From: Elusimicrobiota bacterium
GTDB lineage: Bacteria; Elusimicrobiota; Elusimicrobia; Elusimicrobiales; UBA9959
NCBI GenBank assembly: GCA_016209085.1
Contig: JACQWV010000027.1
Span: 22,997-63,050 of the forward strand
Direction of reading: 5' to 3'
DNA: 40,054 nt
Shown: positions 1 through 40,054 of the stretch, piece after piece
How positions within the stretch are numbered: position 1 is the stretch's first letter
Layout of the letters: each line of letters begins with the position of its first letter
Position numbers and translations under genes: made by a program
Notes under the pieces: generated by a model
Told to the model about the DNA's origin: nothing
Database searches by the model: none
The model's input: only the letters and a program-made list of their open reading frames with translations

Positions 1-34
1 ACAGTAAAACGCGCAATGAGTCCCTCAGTAAGAT

Positions 35-1843
35 ATGAATATACGGAATTTTTCAATCATAGCGCACATAGACCATGGCAAGTCCACTCTTGCAGACAGG
101 TTCATAGAAATCACCAACACCATCCCGGAAAGACTGATGAAAGAACAGTTCCTTGATAAAATGGAACTGGAGCGGGAGCGGGGGATAACCATAAAAGCCA
201 AAGCGGTCCGGATGCTCTATAAATCCCCCTCAGACGGAAAAGAATACATTTTAAACCTGATTGACACGCCGGGCCACGTGGATTTTTCCTACGAGGTTTC
301 AAGAGCGCTGGCTGCCTGCGAAGGCGCTCTCCTGCTCGTGGACGCTTCTCAGGGGGTTGAAGCCCAGACCCTGGCGCACGCGCATTTAGCCCAATCGCTG
401 GGACTGAAAATCGTTCCGGTCATAAATAAAATAGACCTTGACCACGCCGACCCCGATGCGGCTGAAAAACAGATTCAGGAGATTCTCAAAGAAAAATCCG
501 CTCCTTTAAAAATAAGCGCCAAAAGCGGCCTTGGCGCAAGAGAGGTCCTGGAAAGAATCATAAAGGAAATCCCAGCTCCCGGCGGGAGCCATGACAAACC
601 TCTCCGGGCTTTGATATTTGATTCCTTTTACGACACTTACAAGGGCGTGGTGATTTTTATAAAAGTCGTTGAAGGCAGGCTGACTCCCGGGACCATAATC
701 TCCTTTTATTCATCAGGCTCCTCTTACGAAGTTGAGGAAGTCGGATATTTAACTCCTTCTCTGGTTAAATCCGATGCCATTAAAACAGGCGAAGTGGGGT
801 ACGTAATAGCCGGCATAAAAAACATCCATGAAATAAAAATGGGAGACACGATTTTCAAAAAAGATTCCCCGATAGACTCTCCCCTGCCCGGCTACAAAGA
901 AGTAAAACCCGTGGTATTCGCGGGGTTTTTCCCGGTTAACACTTCTGATTATCCGCATCTTAAATCATCTCTTGAGAAGCTGAGCCTCACAGACGCATCT
1001 TTCACTTATCAAGGCGAGACTTCCAGGGCGCTGGGATTCGGATTCAGGCTGGGATTTATGGGACTCCTGCACATGGACATAATAAAAGAACGACTTGAAA
1101 GAGAATTCGGTCTTATTCTCATCGTCACCAATCCGAATGTGGTATACAAAGCGCTGACTAAAACCGGCAAAAAGGGCCCTGTTGAAATCACAAGCCCCTC
1201 GGATTTCCCGCCTTACGGGGACATCGTTGACGTGCAGGAGCCTTATGTAAAGGCTTCAATAATAACGCCACTGAGTTATATGGAGCCGGTCATAAACCTG
1301 CTCAAGGACAAGCGGGGAGAACACATAAAAATAGACTACATCTCCTCTACAAAGGTTATACTGGAATACTTTCTGCCTTTGAGCGAAATCATCGTGGATT
1401 TCTATGACAAACTCAAGTCAATTTCAAGGGGCTACGCCTCTTTTGATTACGAGCCATACGAGCATAAATCCTCGGACATGGTCAGGATAGAAATCCTTCT
1501 TCACAGAGAGCCTGTTGACGCCCTCTCTTTCATAGTCCACAGAAGCAAGGCTCAAGTCCACGCAAGGTCCATGTGCGAGAAGCTGAAACAAGTCATACCG
1601 AGACACATGTTTGAAGTTACCATTCAGGCAAGCATTGACGGCAGAATTGTGGCAAGGGAAAGCGTCTCCGCCATCAGAAAGGATGTGATTGCAAAATGCT
1701 ACGGGGGGGACATCACAAGGAAAAGAAAACTTCTTGAAAAGCAGAAAGAAGGAAAAAAGAAGATGAAAATATTAGGCTCGGTTGAAGTGCCGCAGGAAGC
1801 GTTCATGTCCCTCCTTAAAATGCGACAGGGCGAGAAAAGATAA
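35..1843 (+). CDS. lepA: Elongation factor 4 (LepA), ribosome back-translocase GTPase
   Basis: Complete 602-residue protein, the usual length for EF4. The GTPase domain is at the N-terminus: P-loop AHIDHGKST at residues 10-18, DTPGH for switch II and NKID for the guanine-specificity loop. The downstream segments match the EF-G-like domains and the LepA C-terminal domain, including GFRLGFMGLLHMDII and the basic tail. By family knowledge EF4 binds stalled ribosomes and promotes back-translocation or subunit maturation in the cytoplasm. The ATG at 35 gives the canonical MNIRNFSIIAHIDHG start; the upstream Shine-Dalgarno (SD) sequence is weak. A short degenerate repeat tract separates it from lepB, a common neighbour. 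Confidence 0.98.
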   Translation: MNIRNFSIIAHIDHGKSTLADRFIEITNTIPERLMKEQFLDKMELERERGITIKAKAVRMLYKSPSDGKEYILNLIDTPGHVDFSYEVSRALAACEGALLLVDASQGVEAQTLAHAHLAQSLGLKIVPVINKIDLDHADPDAAEKQIQEILKEKSAPLKISAKSGLGAREVLERIIKEIPAPGGSHDKPLRALIFDSFYDTYKGVVIFIKVVEGRLTPGTIISFYSSGSSYEVEEVGYLTPSLVKSDAIKTGEVGYVIAGIKNIHEIKMGDTIFKKDSPIDSPLPGYKEVKPVVFAGFFPVNTSDYPHLKSSLEKLSLTDASFTYQGETSRALGFGFRLGFMGLLHMDIIKERLEREFGLILIVTNPNVVYKALTKTGKKGPVEITSPSDFPPYGDIVDVQEPYVKASIITPLSYMEPVINLLKDKRGEHIKIDYISSTKVILEYFLPLSEIIVDFYDKLKSISRGYASFDYEPYEHKSSDMVRIEILLHREPVDALSFIVHRSKAQVHARSMCEKLKQVIPRHMFEVTIQASIDGRIVARESVSAIRKDVIAKCYGGDITRKRKLLEKQKEGKKKMKILGSVEVPQEAFMSLLKMRQGEKR

Positions 1844-1844
1844 G

Positions 1845-1880
1845 AGAAATTGGAAATTAGAAATAGGAAATGGGAAATTG
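1845..1880. repeat. Degenerate octamer array (GAAATTAG-like)
   Basis: Directly after the lepA stop, four to five imperfect copies of a 7-8 bp unit (GAAATTGG, AAATTAGA, AAATAGGA, AAATGGGA) follow each other. The tract is non-coding and lies in the lepA-lepB gap. It belongs to the same style of short-unit arrays seen elsewhere in this window, with a different unit sequence. No function is evident. Confidence 0.7.
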
Positions 1881-1913
1881 CTATCATATTACTGAGGTAA
1901 ACGTAAGTAATTT

Positions 1914-2906
1914 ATGGAAGAAAAACTTTTCTGGATAGGAATACTGGTCGGGATACATCTTTTCCTGTCTCATGTCTTCAAGGAAAAGGGTAAATTCCAG
2001 TCAACCGCCATGGTCCGATCCTGGCACGCCTCCTTCATTGCGATTGTGGCTTTTGTCGCAGCTCTTCTTATCACGGTCACGTTTGACAACAGGAAAGGAG
2101 AGGTCGTTACAGCGGTTCTTTTTTCAAAAAAACAGGTTATTTACGGACTTATAGCGGGCGTTTTAGGCTGGTTCTGGGGATATTTCCGCATAAGATCCTT
2201 AAAAACCGCAAAAACCGGGCCGGAACACCCTTCAATAAAAGAAGACATGGAATGGTCTGAAACGATTTTTTCCGCCGTCATTCTGGCCTCCGTGGTGATG
2301 TATCTTTTTATCCAGGCGTTTAAAATCCCGTCCGGTTCAATGCGAATGACTTTTCTGGAAGGAGACCACCTTTTCGTAAATAAATTCATTTATGGGTTCA
2401 GAATTCCGTTCACCGACAAAAAAATTCTCAAGTTTAAAAAACCCCGCCGAGGCGACATCGTGGTGTTTCAGTTCCCCTCAAATTCTCCGGACGACACGCA
2501 ATGCGGCGGAAAACAGTACGGCAAGGATTTCATAAAAAGGGTCATAGGAGAGCCGGGGGATACGGTTCAAATAAGAAAGGGCGAGGTTTATGTCAACGGC
2601 GAAAAGCTTAAAGAAAATTACGTGCAATTTGCAGACCCATCCCGTTATAACGCCTACCCGGAAAGAGTCAAACCCGAAGACTACCAGAACTTCTGGGAGC
2701 AGAGGATGCTCGGCAAAATGTTTGCGGATTCTGTCCGCGACGATTTCGGGCCCGTCAAGGCGCCGCAGGGGCATTATCTGGTTATGGGCGACAACAGGGA
2801 CCGCTCCTGCGACTCGCGCTACTGGGGGCCTGTCCCGGACCATCTCATAAAAGGCAGCGCCTTGTTTATTTACTGGCCTCCCTCAAGAATCTCATCCCCC
2901 CGATGA
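1914..2906 (+). CDS. lepB: Signal peptidase I
   Basis: 330-residue membrane serine protease that removes signal peptides on the periplasmic face. The catalytic Ser is in IPSGSM (about residue 142). The general-base Lys is in FIKRVIGEPGD (about residue 208). The conserved box E GDNRDRSCDSRYWGPV is near the C-terminus. The N-terminus is longer than in minimal enzymes: hydrophobic stretches near residues 5-20, 38-56, 74-92 and 118-136 suggest three or four membrane passes before the catalytic domain, whereas E. coli LepB has two. A Cys-containing insert (DDTQCGGKQYG) precedes the Lys box. It is followed one base later by metF, so the two are probably co-transcribed. Confidence 0.96.
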   Translation: MEEKLFWIGILVGIHLFLSHVFKEKGKFQSTAMVRSWHASFIAIVAFVAALLITVTFDNRKGEVVTAVLFSKKQVIYGLIAGVLGWFWGYFRIRSLKTAKTGPEHPSIKEDMEWSETIFSAVILASVVMYLFIQAFKIPSGSMRMTFLEGDHLFVNKFIYGFRIPFTDKKILKFKKPRRGDIVVFQFPSNSPDDTQCGGKQYGKDFIKRVIGEPGDTVQIRKGEVYVNGEKLKENYVQFADPSRYNAYPERVKPEDYQNFWEQRMLGKMFADSVRDDFGPVKAPQGHYLVMGDNRDRSCDSRYWGPVPDHLIKGSALFIYWPPSRISSPR

Positions 2907-2907
2907 C

Positions 2908-3762
2908 ATGAGGATACCCGACATTTTAAAATCAAAACGGCCGGTTTTTTCTTTTGAATTTTACCCTCCCAAAACCGAAGAAGACGCCCGGCGTCTTTTC
3001 AATTCCATAAAAGAACTTGCCCCTCTGCGTCCCGACTTCGTCTCAATCACTCATTCCTCAACCGGAACCGCGCCCTACAGAACCGTCGCTCTTTCCGGAT
3101 TGATAAAAAAACAGCTCGGCATGGAAATCCTGTCCCACCTGACCTGCATAGCGCACACCAGGGAAGAAATAAGCGGGATGGCTGAAAAGATATCCGGCCT
3201 CGGAATAGAGAACATTCTTGCGCTGAGGGGAGACCCTTTTAACTCCGGGGGGTTAAAAATCAAACGGGATTATGCATACGCTTACGAACTGATTAATGAT
3301 CTTAAAAAACTGGGGAATTTCGCAATAGGCGCGGCCGGATATCCGGAAAAACACCCCGAATCCGGAACCGGCGCCGACGATATCAAATACCTGAAGATGA
3401 AAATGGACGCGGGAGCGGATTTTATCATAACCCAGCTGTTTTTTGACAACAGGTTTTACTTTGAATTTGCGGAAAAATGCGCAAAAGCCGGCATCAATAC
3501 GCCTATTATACCCGGAATCATGCCGGTGACGAGCTACAGACAGATACGCAATTTCACCGGCATGTTCAACATCTCAATCCCGAAAGCCGTTGCCGGCGGC
3601 CTTTTCAGATTTGAAAACGACAGGCCAAATCTTTTAAAATTCAGTATAGACCATGCGGCGAAACAATGCGTTGAACTTATTGAAAACGGAGCTCCCGGCG
3701 TGCATTTTTATACTTTAAATCATTCAAAAGCGACAAAAGAAATACTTGCGTTAATAATTTAG
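2908..3762 (+). CDS. metF: 5,10-methylenetetrahydrofolate reductase
   Basis: 284 residues, the normal size for bacterial MetF. It is a TIM-barrel flavoprotein reducing methylene-THF to methyl-THF for methionine synthesis or C1 metabolism. Visible signatures are FSFEFYPPKTEED at the N-terminus, FVSITHSSTG, HLTCIAHTREE, ILALRGDPF, GAAGYPEKHPES, DAGADFIITQLFFD and PGIMPVTSYRQI. The ATG at 2908 is one base after the lepB stop, which suggests translational coupling. No fused cobalamin- or zinc-binding partner gene is visible nearby, so whether it works with MetV or alone cannot be told from this window. Confidence 0.96.
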   Translation: MRIPDILKSKRPVFSFEFYPPKTEEDARRLFNSIKELAPLRPDFVSITHSSTGTAPYRTVALSGLIKKQLGMEILSHLTCIAHTREEISGMAEKISGLGIENILALRGDPFNSGGLKIKRDYAYAYELINDLKKLGNFAIGAAGYPEKHPESGTGADDIKYLKMKMDAGADFIITQLFFDNRFYFEFAEKCAKAGINTPIIPGIMPVTSYRQIRNFTGMFNISIPKAVAGGLFRFENDRPNLLKFSIDHAAKQCVELIENGAPGVHFYTLNHSKATKEILALII

Positions 3763-3885
3763 TGATTAAGCGATTGAGAGATTAAGCGATTCAGTATTAG
3801 ACCTTTCACTCATGCTTAATCACTTAATATCTTAATTACTGGATTACTTAATTACTCAATCACTATTTACTTAATCACTTATTTT
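3763..3885. repeat. Inverted pair of degenerate octamer arrays
   Basis: The metF-aldolase gap is filled with 7-8 bp units. The first part reads GTGATTAA/GCGATTGA/GAGATTAA/GCGATTCA. The second part is the same family on the other strand (TTAATCAC, TTAATATC, TTAATTAC, TCAATCAC, TTAATCAC). The head-to-head arrangement could fold into an imperfect hairpin. The aldolase ATG directly follows the last unit without an obvious SD. Confidence 0.75.
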
Positions 3886-4476
3886 ATGGCAAGCGAATTT
3901 CAGTTGAGAAGAGAAATAATCAGAATCGGGGAAGATTTGCACAGGCTCGGTTTCGTTCCCGCCACGGACGGAAACATCAGCGCAAGGCTTGACGAAAATT
4001 TCATGCTGATAACCCCCTCTACTGAAAGCAAAGGCAGGCTGTCTCCCGAAAGCATAGTCAAGATTTCCCTTGACGGCAAAAAAATCATGGGAAGCAAAAG
4101 GCCGTCTTCCGAGTTCCTGATGCATTTGTTCATCTACAGGATGCGGCCCGGCATAAACGCGGTGGTTCACGCTCATCCTCCTTTTGCAACCGGTTTTGCG
4201 GCAGCGGGAATTCCTCTTGATAAGCCCATACTCGCCGAAGCTCTCGTCAGCCTGGGCGGCAGGGTGCCTCTGGCAAAGTACGGCCGGCCCGGCACCGAGG
4301 AAGTGGGAAAATCCCTTTCTGAATTTATTGATAAACACAACGCGGTTCTTCTGGCGAACCACGGCGCGGTCTGTTATGCGGAAAGCCTCCAGCAGGCCTC
4401 CTGGCTGATGGAAACAACGGAACATTTTGCGAAAATATGTTTTATAGCCGAACTTCTCGGCAAACAACGGATATAA
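3886..4476 (+). CDS. Class II aldolase/adducin family protein (fuculose-/ribulose-phosphate aldolase-like)
   Basis: 196 residues, close to L-fuculose-1-phosphate aldolase length. Zinc-site residues are visible: the HAHPP motif, NHG in LANHGAVCY, and a third His in METTEHFAKI; the acidic residue in RPSSEF fits the catalytic Glu. The phosphate-binding N-terminal motif TDGNISARL is present. The family cleaves or isomerises sugar phosphates (fuculose, rhamnulose, ribulose, methylthioribulose) and the substrate cannot be assigned from sequence. It is followed at once by a KdsC-like phosphatase, so a sugar-phosphate or cell-envelope role is plausible but unproven. Confidence 0.88.
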   Translation: MASEFQLRREIIRIGEDLHRLGFVPATDGNISARLDENFMLITPSTESKGRLSPESIVKISLDGKKIMGSKRPSSEFLMHLFIYRMRPGINAVVHAHPPFATGFAAAGIPLDKPILAEALVSLGGRVPLAKYGRPGTEEVGKSLSEFIDKHNAVLLANHGAVCYAESLQQASWLMETTEHFAKICFIAELLGKQRI

Positions 4477-4481
4477 ACTCT

Positions 4482-5084
4482 ATGACTAATGTTGACCGCG
4501 CAAAGAAAATAAAAATAGTTTTAATGGACGTTGACGGGGTTCTTACGGACGGAAAAATGTATTACATCCCCGACTACAACGGGAAAATGGTTGAGTTCAA
4601 GGCATTCAACTCCCTTGACGGAATCGGGCTGAGGCTTTTGAACCAGTTCGGCATAATTGCCGGCGTAATATCCGGAAGAGAATCCCTGGGCACGGAAGAA
4701 AGGGCGAGAATCCTGTGCATGAAATACATATACCAGGGATTTGTTTCAAAATTAGAGCCCTTTAAGGAAATCCTGAAAGATTCCGGTTTTACTCCCCAGG
4801 AATGCGCCTACATAGGCGACGACTGGACGGACATTCCGGTCATGAAAAAAGCCGGCTTTGCGGCTGCCCCGAAAAACAGCCTGCCTGAAGTAAAAAAAGC
4901 CGCTCATTTCGTGACTAAAAATTCCGGCGGAAACGGAGCGGTAAGAGAAGTCTGCAATTTTATTCTCAAGAGCCATGGACACTGGGGCAGGCTGATGGAA
5001 TCAGTGGAAGCCGCTCACTGGCCGCCTTTTCAAAAACACGAATTAAAAATAGTTTCAAGATCAACGGTCAAAAAGGGGGTTTAA
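4482..5084 (+). CDS. kdsC: HAD-family phosphatase, KDO-8-phosphate phosphatase-like (KdsC)
   Basis: 200 residues from the ATG at 4482. The open frame extends 15 codons further upstream (to 4437), but that would overlap the aldolase by 40 nt and add non-homologous residues. HAD motifs are clear: DVDGVLTDGK (motif I, nucleophile Asp), SGRES (motif II) and GDDWTDIPVM (motif IV). The absence of a large cap fits the tetrameric KdsC subfamily that makes KDO for LPS. The C-terminal tail (HGHWGRLMESVEAAHW) is longer than in minimal KdsC. A related N-acylneuraminate-9-phosphatase-like role is not excluded. It overlaps the next gene by one base. Confidence 0.85.
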   Translation: MTNVDRAKKIKIVLMDVDGVLTDGKMYYIPDYNGKMVEFKAFNSLDGIGLRLLNQFGIIAGVISGRESLGTEERARILCMKYIYQGFVSKLEPFKEILKDSGFTPQECAYIGDDWTDIPVMKKAGFAAAPKNSLPEVKKAAHFVTKNSGGNGAVREVCNFILKSHGHWGRLMESVEAAHWPPFQKHELKIVSRSTVKKGV

Positions 5085-5548
5085 TGAAGATATTTTTGTT
5101 TTTTTCTTTCCTGGTTTTTTTAAACGCAGGAGCGGCTTTTTGTTTTGAAGCCGACGGAAATCCCGCGTCCACAGAAACCCTGAAAGATCAGTTTGATAGG
5201 GAAGAAATAACGGATGGGGCGGGTTTCATGATTCAGGAATCGGATGAAGACATCATAAGCGTAGTGGAGGACTTCATAAGAAAAGACGTTCAGCTCAAAG
5301 GTTCTTTCCTCATTGAAGACAAATCGCAGAATAAAATCCTGAAACTTGAGTTTGAATCCATTGAAAAAACGGTCAAAACCCTGGAAGACGGCGCAAGAGT
5401 TGTGAAGACTGTTTTTAATGACGCTTCAGGCGGAAAAACAAAGGTGTTCTTTTACCTGAGCCGCGCCCAGTGGGGGGGAATAGACATTTTCCAGATTGAA
5501 CTTAAAAAAGAAGCAAAGAAGCAAAAAAGCAAGGAAGTAAAGAAATAG
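5084..5548 (+). CDS. Exported protein of unknown function
   Basis: 154 residues with a good signal peptide (MKIFLFFSFLVFLNAGAAFC, possible cleavage before FEADG). The mature part is charged and predicted mixed alpha/beta, with ESDEDIISVVEDFIRKDV, a central stretch SFLIEDKSQNKILKLEF, and a Lys-rich tail (KKEAKKQKSKEVKK). No family was recognised. It starts on the kdsC stop and ends 5 nt before ccdA, so it is probably translated with ccdA and acts in the periplasm. Confidence 0.75.
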   Translation: MKIFLFFSFLVFLNAGAAFCFEADGNPASTETLKDQFDREEITDGAGFMIQESDEDIISVVEDFIRKDVQLKGSFLIEDKSQNKILKLEFESIEKTVKTLEDGARVVKTVFNDASGGKTKVFFYLSRAQWGGIDIFQIELKKEAKKQKSKEVKK

Positions 5549-5553
5549 GAGAT

Positions 5554-6240
5554 ATGATGGCGCTTCAATTTCTTACGGCTTTTGCGGCCGGGATGGCCAG
5601 TTTCTTATCGCCATGCGTTCTTCCTCTTCTTCCCGGATACCTATCAATGATTTCAGGCATCTCGGCGCAGGAAATCTCCAGGGGAGAAGCCGTCAATACG
5701 GGAAAAACAGTTTCAAGCGCCCTCTTGTTCTGTCTGGGCTTTTCCATTGTGTTTTCTCTCATGGGCGCGGCCGCGTCAAGCATAGGCGTTGTCTTGTTTC
5801 AATACAAAACACTGTTTTTGAAAATAATCGGAGCCGCTGTAGTTGCGTTAGGCCTGCACATGATTGGACTGTTCAATTTAAAAATCCTCAATTACGAAAA
5901 GCGGCCGTTTCTTAAAAAAGAAAAAACCGGCGGAATCACTTCTTTTATTCTGGGAATCGGTTTTGCCCTGGGCTGGTCGCCGTGCATAGGACCGATGCTC
6001 GCTTCAATACTTGCCATGGCAGCAGCCGCTGAAAACGTATGGAAAGGCTTTCTTCTTCTTTTTGTTTATTCACTGGGAATGGCTGTGCCTTTGATACTGG
6101 CGGCTTTCCTGACAGCGCGTTTTTTTAAATACCTAGGAAAATTTAAAACCGTAATGCGATATGTTGAGCCCGCAGCCGGAGCCATTCTGATTCTCGTCGG
6201 CGTCCTTCTTTTCTTCAACAAACTCATGATTCTGGGTTAG
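5554..6240 (+). CDS. ccdA: CcdA-type cytochrome c biogenesis / thiol-disulfide transporter
   Basis: 228 residues with six hydrophobic segments. The paired redox cysteines sit in the signature contexts FLSPCVLPLLPGY (TM1) and GWSPCIGPML (TM4). The family passes electrons from cytoplasmic thioredoxin to periplasmic thiol proteins, for cytochrome c maturation or disulfide reduction. AGGAGATATG upstream supplies an SD. No cytochrome or thioredoxin-like partner is adjacent except the unknown exported protein just upstream, which lacks a CXXC. The gene ends two bases from the convergent pyrE with no terminator between them. Confidence 0.93.
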   Translation: MMALQFLTAFAAGMASFLSPCVLPLLPGYLSMISGISAQEISRGEAVNTGKTVSSALLFCLGFSIVFSLMGAAASSIGVVLFQYKTLFLKIIGAAVVALGLHMIGLFNLKILNYEKRPFLKKEKTGGITSFILGIGFALGWSPCIGPMLASILAMAAAAENVWKGFLLLFVYSLGMAVPLILAAFLTARFFKYLGKFKTVMRYVEPAAGAILILVGVLLFFNKLMILG

Positions 6241-6242
6241 TA

Positions 6243-6806
6243 CTATTTCCTGCTTCCGGGTTTGACGAGCGGGATTTTCTTTTTGCACAGAGGGCATTCT
6301 TCAGGCGCATGGTTCTCAATATCCAGATTTAAAAGACTCCGGTGAGGGAAGTAAAATTTTTTCCCGGACATTCTGTTTATTATGGAAAGAGCGCCGAGCA
6401 CAATGCCTCCGCCGACTTTTACAACCTCGTAAACCTCCATTGTTGATTTGCCTGTCGTAAAAACATCTTCCACTATCAAAACCCCTGCCTGCGTTTTAAT
6501 TTCAAATCCCCTTCTGAGCCTCATTCTGCCGTCTTCTCTTTCCGTAAAAATAAATTCAACGTTGAAGGCTCTGGCTGTTTCATGGCCGATTATCATGCCG
6601 CCCATTGCGGGCGAAACGATTATTTCAGGTTTCTCTCCCCGCCACAATTCCGCGAGGTTTTTGCCCAGATTCTCAGCCATGGCCGGATTTTTCAGAGCAA
6701 GAGCGCACTGCACGTAATGGGCGCTGTGAAGGCCTGAAGAGAGAAGAAAATGGCCTTTAAGAAGCGATCCTGATTTTTTCAGATAATTCAGTAATTCCTT
6801 TTGCAT
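6243..6806 (-). CDS. pyrE: Orotate phosphoribosyltransferase
   Basis: 187 residues; last gene of the minus-strand pyrimidine operon. It transfers ribose-5-phosphate from PRPP to orotate. The PRPP loop VLIVEDVFTTGKST and the flexible loop TEREDGRMRLRRGF are present, together with FLLSSGLHS at the N-terminus. The C-terminus carries a CPLC pair and a PLVKPGSRK tail, seen in a subset of bacterial OPRTs and absent from the E. coli enzyme. Its start overlaps the pyrF stop by one base (TAATG), which indicates translational coupling. Confidence 0.96.
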   Translation of the reverse strand: MQKELLNYLKKSGSLLKGHFLLSSGLHSAHYVQCALALKNPAMAENLGKNLAELWRGEKPEIIVSPAMGGMIIGHETARAFNVEFIFTEREDGRMRLRRGFEIKTQAGVLIVEDVFTTGKSTMEVYEVVKVGGGIVLGALSIINRMSGKKFYFPHRSLLNLDIENHAPEECPLCKKKIPLVKPGSRK

Positions 6807-7531
6807 TATTGCAGTTCCTCCAGAATGCTTTTTGCGGCCGAGACGGGATTTGCGGCTTCAAGCACGGGTCTGCCGACTACAATAAAATCCGCTCCAAGCC
6901 TTGCCGCATCCTGCGGGGTAATGGTTCTTTTCTGGTCGTCGGCATAGCCTCCGACACCTGTGGCGCCAGAGGCGCTGTTCCGGTCGTGTTTTGCGCCTGA
7001 AAGCCTTATGCCGGGAACAATCACTTCAAGTTTTTTCCCGAATCTTTTTTTGATTCTTCCGGCTTCAAGACCGGAGCAGACTATGCCGTCAATTCCCGCG
7101 CCGGCCGCAACTTTTGCAAAATTATTAATGACTTTGCCGATTGAATTTTTAAACCCCAGTTTTGAAAAACTTTTTTCATCAAAACTCGTAAGCGCCGTTA
7201 TTCCCCATAGCTTCGGCCTTTTTTCAAGAGACATGCACGCGTTCAGCATTTCAATTCCGCCTGATATATGAACCGACACTGCGTAAACCCCTGCTTTCCG
7301 CGCCTGTTCTACTGCGTTTTTTACCGTATTCGGTATGTCGTGGAATTTAAGGTCAAGAAAAACTCTGCCGCCGTATTTGCGCGCCAGTTTAATTGATTCA
7401 GGCCCGCATGCCGTAAAAAGAACCGGCCCGATTTTATAATGCCTGACAATGCCTTTTAATTTTTTTAAAATCTTTTCAGCCTGCGGCAGGTTTTTCACGT
7501 CCAGCGCCAGCATCAATTCTGTTTTTTTCAT
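6806..7531 (-). CDS. pyrF: Orotidine 5'-phosphate decarboxylase
   Basis: 241 residues, group I OMP decarboxylase, converting OMP to UMP. The catalytic D-K-D array is in FLDLKFHDIPNTV. The phosphate-binding end is IVVGRPVLEAANP, and the loop VPGIRLSG precedes it. It overlaps pyrD by 4 nt (ATGA) and pyrE by 1 nt, so pyrD-F-E form a tightly coupled unit. Confidence 0.97.
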   Translation of the reverse strand: MKKTELMLALDVKNLPQAEKILKKLKGIVRHYKIGPVLFTACGPESIKLARKYGGRVFLDLKFHDIPNTVKNAVEQARKAGVYAVSVHISGGIEMLNACMSLEKRPKLWGITALTSFDEKSFSKLGFKNSIGKVINNFAKVAAGAGIDGIVCSGLEAGRIKKRFGKKLEVIVPGIRLSGAKHDRNSASGATGVGGYADDQKRTITPQDAARLGADFIVVGRPVLEAANPVSAAKSILEELQ

Positions 7532-8550
7532 TTTCCCTCCAGCGCAATATATTTTAGAATTTCTTTCACAAAGAAAGGGCCGTTATAAATCATTCCTGTA
7601 TAAACTTCAACCAGATTTGCGCCCAATTTCAACTTTTTTAAAGCAGATTCAGGGCTTGTCACCCCGCCGGTCCCTATGACCGGAACAGTTTTTGAAACGG
7701 CTCTTATCCCGGAAATTATTTTGTTTGAAATTTCTTCAAGCGGAGCGCCGCTCAACCCGCCCTTTTCAGTCTTCCATTTTTCAGGCACCCCTTCCCTGCT
7801 GTTCGCGGTGTTGGAAGCCGCAAGCCCTGTCCCGTATTCAACCGCTATGTTGGCCATGCCAGCTGTTTCGCGGCCGGTTAAATCACAAGGAATTTTTATA
7901 AAAAGCGGCTTTCTGCCCATGCTTTCCATAAATTCCATGACAGGCTCCAGCACGCTCAGAACATATCCGGGTCTGCACAATCGTCCTGCATCCGGCACGT
8001 TCGGGCAGCTTATGTTCAGGACAAAATAATCCCCGTGCGGATAAAGTATTTTAAGAGTTTCAAGATAATTTTCAGGGGCTTTTTCCAGGGAACAGTCCGT
8101 ATTTTTTCCTATGCTGATTCCGAGCGGAATTTCCGTCTTGCCGATTCTTTCAAGATTTTTAGCCGCTTCAGCCGCGCCTGCGTTGTTAAGACCCATTCTG
8201 TTGATTATGGCGGAGCTTTCCTGAATCCTGAATAATCTGGGTCTGGGATTGCCGGCCTGCGCATGCAAAGTAACGGTTCCTAATTCAAGAAATCCGAATC
8301 CCAGTTTTGAAAGAAAGCGGTAAATCTCGCAGTTTTTGTCAAAACCCGCCGCAAGTCCGACCGGGTTTCTGAATTTCAATCCCATGACCTCAACCGGAGC
8401 GTCGGGACCGGAAAATACGCTCCCGGCCCGGCCGGTCAAAAAATCAAATTTCTGAAAGACCTTTGCAAGGTTAATCGTCAAATCATGGGCTGTCTCCGGC
8501 TCCAGGAGAAACAGCAAAGGCCTTAAAAAATTTTTATACAAATCTCCCAT
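7528..8550 (-). CDS. pyrD: Dihydroorotate dehydrogenase, class 2-like architecture
   Basis: About 340 residues. The N-terminal amphipathic segment (LYKNFLRPLLFLLEPETAHDLT) is the membrane/quinone-tunnel helix of class 2 enzymes. GLKFRNPVGLAAGFDKN, GFLELGTVT and INRMGLNN also follow the class 2 pattern. The FMN-binding end is GTGGVTSPESALKKLKLGA. The catalytic-base position reads NISCPNVP, where E. coli-type class 2 enzymes have SSPNT, so the expected Ser is Cys as in class 1. A GTG start at 8562 is an alternative; the ATG at 8550 was preferred because it gives the usual N-terminus. A repeat-filled gap of about 180 bp separates it from pyrC. Confidence 0.94.
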   Translation of the reverse strand: MGDLYKNFLRPLLFLLEPETAHDLTINLAKVFQKFDFLTGRAGSVFSGPDAPVEVMGLKFRNPVGLAAGFDKNCEIYRFLSKLGFGFLELGTVTLHAQAGNPRPRLFRIQESSAIINRMGLNNAGAAEAAKNLERIGKTEIPLGISIGKNTDCSLEKAPENYLETLKILYPHGDYFVLNISCPNVPDAGRLCRPGYVLSVLEPVMEFMESMGRKPLFIKIPCDLTGRETAGMANIAVEYGTGLAASNTANSREGVPEKWKTEKGGLSGAPLEEISNKIISGIRAVSKTVPVIGTGGVTSPESALKKLKLGANLVEVYTGMIYNGPFFVKEILKYIALEGK

Positions 8551-8562
8551 CCTCTTTCGCAC

Positions 8563-8727
8563 CCTTCCCAGAGTTCCAGCAGGCTCGCCCAGTTAGGGCG
8601 GAATGCCGCCCCGCCTCTTAAGGTTATCGGCGGGGTGCTCTCGCAAGGGTGGCTCTGCCCCCTTGCGCTCAGACTCGCTTCCTTCGCTTCGTTCAGTCGC
8701 TCCCTAAACCCCTGAAGCTGTAATTCC
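8563..8727. repeat. Composite hairpin-rich intergenic repeat between pyrC and pyrD
   Basis: The gap contains at least three stem-forming segments: GGGCGG-AAT-GCCGCCC, CCCCGCC paired with GGCGGGG (12-nt spacer), and GCAAGGG/CCCTTGC around GGCTCTG. It continues into a purine/pyrimidine-biased tail (ACTCGCTTCCTTCGCTTCG). The part near 8576-8618 (GCTCGC, then GCGGAATGCCGCCC) resembles the 51-bp element seen in two coding genes, but at much lower similarity. A 75-codon open frame crossing the gap is repeat-derived and not a gene. Since pyrD must be transcribed through it, the stems could affect pyrD dosage. Confidence 0.65.
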
Positions 8728-10032
8728 TTAATAATAAGGTATCCTCCCATCCTTGAAAACGAATTTACCCCCTACTATTGTTGAAACCGGTCTGCCCTTC
8801 ATTTTCATTCCTATGAACGGGGAATTTCCGGATTTTGAATAAAAATTGCCGCTCACCGTAAACTCAGCGTTCGGGTCTATTATCGTAATATCCGCGTCCA
8901 TTCCGGGTTTCAGTCTTCCTTTTGTCTTTAAGTTCAATATTTTTGCCGGATTTAAGCTTATCAGTTCAACCATGCGGCTCTTCGTGATGATTCCGGGATG
9001 AACGAGTTTTGTCAGGACAAGCGGAACAAGCGTCTCAAGCCCGATTATTCCGAACGGCGACTTGAGTATTCCCAGCGCTTTTTTGGTCCGGCTGTGCGGC
9101 GCGTGGTCGGAGGCTATAACGTCAATGGTTCCGTCCCCGATGGCTTTTTTGATTTCCCTTACATCCGCCTCTGTTCTGAGAGGCGGCTTCATTTTGAAAT
9201 TGGAATCAAGCGTTGACAGGCAATTTTCATCAAGCGTAAAGTAGTGCGGACAGGTCTCGGCTGTTACCGGGATTCCCGACTTTTTCGCCGCCCTCACTAT
9301 CCGCGCTGTTTCCCCGCAGCTGACATGCTGGATGTGAAGCCTCGCCCCGCAGGAGCGGGAAAGCAGGACGTCTCTTTTTGATATTGAAATCTCGGCTTCT
9401 TCCGGGATGCCGGGCAGTTTTTTCAACCCGGATATTTTCCCTTTGTTGATTACTCCGCCGGCGGAAAGCTCAAAATCCTCGCAATGCTCAAGAACCGGAA
9501 TCCCCAGATTTTTTGCAATCATAAGCGCCTTTTCAAGCAGTTTTGAATCAGCCACGCAGGAGCCGTCGTCCGTGACAGCGGCCGCTCCTGCTGAAACGAG
9601 CCCTTTTATGTCCGCCAGTTTTTCCCCCATTCTTTTTTCAGTTATCGCGCCTGCAAAGAAAACGTTTACAAAAGTTTTTTTTCCTGCTGTTTTTAATGCC
9701 TGCTTGAGAATGCCGGGCGAATCCATGGCGGGTTCGGTGTTGGGCATTGCCAGGAAAGAACATATTCCTCCGGCTGCAGCAGCCCTGGAGGCGGTAAAAA
9801 TAGTTTCGCTTTCCTCGCCGCCCGGCTCCCTGGCATGCACGTGCATGTCTATTGCTCCGGGTATCAGCCACTTGCCTGCGGCATCATAAACCCGGGCGCT
9901 TTCCTGAATGCGGCAGCCGATTTTGTCAGCCAAACGGATTACCCTGCCGTTCCGGACAAGAACGTCCAGAATCCGCTCAATTTTCCCGGAAGGGTCAATG
10001 ACGAGAGCGTTTTTTATCAGGAGTTTTTGCAT
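8728..10032 (-). CDS. pyrC: Dihydroorotase
   Basis: 434 residues, the class I amidohydrolase type (as in Bacillus), cyclising carbamoyl-aspartate. The zinc site DMHVHAREPG follows the N-terminal beta segment. VTDDGS, LEHCEDFEL, IQHVSCGET, ETCPHYFTL and IASDHAPH mark the remaining metal and substrate residues. The C-terminal barrel extension ends in GGKFVFKDGRIPYY. The start overlaps the upstream membrane-protein gene by 38 nt. Aspartate transcarbamylase (pyrB), the usual partner of this class, is not in the window. Confidence 0.97.
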   Translation of the reverse strand: MQKLLIKNALVIDPSGKIERILDVLVRNGRVIRLADKIGCRIQESARVYDAAGKWLIPGAIDMHVHAREPGGEESETIFTASRAAAAGGICSFLAMPNTEPAMDSPGILKQALKTAGKKTFVNVFFAGAITEKRMGEKLADIKGLVSAGAAAVTDDGSCVADSKLLEKALMIAKNLGIPVLEHCEDFELSAGGVINKGKISGLKKLPGIPEEAEISISKRDVLLSRSCGARLHIQHVSCGETARIVRAAKKSGIPVTAETCPHYFTLDENCLSTLDSNFKMKPPLRTEADVREIKKAIGDGTIDVIASDHAPHSRTKKALGILKSPFGIIGLETLVPLVLTKLVHPGIITKSRMVELISLNPAKILNLKTKGRLKPGMDADITIIDPNAEFTVSGNFYSKSGNSPFIGMKMKGRPVSTIVGGKFVFKDGRIPYY

Positions 10033-10714
10033 GTTTTAGCGGGCTTTCCGGGGGTTCCGGCAAATCCCGGCTTATTTGAATTTCCATGCCGTCCATGATT
10101 TCCAATACGACCGCCTTCTCGCCGAATGCATCCCCGCTTTCCCTGTAGGCAATCAGCTGAAATGCGGTCATCATCAGAAAAACCGCCCACAAACCGCGGA
10201 AAATCTCGCGGTGGATTTTCATGGACAGAATTTTAAAAACCAGGGCGATGAAAAGCGTCCCTGCTGCGGCCCAGTGATTCACAAGCGCGAAATAAGCCGA
10301 ATACGCTCCGACTCTTTTATGGTAGAACGCGTAAAGCAGCGCGATTGCAAAAAGAAAAATGAAAAACAGAATCAGCCATATTGACTTTTCCCGTTCTCTG
10401 AAAACATGCATGGCCTGGGAAATACCGGCTGAAATTAAAATAAAAGATATGCCGAACAAAATCAGAAATCCCCTTCTGGAATCCAAGGCGGCTTTAAAAA
10501 CGTCAATATCAAAAGCTCCTATTGCAAAAATTGCGTATAAAATCGCGGCAACTCCTGAAAAAACGAACATTGCAGGCGAAACGAATCTGAATTTTTTCAT
10601 GGATTCCCCGCCGCGGAGAGCGATATCCGTCGCGGCGCAGACAAAAAATGCCAGTCCCTGCAACATGTGCATTATGTTTGAAACTGTTCTGAAACTGTCG
10701 TAATTTATATCCAT
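9995..10714 (-). CDS. Polytopic membrane protein of unknown function
   Basis: 239 residues with about six hydrophobic segments: near 15-32 (LQGLAFFVCAATDIAL), 45-70, 84-102, 112-130, 140-160 and 170-185. The tail is hydrophilic, with EIQISRDLPEPPESPLKHAKTP. No family was recognised. It is the second gene of the minus-strand operon leading into pyrC; its end overlaps pyrC by 38 nt and it abuts the preceding exported protein. Co-transcription with pyrimidine genes does not by itself imply a pyrimidine role. Confidence 0.7.
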   Translation of the reverse strand: MDINYDSFRTVSNIMHMLQGLAFFVCAATDIALRGGESMKKFRFVSPAMFVFSGVAAILYAIFAIGAFDIDVFKAALDSRRGFLILFGISFILISAGISQAMHVFREREKSIWLILFFIFLFAIALLYAFYHKRVGAYSAYFALVNHWAAAGTLFIALVFKILSMKIHREIFRGLWAVFLMMTAFQLIAYRESGDAFGEKAVVLEIMDGMEIQISRDLPEPPESPLKHAKTPDKKRSRH

Positions 10715-11125
10715 TTAGAACCCCTTAACCAGAAAATAAGCCAGCGCCCCGGATAAAATAAAAATCATAAGAAGAGTCTCTATGCGCAGCCGCGGCGGCA
10801 GGCATATGGCTATCGTGTTTTTTTCAGGCGACTGAGCCTGATTTCTGCCTGTGTCATTCATGCCAGCCCGTCTGTCCGACTGTGGAAAATTTACCCCGGT
10901 GGAATTGGCGCCGACAGCGCCACCCCCGACGTTGCGCATGGGGGATTCCACGGGGTTTACGGAACGGCTGATTCCCGTCGCTCCCGGCAAAAGAGCGTTC
11001 TCAGATGCTTCTGAACACGCCTGGCTCGCGTCAGAACAGTTCAGATTTGAAGCCTGTTCAGCGCCGACAGGCAAAGAAACAAAAATCAAAAACGCTGAAA
11101 AAACCGCTCCGATGAAATCCCTCAT
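10715..11125 (-). CDS. Small exported/anchored protein of unknown function
   Basis: 136 residues from the ATG at 11125; a GTG at 11140 would add five. It has an N-terminal signal (MRDFIGAVFSAFLIFVSLPVGA), a low-complexity Ser/Asn/Gly/Ala-rich middle containing two Cys (LNCSDASQACSEAS), and a C-terminal hydrophobic helix (LLMIFILSGALAYFLVKGF). It would be anchored in the inner membrane with the middle outside the cytoplasm. The composition resembles a linker or spacer more than an enzyme. It is the first gene of the operon that continues into pyrCDFE. Confidence 0.6.
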   Translation of the reverse strand: MRDFIGAVFSAFLIFVSLPVGAEQASNLNCSDASQACSEASENALLPGATGISRSVNPVESPMRNVGGGAVGANSTGVNFPQSDRRAGMNDTGRNQAQSPEKNTIAICLPPRLRIETLLMIFILSGALAYFLVKGF

Positions 11126-11140
11126 ACCTCTTTGTCGCAC

Positions 11141-11340
11141 CCTTTAACTTCAGTGGTTAGTGGTGAGTGGCGAGTGTTTAACTACAGTGGCGAGTGGTTA
11201 GTGGTAAGTAAAAAAACTAATCACTATTCACTAACCACTAAACACTGCTGTTGACTAACCACTATTCACTGCTGCTAACCACTATTCACTGCTGTTTACT
11301 GTTTTCAGTTGCTCGCTTTGAACCCCAGAAATAGTAATTC
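11141..11340. repeat. Inverted pair of degenerate octamer arrays (AGTGGTTA family)
   Basis: About 160 bp (roughly 11150-11310) is built from 7-8 bp units. The left half has AGTGGTTA, GTGGTGAG, TGGCGAGT and AGTGGTAA. The right half is the same family reversed (ACTAATCA, CTATTCAC, TAACCACT, GCTGCTAACCACTATTCACT repeated). It lies between the divergent operon leader and the RRM gene. The opposed halves could fold into a long imperfect hairpin. No coding frame is supported here. Confidence 0.75.
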
Positions 11341-11364
11341 TTATTTTACAAAAATACCGGCTTG

Positions 11365-11423
11365 CCCCGCCGTCCGCCTATGGATAAAGACGAATGAGGT
11401 GGGCCGAAATGCGCACGGCGGGG
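11365..11423. repeat. 59-bp segment bounded by CCCCGCCGT inverted repeats
   Basis: CCCCGCCGT at 11365-11373 is exactly complementary to ACGGCGGGG at 11415-11423. The intervening sequence is not similar to the two 59-bp palindromic elements elsewhere. It lies just upstream of a plausible promoter for the RRM gene. It could be a decayed palindromic repeat. Confidence 0.5.
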
Positions 11424-11424
11424 G

Positions 11425-11453
11425 TTGCATATTCGCTAAAATATTGCAATAAT
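11425..11453 (+). promoter_or_regulatory. Candidate promoter of the RRM gene
   Basis: TTGCAT at 11425-11430 and AATAAT at 11448-11453 are separated by exactly 17 nt. A second AT-rich hexamer, TATACT, follows at 11455-11460. The resulting leader of about 125 nt ends in a strong SD (GGAGGAATTAAA) at the RRM gene. RRM and cold-shock genes often have long leaders, so post-transcriptional control is plausible; no known riboswitch was recognised. Confidence 0.45.
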
Positions 11454-11586
11454 ATATACTGATGTAAGCAGAAGGACTGTCTTTAAGCTCTACTATCTGA
11501 CGACCCCCATAAAAGCAGGAGGACGGTGCAGGCAGCTTGAGTTTCAGGATCATTCCCTTCCATACAACACTGTAGGAGGAATTAAA

Positions 11587-11925
11587 ATGGCAAAAAAACT
11601 ATATGTAGGCGGACTGCCGTTCTCAACCACGGAAGAAGAGCTTAAATCCATCTTCTCCCAACATGGACAGGTGTCCAGCGCAAAAATAATAACCGACAAA
11701 TACACCGGACAGTCAAGAGGCTTCGGTTTTGTTGAAATGCCCAACGACGACGAGGCAAACGCCGCTATTCAGAAAATGAACGGAAGCGACGTGGGCGGAA
11801 GAAAATGCACGGTCAATGAAGCAAGACCCATGGAAAAAAGTCAGCGATTTGACCGCGGCGACCGCGGCGGACACGGCGGATACGGCAAAGGAAAAGGCGG
11901 ACGCGGAGGCTTCAACCGCTGGTAA
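11587..11925 (+). CDS. RNA-binding protein, single RRM with Gly-rich tail
   Basis: 112 residues. RNP2 is LYVGGLPF (residues 5-12) and RNP1 is RGFGFVEM (residues 44-51), giving one complete RRM of about 80 residues. A tail rich in Gly, Arg and Lys (GDRGGHGGYGKGKGGRGG) follows. This is the cyanobacterial Rbp / bacterial glycine-rich RNA-binding type, linked in known cases to cold response or mRNA localisation. A near-perfect SD (GGAGGAATT) precedes it and an intrinsic terminator follows, so it is monocistronic. Confidence 0.95.
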   Translation: MAKKLYVGGLPFSTTEEELKSIFSQHGQVSSAKIITDKYTGQSRGFGFVEMPNDDEANAAIQKMNGSDVGGRKCTVNEARPMEKSQRFDRGDRGGHGGYGKGKGGRGGFNRW

Positions 11926-11952
11926 TTGCCGCATTGTCAAGAATTCACTGAG

Positions 11953-11987
11953 AACCTGCCCGTTATTTCATCGGGCAGGTTTTTTTA
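11953..11987. terminator. Intrinsic terminator after the RRM gene, overlapping the mutL stop
   Basis: Ten-base-pair stem AACCTGCCCG / CGGGCAGGTT around a 9-nt loop, followed by a run of T (to 11986). The T-run overlaps the mutL stop codon on the other strand, so the hairpin separates two convergent genes. It is a strong plus-strand terminator; on the minus strand the stem lacks a good T-tract. Confidence 0.93.
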
Positions 11988-13733
11988 CGCATTCCTTTGG
12001 AACTTTCCCGCAAGCTCGGATTTTGACACGTACAAAACAGCCGGCCTTCCGTGCGGACACCTGAGAGGTTCTTTGCACTGCTTTAAATCCTCAAGCAGCC
12101 TTGAGGCTTCCCGCTCTTTCAGAAAGTCGTTGGCTTTGATGGATTTCCTGCACGCCATGGCGGCGATTGTATTTCTTTTTACGTTTTCGGCCGACTTTTC
12201 CGGGTCCCCGAGAATTTCCGAAAGATATTCCAGAAATTCCCGCAGCCGCTCCTGCGTGAAATAAAAAAGAGCCGGCGTTGATTTTAAAAGCGCCGTGCTT
12301 GAGCCGAACCGCTCTATTTCAAACCCCGCTTTATCAAGCCATTCTTTCCACTGCATCACTCTCTCTACGTTTGATTTTGACAAATCCACGGACACCGGCA
12401 GAATGAGAGGCTGTATCCGTATCTCGCCTTTTTCAAATTCATCCAGATATTTTTCAAAAAGAATTCTTTCCTGCGCCGCATGCTGGTCAAGGATGAGCAG
12501 TCCGCCGCCCGCATCAAAAACGAGAAATGTCCCTCCTGCCTGCCCCAGATATGCGGCCGGCAGGGAATGCCATTCTGACCGGAGTTGTTCCTGCGGCTGA
12601 ACATAAGAGCCCGTTTTTTCGCTTGCAAACGCCTCTATCTCCTCCTGCTGGAAAATAACCTGGGGTTTTTCGTCCGCACTGCCATACGCTGATGTCTGTT
12701 CCCTTATTATGGAAACAGGCCTATCTGAGCCCGCAATAGTTTCGGCTACGACAGAAGAGAGGATTTTAAACGCCAGATTTTCGTCTTTAAATTTAACGTC
12801 TTTCTTCTGCGGGTGAATGTTTACGTCAAATTCAGAAGGAGAAAGCCGGGCGAAAATCAGGCATTCAGGATGCTTCGTCCCCCTTAAATCGCCGTACCCC
12901 CTGTACAGGGCCTGCTGGAGTATTTTTGAAGAAACAGCCCTTTTGTTTACGAAAAAATACTGGTTGTTTCTGCTTGCAATCAGACTCCGGGGTTTTGAGA
13001 CAAAACCCGATATTGAAACCGCTTCTGTTTTTCTTTCCAGTTTTACGAGGTTTTCAAGAAAGCTTCTGCCGAACACTCCTGCGATTCTTTCCAGCAGAAT
13101 AGCGTCTGCGCCCTCCTGCGCCGAGGCTGCGACGGGTAAAGCGAAAATTTCGTTTTTGTCTATCTTCAGAAAAAATCCCGTCCAGGGATTGGCCAGAGCG
13201 GCTTCTTCAACAACCCTGATGAGACGCGCCCGCTCGGACGGGTCGCTTCGCAAAAACTTGGCCCTTGCCGGAGTATTGAAAAAAATGTCTTTTACTTCAA
13301 CAGCAGCGCCCCTGACCGGATGAGTTTTTGTTTCTGACAAAATCCTGCCCCCTTCGCCTGAAATTGAACTGCCGGAATCGGCTCCGTCTCTGCAGCTTGA
13401 AATGGCGAGTCTTGAAACCACGAAAATGGAGCAGAGCGCTTCTCCCCTGAAGCCGAATGTCTGTAATTTATCAATGTCCTCAAAAACAGAAATCTTGCTT
13501 GTTGAGTGCGGCAGGACGGATAATCTGATGTCCTCGGGGCCCATGCCGGAGCCGTTATCCCTGACTCTTATTAGTTTTTTCCCGGCTTTTTCTATCTCTA
13601 TCTCAATTTTTGTTGCGCCCGCGTCAAGGGAATTTTCTATCAGTTCTTTCAGAACCGAAGCGGGTCTTTCAACCACTTCTCCGGCCGCTATTTTGGACGC
13701 GACTTCCCTGGAAAGAATTTTTATGTTCGGCAT
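11985..13733 (-). CDS. mutL: DNA mismatch repair protein MutL
   Basis: 582 residues. The N-terminal GHKL ATPase is shown by LIENSLDAGA, DNGSGMG and TFGFRGEALCSI. The C-terminal dimerisation/endonuclease domain has DQHAAQERILFE, matching the metal-binding DQHA(X)2E(X)4E motif of nicking-competent MutL. ACRKSIKAND and CPHGRPAVLY supply the other metal ligands. This points to methyl-independent mismatch repair without MutH. mutS is not adjacent here. The gene converges on the RRM gene. Confidence 0.97.
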   Translation of the reverse strand: MPNIKILSREVASKIAAGEVVERPASVLKELIENSLDAGATKIEIEIEKAGKKLIRVRDNGSGMGPEDIRLSVLPHSTSKISVFEDIDKLQTFGFRGEALCSIFVVSRLAISSCRDGADSGSSISGEGGRILSETKTHPVRGAAVEVKDIFFNTPARAKFLRSDPSERARLIRVVEEAALANPWTGFFLKIDKNEIFALPVAASAQEGADAILLERIAGVFGRSFLENLVKLERKTEAVSISGFVSKPRSLIASRNNQYFFVNKRAVSSKILQQALYRGYGDLRGTKHPECLIFARLSPSEFDVNIHPQKKDVKFKDENLAFKILSSVVAETIAGSDRPVSIIREQTSAYGSADEKPQVIFQQEEIEAFASEKTGSYVQPQEQLRSEWHSLPAAYLGQAGGTFLVFDAGGGLLILDQHAAQERILFEKYLDEFEKGEIRIQPLILPVSVDLSKSNVERVMQWKEWLDKAGFEIERFGSSTALLKSTPALFYFTQERLREFLEYLSEILGDPEKSAENVKRNTIAAMACRKSIKANDFLKEREASRLLEDLKQCKEPLRCPHGRPAVLYVSKSELAGKFQRNA

Positions 13734-13809
13734 ATGTAAATTTTACCTTATTTCAGCGCACAGAAAACTCTGCCGGATTTTAGGTATAATTATATCTGGA
13801 GGAACTCAA

Positions 13810-14559
13810 ATGAAAAAATATACTTTTGCAATAACAACCGCATTATTAATGGCTGGCTTGGCCGCCGCTGTCTGGGCAAAACAAACTTCCCTGAAAACGG
13901 CCCAGAGCCCTGAAATGCAGATTCTCCAGGGCAACCCTGAAAACATCTCGTTTGAGACTTTCGACCTTCAGGCCGACATCTACCCCGGCGGAGCGAAAAT
14001 CACCGCGGAATACGTGCTTGTTTTTAAAGGAAGCAAATCCGAAAAGTTCGTATTAAAACCGCAAATAGGCTCCTACACTGCCTCAAAAATTGACGTTTAC
14101 CACCGGGGCCATGTCGCATATCAGAACCCCGAAAGGAACTTGAGCCTGAATTTCGGCGGGCCGAATGAAAAAGCAAAAATAATCCTGAAATACGATTCAA
14201 ACATCTCTTTTAAATACCTTGAAGACGGGAAAAAAATAAACGGGACCAAAATAAACATAGTGGAACCCCTGACCTATGCGGAGACGGAAAAACAAGGCGA
14301 AGCAAAAAAAGCCCTTACTATTTACCCGTCAAACTGCGTTTACAACCTCTCCATTCCTGAAATTTACGAGATTAAATTCGGCGGCGACCATGATGCCTGG
14401 ACAAAATCCGAGGCGGAATACGGAATCATTCATGAATTTAAAGGCTCTGATGTCGCGCCCACGCTTGAAATTTCCGGGAAAATTGACATTACGAGCGACC
14501 CCAAATATAAACAGGTATTTGAACTGATGAAGAAAAACAAGGACAAAAAAAGGGATTAA
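13810..14559 (+). CDS. Exported protein of unknown function
   Basis: 249 residues from the ATG at 13810, preceded by GGAGGAACTCAA. The frame stays open upstream, but that part is antisense to mutL. A TATAAT box at 13785-13790 is a likely -10, with a weak -35. The signal peptide MKKYTFAITTALLMAGLAAAVWA is clear. The mature protein is predicted beta-rich (FDLQADIYPGGAKITAEYVLVF, then KFVLKPQIGSYTASKIDVY) with a charged C-terminal helix ending in KKNKDKKRD. No family was recognised. It is monocistronic and abuts a convergent oxidoreductase gene. Confidence 0.75.
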   Translation: MKKYTFAITTALLMAGLAAAVWAKQTSLKTAQSPEMQILQGNPENISFETFDLQADIYPGGAKITAEYVLVFKGSKSEKFVLKPQIGSYTASKIDVYHRGHVAYQNPERNLSLNFGGPNEKAKIILKYDSNISFKYLEDGKKINGTKINIVEPLTYAETEKQGEAKKALTIYPSNCVYNLSIPEIYEIKFGGDHDAWTKSEAEYGIIHEFKGSDVAPTLEISGKIDITSDPKYKQVFELMKKNKDKKRD

Positions 14560-15711
14560 CTATTTTAGTTTTTCCTGGCCGCTAAAATCCCTGTTTAATG
14601 CGAACCCCTTGAGGATTGTTTTTTCCGAATCAGCAGCTTTGTTCAAAATCGCCTTTGAAAGAGCGTCTCCTATTCCCGGGCCGAGCATGAAGCCCTGGCC
14701 GCACATCCCGGCGGCAAGAACGAATCCCTCCGGCTCGCAGGCAAAATCAACTATCGGAAAGCCGTCCGGCGTCATGGGATAGAGACCCCTCCACGTTCTC
14801 CTCACCCTTATGTTTGAAAGCTTTGCTATAAGCCGAATTATTCTCTTTGCAATTTCTGGCAGCAGGCCGGAGGTGGATCTCCTGTCTTCACCCCAGACAG
14901 GCGGATTGGGCGTAAGAGAAAACACAATCTGGCCTTCCGCATTCTGGTAAAAATAGTAATTTTTGGAAGCCGGGCACTCTCTTATGTCTACAACCATGGG
15001 CTCAAGAAATCTTTCAACGGGTTCTGTTATTCCGGCTTCGTGAGTGTCGGGATTGACCGGAATCTTTATTCCCGCGAGCGCGGCTACCGCTTTTGCGCCG
15101 GCGCCGGCGGCGTTTACCACGAAACCCGCTCCGTACCTGTTTTTGTTTGTCTGAACTCCATAGACTTTGTTTTTCTGCATGAAAATTTTCTCAACCTTTT
15201 CATTAAAATTAAACGCCGCTCCTAATTTCTTCGCTCTTCTGTAAAAAGCATTGACGCTGAGCAGGGGGGACGCGCTTCCGTCGTCGGGAGAATAGGTGCA
15301 GCCCCTCAGTCCCTCCGCGTTTATTCCCTCAACAAGCTCCGCCGTCTGTTTTCCGTCCAGCCAGTTTATCTTTAAACCGAATTTTTTCTGCACGGCCAGC
15401 ATCTCTTTCATCATTTTTTCGTCTTTCTCCGTATAACACGGGAAGCAGTATCCTCCCTTTCTCCAGCTTATGTCGTCGCCGTGGTTTTCCTTCCATGTTG
15501 AAAATATTTCAAGGCTCCTCAGCCCTGCCTTTATTTTTGAGCCGTCGGAATGCGTGGCTCTTACTCCGCCTATTGCGGCTTTATTCTGGCCCTGTCCCGG
15601 GGACGCGGCCGCATCTAGAACCAGAACTTTTGCTTTTTCCCCGGCAAGAAACATTGCCAGCGGCGCGCCTATGCTTCCGGCTCCGATAATTATGACATCG
15701 TAACTGTTCAT
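14560..15711 (-). CDS. FAD-dependent oxidoreductase, DAO family (small, catalytic subunit)
   Basis: 383 residues. The Rossmann FAD motif is at the N-terminus (VIIIGAGSIGAPLAMFLAGE), followed by GGVRATHSDGSKI. The conserved C-terminal FAD/substrate segment is RRTWRGLYPMTPDGFPIVD with AAGMCGQGFMLGPGIG. It resembles sarcosine oxidase beta, proline/hydroxyproline dehydrogenase and cyanide synthase HcnC subunits, which oxidise secondary amines or amino acids. It starts 3 nt after the large iron-sulfur subunit, strongly suggesting one complex. The substrate cannot be named from sequence alone. Confidence 0.9.
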   Translation of the reverse strand: MNSYDVIIIGAGSIGAPLAMFLAGEKAKVLVLDAAASPGQGQNKAAIGGVRATHSDGSKIKAGLRSLEIFSTWKENHGDDISWRKGGYCFPCYTEKDEKMMKEMLAVQKKFGLKINWLDGKQTAELVEGINAEGLRGCTYSPDDGSASPLLSVNAFYRRAKKLGAAFNFNEKVEKIFMQKNKVYGVQTNKNRYGAGFVVNAAGAGAKAVAALAGIKIPVNPDTHEAGITEPVERFLEPMVVDIRECPASKNYYFYQNAEGQIVFSLTPNPPVWGEDRRSTSGLLPEIAKRIIRLIAKLSNIRVRRTWRGLYPMTPDGFPIVDFACEPEGFVLAAGMCGQGFMLGPGIGDALSKAILNKAADSEKTILKGFALNRDFSGQEKLK

Positions 15712-15714
15712 AAT

Positions 15715-18063
15715 TCAAAAATTGCTCCAGTCGGTTTCAGGCTCTTTCTTTTGAGGAAAGTCTGCGTTGCAAAACTGCCCGAGCGGGACTTCCATGAAAA
15801 GCGGTCTTTGCGTCATCGGCGTTATTTCTCTTAAATCAACTCCCTCTGCTTTAAATGCCGAAAGAATTATTGAATTGCAGGTTTTTGCTCCGCACGAGCC
15901 CATGCCTGCGCGGGTGACGGCCTTGAGCTGGTTAATATCTCTTATCCCTGATTTTATCGCCTTTCTTATTTCTCCCAACGCAACCCTTTCGCACCTGCAT
16001 ACCATCGCTTCATCATTCATGCCTTTACTGAGCTTCGCAGAAATAATGGATACGCTGGCTGAGCCGACCCCGCACATGATGCGGGGCAAGGAACGAGGAG
16101 CGCGCATAACTTGGGTTATGTAAGCGACGAGTGACGCAGTCGCAGCCGAAAAGCGGCCAACGTGCCCATTATTTCTGCGAAGCTCAGTAATATCCGTCTG
16201 TCCGGTTTTCCCCGGTTCAAAATCAAAAAATTTTACAGAAGCAATTTTATCTGCAATAGTTTTATCTGCTTTTAAAGTTATTATCTGCGTGTTTTCAGCC
16301 GCAAAATCCCTGATTTTAACGACTTGGGCGGTCCCGAGCAGATTTCCCTTCTCGTCCACAGTTTTTACGACATCCCCGTTTTTAATAATTTGTTTTTTCA
16401 TTTCTAGCGGAATTGAAATAAAAGGCATGTCTTTGTCCTGCCTGCAATCCACGAGCGTTACGGCAAGAGCAGGGCAGATGACAAGACATTTCAGGCATCC
16501 TATGCACTCCCCGTCAAAAACAGGAACGGACATTATGTTTTCAGAAACGAGTCTTATGGATTTTTTGGGACAGACCGTCACGCACGGGTTGCACGGAATT
16601 TCCTGCCTGCAGTGCAAAACAGGATACACCGCCACGTCATACCGACATGGTGTGAGACTTTTTTGCTTTTTGGCGGAATGCGGATGCGTTTTGCCTGGTT
16701 TGGATTTCAAAACTTCAAGTTTTTTATACCAGAAATCCGGAACGTCCGGCGACATTATTCCGAGAGCTTTTAAAACCCTGTACGCGGTAATTTTTCCGCT
16801 GAACATGGCGGCTGACGCCTCTGCTATCTCCTCGGCGTCCCCGCAGACAAAAGCGTTCATGCCGAATTCTTTTGCCATAGAATAAAGCTCGCTTACGGGA
16901 TTCAACCCGACTGCGATAAGAAGGGTATCTATTTTGAACGTTTTTTCACTGTTCTTTATTGGTTTGAAATTTTTGTCAACCTGCGCTATGGTGACGGATT
17001 CCACGATGTTCCGGCCGTCTGCCCTCAAAACCGTATGGGAAGCGTAAACCGGAACCCCCAGTCTTTTGATTTTATCCGCATGAACTTTATACCCGCCGGG
17101 TTCAGGCAGCGCTTCTGCAACGCCAAGAACCTTTATGTCCGCCTGAAGAGCATGATACGCCGCTATCAGGCCCACGTTGCCGGCCCCTACCACAAAAAGT
17201 TTTTTTGAAGGTCTCACCAGATCCCTGTTGACAAGAGTCTGGAACGCCCCTGCGCCGTAAACGCCGGGAAGAGTGTTCCCGGGGAAAACAAGGGATTTTT
17301 CTCTTGCCCCGCACGCAGCGACAAGCGCTCTGGGCTTTACCAGACAATAGCGGCCGTTTACGACTATCCCCGCTTTCTTATCGGAAAAAATTCCCACGCA
17401 CACTGCGTTCAGCCACGTTTTTACGGAAGAAAATTCTTTCAACTGCTCCTCCAGCTTGAGCGCGATGTCAATCCCCCTTGTGCCTGCCCAGCAGTCTTCA
17501 ACCGAGCCGAAAAACTTATGCGTCTGCAAAACCAGCTTTCCTCCCAGCCTGTGCTTGTCGTCCGCGAGAATTACCGGCACGTTCATTCTGCCCAACTCAA
17601 TCGCGGCGCTCAGGCCGCTGGGCCCTCCGCCTATAATCAGGACGTCTGTTTCAATTTCTCTTACACCCGCGATTTCCGGCCGCTCGCAGAGCTCGCGGCG
17701 CCGATTGCGGGCAATGCCGCCTTGTTCCGGCAGCCCTGTGTCTGCGGCAAGGCGGCCAAGGCCATTCAAAGCGTTTATTTTCATCCCGCTTCTGATTTTG
17801 GTCACGCAGGCCTTTACTACGAGCCCGTCCGAGACTACCGCGCACTGGCTGCACTGGCCGTTGGCGCAGAATATTCCCTGCGGGGAGCTGTCTTTGTGGT
17901 GGACGCTGAAAACCCTGACGCCGTTCGCAAAAAGCGCGCTTGAAATGACTTCGTCTTCAAACGCTTCCATCTGTTTCCCTTCAAAAGAAAAAATTATTTT
18001 TTTTCTTTCCGGAATCTGAAGGACCGGATGTTCATTAATTCTGGAAGTTGTATTACTGGACAT
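15715..18063 (-). CDS. Large iron-sulfur/NAD(P)-FAD subunit of an amine or imino-acid dehydrogenase, with two in-frame repeat insertions
   Basis: 782 residues. The N-terminal [2Fe-2S] ferredoxin-like domain has Cys 66, 71, 74 and 86. It is followed by a two-dinucleotide flavoprotein domain: VLIIGGGPSGLSAAIELG near 141 and KLFVVGAGNVGLIAAYHAL near 290. A two-cluster ferredoxin insert (CNPCVTVCP and CIGCLKCLVICP, roughly 480-550) comes next, then a C-terminal BFD-like [2Fe-2S] domain (VCRCE ... SCGAKTC, near 690-735). The order matches sarcosine oxidase alpha / HcnB fused to ferredoxin, so electrons probably pass from the small FAD subunit to NAD(P) or a ferredoxin. Two repeats lie inside it: a 51-bp element (residues about 112-128) and a 160-bp TIR element (residues about 626-679). 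Both keep the frame. Confidence 0.88.
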   Translation of the reverse strand: MSSNTTSRINEHPVLQIPERKKIIFSFEGKQMEAFEDEVISSALFANGVRVFSVHHKDSSPQGIFCANGQCSQCAVVSDGLVVKACVTKIRSGMKINALNGLGRLAADTGLPEQGGIARNRRRELCERPEIAGVREIETDVLIIGGGPSGLSAAIELGRMNVPVILADDKHRLGGKLVLQTHKFFGSVEDCWAGTRGIDIALKLEEQLKEFSSVKTWLNAVCVGIFSDKKAGIVVNGRYCLVKPRALVAACGAREKSLVFPGNTLPGVYGAGAFQTLVNRDLVRPSKKLFVVGAGNVGLIAAYHALQADIKVLGVAEALPEPGGYKVHADKIKRLGVPVYASHTVLRADGRNIVESVTIAQVDKNFKPIKNSEKTFKIDTLLIAVGLNPVSELYSMAKEFGMNAFVCGDAEEIAEASAAMFSGKITAYRVLKALGIMSPDVPDFWYKKLEVLKSKPGKTHPHSAKKQKSLTPCRYDVAVYPVLHCRQEIPCNPCVTVCPKKSIRLVSENIMSVPVFDGECIGCLKCLVICPALAVTLVDCRQDKDMPFISIPLEMKKQIIKNGDVVKTVDEKGNLLGTAQVVKIRDFAAENTQIITLKADKTIADKIASVKFFDFEPGKTGQTDITELRRNNGHVGRFSAATASLVAYITQVMRAPRSLPRIMCGVGSASVSIISAKLSKGMNDEAMVCRCERVALGEIRKAIKSGIRDINQLKAVTRAGMGSCGAKTCNSIILSAFKAEGVDLREITPMTQRPLFMEVPLGQFCNADFPQKKEPETDWSNF
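16025..16190. mobile_element. MITE-like element with 25-bp perfect inverted termini, inserted in frame
   Basis: The 25-nt segment at 16025-16049 (TTACTGAGCTTCGCAGAAAT...) is the exact reverse complement of 16166-16190. Between TA dinucleotides at each end lies a 160-bp body (16028-16187). Body plus one TA duplication equals 162 bp, which is 54 codons. Internal stems include CCCCGCA/TGCGGGG, CATAAC/GTTATG and GCGAC/GTCGC. It carries no gene of its own. Its sequence is fully translated within the iron-sulfur oxidoreductase on the minus strand, without a stop. TA duplication and short inverted termini are typical of Tc1/mariner-IS630-type derivatives. Confidence 0.85.
17674..17730. repeat. 51-bp coding repeat, copy A (inside the iron-sulfur oxidoreductase)
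   Basis: Bounded by direct TTCCGG hexamers 51 bp apart. The body contains CTCGCAG, GCTCGCGGCGCCGATTGCGG and CAATGCCGCC. It is about 92% identical (four differences by eye) to copy B at 28275-28334. The host gene reads it antisense relative to copy B, yielding the segment QGGIARNRRRELCER between the N-terminal [2Fe-2S] domain and the flavin domain. Confidence 0.85.
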
Positions 18064-18118
18064 AATTATGTTTTCTCTTATGTTGTTGCTGGTTACCGAA
18101 TATTTTTACTTTCTGCTA

Positions 18119-18259
18119 TATAGCCTTGCATAATTATCGTTGCATCACATCGGGATCTGTAGGGGCTTGATTTATCAAGCCCGTTTTCAATGGGTGCGAT
18201 GAATCGCACCCCTACATAATAACGTTCAGAATATGTCGCTTTATTTATGCAAGGCTATA
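18119..18259. mobile_element. TIR element (141 bp) that terminates the RHS gene
   Basis: TATAGCCTTGCATAA at 18119-18133 is exactly repeated in inverse at 18245-18259; the ends again read TA. The element contains the 59-bp palindromic repeat (18158-18216) nested inside. The right terminus supplies the TAG stop (18255-18257) of the RHS frame, so the insertion truncated that gene. It has no coding capacity. It fills most of the 191-bp gap upstream of the iron-sulfur oxidoreductase. Confidence 0.8.
18158..18216. repeat. 59-bp palindromic repeat, copy 1
   Basis: Ends are TGTAGGGG and CCCCTACA. It contains two nested hairpins: GGGCTTGAT/ATCAAGCCC and GGGTGCGAT/ATCGCACCC. It differs from copy 2 (27969-28027) at only a few positions in the spacer and one loop. 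It is nested inside the 141-bp TIR element. Confidence 0.9.
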
Positions 18260-18616
18260 GCCCGTATTTGTCATGGTTGAATTTCCATGTATTGCCTTTC
18301 GGGTCTGTTAATGCAGTTATCTGTGAACCAGCGCAGGACGGACATGCTCCAGAACCATAACTAAATTTTGTCTTAAAATTCATTGCATTTGTCGTTTCAA
18401 TGACATTTCCTGATAAGTCATAAACAAAATTTGTCTTTCTTCCAAGCGGGTCCGTGATTTTTGTTATTTGACTTTGCTCGTCATGCTCGTAAAGAACAGC
18501 ATTGCCTAACGGGTCTATTGCGCGGCTTAATGCCCCGTATTTCCCGTATTCATATTTGTGAACGCTGCCAATGGCATCTTTCATGCTTAACATATGTCCT
18601 GCTTTGTCATAAGAAT

Positions 18617-18690
18617 AGAGGATAGAGGCCAGAGGCGAGGGGATAGAAGAAGTATCTTCACTTGTGACTTGTGACCTGTGACTTGTGACT
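18617..18690. repeat. Heptamer arrays inside the RHS gene
   Basis: Four copies of CTTGTGA (one as CCTGTGA) occupy 18661-18688. Just before them lies a looser GA-rich array (GAGGATA, GAGGCCA, GAGGCGA, GGGGATA). Read on the minus strand they insert about 22 residues (SHRSQVTSEDTSSIPSPLAS) between NLKTVT and YSYDKAGH, where ordinary YD repeats have only a few linker residues. The CTTGTGA family reappears in purL. Confidence 0.8.
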
Positions 18691-19335
18691 GTTTTAAGAT
18701 TCCCGTATTTATCATAATCAAATTTTGCGGTTCTGCCTAAAGCATCAGTAATACTGGTCGGTCTTGAATAGTAATCAGTCTTTTCACCGCTGAAATCTTT
18801 GTATTTGCGTTTTACCTGGTATTCTATGCTGGTTGTCTGGCCAAGGGCATTTGTTATTTTTACAGGGTCGCCGTTATTGTTTCGTTCATAAAGCGTATGG
18901 CGCTTTAATGCATCTGTCGTTGCTGAAATATTGTAATTTTCCGTGGCGAGTTTCTTGCCTGCTTCGTTTTTGTAATGATAAATGGTTTTTGCGCCAAATA
19001 CATCAGTTATTATTGTTCTTGAAGATTTGTCTTCATAATAACGTTCTATCTTGTTTATCCCGCCTCCTAATACTGAACTTAAAATTCTTCCTGTTCTGTC
19101 ATAAGTATATTTTTCAGATGCTAAATTGCCATCTTTAAATTCCACAAGCATTCCTTCTGAATTATAACTGAATTTTCTGTTTGTATTGTCAGGAAATGTT
19201 ATTTGTGTTACATTACCTTTATCGTCATATTCAAAAGACGTTTTCCTTCCTGCATGGTCTTTTATTGATTTAACCCGGTTTTTGCCGTCCCGGTCAAAAT
19301 TGAGCGTCCGTCCGTGTATGTCTGTTATGCTTGTT

Positions 19336-19381
19336 AGATTATTTTTGCTGTCATATCCATAATATTTTTGTCGTCATATCC
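19336..19381. repeat. 23-bp imperfect tandem duplication causing a frameshift
   Basis: Positions 19336-19358 and 19359-19381 are two adjacent 23-nt copies, alike at most positions (both end TCATATCC on the plus strand). Because 23 is not a multiple of three, the duplication shifts the RHS frame and leads to a TAA within 50 nt. Copy divergence makes a simple assembly stutter less likely than a real duplication. Confidence 0.8.
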
Positions 19382-20502
19382 ATAAGTAAGATATGAGCCG
19401 TCAGAAGAATTAAACCGCCTTGGTTTTGACAGATTTTCCTGAATCCGTGAAAACTCTATCACTGAGCCGTTTGTGTCTTGTATTTTAAATCCTTTGCCAA
19501 AACCTGTTTTGCCGTATGTCAGGTCGGACGCAGAACCAATCGGTGAACGGTAATGAATGTCATTGCTTGCATCAGGGTTGAATTTTCCATAAGGCCTGTA
19601 TGTCCAGCGTGTGTTTGAAGAATCGGTAAAAATTACCCGGCCGTCCGGAAATTGTTCTATTTTCATGTTTGCGGTTTCACCTATGCCGCCGTAAACGGAA
19701 TTGTAAAACATTCCGTATGACGGGGATATTGAGCCTTCACTTATATTCATTCCCCCTAAACATAAATTATTATTTCCTGTGATTTCATCTTCAGAGCCTG
19801 CCAGGGGGCCTTCTACCTGTCCTTTGTATTCTACTTCAGGCGGTATTAAATAGTCCGTCTCATAGTTGAGCTGTTCTTCGGTGGCAGGCGAGGAATCCAG
19901 GGACGGGAAGAAACTTGCCGGATGCGCGGTCTGTTTATTGAGCCCTTTCAAGACCCTGTAAAGCCATTCCAGGGTTGTTGCGAACGGGTTATTGGGCCAT
20001 ATTGCTATGCCGGTTTCTTTGGCTATGTAATTGCGCGCTAAATACGAGCGCCACCGCTCCCGGGAATCGTCAATCCATTCTGAAAAATCTGTGCTGTAGT
20101 GTTTTGAAAAAAACGGACTGCCAGTTTCCCAGAAAGGGTTCAGGCTGCCGAAACCATTCGGGAAAAATCCTGAAACATCTGAACCGCTGACTGAACCGCC
20201 GCCTGACCCCTGGCAATAACTGTTTAATAAATATCCATTCTGGTCAGCGCAGTTGTCATTGGGAGCCGTAACAAGGCAATCAGTGCCGTCAAGCTCTGAC
20301 CTGTATAGTTCGCACTCTATGAGCGTGGACAAGGGAGTACTTGTGAAGGTAAATACCACTTCACACGGCGTGCCGCCAGGATAAATAAATCCGGTTACCC
20401 GGCAGGTCCCGTTTAAAGTGTATGACGCAAAAACATGACTTGTTATAAAATAAACCGTTTGGAACGCTATTGCCGCTGAAATTATATATTTGTTTAATCT
20501 GC

Positions 20503-21258
20503 TCATTGTCTATTTATAAAAATCGTATATCCAAGCATTAAACTGCTTCTGCCTTGCTCGCCGAATGTCATTGTGACGTCAAAACTTCCGCCAGGCAGGT
20601 ATATGTTGATTCCCCCTGAAATCAGGGGGGTTGTTTCTGACGCGCTTTCCGAACGCGCATAATCAGCCTGAACTCCGATGTTTAATCCAGCGTGTTCAGT
20701 ATATTGAAAAAGCCTCCTGCATGTCAGGCCTATGCTCGTTATTCCTGAATCTTCTATGTCTGCGAACGCATTGCGGGAAAGACTTAAAGCAGCGTCATAT
20801 TTGTTTTTTAAAAGCGTAGTCCCTATCCGGGCTGTCCAGCCTCTGGCGGGAAAATCGCCGCCGCTCATGATCTGGCCTCCCAGATACCCGAACCATCTGC
20901 CTGTTTTGCGGGTAGGTTTGGATAAATACATTGTTTTGTCAGACCAAAAATCAATTTTTAATGCTTTGCTGTTTTCTAAAATCCAGACCTCGCCTTCCCC
21001 GTTTAATTCAACTGCTATAATATTTTTGCTTTTATCCGGAACGACCGCATTATATGCTTTTTCAATAATTTGAGCCTTTGCCTGTGTGGATAATCCTGTA
21101 TATTTTTTGCCTGCTTTCAGGTAAACCCCCACGCCAACCTGGTTGGTGTGGGGGTAAATGCGAAAACTTTCAAATTCAGAAGGAATGTTTTCCAGAGCCA
21201 TGCTGTCTGAAGCATGCAGAACGAATGTGATAAAAAAACTTAAAATTATTTTTTTCAT
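20503..21258 (-). CDS. Exported, probable outer-membrane protein of unknown function
   Basis: 251 residues. The signal peptide is MKKIILSFFITFVLHASDSMA. The mature part has alternating hydrophobic strands (WFGYLGGQIMSGGDFPARGW, HAGLNIGVQADYARSES, GSFDVTMTFGEQGRSSLMLG) and a strand-like C-terminus (LGYTIFINRQ), as in small beta-barrels. It overlaps the RHS gene by 4 nt (ATGA) and the upstream TPR-like protein by 4 nt. No family was recognised. A role in exporting or anchoring the RHS protein is suggested only by context. Confidence 0.7.
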   Translation of the reverse strand: MKKIILSFFITFVLHASDSMALENIPSEFESFRIYPHTNQVGVGVYLKAGKKYTGLSTQAKAQIIEKAYNAVVPDKSKNIIAVELNGEGEVWILENSKALKIDFWSDKTMYLSKPTRKTGRWFGYLGGQIMSGGDFPARGWTARIGTTLLKNKYDAALSLSRNAFADIEDSGITSIGLTCRRLFQYTEHAGLNIGVQADYARSESASETTPLISGGINIYLPGGSFDVTMTFGEQGRSSLMLGYTIFINRQ

Positions 21259-22376
21259 TTTATTTTGCCGAAATAAACCGTGTATCCCAGGGATATGGTG
21301 TTGCTGCCGTTATAGGGACCGGATAACGCAAAATCCACGAATAAATCTATGGAGCTTTCTTTCATGAAATAACTTGCTCCAGGAGAAACAAAAAATATTA
21401 AATTATCGTCAGGCCCCGGAACGCGTTCTATTTTTGCTCCGAAAGTCGCGTTAAAAGGCGCAAATTTCACGGGAGCATTGTATCTGAGACCGGCTCCAAT
21501 CGCAAGACCGTTATAATCACTGTCTGAATTCCCGCCATCCAGAGCGATATTTGCGGATATGTCCAGCCTGTCTGTTATGAATTTTCCGGCCCTGCCTCTG
21601 AAAGAATACAACGTGCCTTGTGAATTTCTGTTTAAACTGCCGCCTAAATGCGCCAGGTACCTGCCTTTAAATCTTGCTTTAGACATCTCCGGGTATTTGA
21701 GCCGGGGCCGGTTTTCAAGTTCCGCTATATAAGCGGACGCTGTTTTTTTGTGCTCAGCGCTTTCTGAAAGTTCCAGATCCTTTTTTGCTTCTATGGCGGA
21801 TGTTTTGTAAGCGCCTATTTTTTCAAGGGCTATGGCATAGCCCGCATGGCACAGGCTCTTGTCAGGCGCAATCCTGCAAACCCTGTCAAACATAACAATG
21901 CTTTGCGCATAACGCTTCTGCGCCATCAAAAGATTTATTTCAGCCAGAGATTTTTCAAAATCGCCGACAGGAACGGAAAGTTCAAGTTTAGGAAGATTTA
22001 AAGGCTGTTTAAGCCATGCAGGCGCGGCTGAGGCAATTTCATCAGACGCTTTTTCAAGCCCGAAGGCATTCAGGATTTCTGAAAGATAAAACCGGACATC
22101 TGCATCCAGAGGCGCGGCTATGAGAGCCCTGTCTATGTTGTAGATAGAGGCTTCAGGCAGTCCGCAAAAAGCCAGAGCGTACGCATATTCGGCAATTATT
22201 TTCGGGTCAGAGGTCTTTTTTGCTGTCCGGGAATATTTGAGAATTATTTGCGCCGGCATTGAGGAGACAAGAAGTGTCTCTCTGGCAGATTCAAGTTTTG
22301 TTGACGGTTCAGCCAGGCACCATCCATATGCCAGAAAAATTAAAACCCAAACCATGAATGAGGTTTTGCTCTTCAT
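21255..22376 (-). CDS. Exported protein with TPR-like N-terminal half and barrel-like C-terminal half
   Basis: 373 residues. The signal peptide is MKSKTSFMVWVLIFLAYGWCLA. Residues about 25-210 are helical pairs with TPR-like spacing (AEYAYALAFCGLPEASIYNIDRAL, then CHAGYAIALEKIGAYKTSAIEA). The remainder is strand-rich (YLAHLGGSLNRNSQGTLYSF to TISLGYTVYFGKIK). Its last strand resembles the end of the next gene's product (LGYTIFINRQ), so the two may be related barrels. It is first in a three-gene operon with overlapping ATGA junctions and is divergent from another envelope protein. Confidence 0.7.
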   Translation of the reverse strand: MKSKTSFMVWVLIFLAYGWCLAEPSTKLESARETLLVSSMPAQIILKYSRTAKKTSDPKIIAEYAYALAFCGLPEASIYNIDRALIAAPLDADVRFYLSEILNAFGLEKASDEIASAAPAWLKQPLNLPKLELSVPVGDFEKSLAEINLLMAQKRYAQSIVMFDRVCRIAPDKSLCHAGYAIALEKIGAYKTSAIEAKKDLELSESAEHKKTASAYIAELENRPRLKYPEMSKARFKGRYLAHLGGSLNRNSQGTLYSFRGRAGKFITDRLDISANIALDGGNSDSDYNGLAIGAGLRYNAPVKFAPFNATFGAKIERVPGPDDNLIFFVSPGASYFMKESSIDLFVDFALSGPYNGSNTISLGYTVYFGKIK

Positions 22377-22452
22377 ATAATCAGGAAAATTTCTTTTTAG
22401 ATTATTCTATTAGATTTTCAAATTTTATACAATAAACTTCTCGGATTTATAA

Positions 22453-23667
22453 ATGAAACTTAAATTATTTAAAATTATAGGGTTTTTTTTATTTATTGTA
22501 ATGCTGTCTTTTCCGGCGCAGGCATCAAAAGGGGCTGTTCAGGAAATTATAAATGCAATTAAAACACCGAAAACAAAAAAAGCAATTTTGTTTATTTTTA
22601 ATGCTACTGGAGGAAAGGAAATAGACGCTGCGATTGAAAATTTAAGAATTCAATTGGCAAGCGCAGGCATTGATGTTGCAGATAAGCAAAGCGCACAGGA
22701 CATTGCGGATGAGTTTGAAATAAAACCGCAGGGGTTAAATGACGATGTGATACAACAATTGCAAATACTTTTAGGAAAAACTGCGTTTATATTAGCCGAG
22801 GGCAAAGGAAATAAAATAGCTCTGAAAATATATGATTCAATTTCCGGAAACCTGCTTTTAGAAAACACCTGCGATGCCGATGAATTCACAATGATGGAAC
22901 CTCAATCTGCCGCGACCACAACAATGCCTGAAGTCCAAACATCAACGCCACAAGCAACACAAAAACTGGAAAAGAAATCTGAAAGAAACAATTTTATGGG
23001 CATTGGAATCGGAATCGGGAATTTCAAAAAGAATTTTAAAGATTTTGACCTGCTGACAAGCAATAACCCGGGCGCAAATAATTATTCCAATAATTTAAAC
23101 GGCTATTCTAATTTTTTTTATGAACGGCGATTTTCAGAACGATATACAATGGGAGTCCATTCCGGAATTGAGATTATTGGTTCCGATGAATACATTCAAA
23201 ACGAGAAAACTCTCATGATCCAGCCATATAATCTTTTTATCACGCTGTATATAAAGCGGAAACTCACCAAAACAATTGGCGCGTACTGTGGCGGGGGAGC
23301 GGATTTTATTTCTTTTAAGATTGAAGATCCAGCACAATTTGATGCCAACAAGCCGGAACACTCTGGTTTTGGCGGCGACACAACAGCTTTTCACTCTGAT
23401 GCGGGATTAGACTTTACCCTCAAAAATTTTATTCTTCGTTTGGGAATTCAATATGTGTTTTCGGCTGAAAATGAGAATATACGGGGATATGTTTCTGGCG
23501 GAGGAGGTTACAACCCTGGAAATTATCTTGTTATAATCCGCGACGGGAAAAATATTGCTTTAAGCCCGGTTGGCCAGCCCATTGCCAATAATGAAAAACC
23601 ATTAAATCTGGACCTTGGCGGAATCAAATCTTTCATCACATTGAGTTATAATTTTGCGGCCTGGTAG
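22453..23667 (+). CDS. Exported protein: soluble N-terminal domain plus outer-membrane beta-barrel
   Basis: 404 residues. The signal peptide is MKLKLFKIIGFFLFIVMLSFPAQA. The N-terminal domain (about 30-150) is alpha/beta and contains KKAILFIFNATGGKEIDAAI and IQQLQILLGKTAFILAEG, reminiscent of CsgG/FlgO-type domains though weaker. A Thr/Gln/Pro linker follows. A barrel-like region from about residue 180 (NNFMGIGIGIGNFKKNF) runs to the C-terminal aromatic end ITLSYNFAAW. The architecture parallels the protein at 35733-36941. The gene is AT-rich and has no strong SD. Confidence 0.65.
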   Translation: MKLKLFKIIGFFLFIVMLSFPAQASKGAVQEIINAIKTPKTKKAILFIFNATGGKEIDAAIENLRIQLASAGIDVADKQSAQDIADEFEIKPQGLNDDVIQQLQILLGKTAFILAEGKGNKIALKIYDSISGNLLLENTCDADEFTMMEPQSAATTTMPEVQTSTPQATQKLEKKSERNNFMGIGIGIGNFKKNFKDFDLLTSNNPGANNYSNNLNGYSNFFYERRFSERYTMGVHSGIEIIGSDEYIQNEKTLMIQPYNLFITLYIKRKLTKTIGAYCGGGADFISFKIEDPAQFDANKPEHSGFGGDTTAFHSDAGLDFTLKNFILRLGIQYVFSAENENIRGYVSGGGGYNPGNYLVIIRDGKNIALSPVGQPIANNEKPLNLDLGGIKSFITLSYNFAAW

Positions 23668-23757
23668 AGCCAAATCCTCCTTCCTGTTTCTGATAAATCT
23701 TTTTGCATTTTTTTAATTTGCTACAATTTTTTGTAACAGATTTCCAGGAGGTCCACA

Positions 23758-24924
23758 ATGTCCTATTTTATCGGCAGAAACAGAGAGGCGCGCGAAACAT
23801 ACGGATTTGACGAAATAGCTCTTGTGCCCGGAAACATAACGGTTGACCCTGAGGATACGGATATTTCATTTAAACTCGGAGACATCCGGCTTTCCATTCC
23901 TTTCATGGCCTCGGCCATGGACGGGGTCGTAAATGTTCCTTTTGCGGTTGCGTTAAATAAACTGGGGGGTCTGGCTGTTCTGAACCTGGACGGCATAAAT
24001 ACGCGGTATGAAAATTCCGAGGAAGTCGTCAATGAAATAATCCATTGCGAACCTTCAAAAGCCACCGAGGTTTTTCAAAAAATTTACAAAACTCCTGTCA
24101 ACAGGAAACTCATTGCCAGAAGAGTTGAAGAAATAAAAAAGGCAAAAGTCCCGTGCGCGGTTTCCTGTATTCCGCAGAACGCAGCTGAATACGGCCCCAT
24201 TGCAAAAGAAGCGGGAGCAGACGTTTTTGTAGTGCAGTCAACCGTGATAACCGTGAAATTTGAGTCTTCCATGCAAAAATCCCTTGATATTTCAAAATTC
24301 GTAAGGGAAATGAAAATCCCGGTTGTTGCGGGAAACTGCGTAACATACAGGGCCTCGCTTGAGATCATTGAAACCGGCGCCTCGGGTCTGCTGATAGGCG
24401 TGGGGCCCGGAGCGGCCTGCACCACCCGCGGCGTGCTGGGCATCGGCGTGCCGCAGGTTACGGCAACGGTTGACTGCGCGGCTGCGCGGGATTTTTACTA
24501 CAAAAAAACCGGGAAATACGTTCCTGTAATCACGGACGGCGGGATGCTTGCCGGCGGAGACGTGTGCAAGGCAATAGCCTCAGGCGCGGACGCGGTCATG
24601 ATAGGCTCTCCTTTTGCAAAAGCAAAAGAAGCGCCAGGAAAGGGCTATCACTGGGGGATGGCGACTCCGCACGCAAATCTTCCGCGCGGAACAAGGGTGC
24701 ATGTGGGAGTAACCGGTTCTATAGAACAGATCCTTTTCGGCCCCGCAAACACTGACGACGGCACCCAGAATCTTGCGGGCGCTTTAAGAACTTCCATGGG
24801 CGCGCTTGGCTGTCATAACCTGCGGGAAATGCAGTTGTGCCGGATAATAATCGCTCCGTCAATAAAAGTAGAAGGCAAACTCCTGCAGAAAGCCCAGATA
24901 GTCGGAATGGGAAAACAGAAATAA
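23758..24924 (+). CDS. IMP dehydrogenase family protein, GuaB3 type
   Basis: 388 residues without CBS domains. The catalytic-loop Cys221 is in [20 protein letters not shown], the signature of the GuaB3 group rather than canonical GuaB (GPGSICTTR). The phosphate/IMP site is [30 protein letters not shown], and [13 protein letters not shown] resembles a flap region. GuaB3 proteins are found in actinobacteria and cyanobacteria; some have IMPDH activity. The position just upstream of guaA supports a role in IMP-to-XMP conversion. A strong SD (AGGAGGT) precedes the ATG. Confidence 0.9.
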
Positions 24925-24971
24925 AGTAAAAGGGTTCCGTTAGAATAGAGAAAACTCTACGGATAGAGAAC

Positions 24972-25412
24972 ATGGATATCTCAATAAGACAAGCAGACGA
25001 AATTACTATTGAATTTGTAGTTGATTATTGTTTGCGATGTGATTTCAAAAACTACTCAAAGAATGAATTCCGACAACTTAAAAAAAAGTATTTAAGAAGG
25101 CTGGACACAGGTACATATTGGTGCTTCGTTGCACAAATTAAGGCGCGTCCCGTGGGCTACGTTGATTTTGAAATAACATCTGAATATGGAAATTCACATC
25201 TTTGGGTATGTGAATTATATGTGCACGAAGTTCTCCGCGGAAAAGGCATAGGCACTGCATTAATGAACTATGCGATAAAATTTGCACGCAAGAAGGGTTT
25301 TAAAGAGATTTTTGCTTGTACAGAGAACGATAATATTGCGAGTAAAAGAGTATTTAAAAAAACAAAGTATATACCAGCAAGAATTGTTTATGTAAGAAAC
25401 CTACTTAAGTGA
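24972..25412 (+). CDS. GNAT-family N-acetyltransferase
   Basis: 146 residues. The acetyl-CoA signature is in LYVHEVLRGKGIGTALMNYAIKFARKKG, with the flanking strands LWVCELYV and EIFACTENDN. The target is unknown (amino group of a small molecule or protein N-terminus). Base composition is visibly more AT-rich than the flanking guaB3 and guaA, and codon choice differs (many AAA, ATA, TTT), so recent acquisition is plausible. It sits between two guanine-synthesis genes. No strong SD is seen. Confidence 0.85.
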   Translation: MDISIRQADEITIEFVVDYCLRCDFKNYSKNEFRQLKKKYLRRLDTGTYWCFVAQIKARPVGYVDFEITSEYGNSHLWVCELYVHEVLRGKGIGTALMNYAIKFARKKGFKEIFACTENDNIASKRVFKKTKYIPARIVYVRNLLK

Positions 25413-25477
25413 CGATAGGTGCACCCCTTGCCCAAGTCAGCGTTTTGTAGATGAGTATCCTTATGAAACATTGTGCT

Positions 25478-25506
25478 TTGCATTCCAAAATAAAGTGGAA
25501 TATAAT
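25478..25506 (+). promoter_or_regulatory. guaA promoter (TTGCAT-N17-TATAAT), near-leaderless
   Basis: TTGCAT at 25478-25483 and a perfect TATAAT at 25501-25506 are 17 nt apart. The guaA ATG is at 25518, only 11 nt beyond the -10 box. Normal initiation would leave a leader of about 3-5 nt, and there is no SD in that stretch. Confidence 0.8.
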
Positions 25507-25517
25507 ACATAGTTAGT

Positions 25518-27050
25518 ATGGAACAGATATTAATTCTGGATTTCGGCAGCCAGTACACCCAGCTGATAGCAAGAAAGCTCAGAAGTTTGAAAATTTATTG
25601 CGAAATACTTCCCTGCTCCTCCGGCGTTGAAGAAATTCTTTCAAAAAATCCAAAAGGACTGGTGCTTTCAGGCGGGCCATCCAGCGTATACGACAAAAAC
25701 GCGCCCAAGCCGGATTCGTTTATTTTTAATCTCGGAATTCCTGTTCTGGGCATCTGCTACGGCATGCAGTTAACTGCGCACGATCTGGGCGGGAAAGTAT
25801 TAAAAGCCAAAAAGCGCGAATACGGATTCTCTATTCTTTCCGTAGCCGGCAAATCCCGTCTTTTTGCAGGAATACCAAAACAAATCCGCGTCTGGATGAG
25901 CCACGGGGATGAAGTAAAACGACTTCCGCCCGGATTCAAGCCGGCCGCAAAGACTCCGGACATAAAATTCGCAGCAATGGAAAATCCTGAAAGAGCCCTT
26001 TATACTGTCCAGTTCCACCCGGAAGTGCACCATACCGATTATGGAATGAAAATTCTTGAAAACTTTGCAAGACAGATTTGCAGATATAAAGAAATCTGGT
26101 CGCCGGCGTGCATTATTGAAGAAACGATAAAAAGAATAAAACATCAGGTCAAAGACAACGCCGCAATCTGCGCTCTTTCCGGCGGTGTTGATTCCTCCGT
26201 CGCCGCGACCCTGCTTCACAAAGCAATAGGCAAAAAACTCTTCTGCATTTTCGTTGACACCGGACTGCTTCGTTCCGGCGACAGAGACAGGATAGGAAAA
26301 GTATTTAAAAAACAATTCCGTTTTAATCTGAAAACAGCGAATGCCTCCGGAATATTCCTCAACAGGCTCAAGGGTGCAACTGACCCTGAAAGAAAAAGAA
26401 AAATAATAGGCAGGACGTTCATAGAGGTTTTTGAAAAAGAGGCGAAAAAAATAAAAAATGCAAAATTTCTCGGACAAGGAACCCTTTACCCCGACGTGAT
26501 AGAATCCGTTTCGGTAAAAGGCCCGTCAGCGACAATTAAAAGCCACCACAATGTGGGCGGGCTTCCTGAAAAAATGCAACTGGACCTCGTGGAGCCCCTG
26601 AAATTCCTGTTTAAAGACGAGGTGCGCGAATTGGGCAGAAAACTGGGTCTGCCTGAAGAAATTCTCATGCAGCATCCGTTCCCGGGCCCGGGCCTTGCCA
26701 TAAGAATAATAGGCGATGTGACGCGGGAACGGCTGGAAATCCTGCGTAAAGCGGATTTGATAATGCGGCAGGAAATAATAAAAGCCGGCTGGTATGACAA
26801 AATCTGGCAGGCCTTCTGCGTGCTTTTGCCCGTGAAATCAGTCGGGGTTATGGGCGACGAGCGTTCCTACGAAAACACCCTTGCGGTGCGGTGCGTGGAA
26901 TCGGTTGACGGAATGACGGCGGACTGGTCAAAACTTCCGCACGGGCTCATGCGCGGAATTTCTTCCCGTATTGTGAGCGAAGTCCGCGGCATAAACCGCG
27001 TGGTCTATGACATCACATCCAAACCACCCGCCACTATTGAATGGGAATAA
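25518..27050 (+). CDS. guaA: GMP synthase (glutamine-hydrolysing)
   Basis: 510 residues, full length. The N-terminal class I amidotransferase has Cys80 in GICYGMQ and the His-Glu pair in [10 protein letters not shown]. The ATP-pyrophosphatase P-loop is [12 protein letters not shown] (about 218-229). The C-terminal dimerisation domain has [12 protein letters not shown] and the terminal [11 protein letters not shown]. It aminates XMP to GMP. The start at 25518 gives the canonical [19 protein letters not shown] and fits the near-leaderless promoter. purC follows 7 nt downstream. Confidence 0.98.
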
Positions 27051-27057
27051 TAAATTC

Positions 27058-27954
27058 ATGTCTGAACTGAAACTTATACATAAAGGAAAAGTGCGGGATT
27101 TGTATGAGGCGGGGGAAAAATATCTGCTGATTGTGTCCAGCGACAGGATTTCTGCTTTTGATTTTATCCTGCCGAATGAAATAACGGGCAAAGGCAAAAT
27201 ATTAAATAAATTAAGTTTGTTCTGGTTTGAGAAAACAAAGCACATTATAAAAAATCACATTATCACATCAGATATAGAACAAATCAAATCAATAATTAGA
27301 GGTCAGAGGTCAGAGGTCAGAGGTCAGAAAACAAAAGAATTTGATTGGGATTATTTGAACGGCAGAACAATGCTGGTTAAAAAGGCAAAGCGAATTGATT
27401 TTGAATGCATTGTCCGCGGATATATAACAGGCTCAGGCTGGAAAGAGTACTCAAAATCAGGCTCAATCTGCGGCATAAAACTGCCTGCGGGTCTTATTGA
27501 AGCGCAGAAACTGCCTGAGCCAATATTCACGCCCTCCAGCAAGGAAGATAAGGGACACGATGAAAATGTTTCTTTTGAACAGATGTCCGACGTGCTGGGC
27601 AGGGATAAGGCAGAATATATAAAAAATAAGAGCATTGAGCTTTATAAATTCGCGGCTGAATACAGTGAAAAGCGCGGCATAATTCTGGCGGACACCAAGT
27701 TTGAATTCGGGGAGCTTGACGGCGAGATAATCCTGATAGACGAGATATTTACGCCGGATTCCTCAAGATTCTGGGATAAGTCAGCATACAAAACCGGAAC
27801 AAGTCCTGAAAGTTTTGACAAGCAGTTTGTCAGGGACTGGCTTGAAAAAAAATCCGGCTGGGACAAAAATTCCGTTCCGCCGCCACTTCCACAAGAAGTT
27901 GTGAGAGGCACAGTGGCCAGATATAAAGAAGCACTTGAGCGGATTATAGGATAA
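27058..27954 (+). CDS. purC: SAICAR synthetase, with an internal heptamer tract
   Basis: 298 residues from the ATG at 27058 (MSELKLIHKGKVRDLYEAG, canonical). The frame is open 17 codons further upstream, but that would overlap guaA. Signatures are SSDRISAFDFILP, ECIVRGYITGSGWKEY, LILADTKFEFG-type segment and DEIFTPDSSRFW. It ligates CAIR and aspartate with ATP. Near residues 80-91 an AGAGGTC heptamer tract inserts about ten residues (IRGQRSEVRGQKTK) into a surface region between LNKLSLFWFEKT...SD and DYLNGRTMLVKKA. The rest of the enzyme looks intact. Confidence 0.96.
   Translation: MSELKLIHKGKVRDLYEAGEKYLLIVSSDRISAFDFILPNEITGKGKILNKLSLFWFEKTKHIIKNHIITSDIEQIKSIIRGQRSEVRGQKTKEFDWDYLNGRTMLVKKAKRIDFECIVRGYITGSGWKEYSKSGSICGIKLPAGLIEAQKLPEPIFTPSSKEDKGHDENVSFEQMSDVLGRDKAEYIKNKSIELYKFAAEYSEKRGIILADTKFEFGELDGEIILIDEIFTPDSSRFWDKSAYKTGTSPESFDKQFVRDWLEKKSGWDKNSVPPPLPQEVVRGTVARYKEALERIIG
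27298..27328. repeat. AGAGGTC heptamer tract inside purC
   Basis: Four exact tandem copies of AGAGGTC followed by AGA. The unit is 7 bp, so gain or loss of a single copy would shift the purC frame. The tract encodes alternating RGQ/RSEV-type residues in a loop. Such identical copies usually indicate recent expansion or active slippage. Confidence 0.95.
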
Positions 27955-27968
27955 AATATTTATAAATT

Positions 27969-28027
27969 TGTAGGGGCTTGATTTATCAAGCCCGTCTTAG
28001 ATGGGTGCGATAAATCGCACCCCTACA
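27969..28027. repeat. 59-bp palindromic repeat, copy 2
   Basis: Same ends (TGTAGGGG ... CCCCTACA) and the same two hairpins as copy 1 at 18158-18216, with changes in the spacer (CGTCTTAGATGG against CGTTTTCAATGG) and in one hairpin loop. It occupies most of the 89-bp purC-purS gap, is not inside a larger TIR element here, and ends 16 nt before the purS ATG. Confidence 0.92.
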
Positions 28028-28043
28028 TGATGGCATTTAAATT

Positions 28044-28565
28044 ATGATTATTGAAATCTGGATAAAAGACAAATACGCCAAAAACGAGGAAGCGGATATT
28101 ATCGCAAAGCTGGCGCATGCCGGAGCAAAACCGGCTTTTGCCAAAATTTCCCGTCTTTACCGGGTTGACGGTGATTTTGAAAAAAAAGATTTTAAGAAAA
28201 TAGCCGAAGAGATTTTGATTGACCCCGTAACCGAAGAATATTCTCTTGCAGCCCGCAAACTAAAAGGAAAAAATCTGTTCCGGCCACTCGCAGTGCTCGC
28301 GGCGCCGATTGCGGACAATGCCGCCCTGTTCCGGGTTGAAATCTGTCTTAAGGACTCTATAACGGATGTGGTCGGCGAAAGCGTAAAAGAAACAATTGCC
28401 GACGTCATTGATAAAAAACCCGGAAACGTAAGATTCGGCCATGCCTATTATTTTTCTATTGATTCGGAGCGCAAACTCAAACATGCGGTTTCAGAAGTCC
28501 TTATAAACGAGTTGATACACACCTTCCGCATTACTGAGCTTCTGCAAAGCTCAGTAATGCAGTAA
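28044..28565 (+). CDS. purS: PurS-like FGAM synthase subunit (two-lobed), with an in-frame 51-bp repeat
   Basis: 173 residues, about twice a minimal PurS. The first lobe (MIIEIWIKDKYAKNEEADII ... LYRVDGDFEKKDFKKIAEEILIDPVTEEYSL) and the second (VEICLKDSITDVVGESVKETIADVI ... VRFGHAYYF) each look like a PurS-type unit, together resembling the N-terminal domain of long PurL. The joint between them (residues about 78-97) is the 51-bp repeat, read as RPLAVLAAPIADNAALFR. The last 12 residues (RITELLQSSVMQ) come from a palindromic repeat. PurS bridges PurL and PurQ; both genes lie downstream at 31-34 kb. No strong SD is visible. Confidence 0.82.
   Translation: MIIEIWIKDKYAKNEEADIIAKLAHAGAKPAFAKISRLYRVDGDFEKKDFKKIAEEILIDPVTEEYSLAARKLKGKNLFRPLAVLAAPIADNAALFRVEICLKDSITDVVGESVKETIADVIDKKPGNVRFGHAYYFSIDSERKLKHAVSEVLINELIHTFRITELLQSSVMQ
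28275..28334. repeat. 51-bp coding repeat, copy B (inside purS)
   Basis: CTGTTCCGG occurs at 28275-28283 and again at 28326-28334, 51 bp apart. The intervening segment matches copy A at 17674-17730 with about four differences. It is translated on the plus strand here, and in the opposite sense in copy A. Its length (17 codons) keeps the frame. Confidence 0.87.
28528..28560. repeat. Palindrome with 160-bp-element termini, at the purS/feoB 3' ends
   Basis: A perfect 14-bp stem (GCATTACTGAGCTT / AAGCTCAGTAATGC) with a 5-nt loop. On the minus strand the sequence TACTGAGCTT-TGCAGAAG matches the first ~18 nt of the 160-bp element termini (TACTGAGCTTCGCAGAAA) with about two mismatches. It therefore looks like the two ends of that family joined after loss of the body. 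The feoB stop TGA (28551-28553) lies inside it. It may also act as a transcriptional stem between the convergent genes. Confidence 0.75.
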
Positions 28566-30254
28566 ATTAAGCAAAGCGCCAGCAAGGACGGCGGTAAACA
28601 ACATCAGGGAAACAATCTTTAAGGCGTTTTTTATTCCCGATTCTTTTGACAGGGTAAAAAACGTCGCAATGCACGGAAGATACAGGACCATGAATACGGA
28701 AGCGACGACAAGCTGCTTTGCGTTCAAATCAAACGGCGCAAGCAGGGCTATTGAAACGTCTTTCCTTAAAAATCCCAGCAGCATGACTGAAATCGTCTCT
28801 TCGGGAAGACCCAGAATGCTTACAACCGGCCGGCCCAGGCTGCGGGCCATAAAATCCGTTACGCCAAGAGCGTCCAGGACGCCGACTATAAACACGCCCA
28901 GAATTATCATCGGCGCCGCCTCCATAAAATAAGCTTTCAGCCGTATCCACAGTTTTTTTGCCAGCGTGGGGACATGCGGCATCCTGTAAGGCGGAATTTC
29001 CAGAAACAATTCCGGCGTTTCGCCTTTGATTAATTTATTAAGAGCAAAACTGGTTGATACGGATATAAGGAAAAGCAGTAAAAATATCGCGAGGAGACAT
29101 CCTGTTCCGTGCGGCGCGATCAGGCTCATAATCATGGCTGTCTGCGGTATGCAGGGCGCCATCATAAGAATCAAAACAGCGGCGATTATCTTTTCCCTGT
29201 CGCTTTCCAGGATGCGCAGGGAAAGTATTGCGGGAACTTTGCAGCCGAACCCCAGAATTACGGGTATTGACGCATATCCGTGAAGACCCATTTTGTGGAA
29301 TAAAAAATCCAGAAGAACTGCCGCGCGCGGCAGGTATCCGATGTCTTCCAGAGCGCTCAGTATCAGATAAAACGCCGCTATATACGGCAGGACGACTGCC
29401 AGAGGAATGTATATGCCGGTGGTCAATAAACCGAATGACTCCATGACTTTTGGAGTTGTTCCAAGAAGGATGTCCTGTAAAAATTTAACAGGCAGAATCG
29501 TATTTACTGCGTTAACGATCAACGGGTAATAAAGTTTATTAAACAAAGGGTCCAGAATGTAATTTATCAATCCCTCGCCGATAAACCTCACTGTTTTAAA
29601 AGTCAGAAAAAGAATCAGCAGGGCAAAAGGTATGCCGGTTAACGGATGCGTGGATATTTCTTCCAGTTTATCAAGAAAAGTGTGATGCCTGTGAGATAAT
29701 TTCTGCACGCGGCTCACGATGCCGCCTATTTCCAGCCATTTCTCCTCTTCCTTGTAGTCATAGGTCTTTGATTTTGTAAAAGGCAATCTCTCCACTAGTT
29801 CTTTTATGCCTTCTCCTGTTAAGCCGCAGGTGGGGACAACCGGCGCGCCCAGTATGTTTTCAAGTCCTTTTGCATCAATGCGAATTCCCAGATGTTTTGT
29901 CTCATCCCAGAAATTCAGCGCCGCAATAACCGGCGCGTTCTGTTTAAGCAATTGCAGAGTAAGTCCCAGATTCCTTTCCAGGTTTGTGGCGTCTACCACG
30001 TTGATTATTGCGTCGCCGCCCTCATTACTGATCATGTCAACCGCGACTTTTTCCGCTTTTGAACACGGCTCCAGAGTATACGTTCCGGGAATGTCTATAA
30101 TTTCAAATTTTCCCCCTTTTATCAAGAGATATCCTCTGGTAAATTCAACCGTTGTCCCCGGATAGTTTGAGGTGATTACGTTTATGCCGGTCAGATGGGA
30201 AAAAATCGCGCTTTTGCCGACATTGGGATTGCCTACAAGCAGTATTCTGCGCAT
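28551..30254 (-). CDS. feoB: Ferrous iron transporter FeoB
   Basis: 567 residues, shorter than E. coli FeoB (773). The GTPase is at the N-terminus: G1 GNPNVGKS (residues 8-15), SNYPGTTVE (G2), DIPGTYTLEP (G3) and LNFWDE (G4). The membrane domain has two gate repeats with GFGCKVPAI and APHGTGCLLAI; the Cys-containing motif fits iron passage. About 8-10 hydrophobic spans follow residue 200. The final residues LHY and the stop derive from a palindromic repeat. It is transcribed with feoA and fur from a Fur-box promoter and converges on purS with a 15-nt overlap. Confidence 0.96.
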   Translation of the reverse strand: MRRILLVGNPNVGKSAIFSHLTGINVITSNYPGTTVEFTRGYLLIKGGKFEIIDIPGTYTLEPCSKAEKVAVDMISNEGGDAIINVVDATNLERNLGLTLQLLKQNAPVIAALNFWDETKHLGIRIDAKGLENILGAPVVPTCGLTGEGIKELVERLPFTKSKTYDYKEEEKWLEIGGIVSRVQKLSHRHHTFLDKLEEISTHPLTGIPFALLILFLTFKTVRFIGEGLINYILDPLFNKLYYPLIVNAVNTILPVKFLQDILLGTTPKVMESFGLLTTGIYIPLAVVLPYIAAFYLILSALEDIGYLPRAAVLLDFLFHKMGLHGYASIPVILGFGCKVPAILSLRILESDREKIIAAVLILMMAPCIPQTAMIMSLIAPHGTGCLLAIFLLLFLISVSTSFALNKLIKGETPELFLEIPPYRMPHVPTLAKKLWIRLKAYFMEAAPMIILGVFIVGVLDALGVTDFMARSLGRPVVSILGLPEETISVMLLGFLRKDVSIALLAPFDLNAKQLVVASVFMVLYLPCIATFFTLSKESGIKNALKIVSLMLFTAVLAGALLNLLHY

Positions 30255-30260
30255 AAGAAT

Positions 30261-30506
30261 TTATTTATGTTCGTGATGAACAACGTCCACTATAATCTTT
30301 CCTGCCATTCCGTAACCAATGGCGACTTTTGTGTTGCCGGCCTGGACGATTGCGGGTCCTCTTAAAATTTGCGAGCTTATTTTTTTTATTTTTACGCCGG
30401 TTCGTATTCCCAAAGCGTCTAATTTCTGCCGGATGCCTCTTCCGCCGGAAATTTCAAGCACCTTTCCCGTTTTTCCCCTGTCCAAATCCGTTAATGGAAT
30501 CGCCAT
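30261..30506 (-). CDS. feoA: Ferrous iron transport protein FeoA
   Basis: 81 residues from the ATG at 30506 (MAIPLTDLDRGKTGKVLEIS), preceded by AAGGAAAAATAAC; longer starts would lie inside fur. It is an SH3-like fold with GGRGIRQKLDALGIRTGVKIK and the strand IVQAGNTKVAIGYGMAGKI. It is a cytoplasmic partner of FeoB. It ends 6 nt before feoB and begins 12 nt after the fur stop. Confidence 0.94.
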   Translation of the reverse strand: MAIPLTDLDRGKTGKVLEISGGRGIRQKLDALGIRTGVKIKKISSQILRGPAIVQAGNTKVAIGYGMAGKIIVDVVHHEHK

Positions 30507-30517
30507 GTTATTTTTCC

Positions 30518-30961
30518 TTATCTTTGACACATTCGGCATTTCCTGCAGATGCCGTATAAATCCATCCTATGCCCCTGAGGAACGAATCCGTGCATTTTAT
30601 ACTGCCTGTCCTGCAACTTTTCTATGTCCGGGTCCTCTATCTCTATGACCTTCCCGCACGCGCTGCAGATAAGATGGTCGTGGTGCTGGCGGCCGTAAAG
30701 GTGCTCATAGCGGGCCGTGCCGTTCTCAAAACACACTTCCCTGGCAAGCCCGCATTTGCAAAAGAGTTTAAGCGTGCGGTATACGGTAATAAGCCCGACC
30801 GAGGGGAATTTTCTCTTTACGGCATTATAAAGCTCCTCGGCGGTCACGTGCTTTCCGGATTCCAGAAAGGCCTGCATTATGTTTTTTCTCTGTTTGCTTT
30901 GTTTAAGTTTTCCTGAACTTATGTATTTTTCAAAAACCGCCTCTTCCTTTGCATATTTCAT
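30518..30961 (-). CDS. fur: Fur-family ferric uptake regulator
   Basis: 147 residues from the ATG at 30961 with GGGGGAT as SD; a TTG at 30973 would add four residues. A winged helix (KHVTAEELYNAVKRKFPSVGLITVYRTLKLF) is followed by the metal/dimer domain with HHDHLICSACGKVIEIEDPD and a C-terminal CRKCRMC. The two CXXC pairs imply a structural zinc. It sits upstream of feoAB behind a perfect Fur box, so autoregulated iron control is the most likely role. PerR or Zur cannot be wholly excluded. Confidence 0.94.
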   Translation of the reverse strand: MKYAKEEAVFEKYISSGKLKQSKQRKNIMQAFLESGKHVTAEELYNAVKRKFPSVGLITVYRTLKLFCKCGLAREVCFENGTARYEHLYGRQHHDHLICSACGKVIEIEDPDIEKLQDRQYKMHGFVPQGHRMDLYGICRKCRMCQR

Positions 30962-31038
30962 AATATCCCCCAAGCCTACGGCAGCGCCGCATCAAACGCT
31001 ATGCGTATCAAGCGGCCAAGCAGGTTATTACCGAAACT

Positions 31039-31057
31039 GAAAATGATTATCATTTTC
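31039..31057 (-). promoter_or_regulatory. Fur box
   Basis: Perfect 9-1-9 palindrome GAAAATGAT-T-ATCATTTTC, very close to the classical Fur consensus built from GATAAT-type hexamers. It abuts the -10 box of the fur promoter, so bound Fur would block initiation of fur-feoA-feoB. Confidence 0.93.
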
Positions 31058-31086
31058 ATTATACCTGTTTTGCCCGGCCCGGTCAA
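31058..31086 (-). promoter_or_regulatory. fur-feoA-feoB promoter (TTGACC-N17-TATAAT)
   Basis: On the minus strand TTGACC (31081-31086) and TATAAT (31058-31063) are 17 nt apart, and the Fur box starts at the next base. Transcript start would fall within the Fur box. Confidence 0.9.
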
Positions 31087-31124
31087 GCGTTTTTCGGAAA
31101 CGGCAGATTTGATAAAATGTTTAT

Positions 31125-33551
31125 GTGGAAAACCCGGTAAAACTTTTAAACGACTTTGCCTTTCTTGGGAACGAAGAACTCCTCTCTTTGAATAATGCCT
31201 GCGGCTGGTCCCTTAACATAAAAGAGCTTTTGCAGATACAAAACCATTTCAGGAAACTCAAAAGGCCCCCGACCCGGGCGGAAATGGAAACAATAGCCCA
31301 GACATGGTCCGAGCACTGCAAACACAAAACATTCGCGGGCCCCGTTGTTTTCAAATGCAACGGCAAAACGAAAAAATATAAAAACCTCTTCAAAGAAACC
31401 ATTGTAAAAGCCACCAGGAAACTTCATAAAAAATGGTGTCTTTCTGTTTTTAAAGACAACGCGGGAATCGTTGAATTCGGCAAAAATAAAAAATGGGGGT
31501 TAGCTTTCAAGGTTGAAACGCACAACCACCCGTGCGCCATTGAACCGTACGGCGGAGCTGAAACAGGCGTCGGAGGGGTAATCAGGGACATCATGGGTGT
31601 GGGACTCGGAGCAAAGCCTGTTTTAAACACGGACGTTTTCTTTTTCGGCAGGATTGATTCTAAAATGAAACTGCCGCCCCATGCTCTCTCTGCCGGACGG
31701 ATATTCCGCGGGGTCGTTGAAGGAGTGCGGGATTACGGGAACCGCATGGGCATCCCGACTGCGGCGGGCGGAATATGTTTTGACGACGGTTACGCATTAA
31801 ATTCGCTCGTATATGTAGGCTGCGCGGGCATAATACCTGTTGAAAAAATACATAAAAAAGCAAAAACAGGGGACATTATACTTGCAATCGGCGGAAGAAC
31901 GGGACGCGACGGGATTCACGGCGCTACTTTTTCTTCTGCTGACATAGTAGAAGAAACTTCTTCCTCGGCGGTTCAGATAGGTCACGCCATAAACGAGAAA
32001 AAAGTCCTGGACGCTCTGCTCAAAGCCAGGGATTTAAATCTTTACAATGCGGTTACCGACTGCGGGGCAGGCGGATTTTCTTCAGCTATAGGCGAATTAG
32101 GGGCTGAAACAGGCGCAAGAGTCTGTCTTGAAAACGCAAAACTAAAAGATACCTCATTAGCGCCCTGGGAAATCTGGGTCTCGGAATCACAGGAGCGCAT
32201 GATTCTATCTGTGCCCGCCGGAAACATTAAAAAATTTATTGAAATACTTGAGGCTGAAAACTGTGAATACTGTAGCCTTGGGCATTTTACAAATGATAAA
32301 AAACTTGTGGTAACGCATAAAGGAACCCCTGTCGTAAATCTGGACATGTCTTTTCTGCACGGAGGAATCCCGAAGCTTGCAAAGCAAGCAAGTCACAGGT
32401 TACCCTCCTACGCCGACAGGCTTCGGAAGGGCAGGCAAGTCACGGGTCACAAGCCGCCCAAAAAGAATAAGAAATACTATCTGCAAATTTTGAAGCGAAT
32501 TTTGTCTCATTCGAACGTGTGTTCAAGGCACTCTGTTATACAGCAATACGACCATGAAGTCCAGGGAGGAACTATTGTAAAACCCCTTGCCGGATTGAAT
32601 CAGAACGGCCCGTCCGATGCCGCCGTGATATGGCCTCATTCCGCAACAGGAGACCTGAACGATTTTTCAGGTTTTGCAGTTTCGCATGGATTTAATCCTT
32701 TTGTCGGGAAAATCAATCCGTACCAGATGGCGCTCTATTCCGCCGACGAAGCTGTCCGAAATCTTCTGTGCGTGGGAGCGGACATAATAAAAACCGCTTT
32801 TCTGGACAATTTCTGCGCAGGCAATCCTGAGAACCCGGAAATCATGGGCGACATTGTGCTGGCCGCAGAGGGATGTTATGATGCGGCAATGGGCTTTGGC
32901 GCGCCTTTTATTTCAGGAAAAGACAGTTTTTACAACCAGTCAAAAGACGCTAATGGCAGAGATTATGCGATTCCCACAACGCTTTTGATTTCAGCAACCG
33001 CGCCTGTCCAAGATATAAGAAAAGCAATAACAATGAATTTAAAACTTCCGGGAAACCCGGTTTTCATCGCAGGCATAACCGCTAAAGGGCTGGGCGGTTC
33101 AATTTATAATGAAATTGAAAAATCAGGAAATAATCATATTGCGCAGGCCGACATAAAAAAAGCGGTCAAATTGTACAATGCTATTTTAAAAACGATTAAA
33201 GCTGGTTTCGTGGCATCGGCTCATGATGTTTCAGACGGCGGATTTGCAGCAGCAATTTCAGAGATGGCTTTTGCAGGCGGACTCGGCGCAGAAATAGACT
33301 TAAGCAATATGCCGCGTGAAAAAGGAATCTCGGAAATAGAGCTTTTATTCGCAGAGTCCCCTTCAAGACTTATTCTGGAAGTTAAAGCAGACAAAGAAAA
33401 ATCCTTTCTGAAAATCGTAAGGGGGCTCCCTGTTTCAAAAATAGGTTACGCGACCTCCGTTGCTTGCCTTGAGATAAAAAAAGAGGGAGCAGTCCTTATT
33501 AAGGAAAACATTGAATCCCTGAAAAACTGCTGGAAGCAGAAATTATTATGA
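31125..33551 (+). CDS. purL: Phosphoribosylformylglycinamidine synthase PurL subunit
   Basis: 808 residues, small-PurL type (partners PurS and PurQ are separate), slightly longer than usual. GTG start at 31125; the in-phase alternative ATG at 31123 is in another frame and stops at once. Signatures are TWSEHCKHKTFAG, VETHNHPCAIEPYGGAETGVGG, GGRTGRDGIHGATF, VSESQERMILSV, QQYDHEVQGGTIVKPLAG and SGKDSFYN. Residues about 419-443 (AKQASHRLPSYADRLRKGRQ...) are a repeat-derived insert between FLHGGIPK and the KKNKKYYLQIL segment. A TAAAAT box at 31113-31118 lies only 6 nt before the GTG and no SD is seen. It ends overlapping purQ by 4 nt. Confidence 0.97.
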   Translation: MENPVKLLNDFAFLGNEELLSLNNACGWSLNIKELLQIQNHFRKLKRPPTRAEMETIAQTWSEHCKHKTFAGPVVFKCNGKTKKYKNLFKETIVKATRKLHKKWCLSVFKDNAGIVEFGKNKKWGLAFKVETHNHPCAIEPYGGAETGVGGVIRDIMGVGLGAKPVLNTDVFFFGRIDSKMKLPPHALSAGRIFRGVVEGVRDYGNRMGIPTAAGGICFDDGYALNSLVYVGCAGIIPVEKIHKKAKTGDIILAIGGRTGRDGIHGATFSSADIVEETSSSAVQIGHAINEKKVLDALLKARDLNLYNAVTDCGAGGFSSAIGELGAETGARVCLENAKLKDTSLAPWEIWVSESQERMILSVPAGNIKKFIEILEAENCEYCSLGHFTNDKKLVVTHKGTPVVNLDMSFLHGGIPKLAKQASHRLPSYADRLRKGRQVTGHKPPKKNKKYYLQILKRILSHSNVCSRHSVIQQYDHEVQGGTIVKPLAGLNQNGPSDAAVIWPHSATGDLNDFSGFAVSHGFNPFVGKINPYQMALYSADEAVRNLLCVGADIIKTAFLDNFCAGNPENPEIMGDIVLAAEGCYDAAMGFGAPFISGKDSFYNQSKDANGRDYAIPTTLLISATAPVQDIRKAITMNLKLPGNPVFIAGITAKGLGGSIYNEIEKSGNNHIAQADIKKAVKLYNAILKTIKAGFVASAHDVSDGGFAAAISEMAFAGGLGAEIDLSNMPREKGISEIELLFAESPSRLILEVKADKEKSFLKIVRGLPVSKIGYATSVACLEIKKEGAVLIKENIESLKNCWKQKLL
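32378..32452. repeat. Heptamer array wrapped around a palindrome, inside purL
   Basis: GCAAGTCACAGGTTAC on the left and GCAAGTCACGGGTCACAAG on the right are the CTTGTGA heptamer family of the RHS gene in the opposite sense. Between them lies CTCCTACGCCGACAGGC-TTCGGAAGGGCAGG, an imperfect palindromic motif. The whole adds about 24 codons in frame. It suggests one repeat type landed inside another. Confidence 0.8.
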
Positions 33552-34288
33552 AACCCAAGGCGATAATTTTAAGGGGGCCCGGCACCAACTGCGACATTGA
33601 AACTTTCAGTTCGTTCAGGCACGCGGGCGCAGCGCCGGAGCTTGTGCACATAAACAAACTGGTGTCTGGAGAAAAAAACCTCCTTGATTATTCAATTCTG
33701 GCTTTGCCCGGCGGGTTTTCCTACGGGGACGACATCTCGGCCGGAAAAATTTTCGCGGTGAAAATACGGAAACTCGCGGGAAACATAAAAAAATTCATAC
33801 ATGAAGGCAGGCCGGTCATCGGCATTTGCAATGGGTTTCAGGTTCTTGTAAAAACCGGATTTTTGCCTGAAAACAAAAAACACAAACAGGTTTCCACTCT
33901 TTATACGAATGAGTGCGGACATTTCCTTGCAAAATGGGTAAAACTTAAAGTCAATAAAAAAAGCCCATGCATTTTCACAAAGAATCTGCCTGATGAAATT
34001 GAACTGCCTATTGCTCACGGCGAAGGGAAATTTATCGTTGAAGACAAAAAAATAATGGATGAAATTTTAAATGAAAATCTTTGCTCTTTAACCTACGTTG
34101 AAAATCCCAACGGCTCAATGCATGATATTGCTGGAATTACAAATAAAAAAGGAAATTGTTTCGGCTTAATGCCCCACCCGGAAAGAAATCTGTTTATATG
34201 GCAGAATCCTGACAGAAAAACACCTATAAAAGAAATCCAGGCCGCAGGTTATCAAATCTTTAAAAACTCGGTTGATTACGCAAAATAA
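33548..34288 (+). CDS. purQ: Phosphoribosylformylglycinamidine synthase PurQ (glutaminase) subunit
   Basis: 246 residues. It is a class I glutaminase with nucleophile Cys in GICNGFQVLV, the PGGFSYGDDISAGKI loop, and the His-Glu pair in MPHPERN. It supplies ammonia to PurL for FGAM formation. The ATG overlaps the purL stop by 4 nt (translational coupling). Confidence 0.97.
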   Translation: MKPKAIILRGPGTNCDIETFSSFRHAGAAPELVHINKLVSGEKNLLDYSILALPGGFSYGDDISAGKIFAVKIRKLAGNIKKFIHEGRPVIGICNGFQVLVKTGFLPENKKHKQVSTLYTNECGHFLAKWVKLKVNKKSPCIFTKNLPDEIELPIAHGEGKFIVEDKKIMDEILNENLCSLTYVENPNGSMHDIAGITNKKGNCFGLMPHPERNLFIWQNPDRKTPIKEIQAAGYQIFKNSVDYAK

Positions 34289-34317
34289 AGTTCGCCCGGG
34301 CTTTGTCGTCTAAAGTC

Positions 34318-34346
34318 TTGACATTTTCAGTTTCTTCTGCTATACT
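34318..34346 (+). promoter_or_regulatory. Toxin-antitoxin promoter (TTGACA-N17-TATACT)
   Basis: Perfect -35 TTGACA at 34318-34323, 17-nt spacer, -10 TATACT at 34341-34346. The strong consensus is typical of promoters kept in check by an autorepressor. Confidence 0.9.
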
Positions 34347-34362
34347 TGTATATACAAGTATA
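34341..34362 (+). promoter_or_regulatory. 22-bp palindromic operator overlapping the -10 box
   Basis: A perfect palindrome of 22 bp whose half-site is TATACTTGTAT, centred at 34351/34352. It covers the -10 box of the toxin-antitoxin promoter, as expected for binding by the ribbon-helix-helix antitoxin dimer. Confidence 0.9.
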
Positions 34363-34385
34363 AAAAATCGGCAAAAGGAGAGAAT

Positions 34386-34628
34386 ATGAGAGAGAAGCCG
34401 ACGGGACATGAATTCCTGAAACTTATAGCTTTGAGGTTACCGGTCAGCATGCTGTCAAATATTGACAGAATTGCAGAAACAACCCACAGGGAAAAATCTT
34501 ATTTAATCAGAAAGGCGCTGGAAATATATCTTGAAGAATATGCGGATTATCAGGTGGCGATTGATAGGTTAAATGACGAGACAGACGAGATAATTGCCGC
34601 AAAAGAAATGAGGAAACTTGTTAAATGA
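34386..34628 (+). CDS. Ribbon-helix-helix antitoxin (RelB/ParD-like)
   Basis: 80 residues. The N-terminal RHH DNA-binding motif is FLKLIALRLPVSMLSNIDRIAETTHREKSYLIRKALEIYLEEY. The acidic C-terminal helix (NDETDEIIAAKEMRKL) would wrap the toxin. AAAGGAGAGAATATG provides a good SD. It overlaps the toxin gene by 4 nt and is preceded by a consensus promoter with palindromic operator. Confidence 0.93.
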   Translation: MREKPTGHEFLKLIALRLPVSMLSNIDRIAETTHREKSYLIRKALEIYLEEYADYQVAIDRLNDETDEIIAAKEMRKLVK

Positions 34629-34885
34629 GCGGACAGGTGCTCTATAAGAAATCCGTAGCCAGAGATTTGCGCAGCCTTGACGCTTCCATGAGAAAAGAAA
34701 TAATGTCAAAAATTGGGAAGGAATTCTCAAATTTACACCGGGCAAAGATAAAAAGCAAAAAACTTACGGGCGAATTTAAGGGACTTTATCGTTTTAGAAT
34801 CGGCAATTATCGGGTTATATACGCTCAAATACCTCAAGGCATATTAATTCTAAGGATTTCGCACCGTAAAGAGGCGTATTTATAA
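34625..34885 (+). CDS. RelE/ParE-superfamily toxin
   Basis: 86 residues. The C-terminal half is diagnostic: LTGEFKGLYRFRIGNYRVIYA and ILILRISHRKEAYL, with the basic Arg/His residues of RelE-type mRNA endonucleases. ParE-type gyrase inhibition cannot be excluded from sequence alone. It pairs with the overlapping antitoxin and sits between purQ and the purF remnant, where it may stabilise the locus or mark a past insertion. Confidence 0.92.
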   Translation: MSGQVLYKKSVARDLRSLDASMRKEIMSKIGKEFSNLHRAKIKSKKLTGEFKGLYRFRIGNYRVIYAQIPQGILILRISHRKEAYL

Positions 34886-35017
34886 GCCATGCGGAGGGGA
34901 GAATAAATGGGGAATTCGGGTTAATCCATGGTTCTCGGGTCCCACCTGTTGTAGAGATAATCAAAATTTTTGTCCGAAATGGGTCATTTGGTTCAATTTT
35001 GATAGAATGTAATTGAT

Positions 35018-35663
35018 ATGTGTGGAATCTTTGCGATAACGGACAATAAAAACGCTAATGTCCCGGCACAGGGGAAGGACCTTTGAAGAAACCTTAATCC
35101 GGAACCTTGTGAAGCTTGAAGGCGCTTATTCTTTTGTTTTTATGATTCCCGGCAAAATCCTTGGAGCGCGCGACCCGAACGGGTTCAGGCCCCTTGTGCT
35201 CGGCAAGATGGGCAAATCCTGGATTATTTCTTCGGAAACCTGCGCCATACACGTGGCCGGCGGGAAATTTATGCGGGAAATAGAGCCCGGAGAAATGGTA
35301 ATAATAGAAAAAGGCAGACTGCGCTCAATCAGGTTTGCTGAAAACAAAAAGTTCACTAGATGCATCTTTGAACAAGTTTATTTTGCCAGGCCGGATTCCT
35401 TCGTGTGCGGGAGAACCGTGCAACTGACCCGGTATGAAATAGGAAAATTTCTTGCAAGGGAAATGAAAGGCATAAAAGCGGACATGGTGACAGGAGTGCC
35501 TGATTCCGGCTCTGTGTACGCACTTGGTTTTTCCAAAGAATCCTGGATTCCTTACCAGACTGCTTTTATGCGAAATCATTACACGGGCCGCTCTTTTATA
35601 CAGCCTGACCAGAAGATACGGGAATTCACGGCTCATTTAAAATTAGCGCCGATAAAAGACGTT
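35018..35663 (+). pseudogene. purF: purF remnant (amidophosphoribosyltransferase), internally deleted and 3'-truncated
   Basis: ATG at 35018 starts MCGIFAITDNKNA, the exact PurF beginning with the nucleophile Cys2. After about 13 codons the sequence jumps, in another frame, to SRHRGRTFEETLIRNLVKLEGAYSF from the end of the glutaminase domain. The roughly 130 residues with RYST, NGN and the other glutaminase residues are missing. Homology continues (GARDPNGFRPLVLG, CIFEQVYFARPDS, TGVPDSGSVYALGF, AFMRNHYTGRSFIQPDQ, then KLAPIKDV), then stops before the PRPP-binding VVVDDSIVRGTT loop. Both active sites are lost. The open frame runs on by chance into the next gene. Confidence 0.85.
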
Positions 35664-35732
35664 ACCCGACCGTCATCAAGGGCCGTCAAAAAATCTATTA
35701 ATCTTTTTTTATTGAGCTCTGATGGAGGAGAA

Positions 35733-36941
35733 ATGCGAAAATTAATAAATCTTATTTCTATCTTTTTGTTTATTTTTTGCTCAAATATTACTGTATCAGC
35801 AAACGAATTAAATCCCAAAATAGAAAAAATAGCTTTAAAGCTCGGTGAATCAGCCGAGGGCAAAGGATTGAAGGGCTCCTCCCTTACTGTCTTTCCCCTT
35901 CAGGCTGACGAGAAACTTTCTAAAAAAAGGGTGAATTTTGCTGCTGGAGAAATTTTGACGCATTATCTTGTAAAAGGAGGGGTTTTCAAAATAGTTGAGC
36001 GCACTCAGCTGGAAGAAGTGCTTAAGGAACAGAAGCTGGGGCTTTCAGGCGCTGTGGATTCAAAAACAGCCGCGGATATCGGCCGGATTCTGGGAGCTAA
36101 ACTGCTGGTGCTTGGGAATGTTGTTAAAATAGGAAAATCATACCAGCTGACATTTAAGCTGGTAGACGCAGAAACTTCGGAAATGCTCGCTTCTGAAATC
36201 ATTGAGGTCCCGATACAAGTTTTTGACAAGGAAGCTGAATCTTATCTGGTTCTGGTCCCTGAATATCAAGCCATAGGAGTGTTTCTGGGTATGTCCTACG
36301 GCTTTCCTTCAGTTGACAAGAATCTCGGTCCGCAGTCTTATAATAACATAACCCTGACGCCGACAAACCCGGATATGAACCAACTTGGCGGCGGGTTCGG
36401 CATAAGGTACTGGTTTAAGCCGAAATACATGTTACAGCTTGACTACTCATCCATAAGCAGTTTTACCGGCGGCGGAGCTGAAGACCTTTATACCACGCCG
36501 GCGACAGTTTTATCAAAGGGACGCATAAAGGCCGGATATACTTGTTCCTTGTTAAGACTAACATTGGAGCGGATAAAAAAATTTTCTGAAAAATTCAACT
36601 GGCATTTGGGCGCAGGAGTAGCCATGTATCAGATAGACCCGAAGGGTGATTTCGAAGACTCGGAAAGCAGATATTCAGCTGGTGGAAAAAACTACAACGT
36701 GTACCTGAATACTGTAACAACAGACTTTATCACGCCTTATCTTAAAACAGGCATTGAATGGCGGCCTCAATCTAGGTTTGGCTGGAGCGCGTTTGCCAAC
36801 CTGAACATCCTTAAAAAGGATTTTGAACAACAGGTTTATGTGGTAGAAGAACCAAGCGACAACCAAAACCTCTTGCCGCCGCTTTGGAAGGTGCGCCTTC
36901 CGTCAATATATTTTGAAACAACCATCTCGCTTTATTTTTAA
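35733..36941 (+). CDS. Exported CsgG/FlgO-like domain plus beta-barrel protein
   Basis: 402 residues from the ATG at 35733, which has GGAGGAGAA as SD; the open frame extends into the purF remnant upstream but that is fortuitous. The signal peptide is MRKLINLISIFLFIFCSNITVSA. Residues about 45-165 match the CsgG/FlgO type: SLTVFPLQADEKLSKKR, FKIVERTQLEEVLKEQKLGLSG, AADIGRILGAKLLVLGNVVK. A barrel-like region follows (AIGVFLGMSYGFPSV ... IYFETTISLYF). The domain order parallels the protein at 22453-23667. It is probably an outer-membrane protein; the function is unknown. Confidence 0.8.
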   Translation: MRKLINLISIFLFIFCSNITVSANELNPKIEKIALKLGESAEGKGLKGSSLTVFPLQADEKLSKKRVNFAAGEILTHYLVKGGVFKIVERTQLEEVLKEQKLGLSGAVDSKTAADIGRILGAKLLVLGNVVKIGKSYQLTFKLVDAETSEMLASEIIEVPIQVFDKEAESYLVLVPEYQAIGVFLGMSYGFPSVDKNLGPQSYNNITLTPTNPDMNQLGGGFGIRYWFKPKYMLQLDYSSISSFTGGGAEDLYTTPATVLSKGRIKAGYTCSLLRLTLERIKKFSEKFNWHLGAGVAMYQIDPKGDFEDSESRYSAGGKNYNVYLNTVTTDFITPYLKTGIEWRPQSRFGWSAFANLNILKKDFEQQVYVVEEPSDNQNLLPPLWKVRLPSIYFETTISLYF

Positions 36942-36971
36942 GAGAAGATGTGAAAAACAAAAGGATTATCT

Positions 36972-38234
36972 ATGAATGTCCTGATTATCGGTTCGGGCGG
37001 ACGGGAGCACTGTCTTGCCTGGAAAATAAAACAGAGTCCTCTTTTAAAAACCCTTCACGCAATACCCGGCTCCCCGGCCATGTCCCAGATTGCCGAATGC
37101 CCCGGCATCTCCCAGTCCGATTTCAAAGCAATCGCCGGTTACTGTCTGGAAAAAGACATACATATCGTGCTGGTGGGCCCGGAAGAGCCGCTCGCAAAGG
37201 GAATCGGCGATTTTCTCTCCGGCAAGGGCATAAAAGTTTTCGGCCCTTCCCAGCGCGGAGCGGCAATGGAGGCGTCAAAACAATTCGCAAAGGAATTCAT
37301 GCAGAGGAACCTCATTCCCACCGCTGATTTTGAAACGCTTCATGATTCGGAGTTTGCAAAGGAAAAAATCAAAAACAACAAAAAATACCCCGTGGTAATA
37401 AAAGCCGACGGCCTGGCTGCGGGCAAAGGCGTGAGAATCTGCAAAAGCGAGGCGGAAGCGCTTGAGGCCGTTTCCGATTTCATGGACAAAAGGATTTTCG
37501 GTTTTTCCGGTTCAAAAATCGTAATGGAGGAATTCCTTACCGGAAAAGAAGTTTCCGTAATGGCTTTTGTGGACGGGAATTCCTTTCTCTTGCTGCCTGT
37601 TTCAAGAGACCACAAGCGTCTGCTTGACAAAGACGGGGGGCCGAACACGGGCGGGATGGGCGCCATATGCCCGGTTGAGCTTGAGTCCAAAACCGTGAAA
37701 ACCATAGAAAAAGAAATTCTTTCCGGATTTATTGAAGGAATACAACGGGAAGCCATTTCCTACTGCGGAATTATTTACGCGGGCATGATGCTGACCGCAG
37801 GGGGGCCGAAAGTCCTTGAATTCAACGTTAGGTTCGGGGATCCTGAAACGCAGGCGGTTCTGCCGCTTTTAAAATCCGATTTGCTTGAAATAATAAAATC
37901 CTGCGTTGAGGGCAGGTTGAACAGGCAGAAAATTGAAACGCAGAAACTCTTTTCAACGGTCGTGGTTTTAACCTCAAGAGGCTATCCCGACAATCCAGAG
38001 AAGGGAAAAGAAATAAGCGGGCTTGAATACGTGCAGAATTCCAAAAACATTTTTCTATTCCATGCCGGCACAAAACGGGAAAACGCAAAATGGCTCACCA
38101 GCGGCGGCCGGATAATCAACGTGGCCGGGCTCGGCTCAACGGCTGAGGAAGCCAGGAAAAGAGCCTATTCGGCGATTTCCGACATCTCGTTTGACGGAAT
38201 GCATTACAGAAAAGACATTGGGGGCAATATATGA
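36972..38234 (+). CDS. purD: Phosphoribosylamine-glycine ligase
   Basis: 420 residues, normal length. ATP-grasp enzyme making GAR. Signatures are MNVLIIGSGGREHCLAWKI, GPEEPLAKGI, VIKADGLAAGKGV, VMEEFLTGKEVSVMAF, DKDGGPNTGGMGAICP and LEFNVRFGDPETQAVL. AAAGGATTATCT serves as SD. It overlaps the histidine kinase by 4 nt. Confidence 0.98.
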   Translation: MNVLIIGSGGREHCLAWKIKQSPLLKTLHAIPGSPAMSQIAECPGISQSDFKAIAGYCLEKDIHIVLVGPEEPLAKGIGDFLSGKGIKVFGPSQRGAAMEASKQFAKEFMQRNLIPTADFETLHDSEFAKEKIKNNKKYPVVIKADGLAAGKGVRICKSEAEALEAVSDFMDKRIFGFSGSKIVMEEFLTGKEVSVMAFVDGNSFLLLPVSRDHKRLLDKDGGPNTGGMGAICPVELESKTVKTIEKEILSGFIEGIQREAISYCGIIYAGMMLTAGGPKVLEFNVRFGDPETQAVLPLLKSDLLEIIKSCVEGRLNRQKIETQKLFSTVVVLTSRGYPDNPEKGKEISGLEYVQNSKNIFLFHAGTKRENAKWLTSGGRIINVAGLGSTAEEARKRAYSAISDISFDGMHYRKDIGGNI

Positions 38235-39523
38235 CATTAAGCATATATTTTCCCAAACGCGGCGACACCACTGCATTCTCCAAAACCCGTTATGAAATCA
38301 TTTTCTCAATTTTCATGGTGTTTATCTTTTACCTGTACAAACAAAGTCATCTATCAATTTATCCGCCGCTGCTTCTGCTTTTCATGTCGTTGTTCGCCGC
38401 CAATTTTTCCTTCAACCGCCTTCTTAGCGCCCGCGGCAGCGTCAGCATATGGTTTGTGGATACGGTATTGTTATCCAATATTTTCATAATAGCTGCTGTG
38501 ATTGCGAAGTCAGGCGGATATCTTTCATATTTCTGGGTGCTTTATCTGCTGCCGATATTCACTGCCGCTCTTACAGGCTTGGCGGTTGAATCTGTTCTAA
38601 CCGTGGCGTTTTGTATTCTGGCGCTGGCATCATGCTCCCTGCGCCCGGCCATGGCGGAAACGACTCACATGTTGTCGCTGGGTGTAAAAGCCGGAGTTTT
38701 TATTTCATCCGCATTCGTTATATACCGGATCGCGTTTGCCAAAAAACGGCTTGAGGCAGAGATGGAGTTTAAAAGAAATCAAGTAGAAAAATTGATAACA
38801 GATGCCTCAAAGCGGGATTTTATAGCTCTTAATGCTTATTCTGCCGCGGAAGCAGGCAATCTGGCGCCAATGCTTCTGCACGATATAAGCAATATGGTCG
38901 GCGTGATACTCGTGGGTTCTCAGGTGTTGAAAGAGGAGATTAAAGAAAACGGGCAATGCAAAAATGATATTGAAAATATAATTACCGCCGCATTGATGGT
39001 CCGAAAAATAATAATCAATGCGATTGATTTTATGAAAAGCGGCGGCTACGATTTTAAACCATGCAGCATAAAAGATGCCGTTGCAAGTTCGCTTGCCATG
39101 TTAGAATATCATATCCGCGCAAAAGGCGTATCTGTTTCGGTTTTTATGGAAGAAGGCCTGCCAGAACTGAATATGAGCATGCTCCACATACAACGCTCTT
39201 TTATTAATATCATCGTTAATTCGCTTTTTTTTCTTGCCAGCGGCGGAGCGCTGAAAATCAGCGCAATGCGCCAAAACGATTTTGTTAAAATAAGTTTTGA
39301 AGACAATGGTCCGGGTTTTCCCCGGGAAATGCTTTCCTCGCCAATAGCCTCATATAAAACCACCAGAAAGGGGGGAACCGGGTTGGGTCTTTTCGGGGCC
39401 AGCGAGACCATGAAAAGGCACGGGGGAAAAATTTCTCTTATCAACCGGCAGCCCTCCGGCGCGGTGGTGGAATTTTACCTGCCTATTAACCCGAATCCCT
39501 CAAGTAAAGAATCCGCAAAATAA
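38231..39523 (+). CDS. Membrane sensor histidine kinase
   Basis: 430 residues. Five or six hydrophobic spans lie between residues 20 and 168 and form a membrane-embedded sensor without a large periplasmic loop. A coiled-coil-like linker (FAKKRLEAEMEFKRNQVEKL) leads to the phospho-acceptor region LAPMLLHDISNMVG (His217). The ATPase domain has the N-box FINIIVNSLFF, G1 DNGPGFP and G2 GGTGLGLFGA. No response regulator is adjacent in the window. The start overlaps purD by ATGA, so it is transcribed with purine genes. Confidence 0.92.
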   Translation: MTLSIYFPKRGDTTAFSKTRYEIIFSIFMVFIFYLYKQSHLSIYPPLLLLFMSLFAANFSFNRLLSARGSVSIWFVDTVLLSNIFIIAAVIAKSGGYLSYFWVLYLLPIFTAALTGLAVESVLTVAFCILALASCSLRPAMAETTHMLSLGVKAGVFISSAFVIYRIAFAKKRLEAEMEFKRNQVEKLITDASKRDFIALNAYSAAEAGNLAPMLLHDISNMVGVILVGSQVLKEEIKENGQCKNDIENIITAALMVRKIIINAIDFMKSGGYDFKPCSIKDAVASSLAMLEYHIRAKGVSVSVFMEEGLPELNMSMLHIQRSFINIIVNSLFFLASGGALKISAMRQNDFVKISFEDNGPGFPREMLSSPIASYKTTRKGGTGLGLFGASETMKRHGGKISLINRQPSGAVVEFYLPINPNPSSKESAK

Positions 39524-39643
39524 CCGAGCGTATTTTTCTTTTTCGGATTATTGGGGGCCGGTTTCTGTCCGTTTGAAAATTGGATTATCTTTTGAATACG
39601 AGTAATTGTATAATTTTATTAAAATTCCCGGGAGACGCTTCTT
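39524..39643 (+). promoter_or_regulatory. purE leader with possible -10 box
   Basis: The gap holds a TATAAT at 39609-39614 and a purine-rich GGGAGA at 39630-39635 as SD for purE. No convincing -35 is placed at 17 nt. A small GC-rich patch (GGGGGCCGGTTTC) after the kinase stop is not a clear terminator. purE may be transcribed separately from purD and the kinase. Confidence 0.4.
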
Positions 39644-40054
39644 ATGAATAAACCAAGAGTTGCGATTTTAATGGGCAGCAAGTCGGACTTTCCTGTAATG
39701 AAAGAAGCGGAGCAAATCCTGAAAGAACTGGGGATAGAATGCGCGGTATTAGTGGCTTCGGCGCACAGGGCTCCGAATTACCTGAAAAAAATCATTGAAA
39801 CCTGCGAAAACCACGGCACCAAAGTTTTCATAGCAGGAGCGGGCGGAGCGGCGCACCTGGCGGGCGTTATAGCGTCCCATACCGCAAAACCGGTAATAGG
39901 AGTGCCTCTCTTATCAAAACTTTCAGGCATTGATTCTCTTCTTTCAACGCTCCAAATGCCGAAAGAAGCGCCTGTGGCAACGGTTGCAATAGACAATGCG
40001 GCGAACGCTGCTCTGCTTGCGGCGCAGATTCTGGCTGTTTCCGACAGGTGTCTG
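39644..40054 (+). CDS. purE: N5-carboxyaminoimidazole ribonucleotide mutase, 3' end outside window
   Basis: 137 codons are present without a stop; the gene continues past the window edge. It starts MNKPRVAILMGSKSDFPVM, with SAHRAPNYL and the substrate loop AGAGGAAHLAGVIASHT, which are class I PurE signatures. GVPLLSKLSGIDSLLSTLQMP and VATVAIDNAANAALLAAQIL follow in order. It interconverts N5-CAIR and CAIR. purK is not visible in the window. Confidence 0.96.
   Translation, partial: MNKPRVAILMGSKSDFPVMKEAEQILKELGIECAVLVASAHRAPNYLKKIIETCENHGTKVFIAGAGGAAHLAGVIASHTAKPVIGVPLLSKLSGIDSLLSTLQMPKEAPVATVAIDNAANAALLAAQILAVSDRCL

Follow-up and report, generated by a model that had tools for sequence, protein, structure and literature searches.

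The analysed stretch of 40,054 nucleotides from an Elusimicrobiota genome, hereafter called the window, carries two convergent genes, feoB and purS, whose ends overlap within a short perfect palindrome. A much longer repeat element, whose tips resemble the palindrome, is found in the same window inside an oxidoreductase gene. The features concerned are the following:

15715..18063, minus strand: gene of an FAD-dependent oxidoreductase (2Fe-2S, 4Fe-4S and BFD domains), which bears the full element in frame
about 16026..16189, no strand: full element copy, TA + 160 bp + TA, with 35-bp terminal inverted repeats; 54 codons in frame in the FAD/Fe-S oxidoreductase gene
28044..28565, plus strand: purS, tandem two-domain form, 173 aa (Pfam PurS); last residues (about TELLQSSVM) from the remnant and its flanks
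28528..28560, no strand: 33-bp perfect palindrome with 14-bp arms and a 5-nt loop, supported by a shuffle test
28528..28531, no strand: GCAT, outer arm, probable host target site (emptied: GCAT-TA-ATGC), absent from the element tips of other copies
28532..28533, no strand: left TA, probable target dinucleotide (complete copies are TA-flanked, and single-TA joining restores both stops)
28534..28554, no strand: element remnant of 21 bp (fused left and right tips), which together with both TA makes the 25-bp form
28555..28556, no strand: right TA, probable duplicated target dinucleotide, on the same evidence as the left TA
28557..28560, no strand: ATGC, second outer arm, probable host target site, likewise absent from the element tips of other copies
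28551..30254, minus strand: feoB, 567 aa (Pfam FeoB_N, Gate and FeoB_C), with its TGA at 28551-28553 inside the remnant

An earlier note, made from the DNA letters, had placed the feoB TGA inside the palindrome and had purS reading through it, which is borne out by the ORF coordinates and by Pfam. The purS frame crosses the whole palindrome and stops at 28563-28565, ending 5 bases past it. According to its relatives, PurS is here a tandem of two PurS units, of which Pfam scores the second only. Two further repeats touch the same gene. A second repeat of about 57 nt, present in the window at 28278-28334 and 17674-17730 and at about 35 places in the genome, lies in frame within purS (between the two domains) and within the oxidoreductase gene, and relatives are without it at both sites; at other places it is arrayed in tandem with a period of 51 bp (17 codons), in some cases inside long ORFs (C108, C47, C138, C140). 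Directly upstream of both genes bearing these in-frame repeats there is an 81-nt repeat (GTAGGGGCTTGATTTATCAAGCCCG...GGGTGCGAT.AATCGCACCCCTAC; window 18155-18235 and 27966-28046), the two copies of which are 85% identical.

The palindrome reads GCATTACTGAGCTT-CTGCA-AAGCTCAGTAATGC, and direct reading at 28528-28560 gives exactly the 14-bp perfect arms that had been noticed before. It is the only perfect inverted repeat of the window with arms of at least 14 and a loop of at most 10. Arms of at least 14 did not occur in any of 40 first-order Markov shuffles of the window, and arms of at least 11 occurred 0.175 times per shuffle. These shuffles rule out a chance origin, together with the count of a strict form of the palindrome in this genome and the comparison with genomes of the same family, both given below. 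With gathering thresholds, an Rfam scan of the window gave no hit.

On the minus strand, the 25-bp core of the palindrome is TACTGAGCTTTGCAGAAGCTCAGTA, which consists of two fused element tips, TTACTGAGCTTTGCAGAA + GCTCAGTAA. The tip TTACTGAGCTTTGCAGAA is identical to the element of the window at 17 of 18 positions and at all 18 to several element copies of the T variant. The proposed match to the ends of the 160-bp element is thus confirmed and is longer than had been stated, since the similarity extends over 18 nt and not just over the 10 of TACTGAGCTT. The outer GCAT and ATGC are absent from the other element copies, which points to the host target site as their source; the 14-bp arms would hence be composed of 4 bp of host and 10 bp of element (TA included). 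The emptied target site, GCATTAATGC, is itself palindromic.

In the genome, which comprises 2.35 Mb in 140 contigs, about 40 places match the family of the parent element. The complete copies measure 160-340 bp and share the tip CTGAGCTTCGCAGAAATAAT, the tips being conserved across copies, and they are flanked by TA in 17 of 18 cases on one side and in 14 of 18 on the other (the 18 tip pairs were found by script, and one of them is probably spurious). In the window copy, the 35-bp arms of the inverted repeat are 91% complementary. Relatives of the oxidoreductase are without the 54 residues encoded by the element, and after removal of 162 bp (the insert and one TA) the protein aligns without a gap to most of them at the insertion point, which identifies the full copy at 16026-16189 as a true insertion. 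With its terminal inverted repeats, duplicated TA target, many copies, small size and lack of a transposase gene, the element has the features of a TA-targeting MITE, as known from the IS630/Tc1-mariner type. A transposase with these ends was not found in a search with one transposase profile of the fragmented assembly. The sole candidate is a broken IS630-type gene with a sub-threshold DDE_3 match and runs of N inside (C14:22920-23111), and no element tips occur in its surroundings; a link of the element to IS630 would be one of resemblance only. Matches to the element, mostly to its inner part, occur in 27 of the 59 genomes compared (this one and those of the same family), which indicates that the family is old. 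The inner 72 bp (window 16087-16159) often occur without the tips and reach about 90% identity among several genera of the family, a conservation above that suggested by a decaying MITE.

How the insertion affected feoB and purS can be judged from the emptied site. Since no relative sharing the feoB-purS junction turned up, the empty site is a reconstruction. When the flanks are rejoined at one TA, purS has 167 aa and ends in ...FRINAVN-TAA, and feoB has 566 aa and ends in ...NLLH-TAA; rejoining at a single TA thus restores the reading frames at both window copies, the palindrome and the full element. We also considered two other forms of insertion. An insertion of the whole 33 bp would have left a purS of 162 aa and a feoB of 576 aa, and a 25-bp insertion without TA duplication would turn both frames into run-ons of 219 and 593 aa, compared to 167 and 566 aa under the TA model; both were rejected. 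The PurS proteins of most relatives end three residues past the aligned isoleucine (FKIEKC and similar), and the ends of FeoB vary among relatives by a few residues. Because the single-TA rejoining gives near-normal ends, both genes probably ended at this place beforehand. Since then, the end of feoB would have changed from ...NLLH-TAA to ...NLLHY-TGA, which adds one residue, and that of purS from ...FRINAVN to ...FRITELLQSSVMQ, which makes a new tail of ten residues after the isoleucine and a net gain of six. Judged from these reconstructed frames, the element probably edited ends of feoB and purS that were already there. The earlier wording, according to which the element provides the gene ends, hence stands only in part: it now holds the feoB TGA and the purS tail, but the single-TA rejoining gives both stops. 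In several relatives a purL-like frame follows directly after purS on the same strand, so that the convergent layout with feoB may be a derived rearrangement.

The fused form is not restricted to this locus. A search of the genome, which had been suggested as a check, found the same 25-bp fusion at two further loci, at C57:1648-1672 and, with 2 changes, at C28:23502-23526. Pattern searches revealed additional short forms, namely TACTGAGCTCAGTA twice (C2, C108), TACTGAGCTTTGCTCAGTA once (C122), a 17-bp form TACTGAGCTT(C/T)GCAGTA three times (once in C139, twice in C38) and a tip-only form, in which the left tip ends in ...CAGAAATA(A), four times (C2, C67, C42, C108). A 16-bp form at C28, TACTGAGTTTTCAGTA, has no clear microhomology, and about four isolated tips fall outside every class. 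The strict form TACTGAGC...GCTCAGTA occurs at 5 sites in this genome versus zero control matches, and none of the matches listed in 58 further genomes of this family has it, so that the palindrome is not seen to be kept in these relatives; the loose pattern TACTGA...TCAGTA occurs in these 58 genomes at about the level of the reversed control. Two other kinds of repeats carry related ends: C95:14203-14237 (TACTGAGGCAAACATAATTTATGTTTGCCTCAGTA) is a long palindrome with related ends and a different body, perhaps the scar of a sister element, and several loci hold a composite repeat, made of an element tip or short form with (G)GTAAATCCTCACT(A/G)A after it.

To relate the short forms to a possible deletion process, every joining of at most 25 bases of one tip to at most 25 of the other was enumerated. 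Among the resulting 448 distinct products, the match at the junction is 0 bp in 329, 1 bp in 80, 2 bp in 32, 3 bp in 6 and 4 bp in one. Junction matches of at least 3 bp are thus limited to 7 products (1.6%), which correspond to four strand-symmetric classes, and all four are present in the genome with 2-4 copies each, although only one of the four tip-only copies has the third matching base, which in that class depends on the flank. Counting distinct products only (n=9, including four that fit no class) and three firm classes of at least 3 bp, we obtained a conservative P of about 3e-4, which is indicative since the test was designed after some of the short forms were known. Because all four classes with high microhomology are present, the best reading of the short forms is that of copies with an internal deletion, made by slippage between short repeats, and the set of scars suggests that the element decays mainly through deletions between tiny matching sequences. 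The copy in the window fits such a scar in that both ends are kept, the inside is lost and a short direct repeat lies at the junction (2 bp if both tips were of the T variant, otherwise 3 bp).

Taken together, we consider it quite probable that a TA-inserting MITE went into the stop codon of feoB, suffered an internal deletion and left the palindrome as its scar, with the ends of both genes edited. This reading is based on the identity of the tips, the recurrence of the form, the TA flanks, the spectrum of microhomologies and the effect on both reading frames, all of which can be read from the letters of one draft genome. As to the order of events, we infer that a MITE copy would have inserted at the TA within the TAA stop codon of feoB, which would also have been the coding 3' end of the convergent purS. 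A deletion between 2-3 bases shared by the two inverted-repeat tips may then have removed the inside of the element, presumably via slipped mispairing across the hairpin formed by these tips, i.e. by the nearly precise excision route of Tn10. The remaining 25 bp would have altered the feoB stop and the purS tail. The suggestion that the palindrome is an internally deleted relative of the element accordingly gains support from the 18-nt tip match, the two further loci and the microhomology at the junction.

The same recurrence could also be explained if the 25-bp foldback were itself mobile, with one ancestral deletion giving a minimal element that inserted at C24, C57 and C28. The identical junction at three unrelated loci, with TA at or near both ends, would fit such a scenario. 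However, 14-bp, 17-bp and tip-only forms recur as well, and two of these classes are almost wholly without one tip and should hence hardly be movable by a transposase, while the ranking by microhomology accounts for all recurrent classes together; we regard the mobile foldback as improbable. Its extension to a still-movable minimal element, which spreads by itself and settles at convergent ends as a stop-plus-stem cassette for both genes, appears more doubtful still. An assembly artefact, in which two ends of the repeat were joined and the part between them was left out, might be suspected in a draft of 140 contigs with several element copies at contig ends. But assemblers work with words much longer than the 2-4 bp overlap at the junction, the form is found together with its flanks at three loci and both ORFs are intact and of the expected length, which makes such an error very improbable. 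Least credible is an operator or other protein-binding palindrome unrelated to the element. The half-sites TACTG and CAGTA are present and resemble those of LexA, but their spacing varies from 4 to 15 bp, several sites are situated at gene ends or in genes, and further inward the bases agree with the element tip over 18 nt; the operator was dropped for its variable spacing.

A different question is whether the palindrome serves as a terminator, as the earlier note had put forward. The RNA stems predicted on both strands are strong (-22.1 and -26.1 kcal/mol, z about -7). However, neither strand shows the T-run that comes after the G+C-rich stem of an intrinsic terminator, and the palindrome is not among the terminators found by the scan, so that the proposal is left without support. 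A bidirectional terminator or a 3'-end mRNA stem under selection would be compatible with the scar as a later use of it. The position at the ends of two convergent genes could be taken in its favour, and a 17-bp scar is likewise located between the stop codons of a second convergent pair (C139 near 17098), but remnants elsewhere are located shortly before gene starts (C57, C38) or within genes (C2), and we consider such a selected role rather unlikely. Many remnants are close to gene ends or starts, as is expected of tolerated insertions. Most likely the scar is functionally neutral, although the putative RNA stem may stabilise or protect the 3' ends of both convergent transcripts.

A MITE scar is known in kind, and the interesting part is the ladder of scars. 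For a single MITE family, the whole ladder of predicted products (14, 17 and 25 bp and tip-only) seems to be kept in one genome, and with all products of highest microhomology present, the decay route of a bacterial MITE becomes directly testable. The case also shows how two head-on genes can have their ends rewritten by a scar, in one the stop codon and in the other the tail, while both stay intact. In laboratory assays, nearly precise excision is known to leave scars. In this process, described for Tn10 and Tn5, the inside of the transposon is lost between short direct repeats in its ends and a small symmetrical scar remains. The scars described here are similar in that an inverted-repeat element lost its inside between short direct repeats and left a small scar, but the process is deduced from a natural set of MITE scars with repeats of 2-4 bp. 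Work on a Tn10-related transposon is cited in PMC12524634. Within the literature covered, a search on slipped mispairing in precise excision found nothing, and a search on prokaryotic MITE deletions at microhomologies returned only a study of aphid mariner elements (PMC5490172). These MITEs show internal deletions with microhomology at the breakpoints as well, for which abortive gap repair was proposed, but they are eukaryotic and their products are much longer (PMC5490172).

Among bacterial MITEs, the TA-flanked RUP/IS630-Spn1, Correia/NEMIS and ERIC elements are small, present in many copies and form stable RNA stems (PMC2229807). The present family shares with them terminal inverted repeats, TA ends, multiple copies and the lack of a transposase gene (PMC2229807), but differs in its tip CTGAGCTTCGCAGAAATAAT, in its remnants of 14-25 bp and in that no mobilising transposase was found. 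The Rickettsia palindromic elements are small repeats that have inserted in frame into genes for conserved proteins (PMC10969869, PMC2229807). In this behaviour they can be likened to the full copy at 16026-16189 and to the 57-nt repeat of purS, which also sit in frame, whereas the palindrome of the window alters the reading frame in the last codons of purS.
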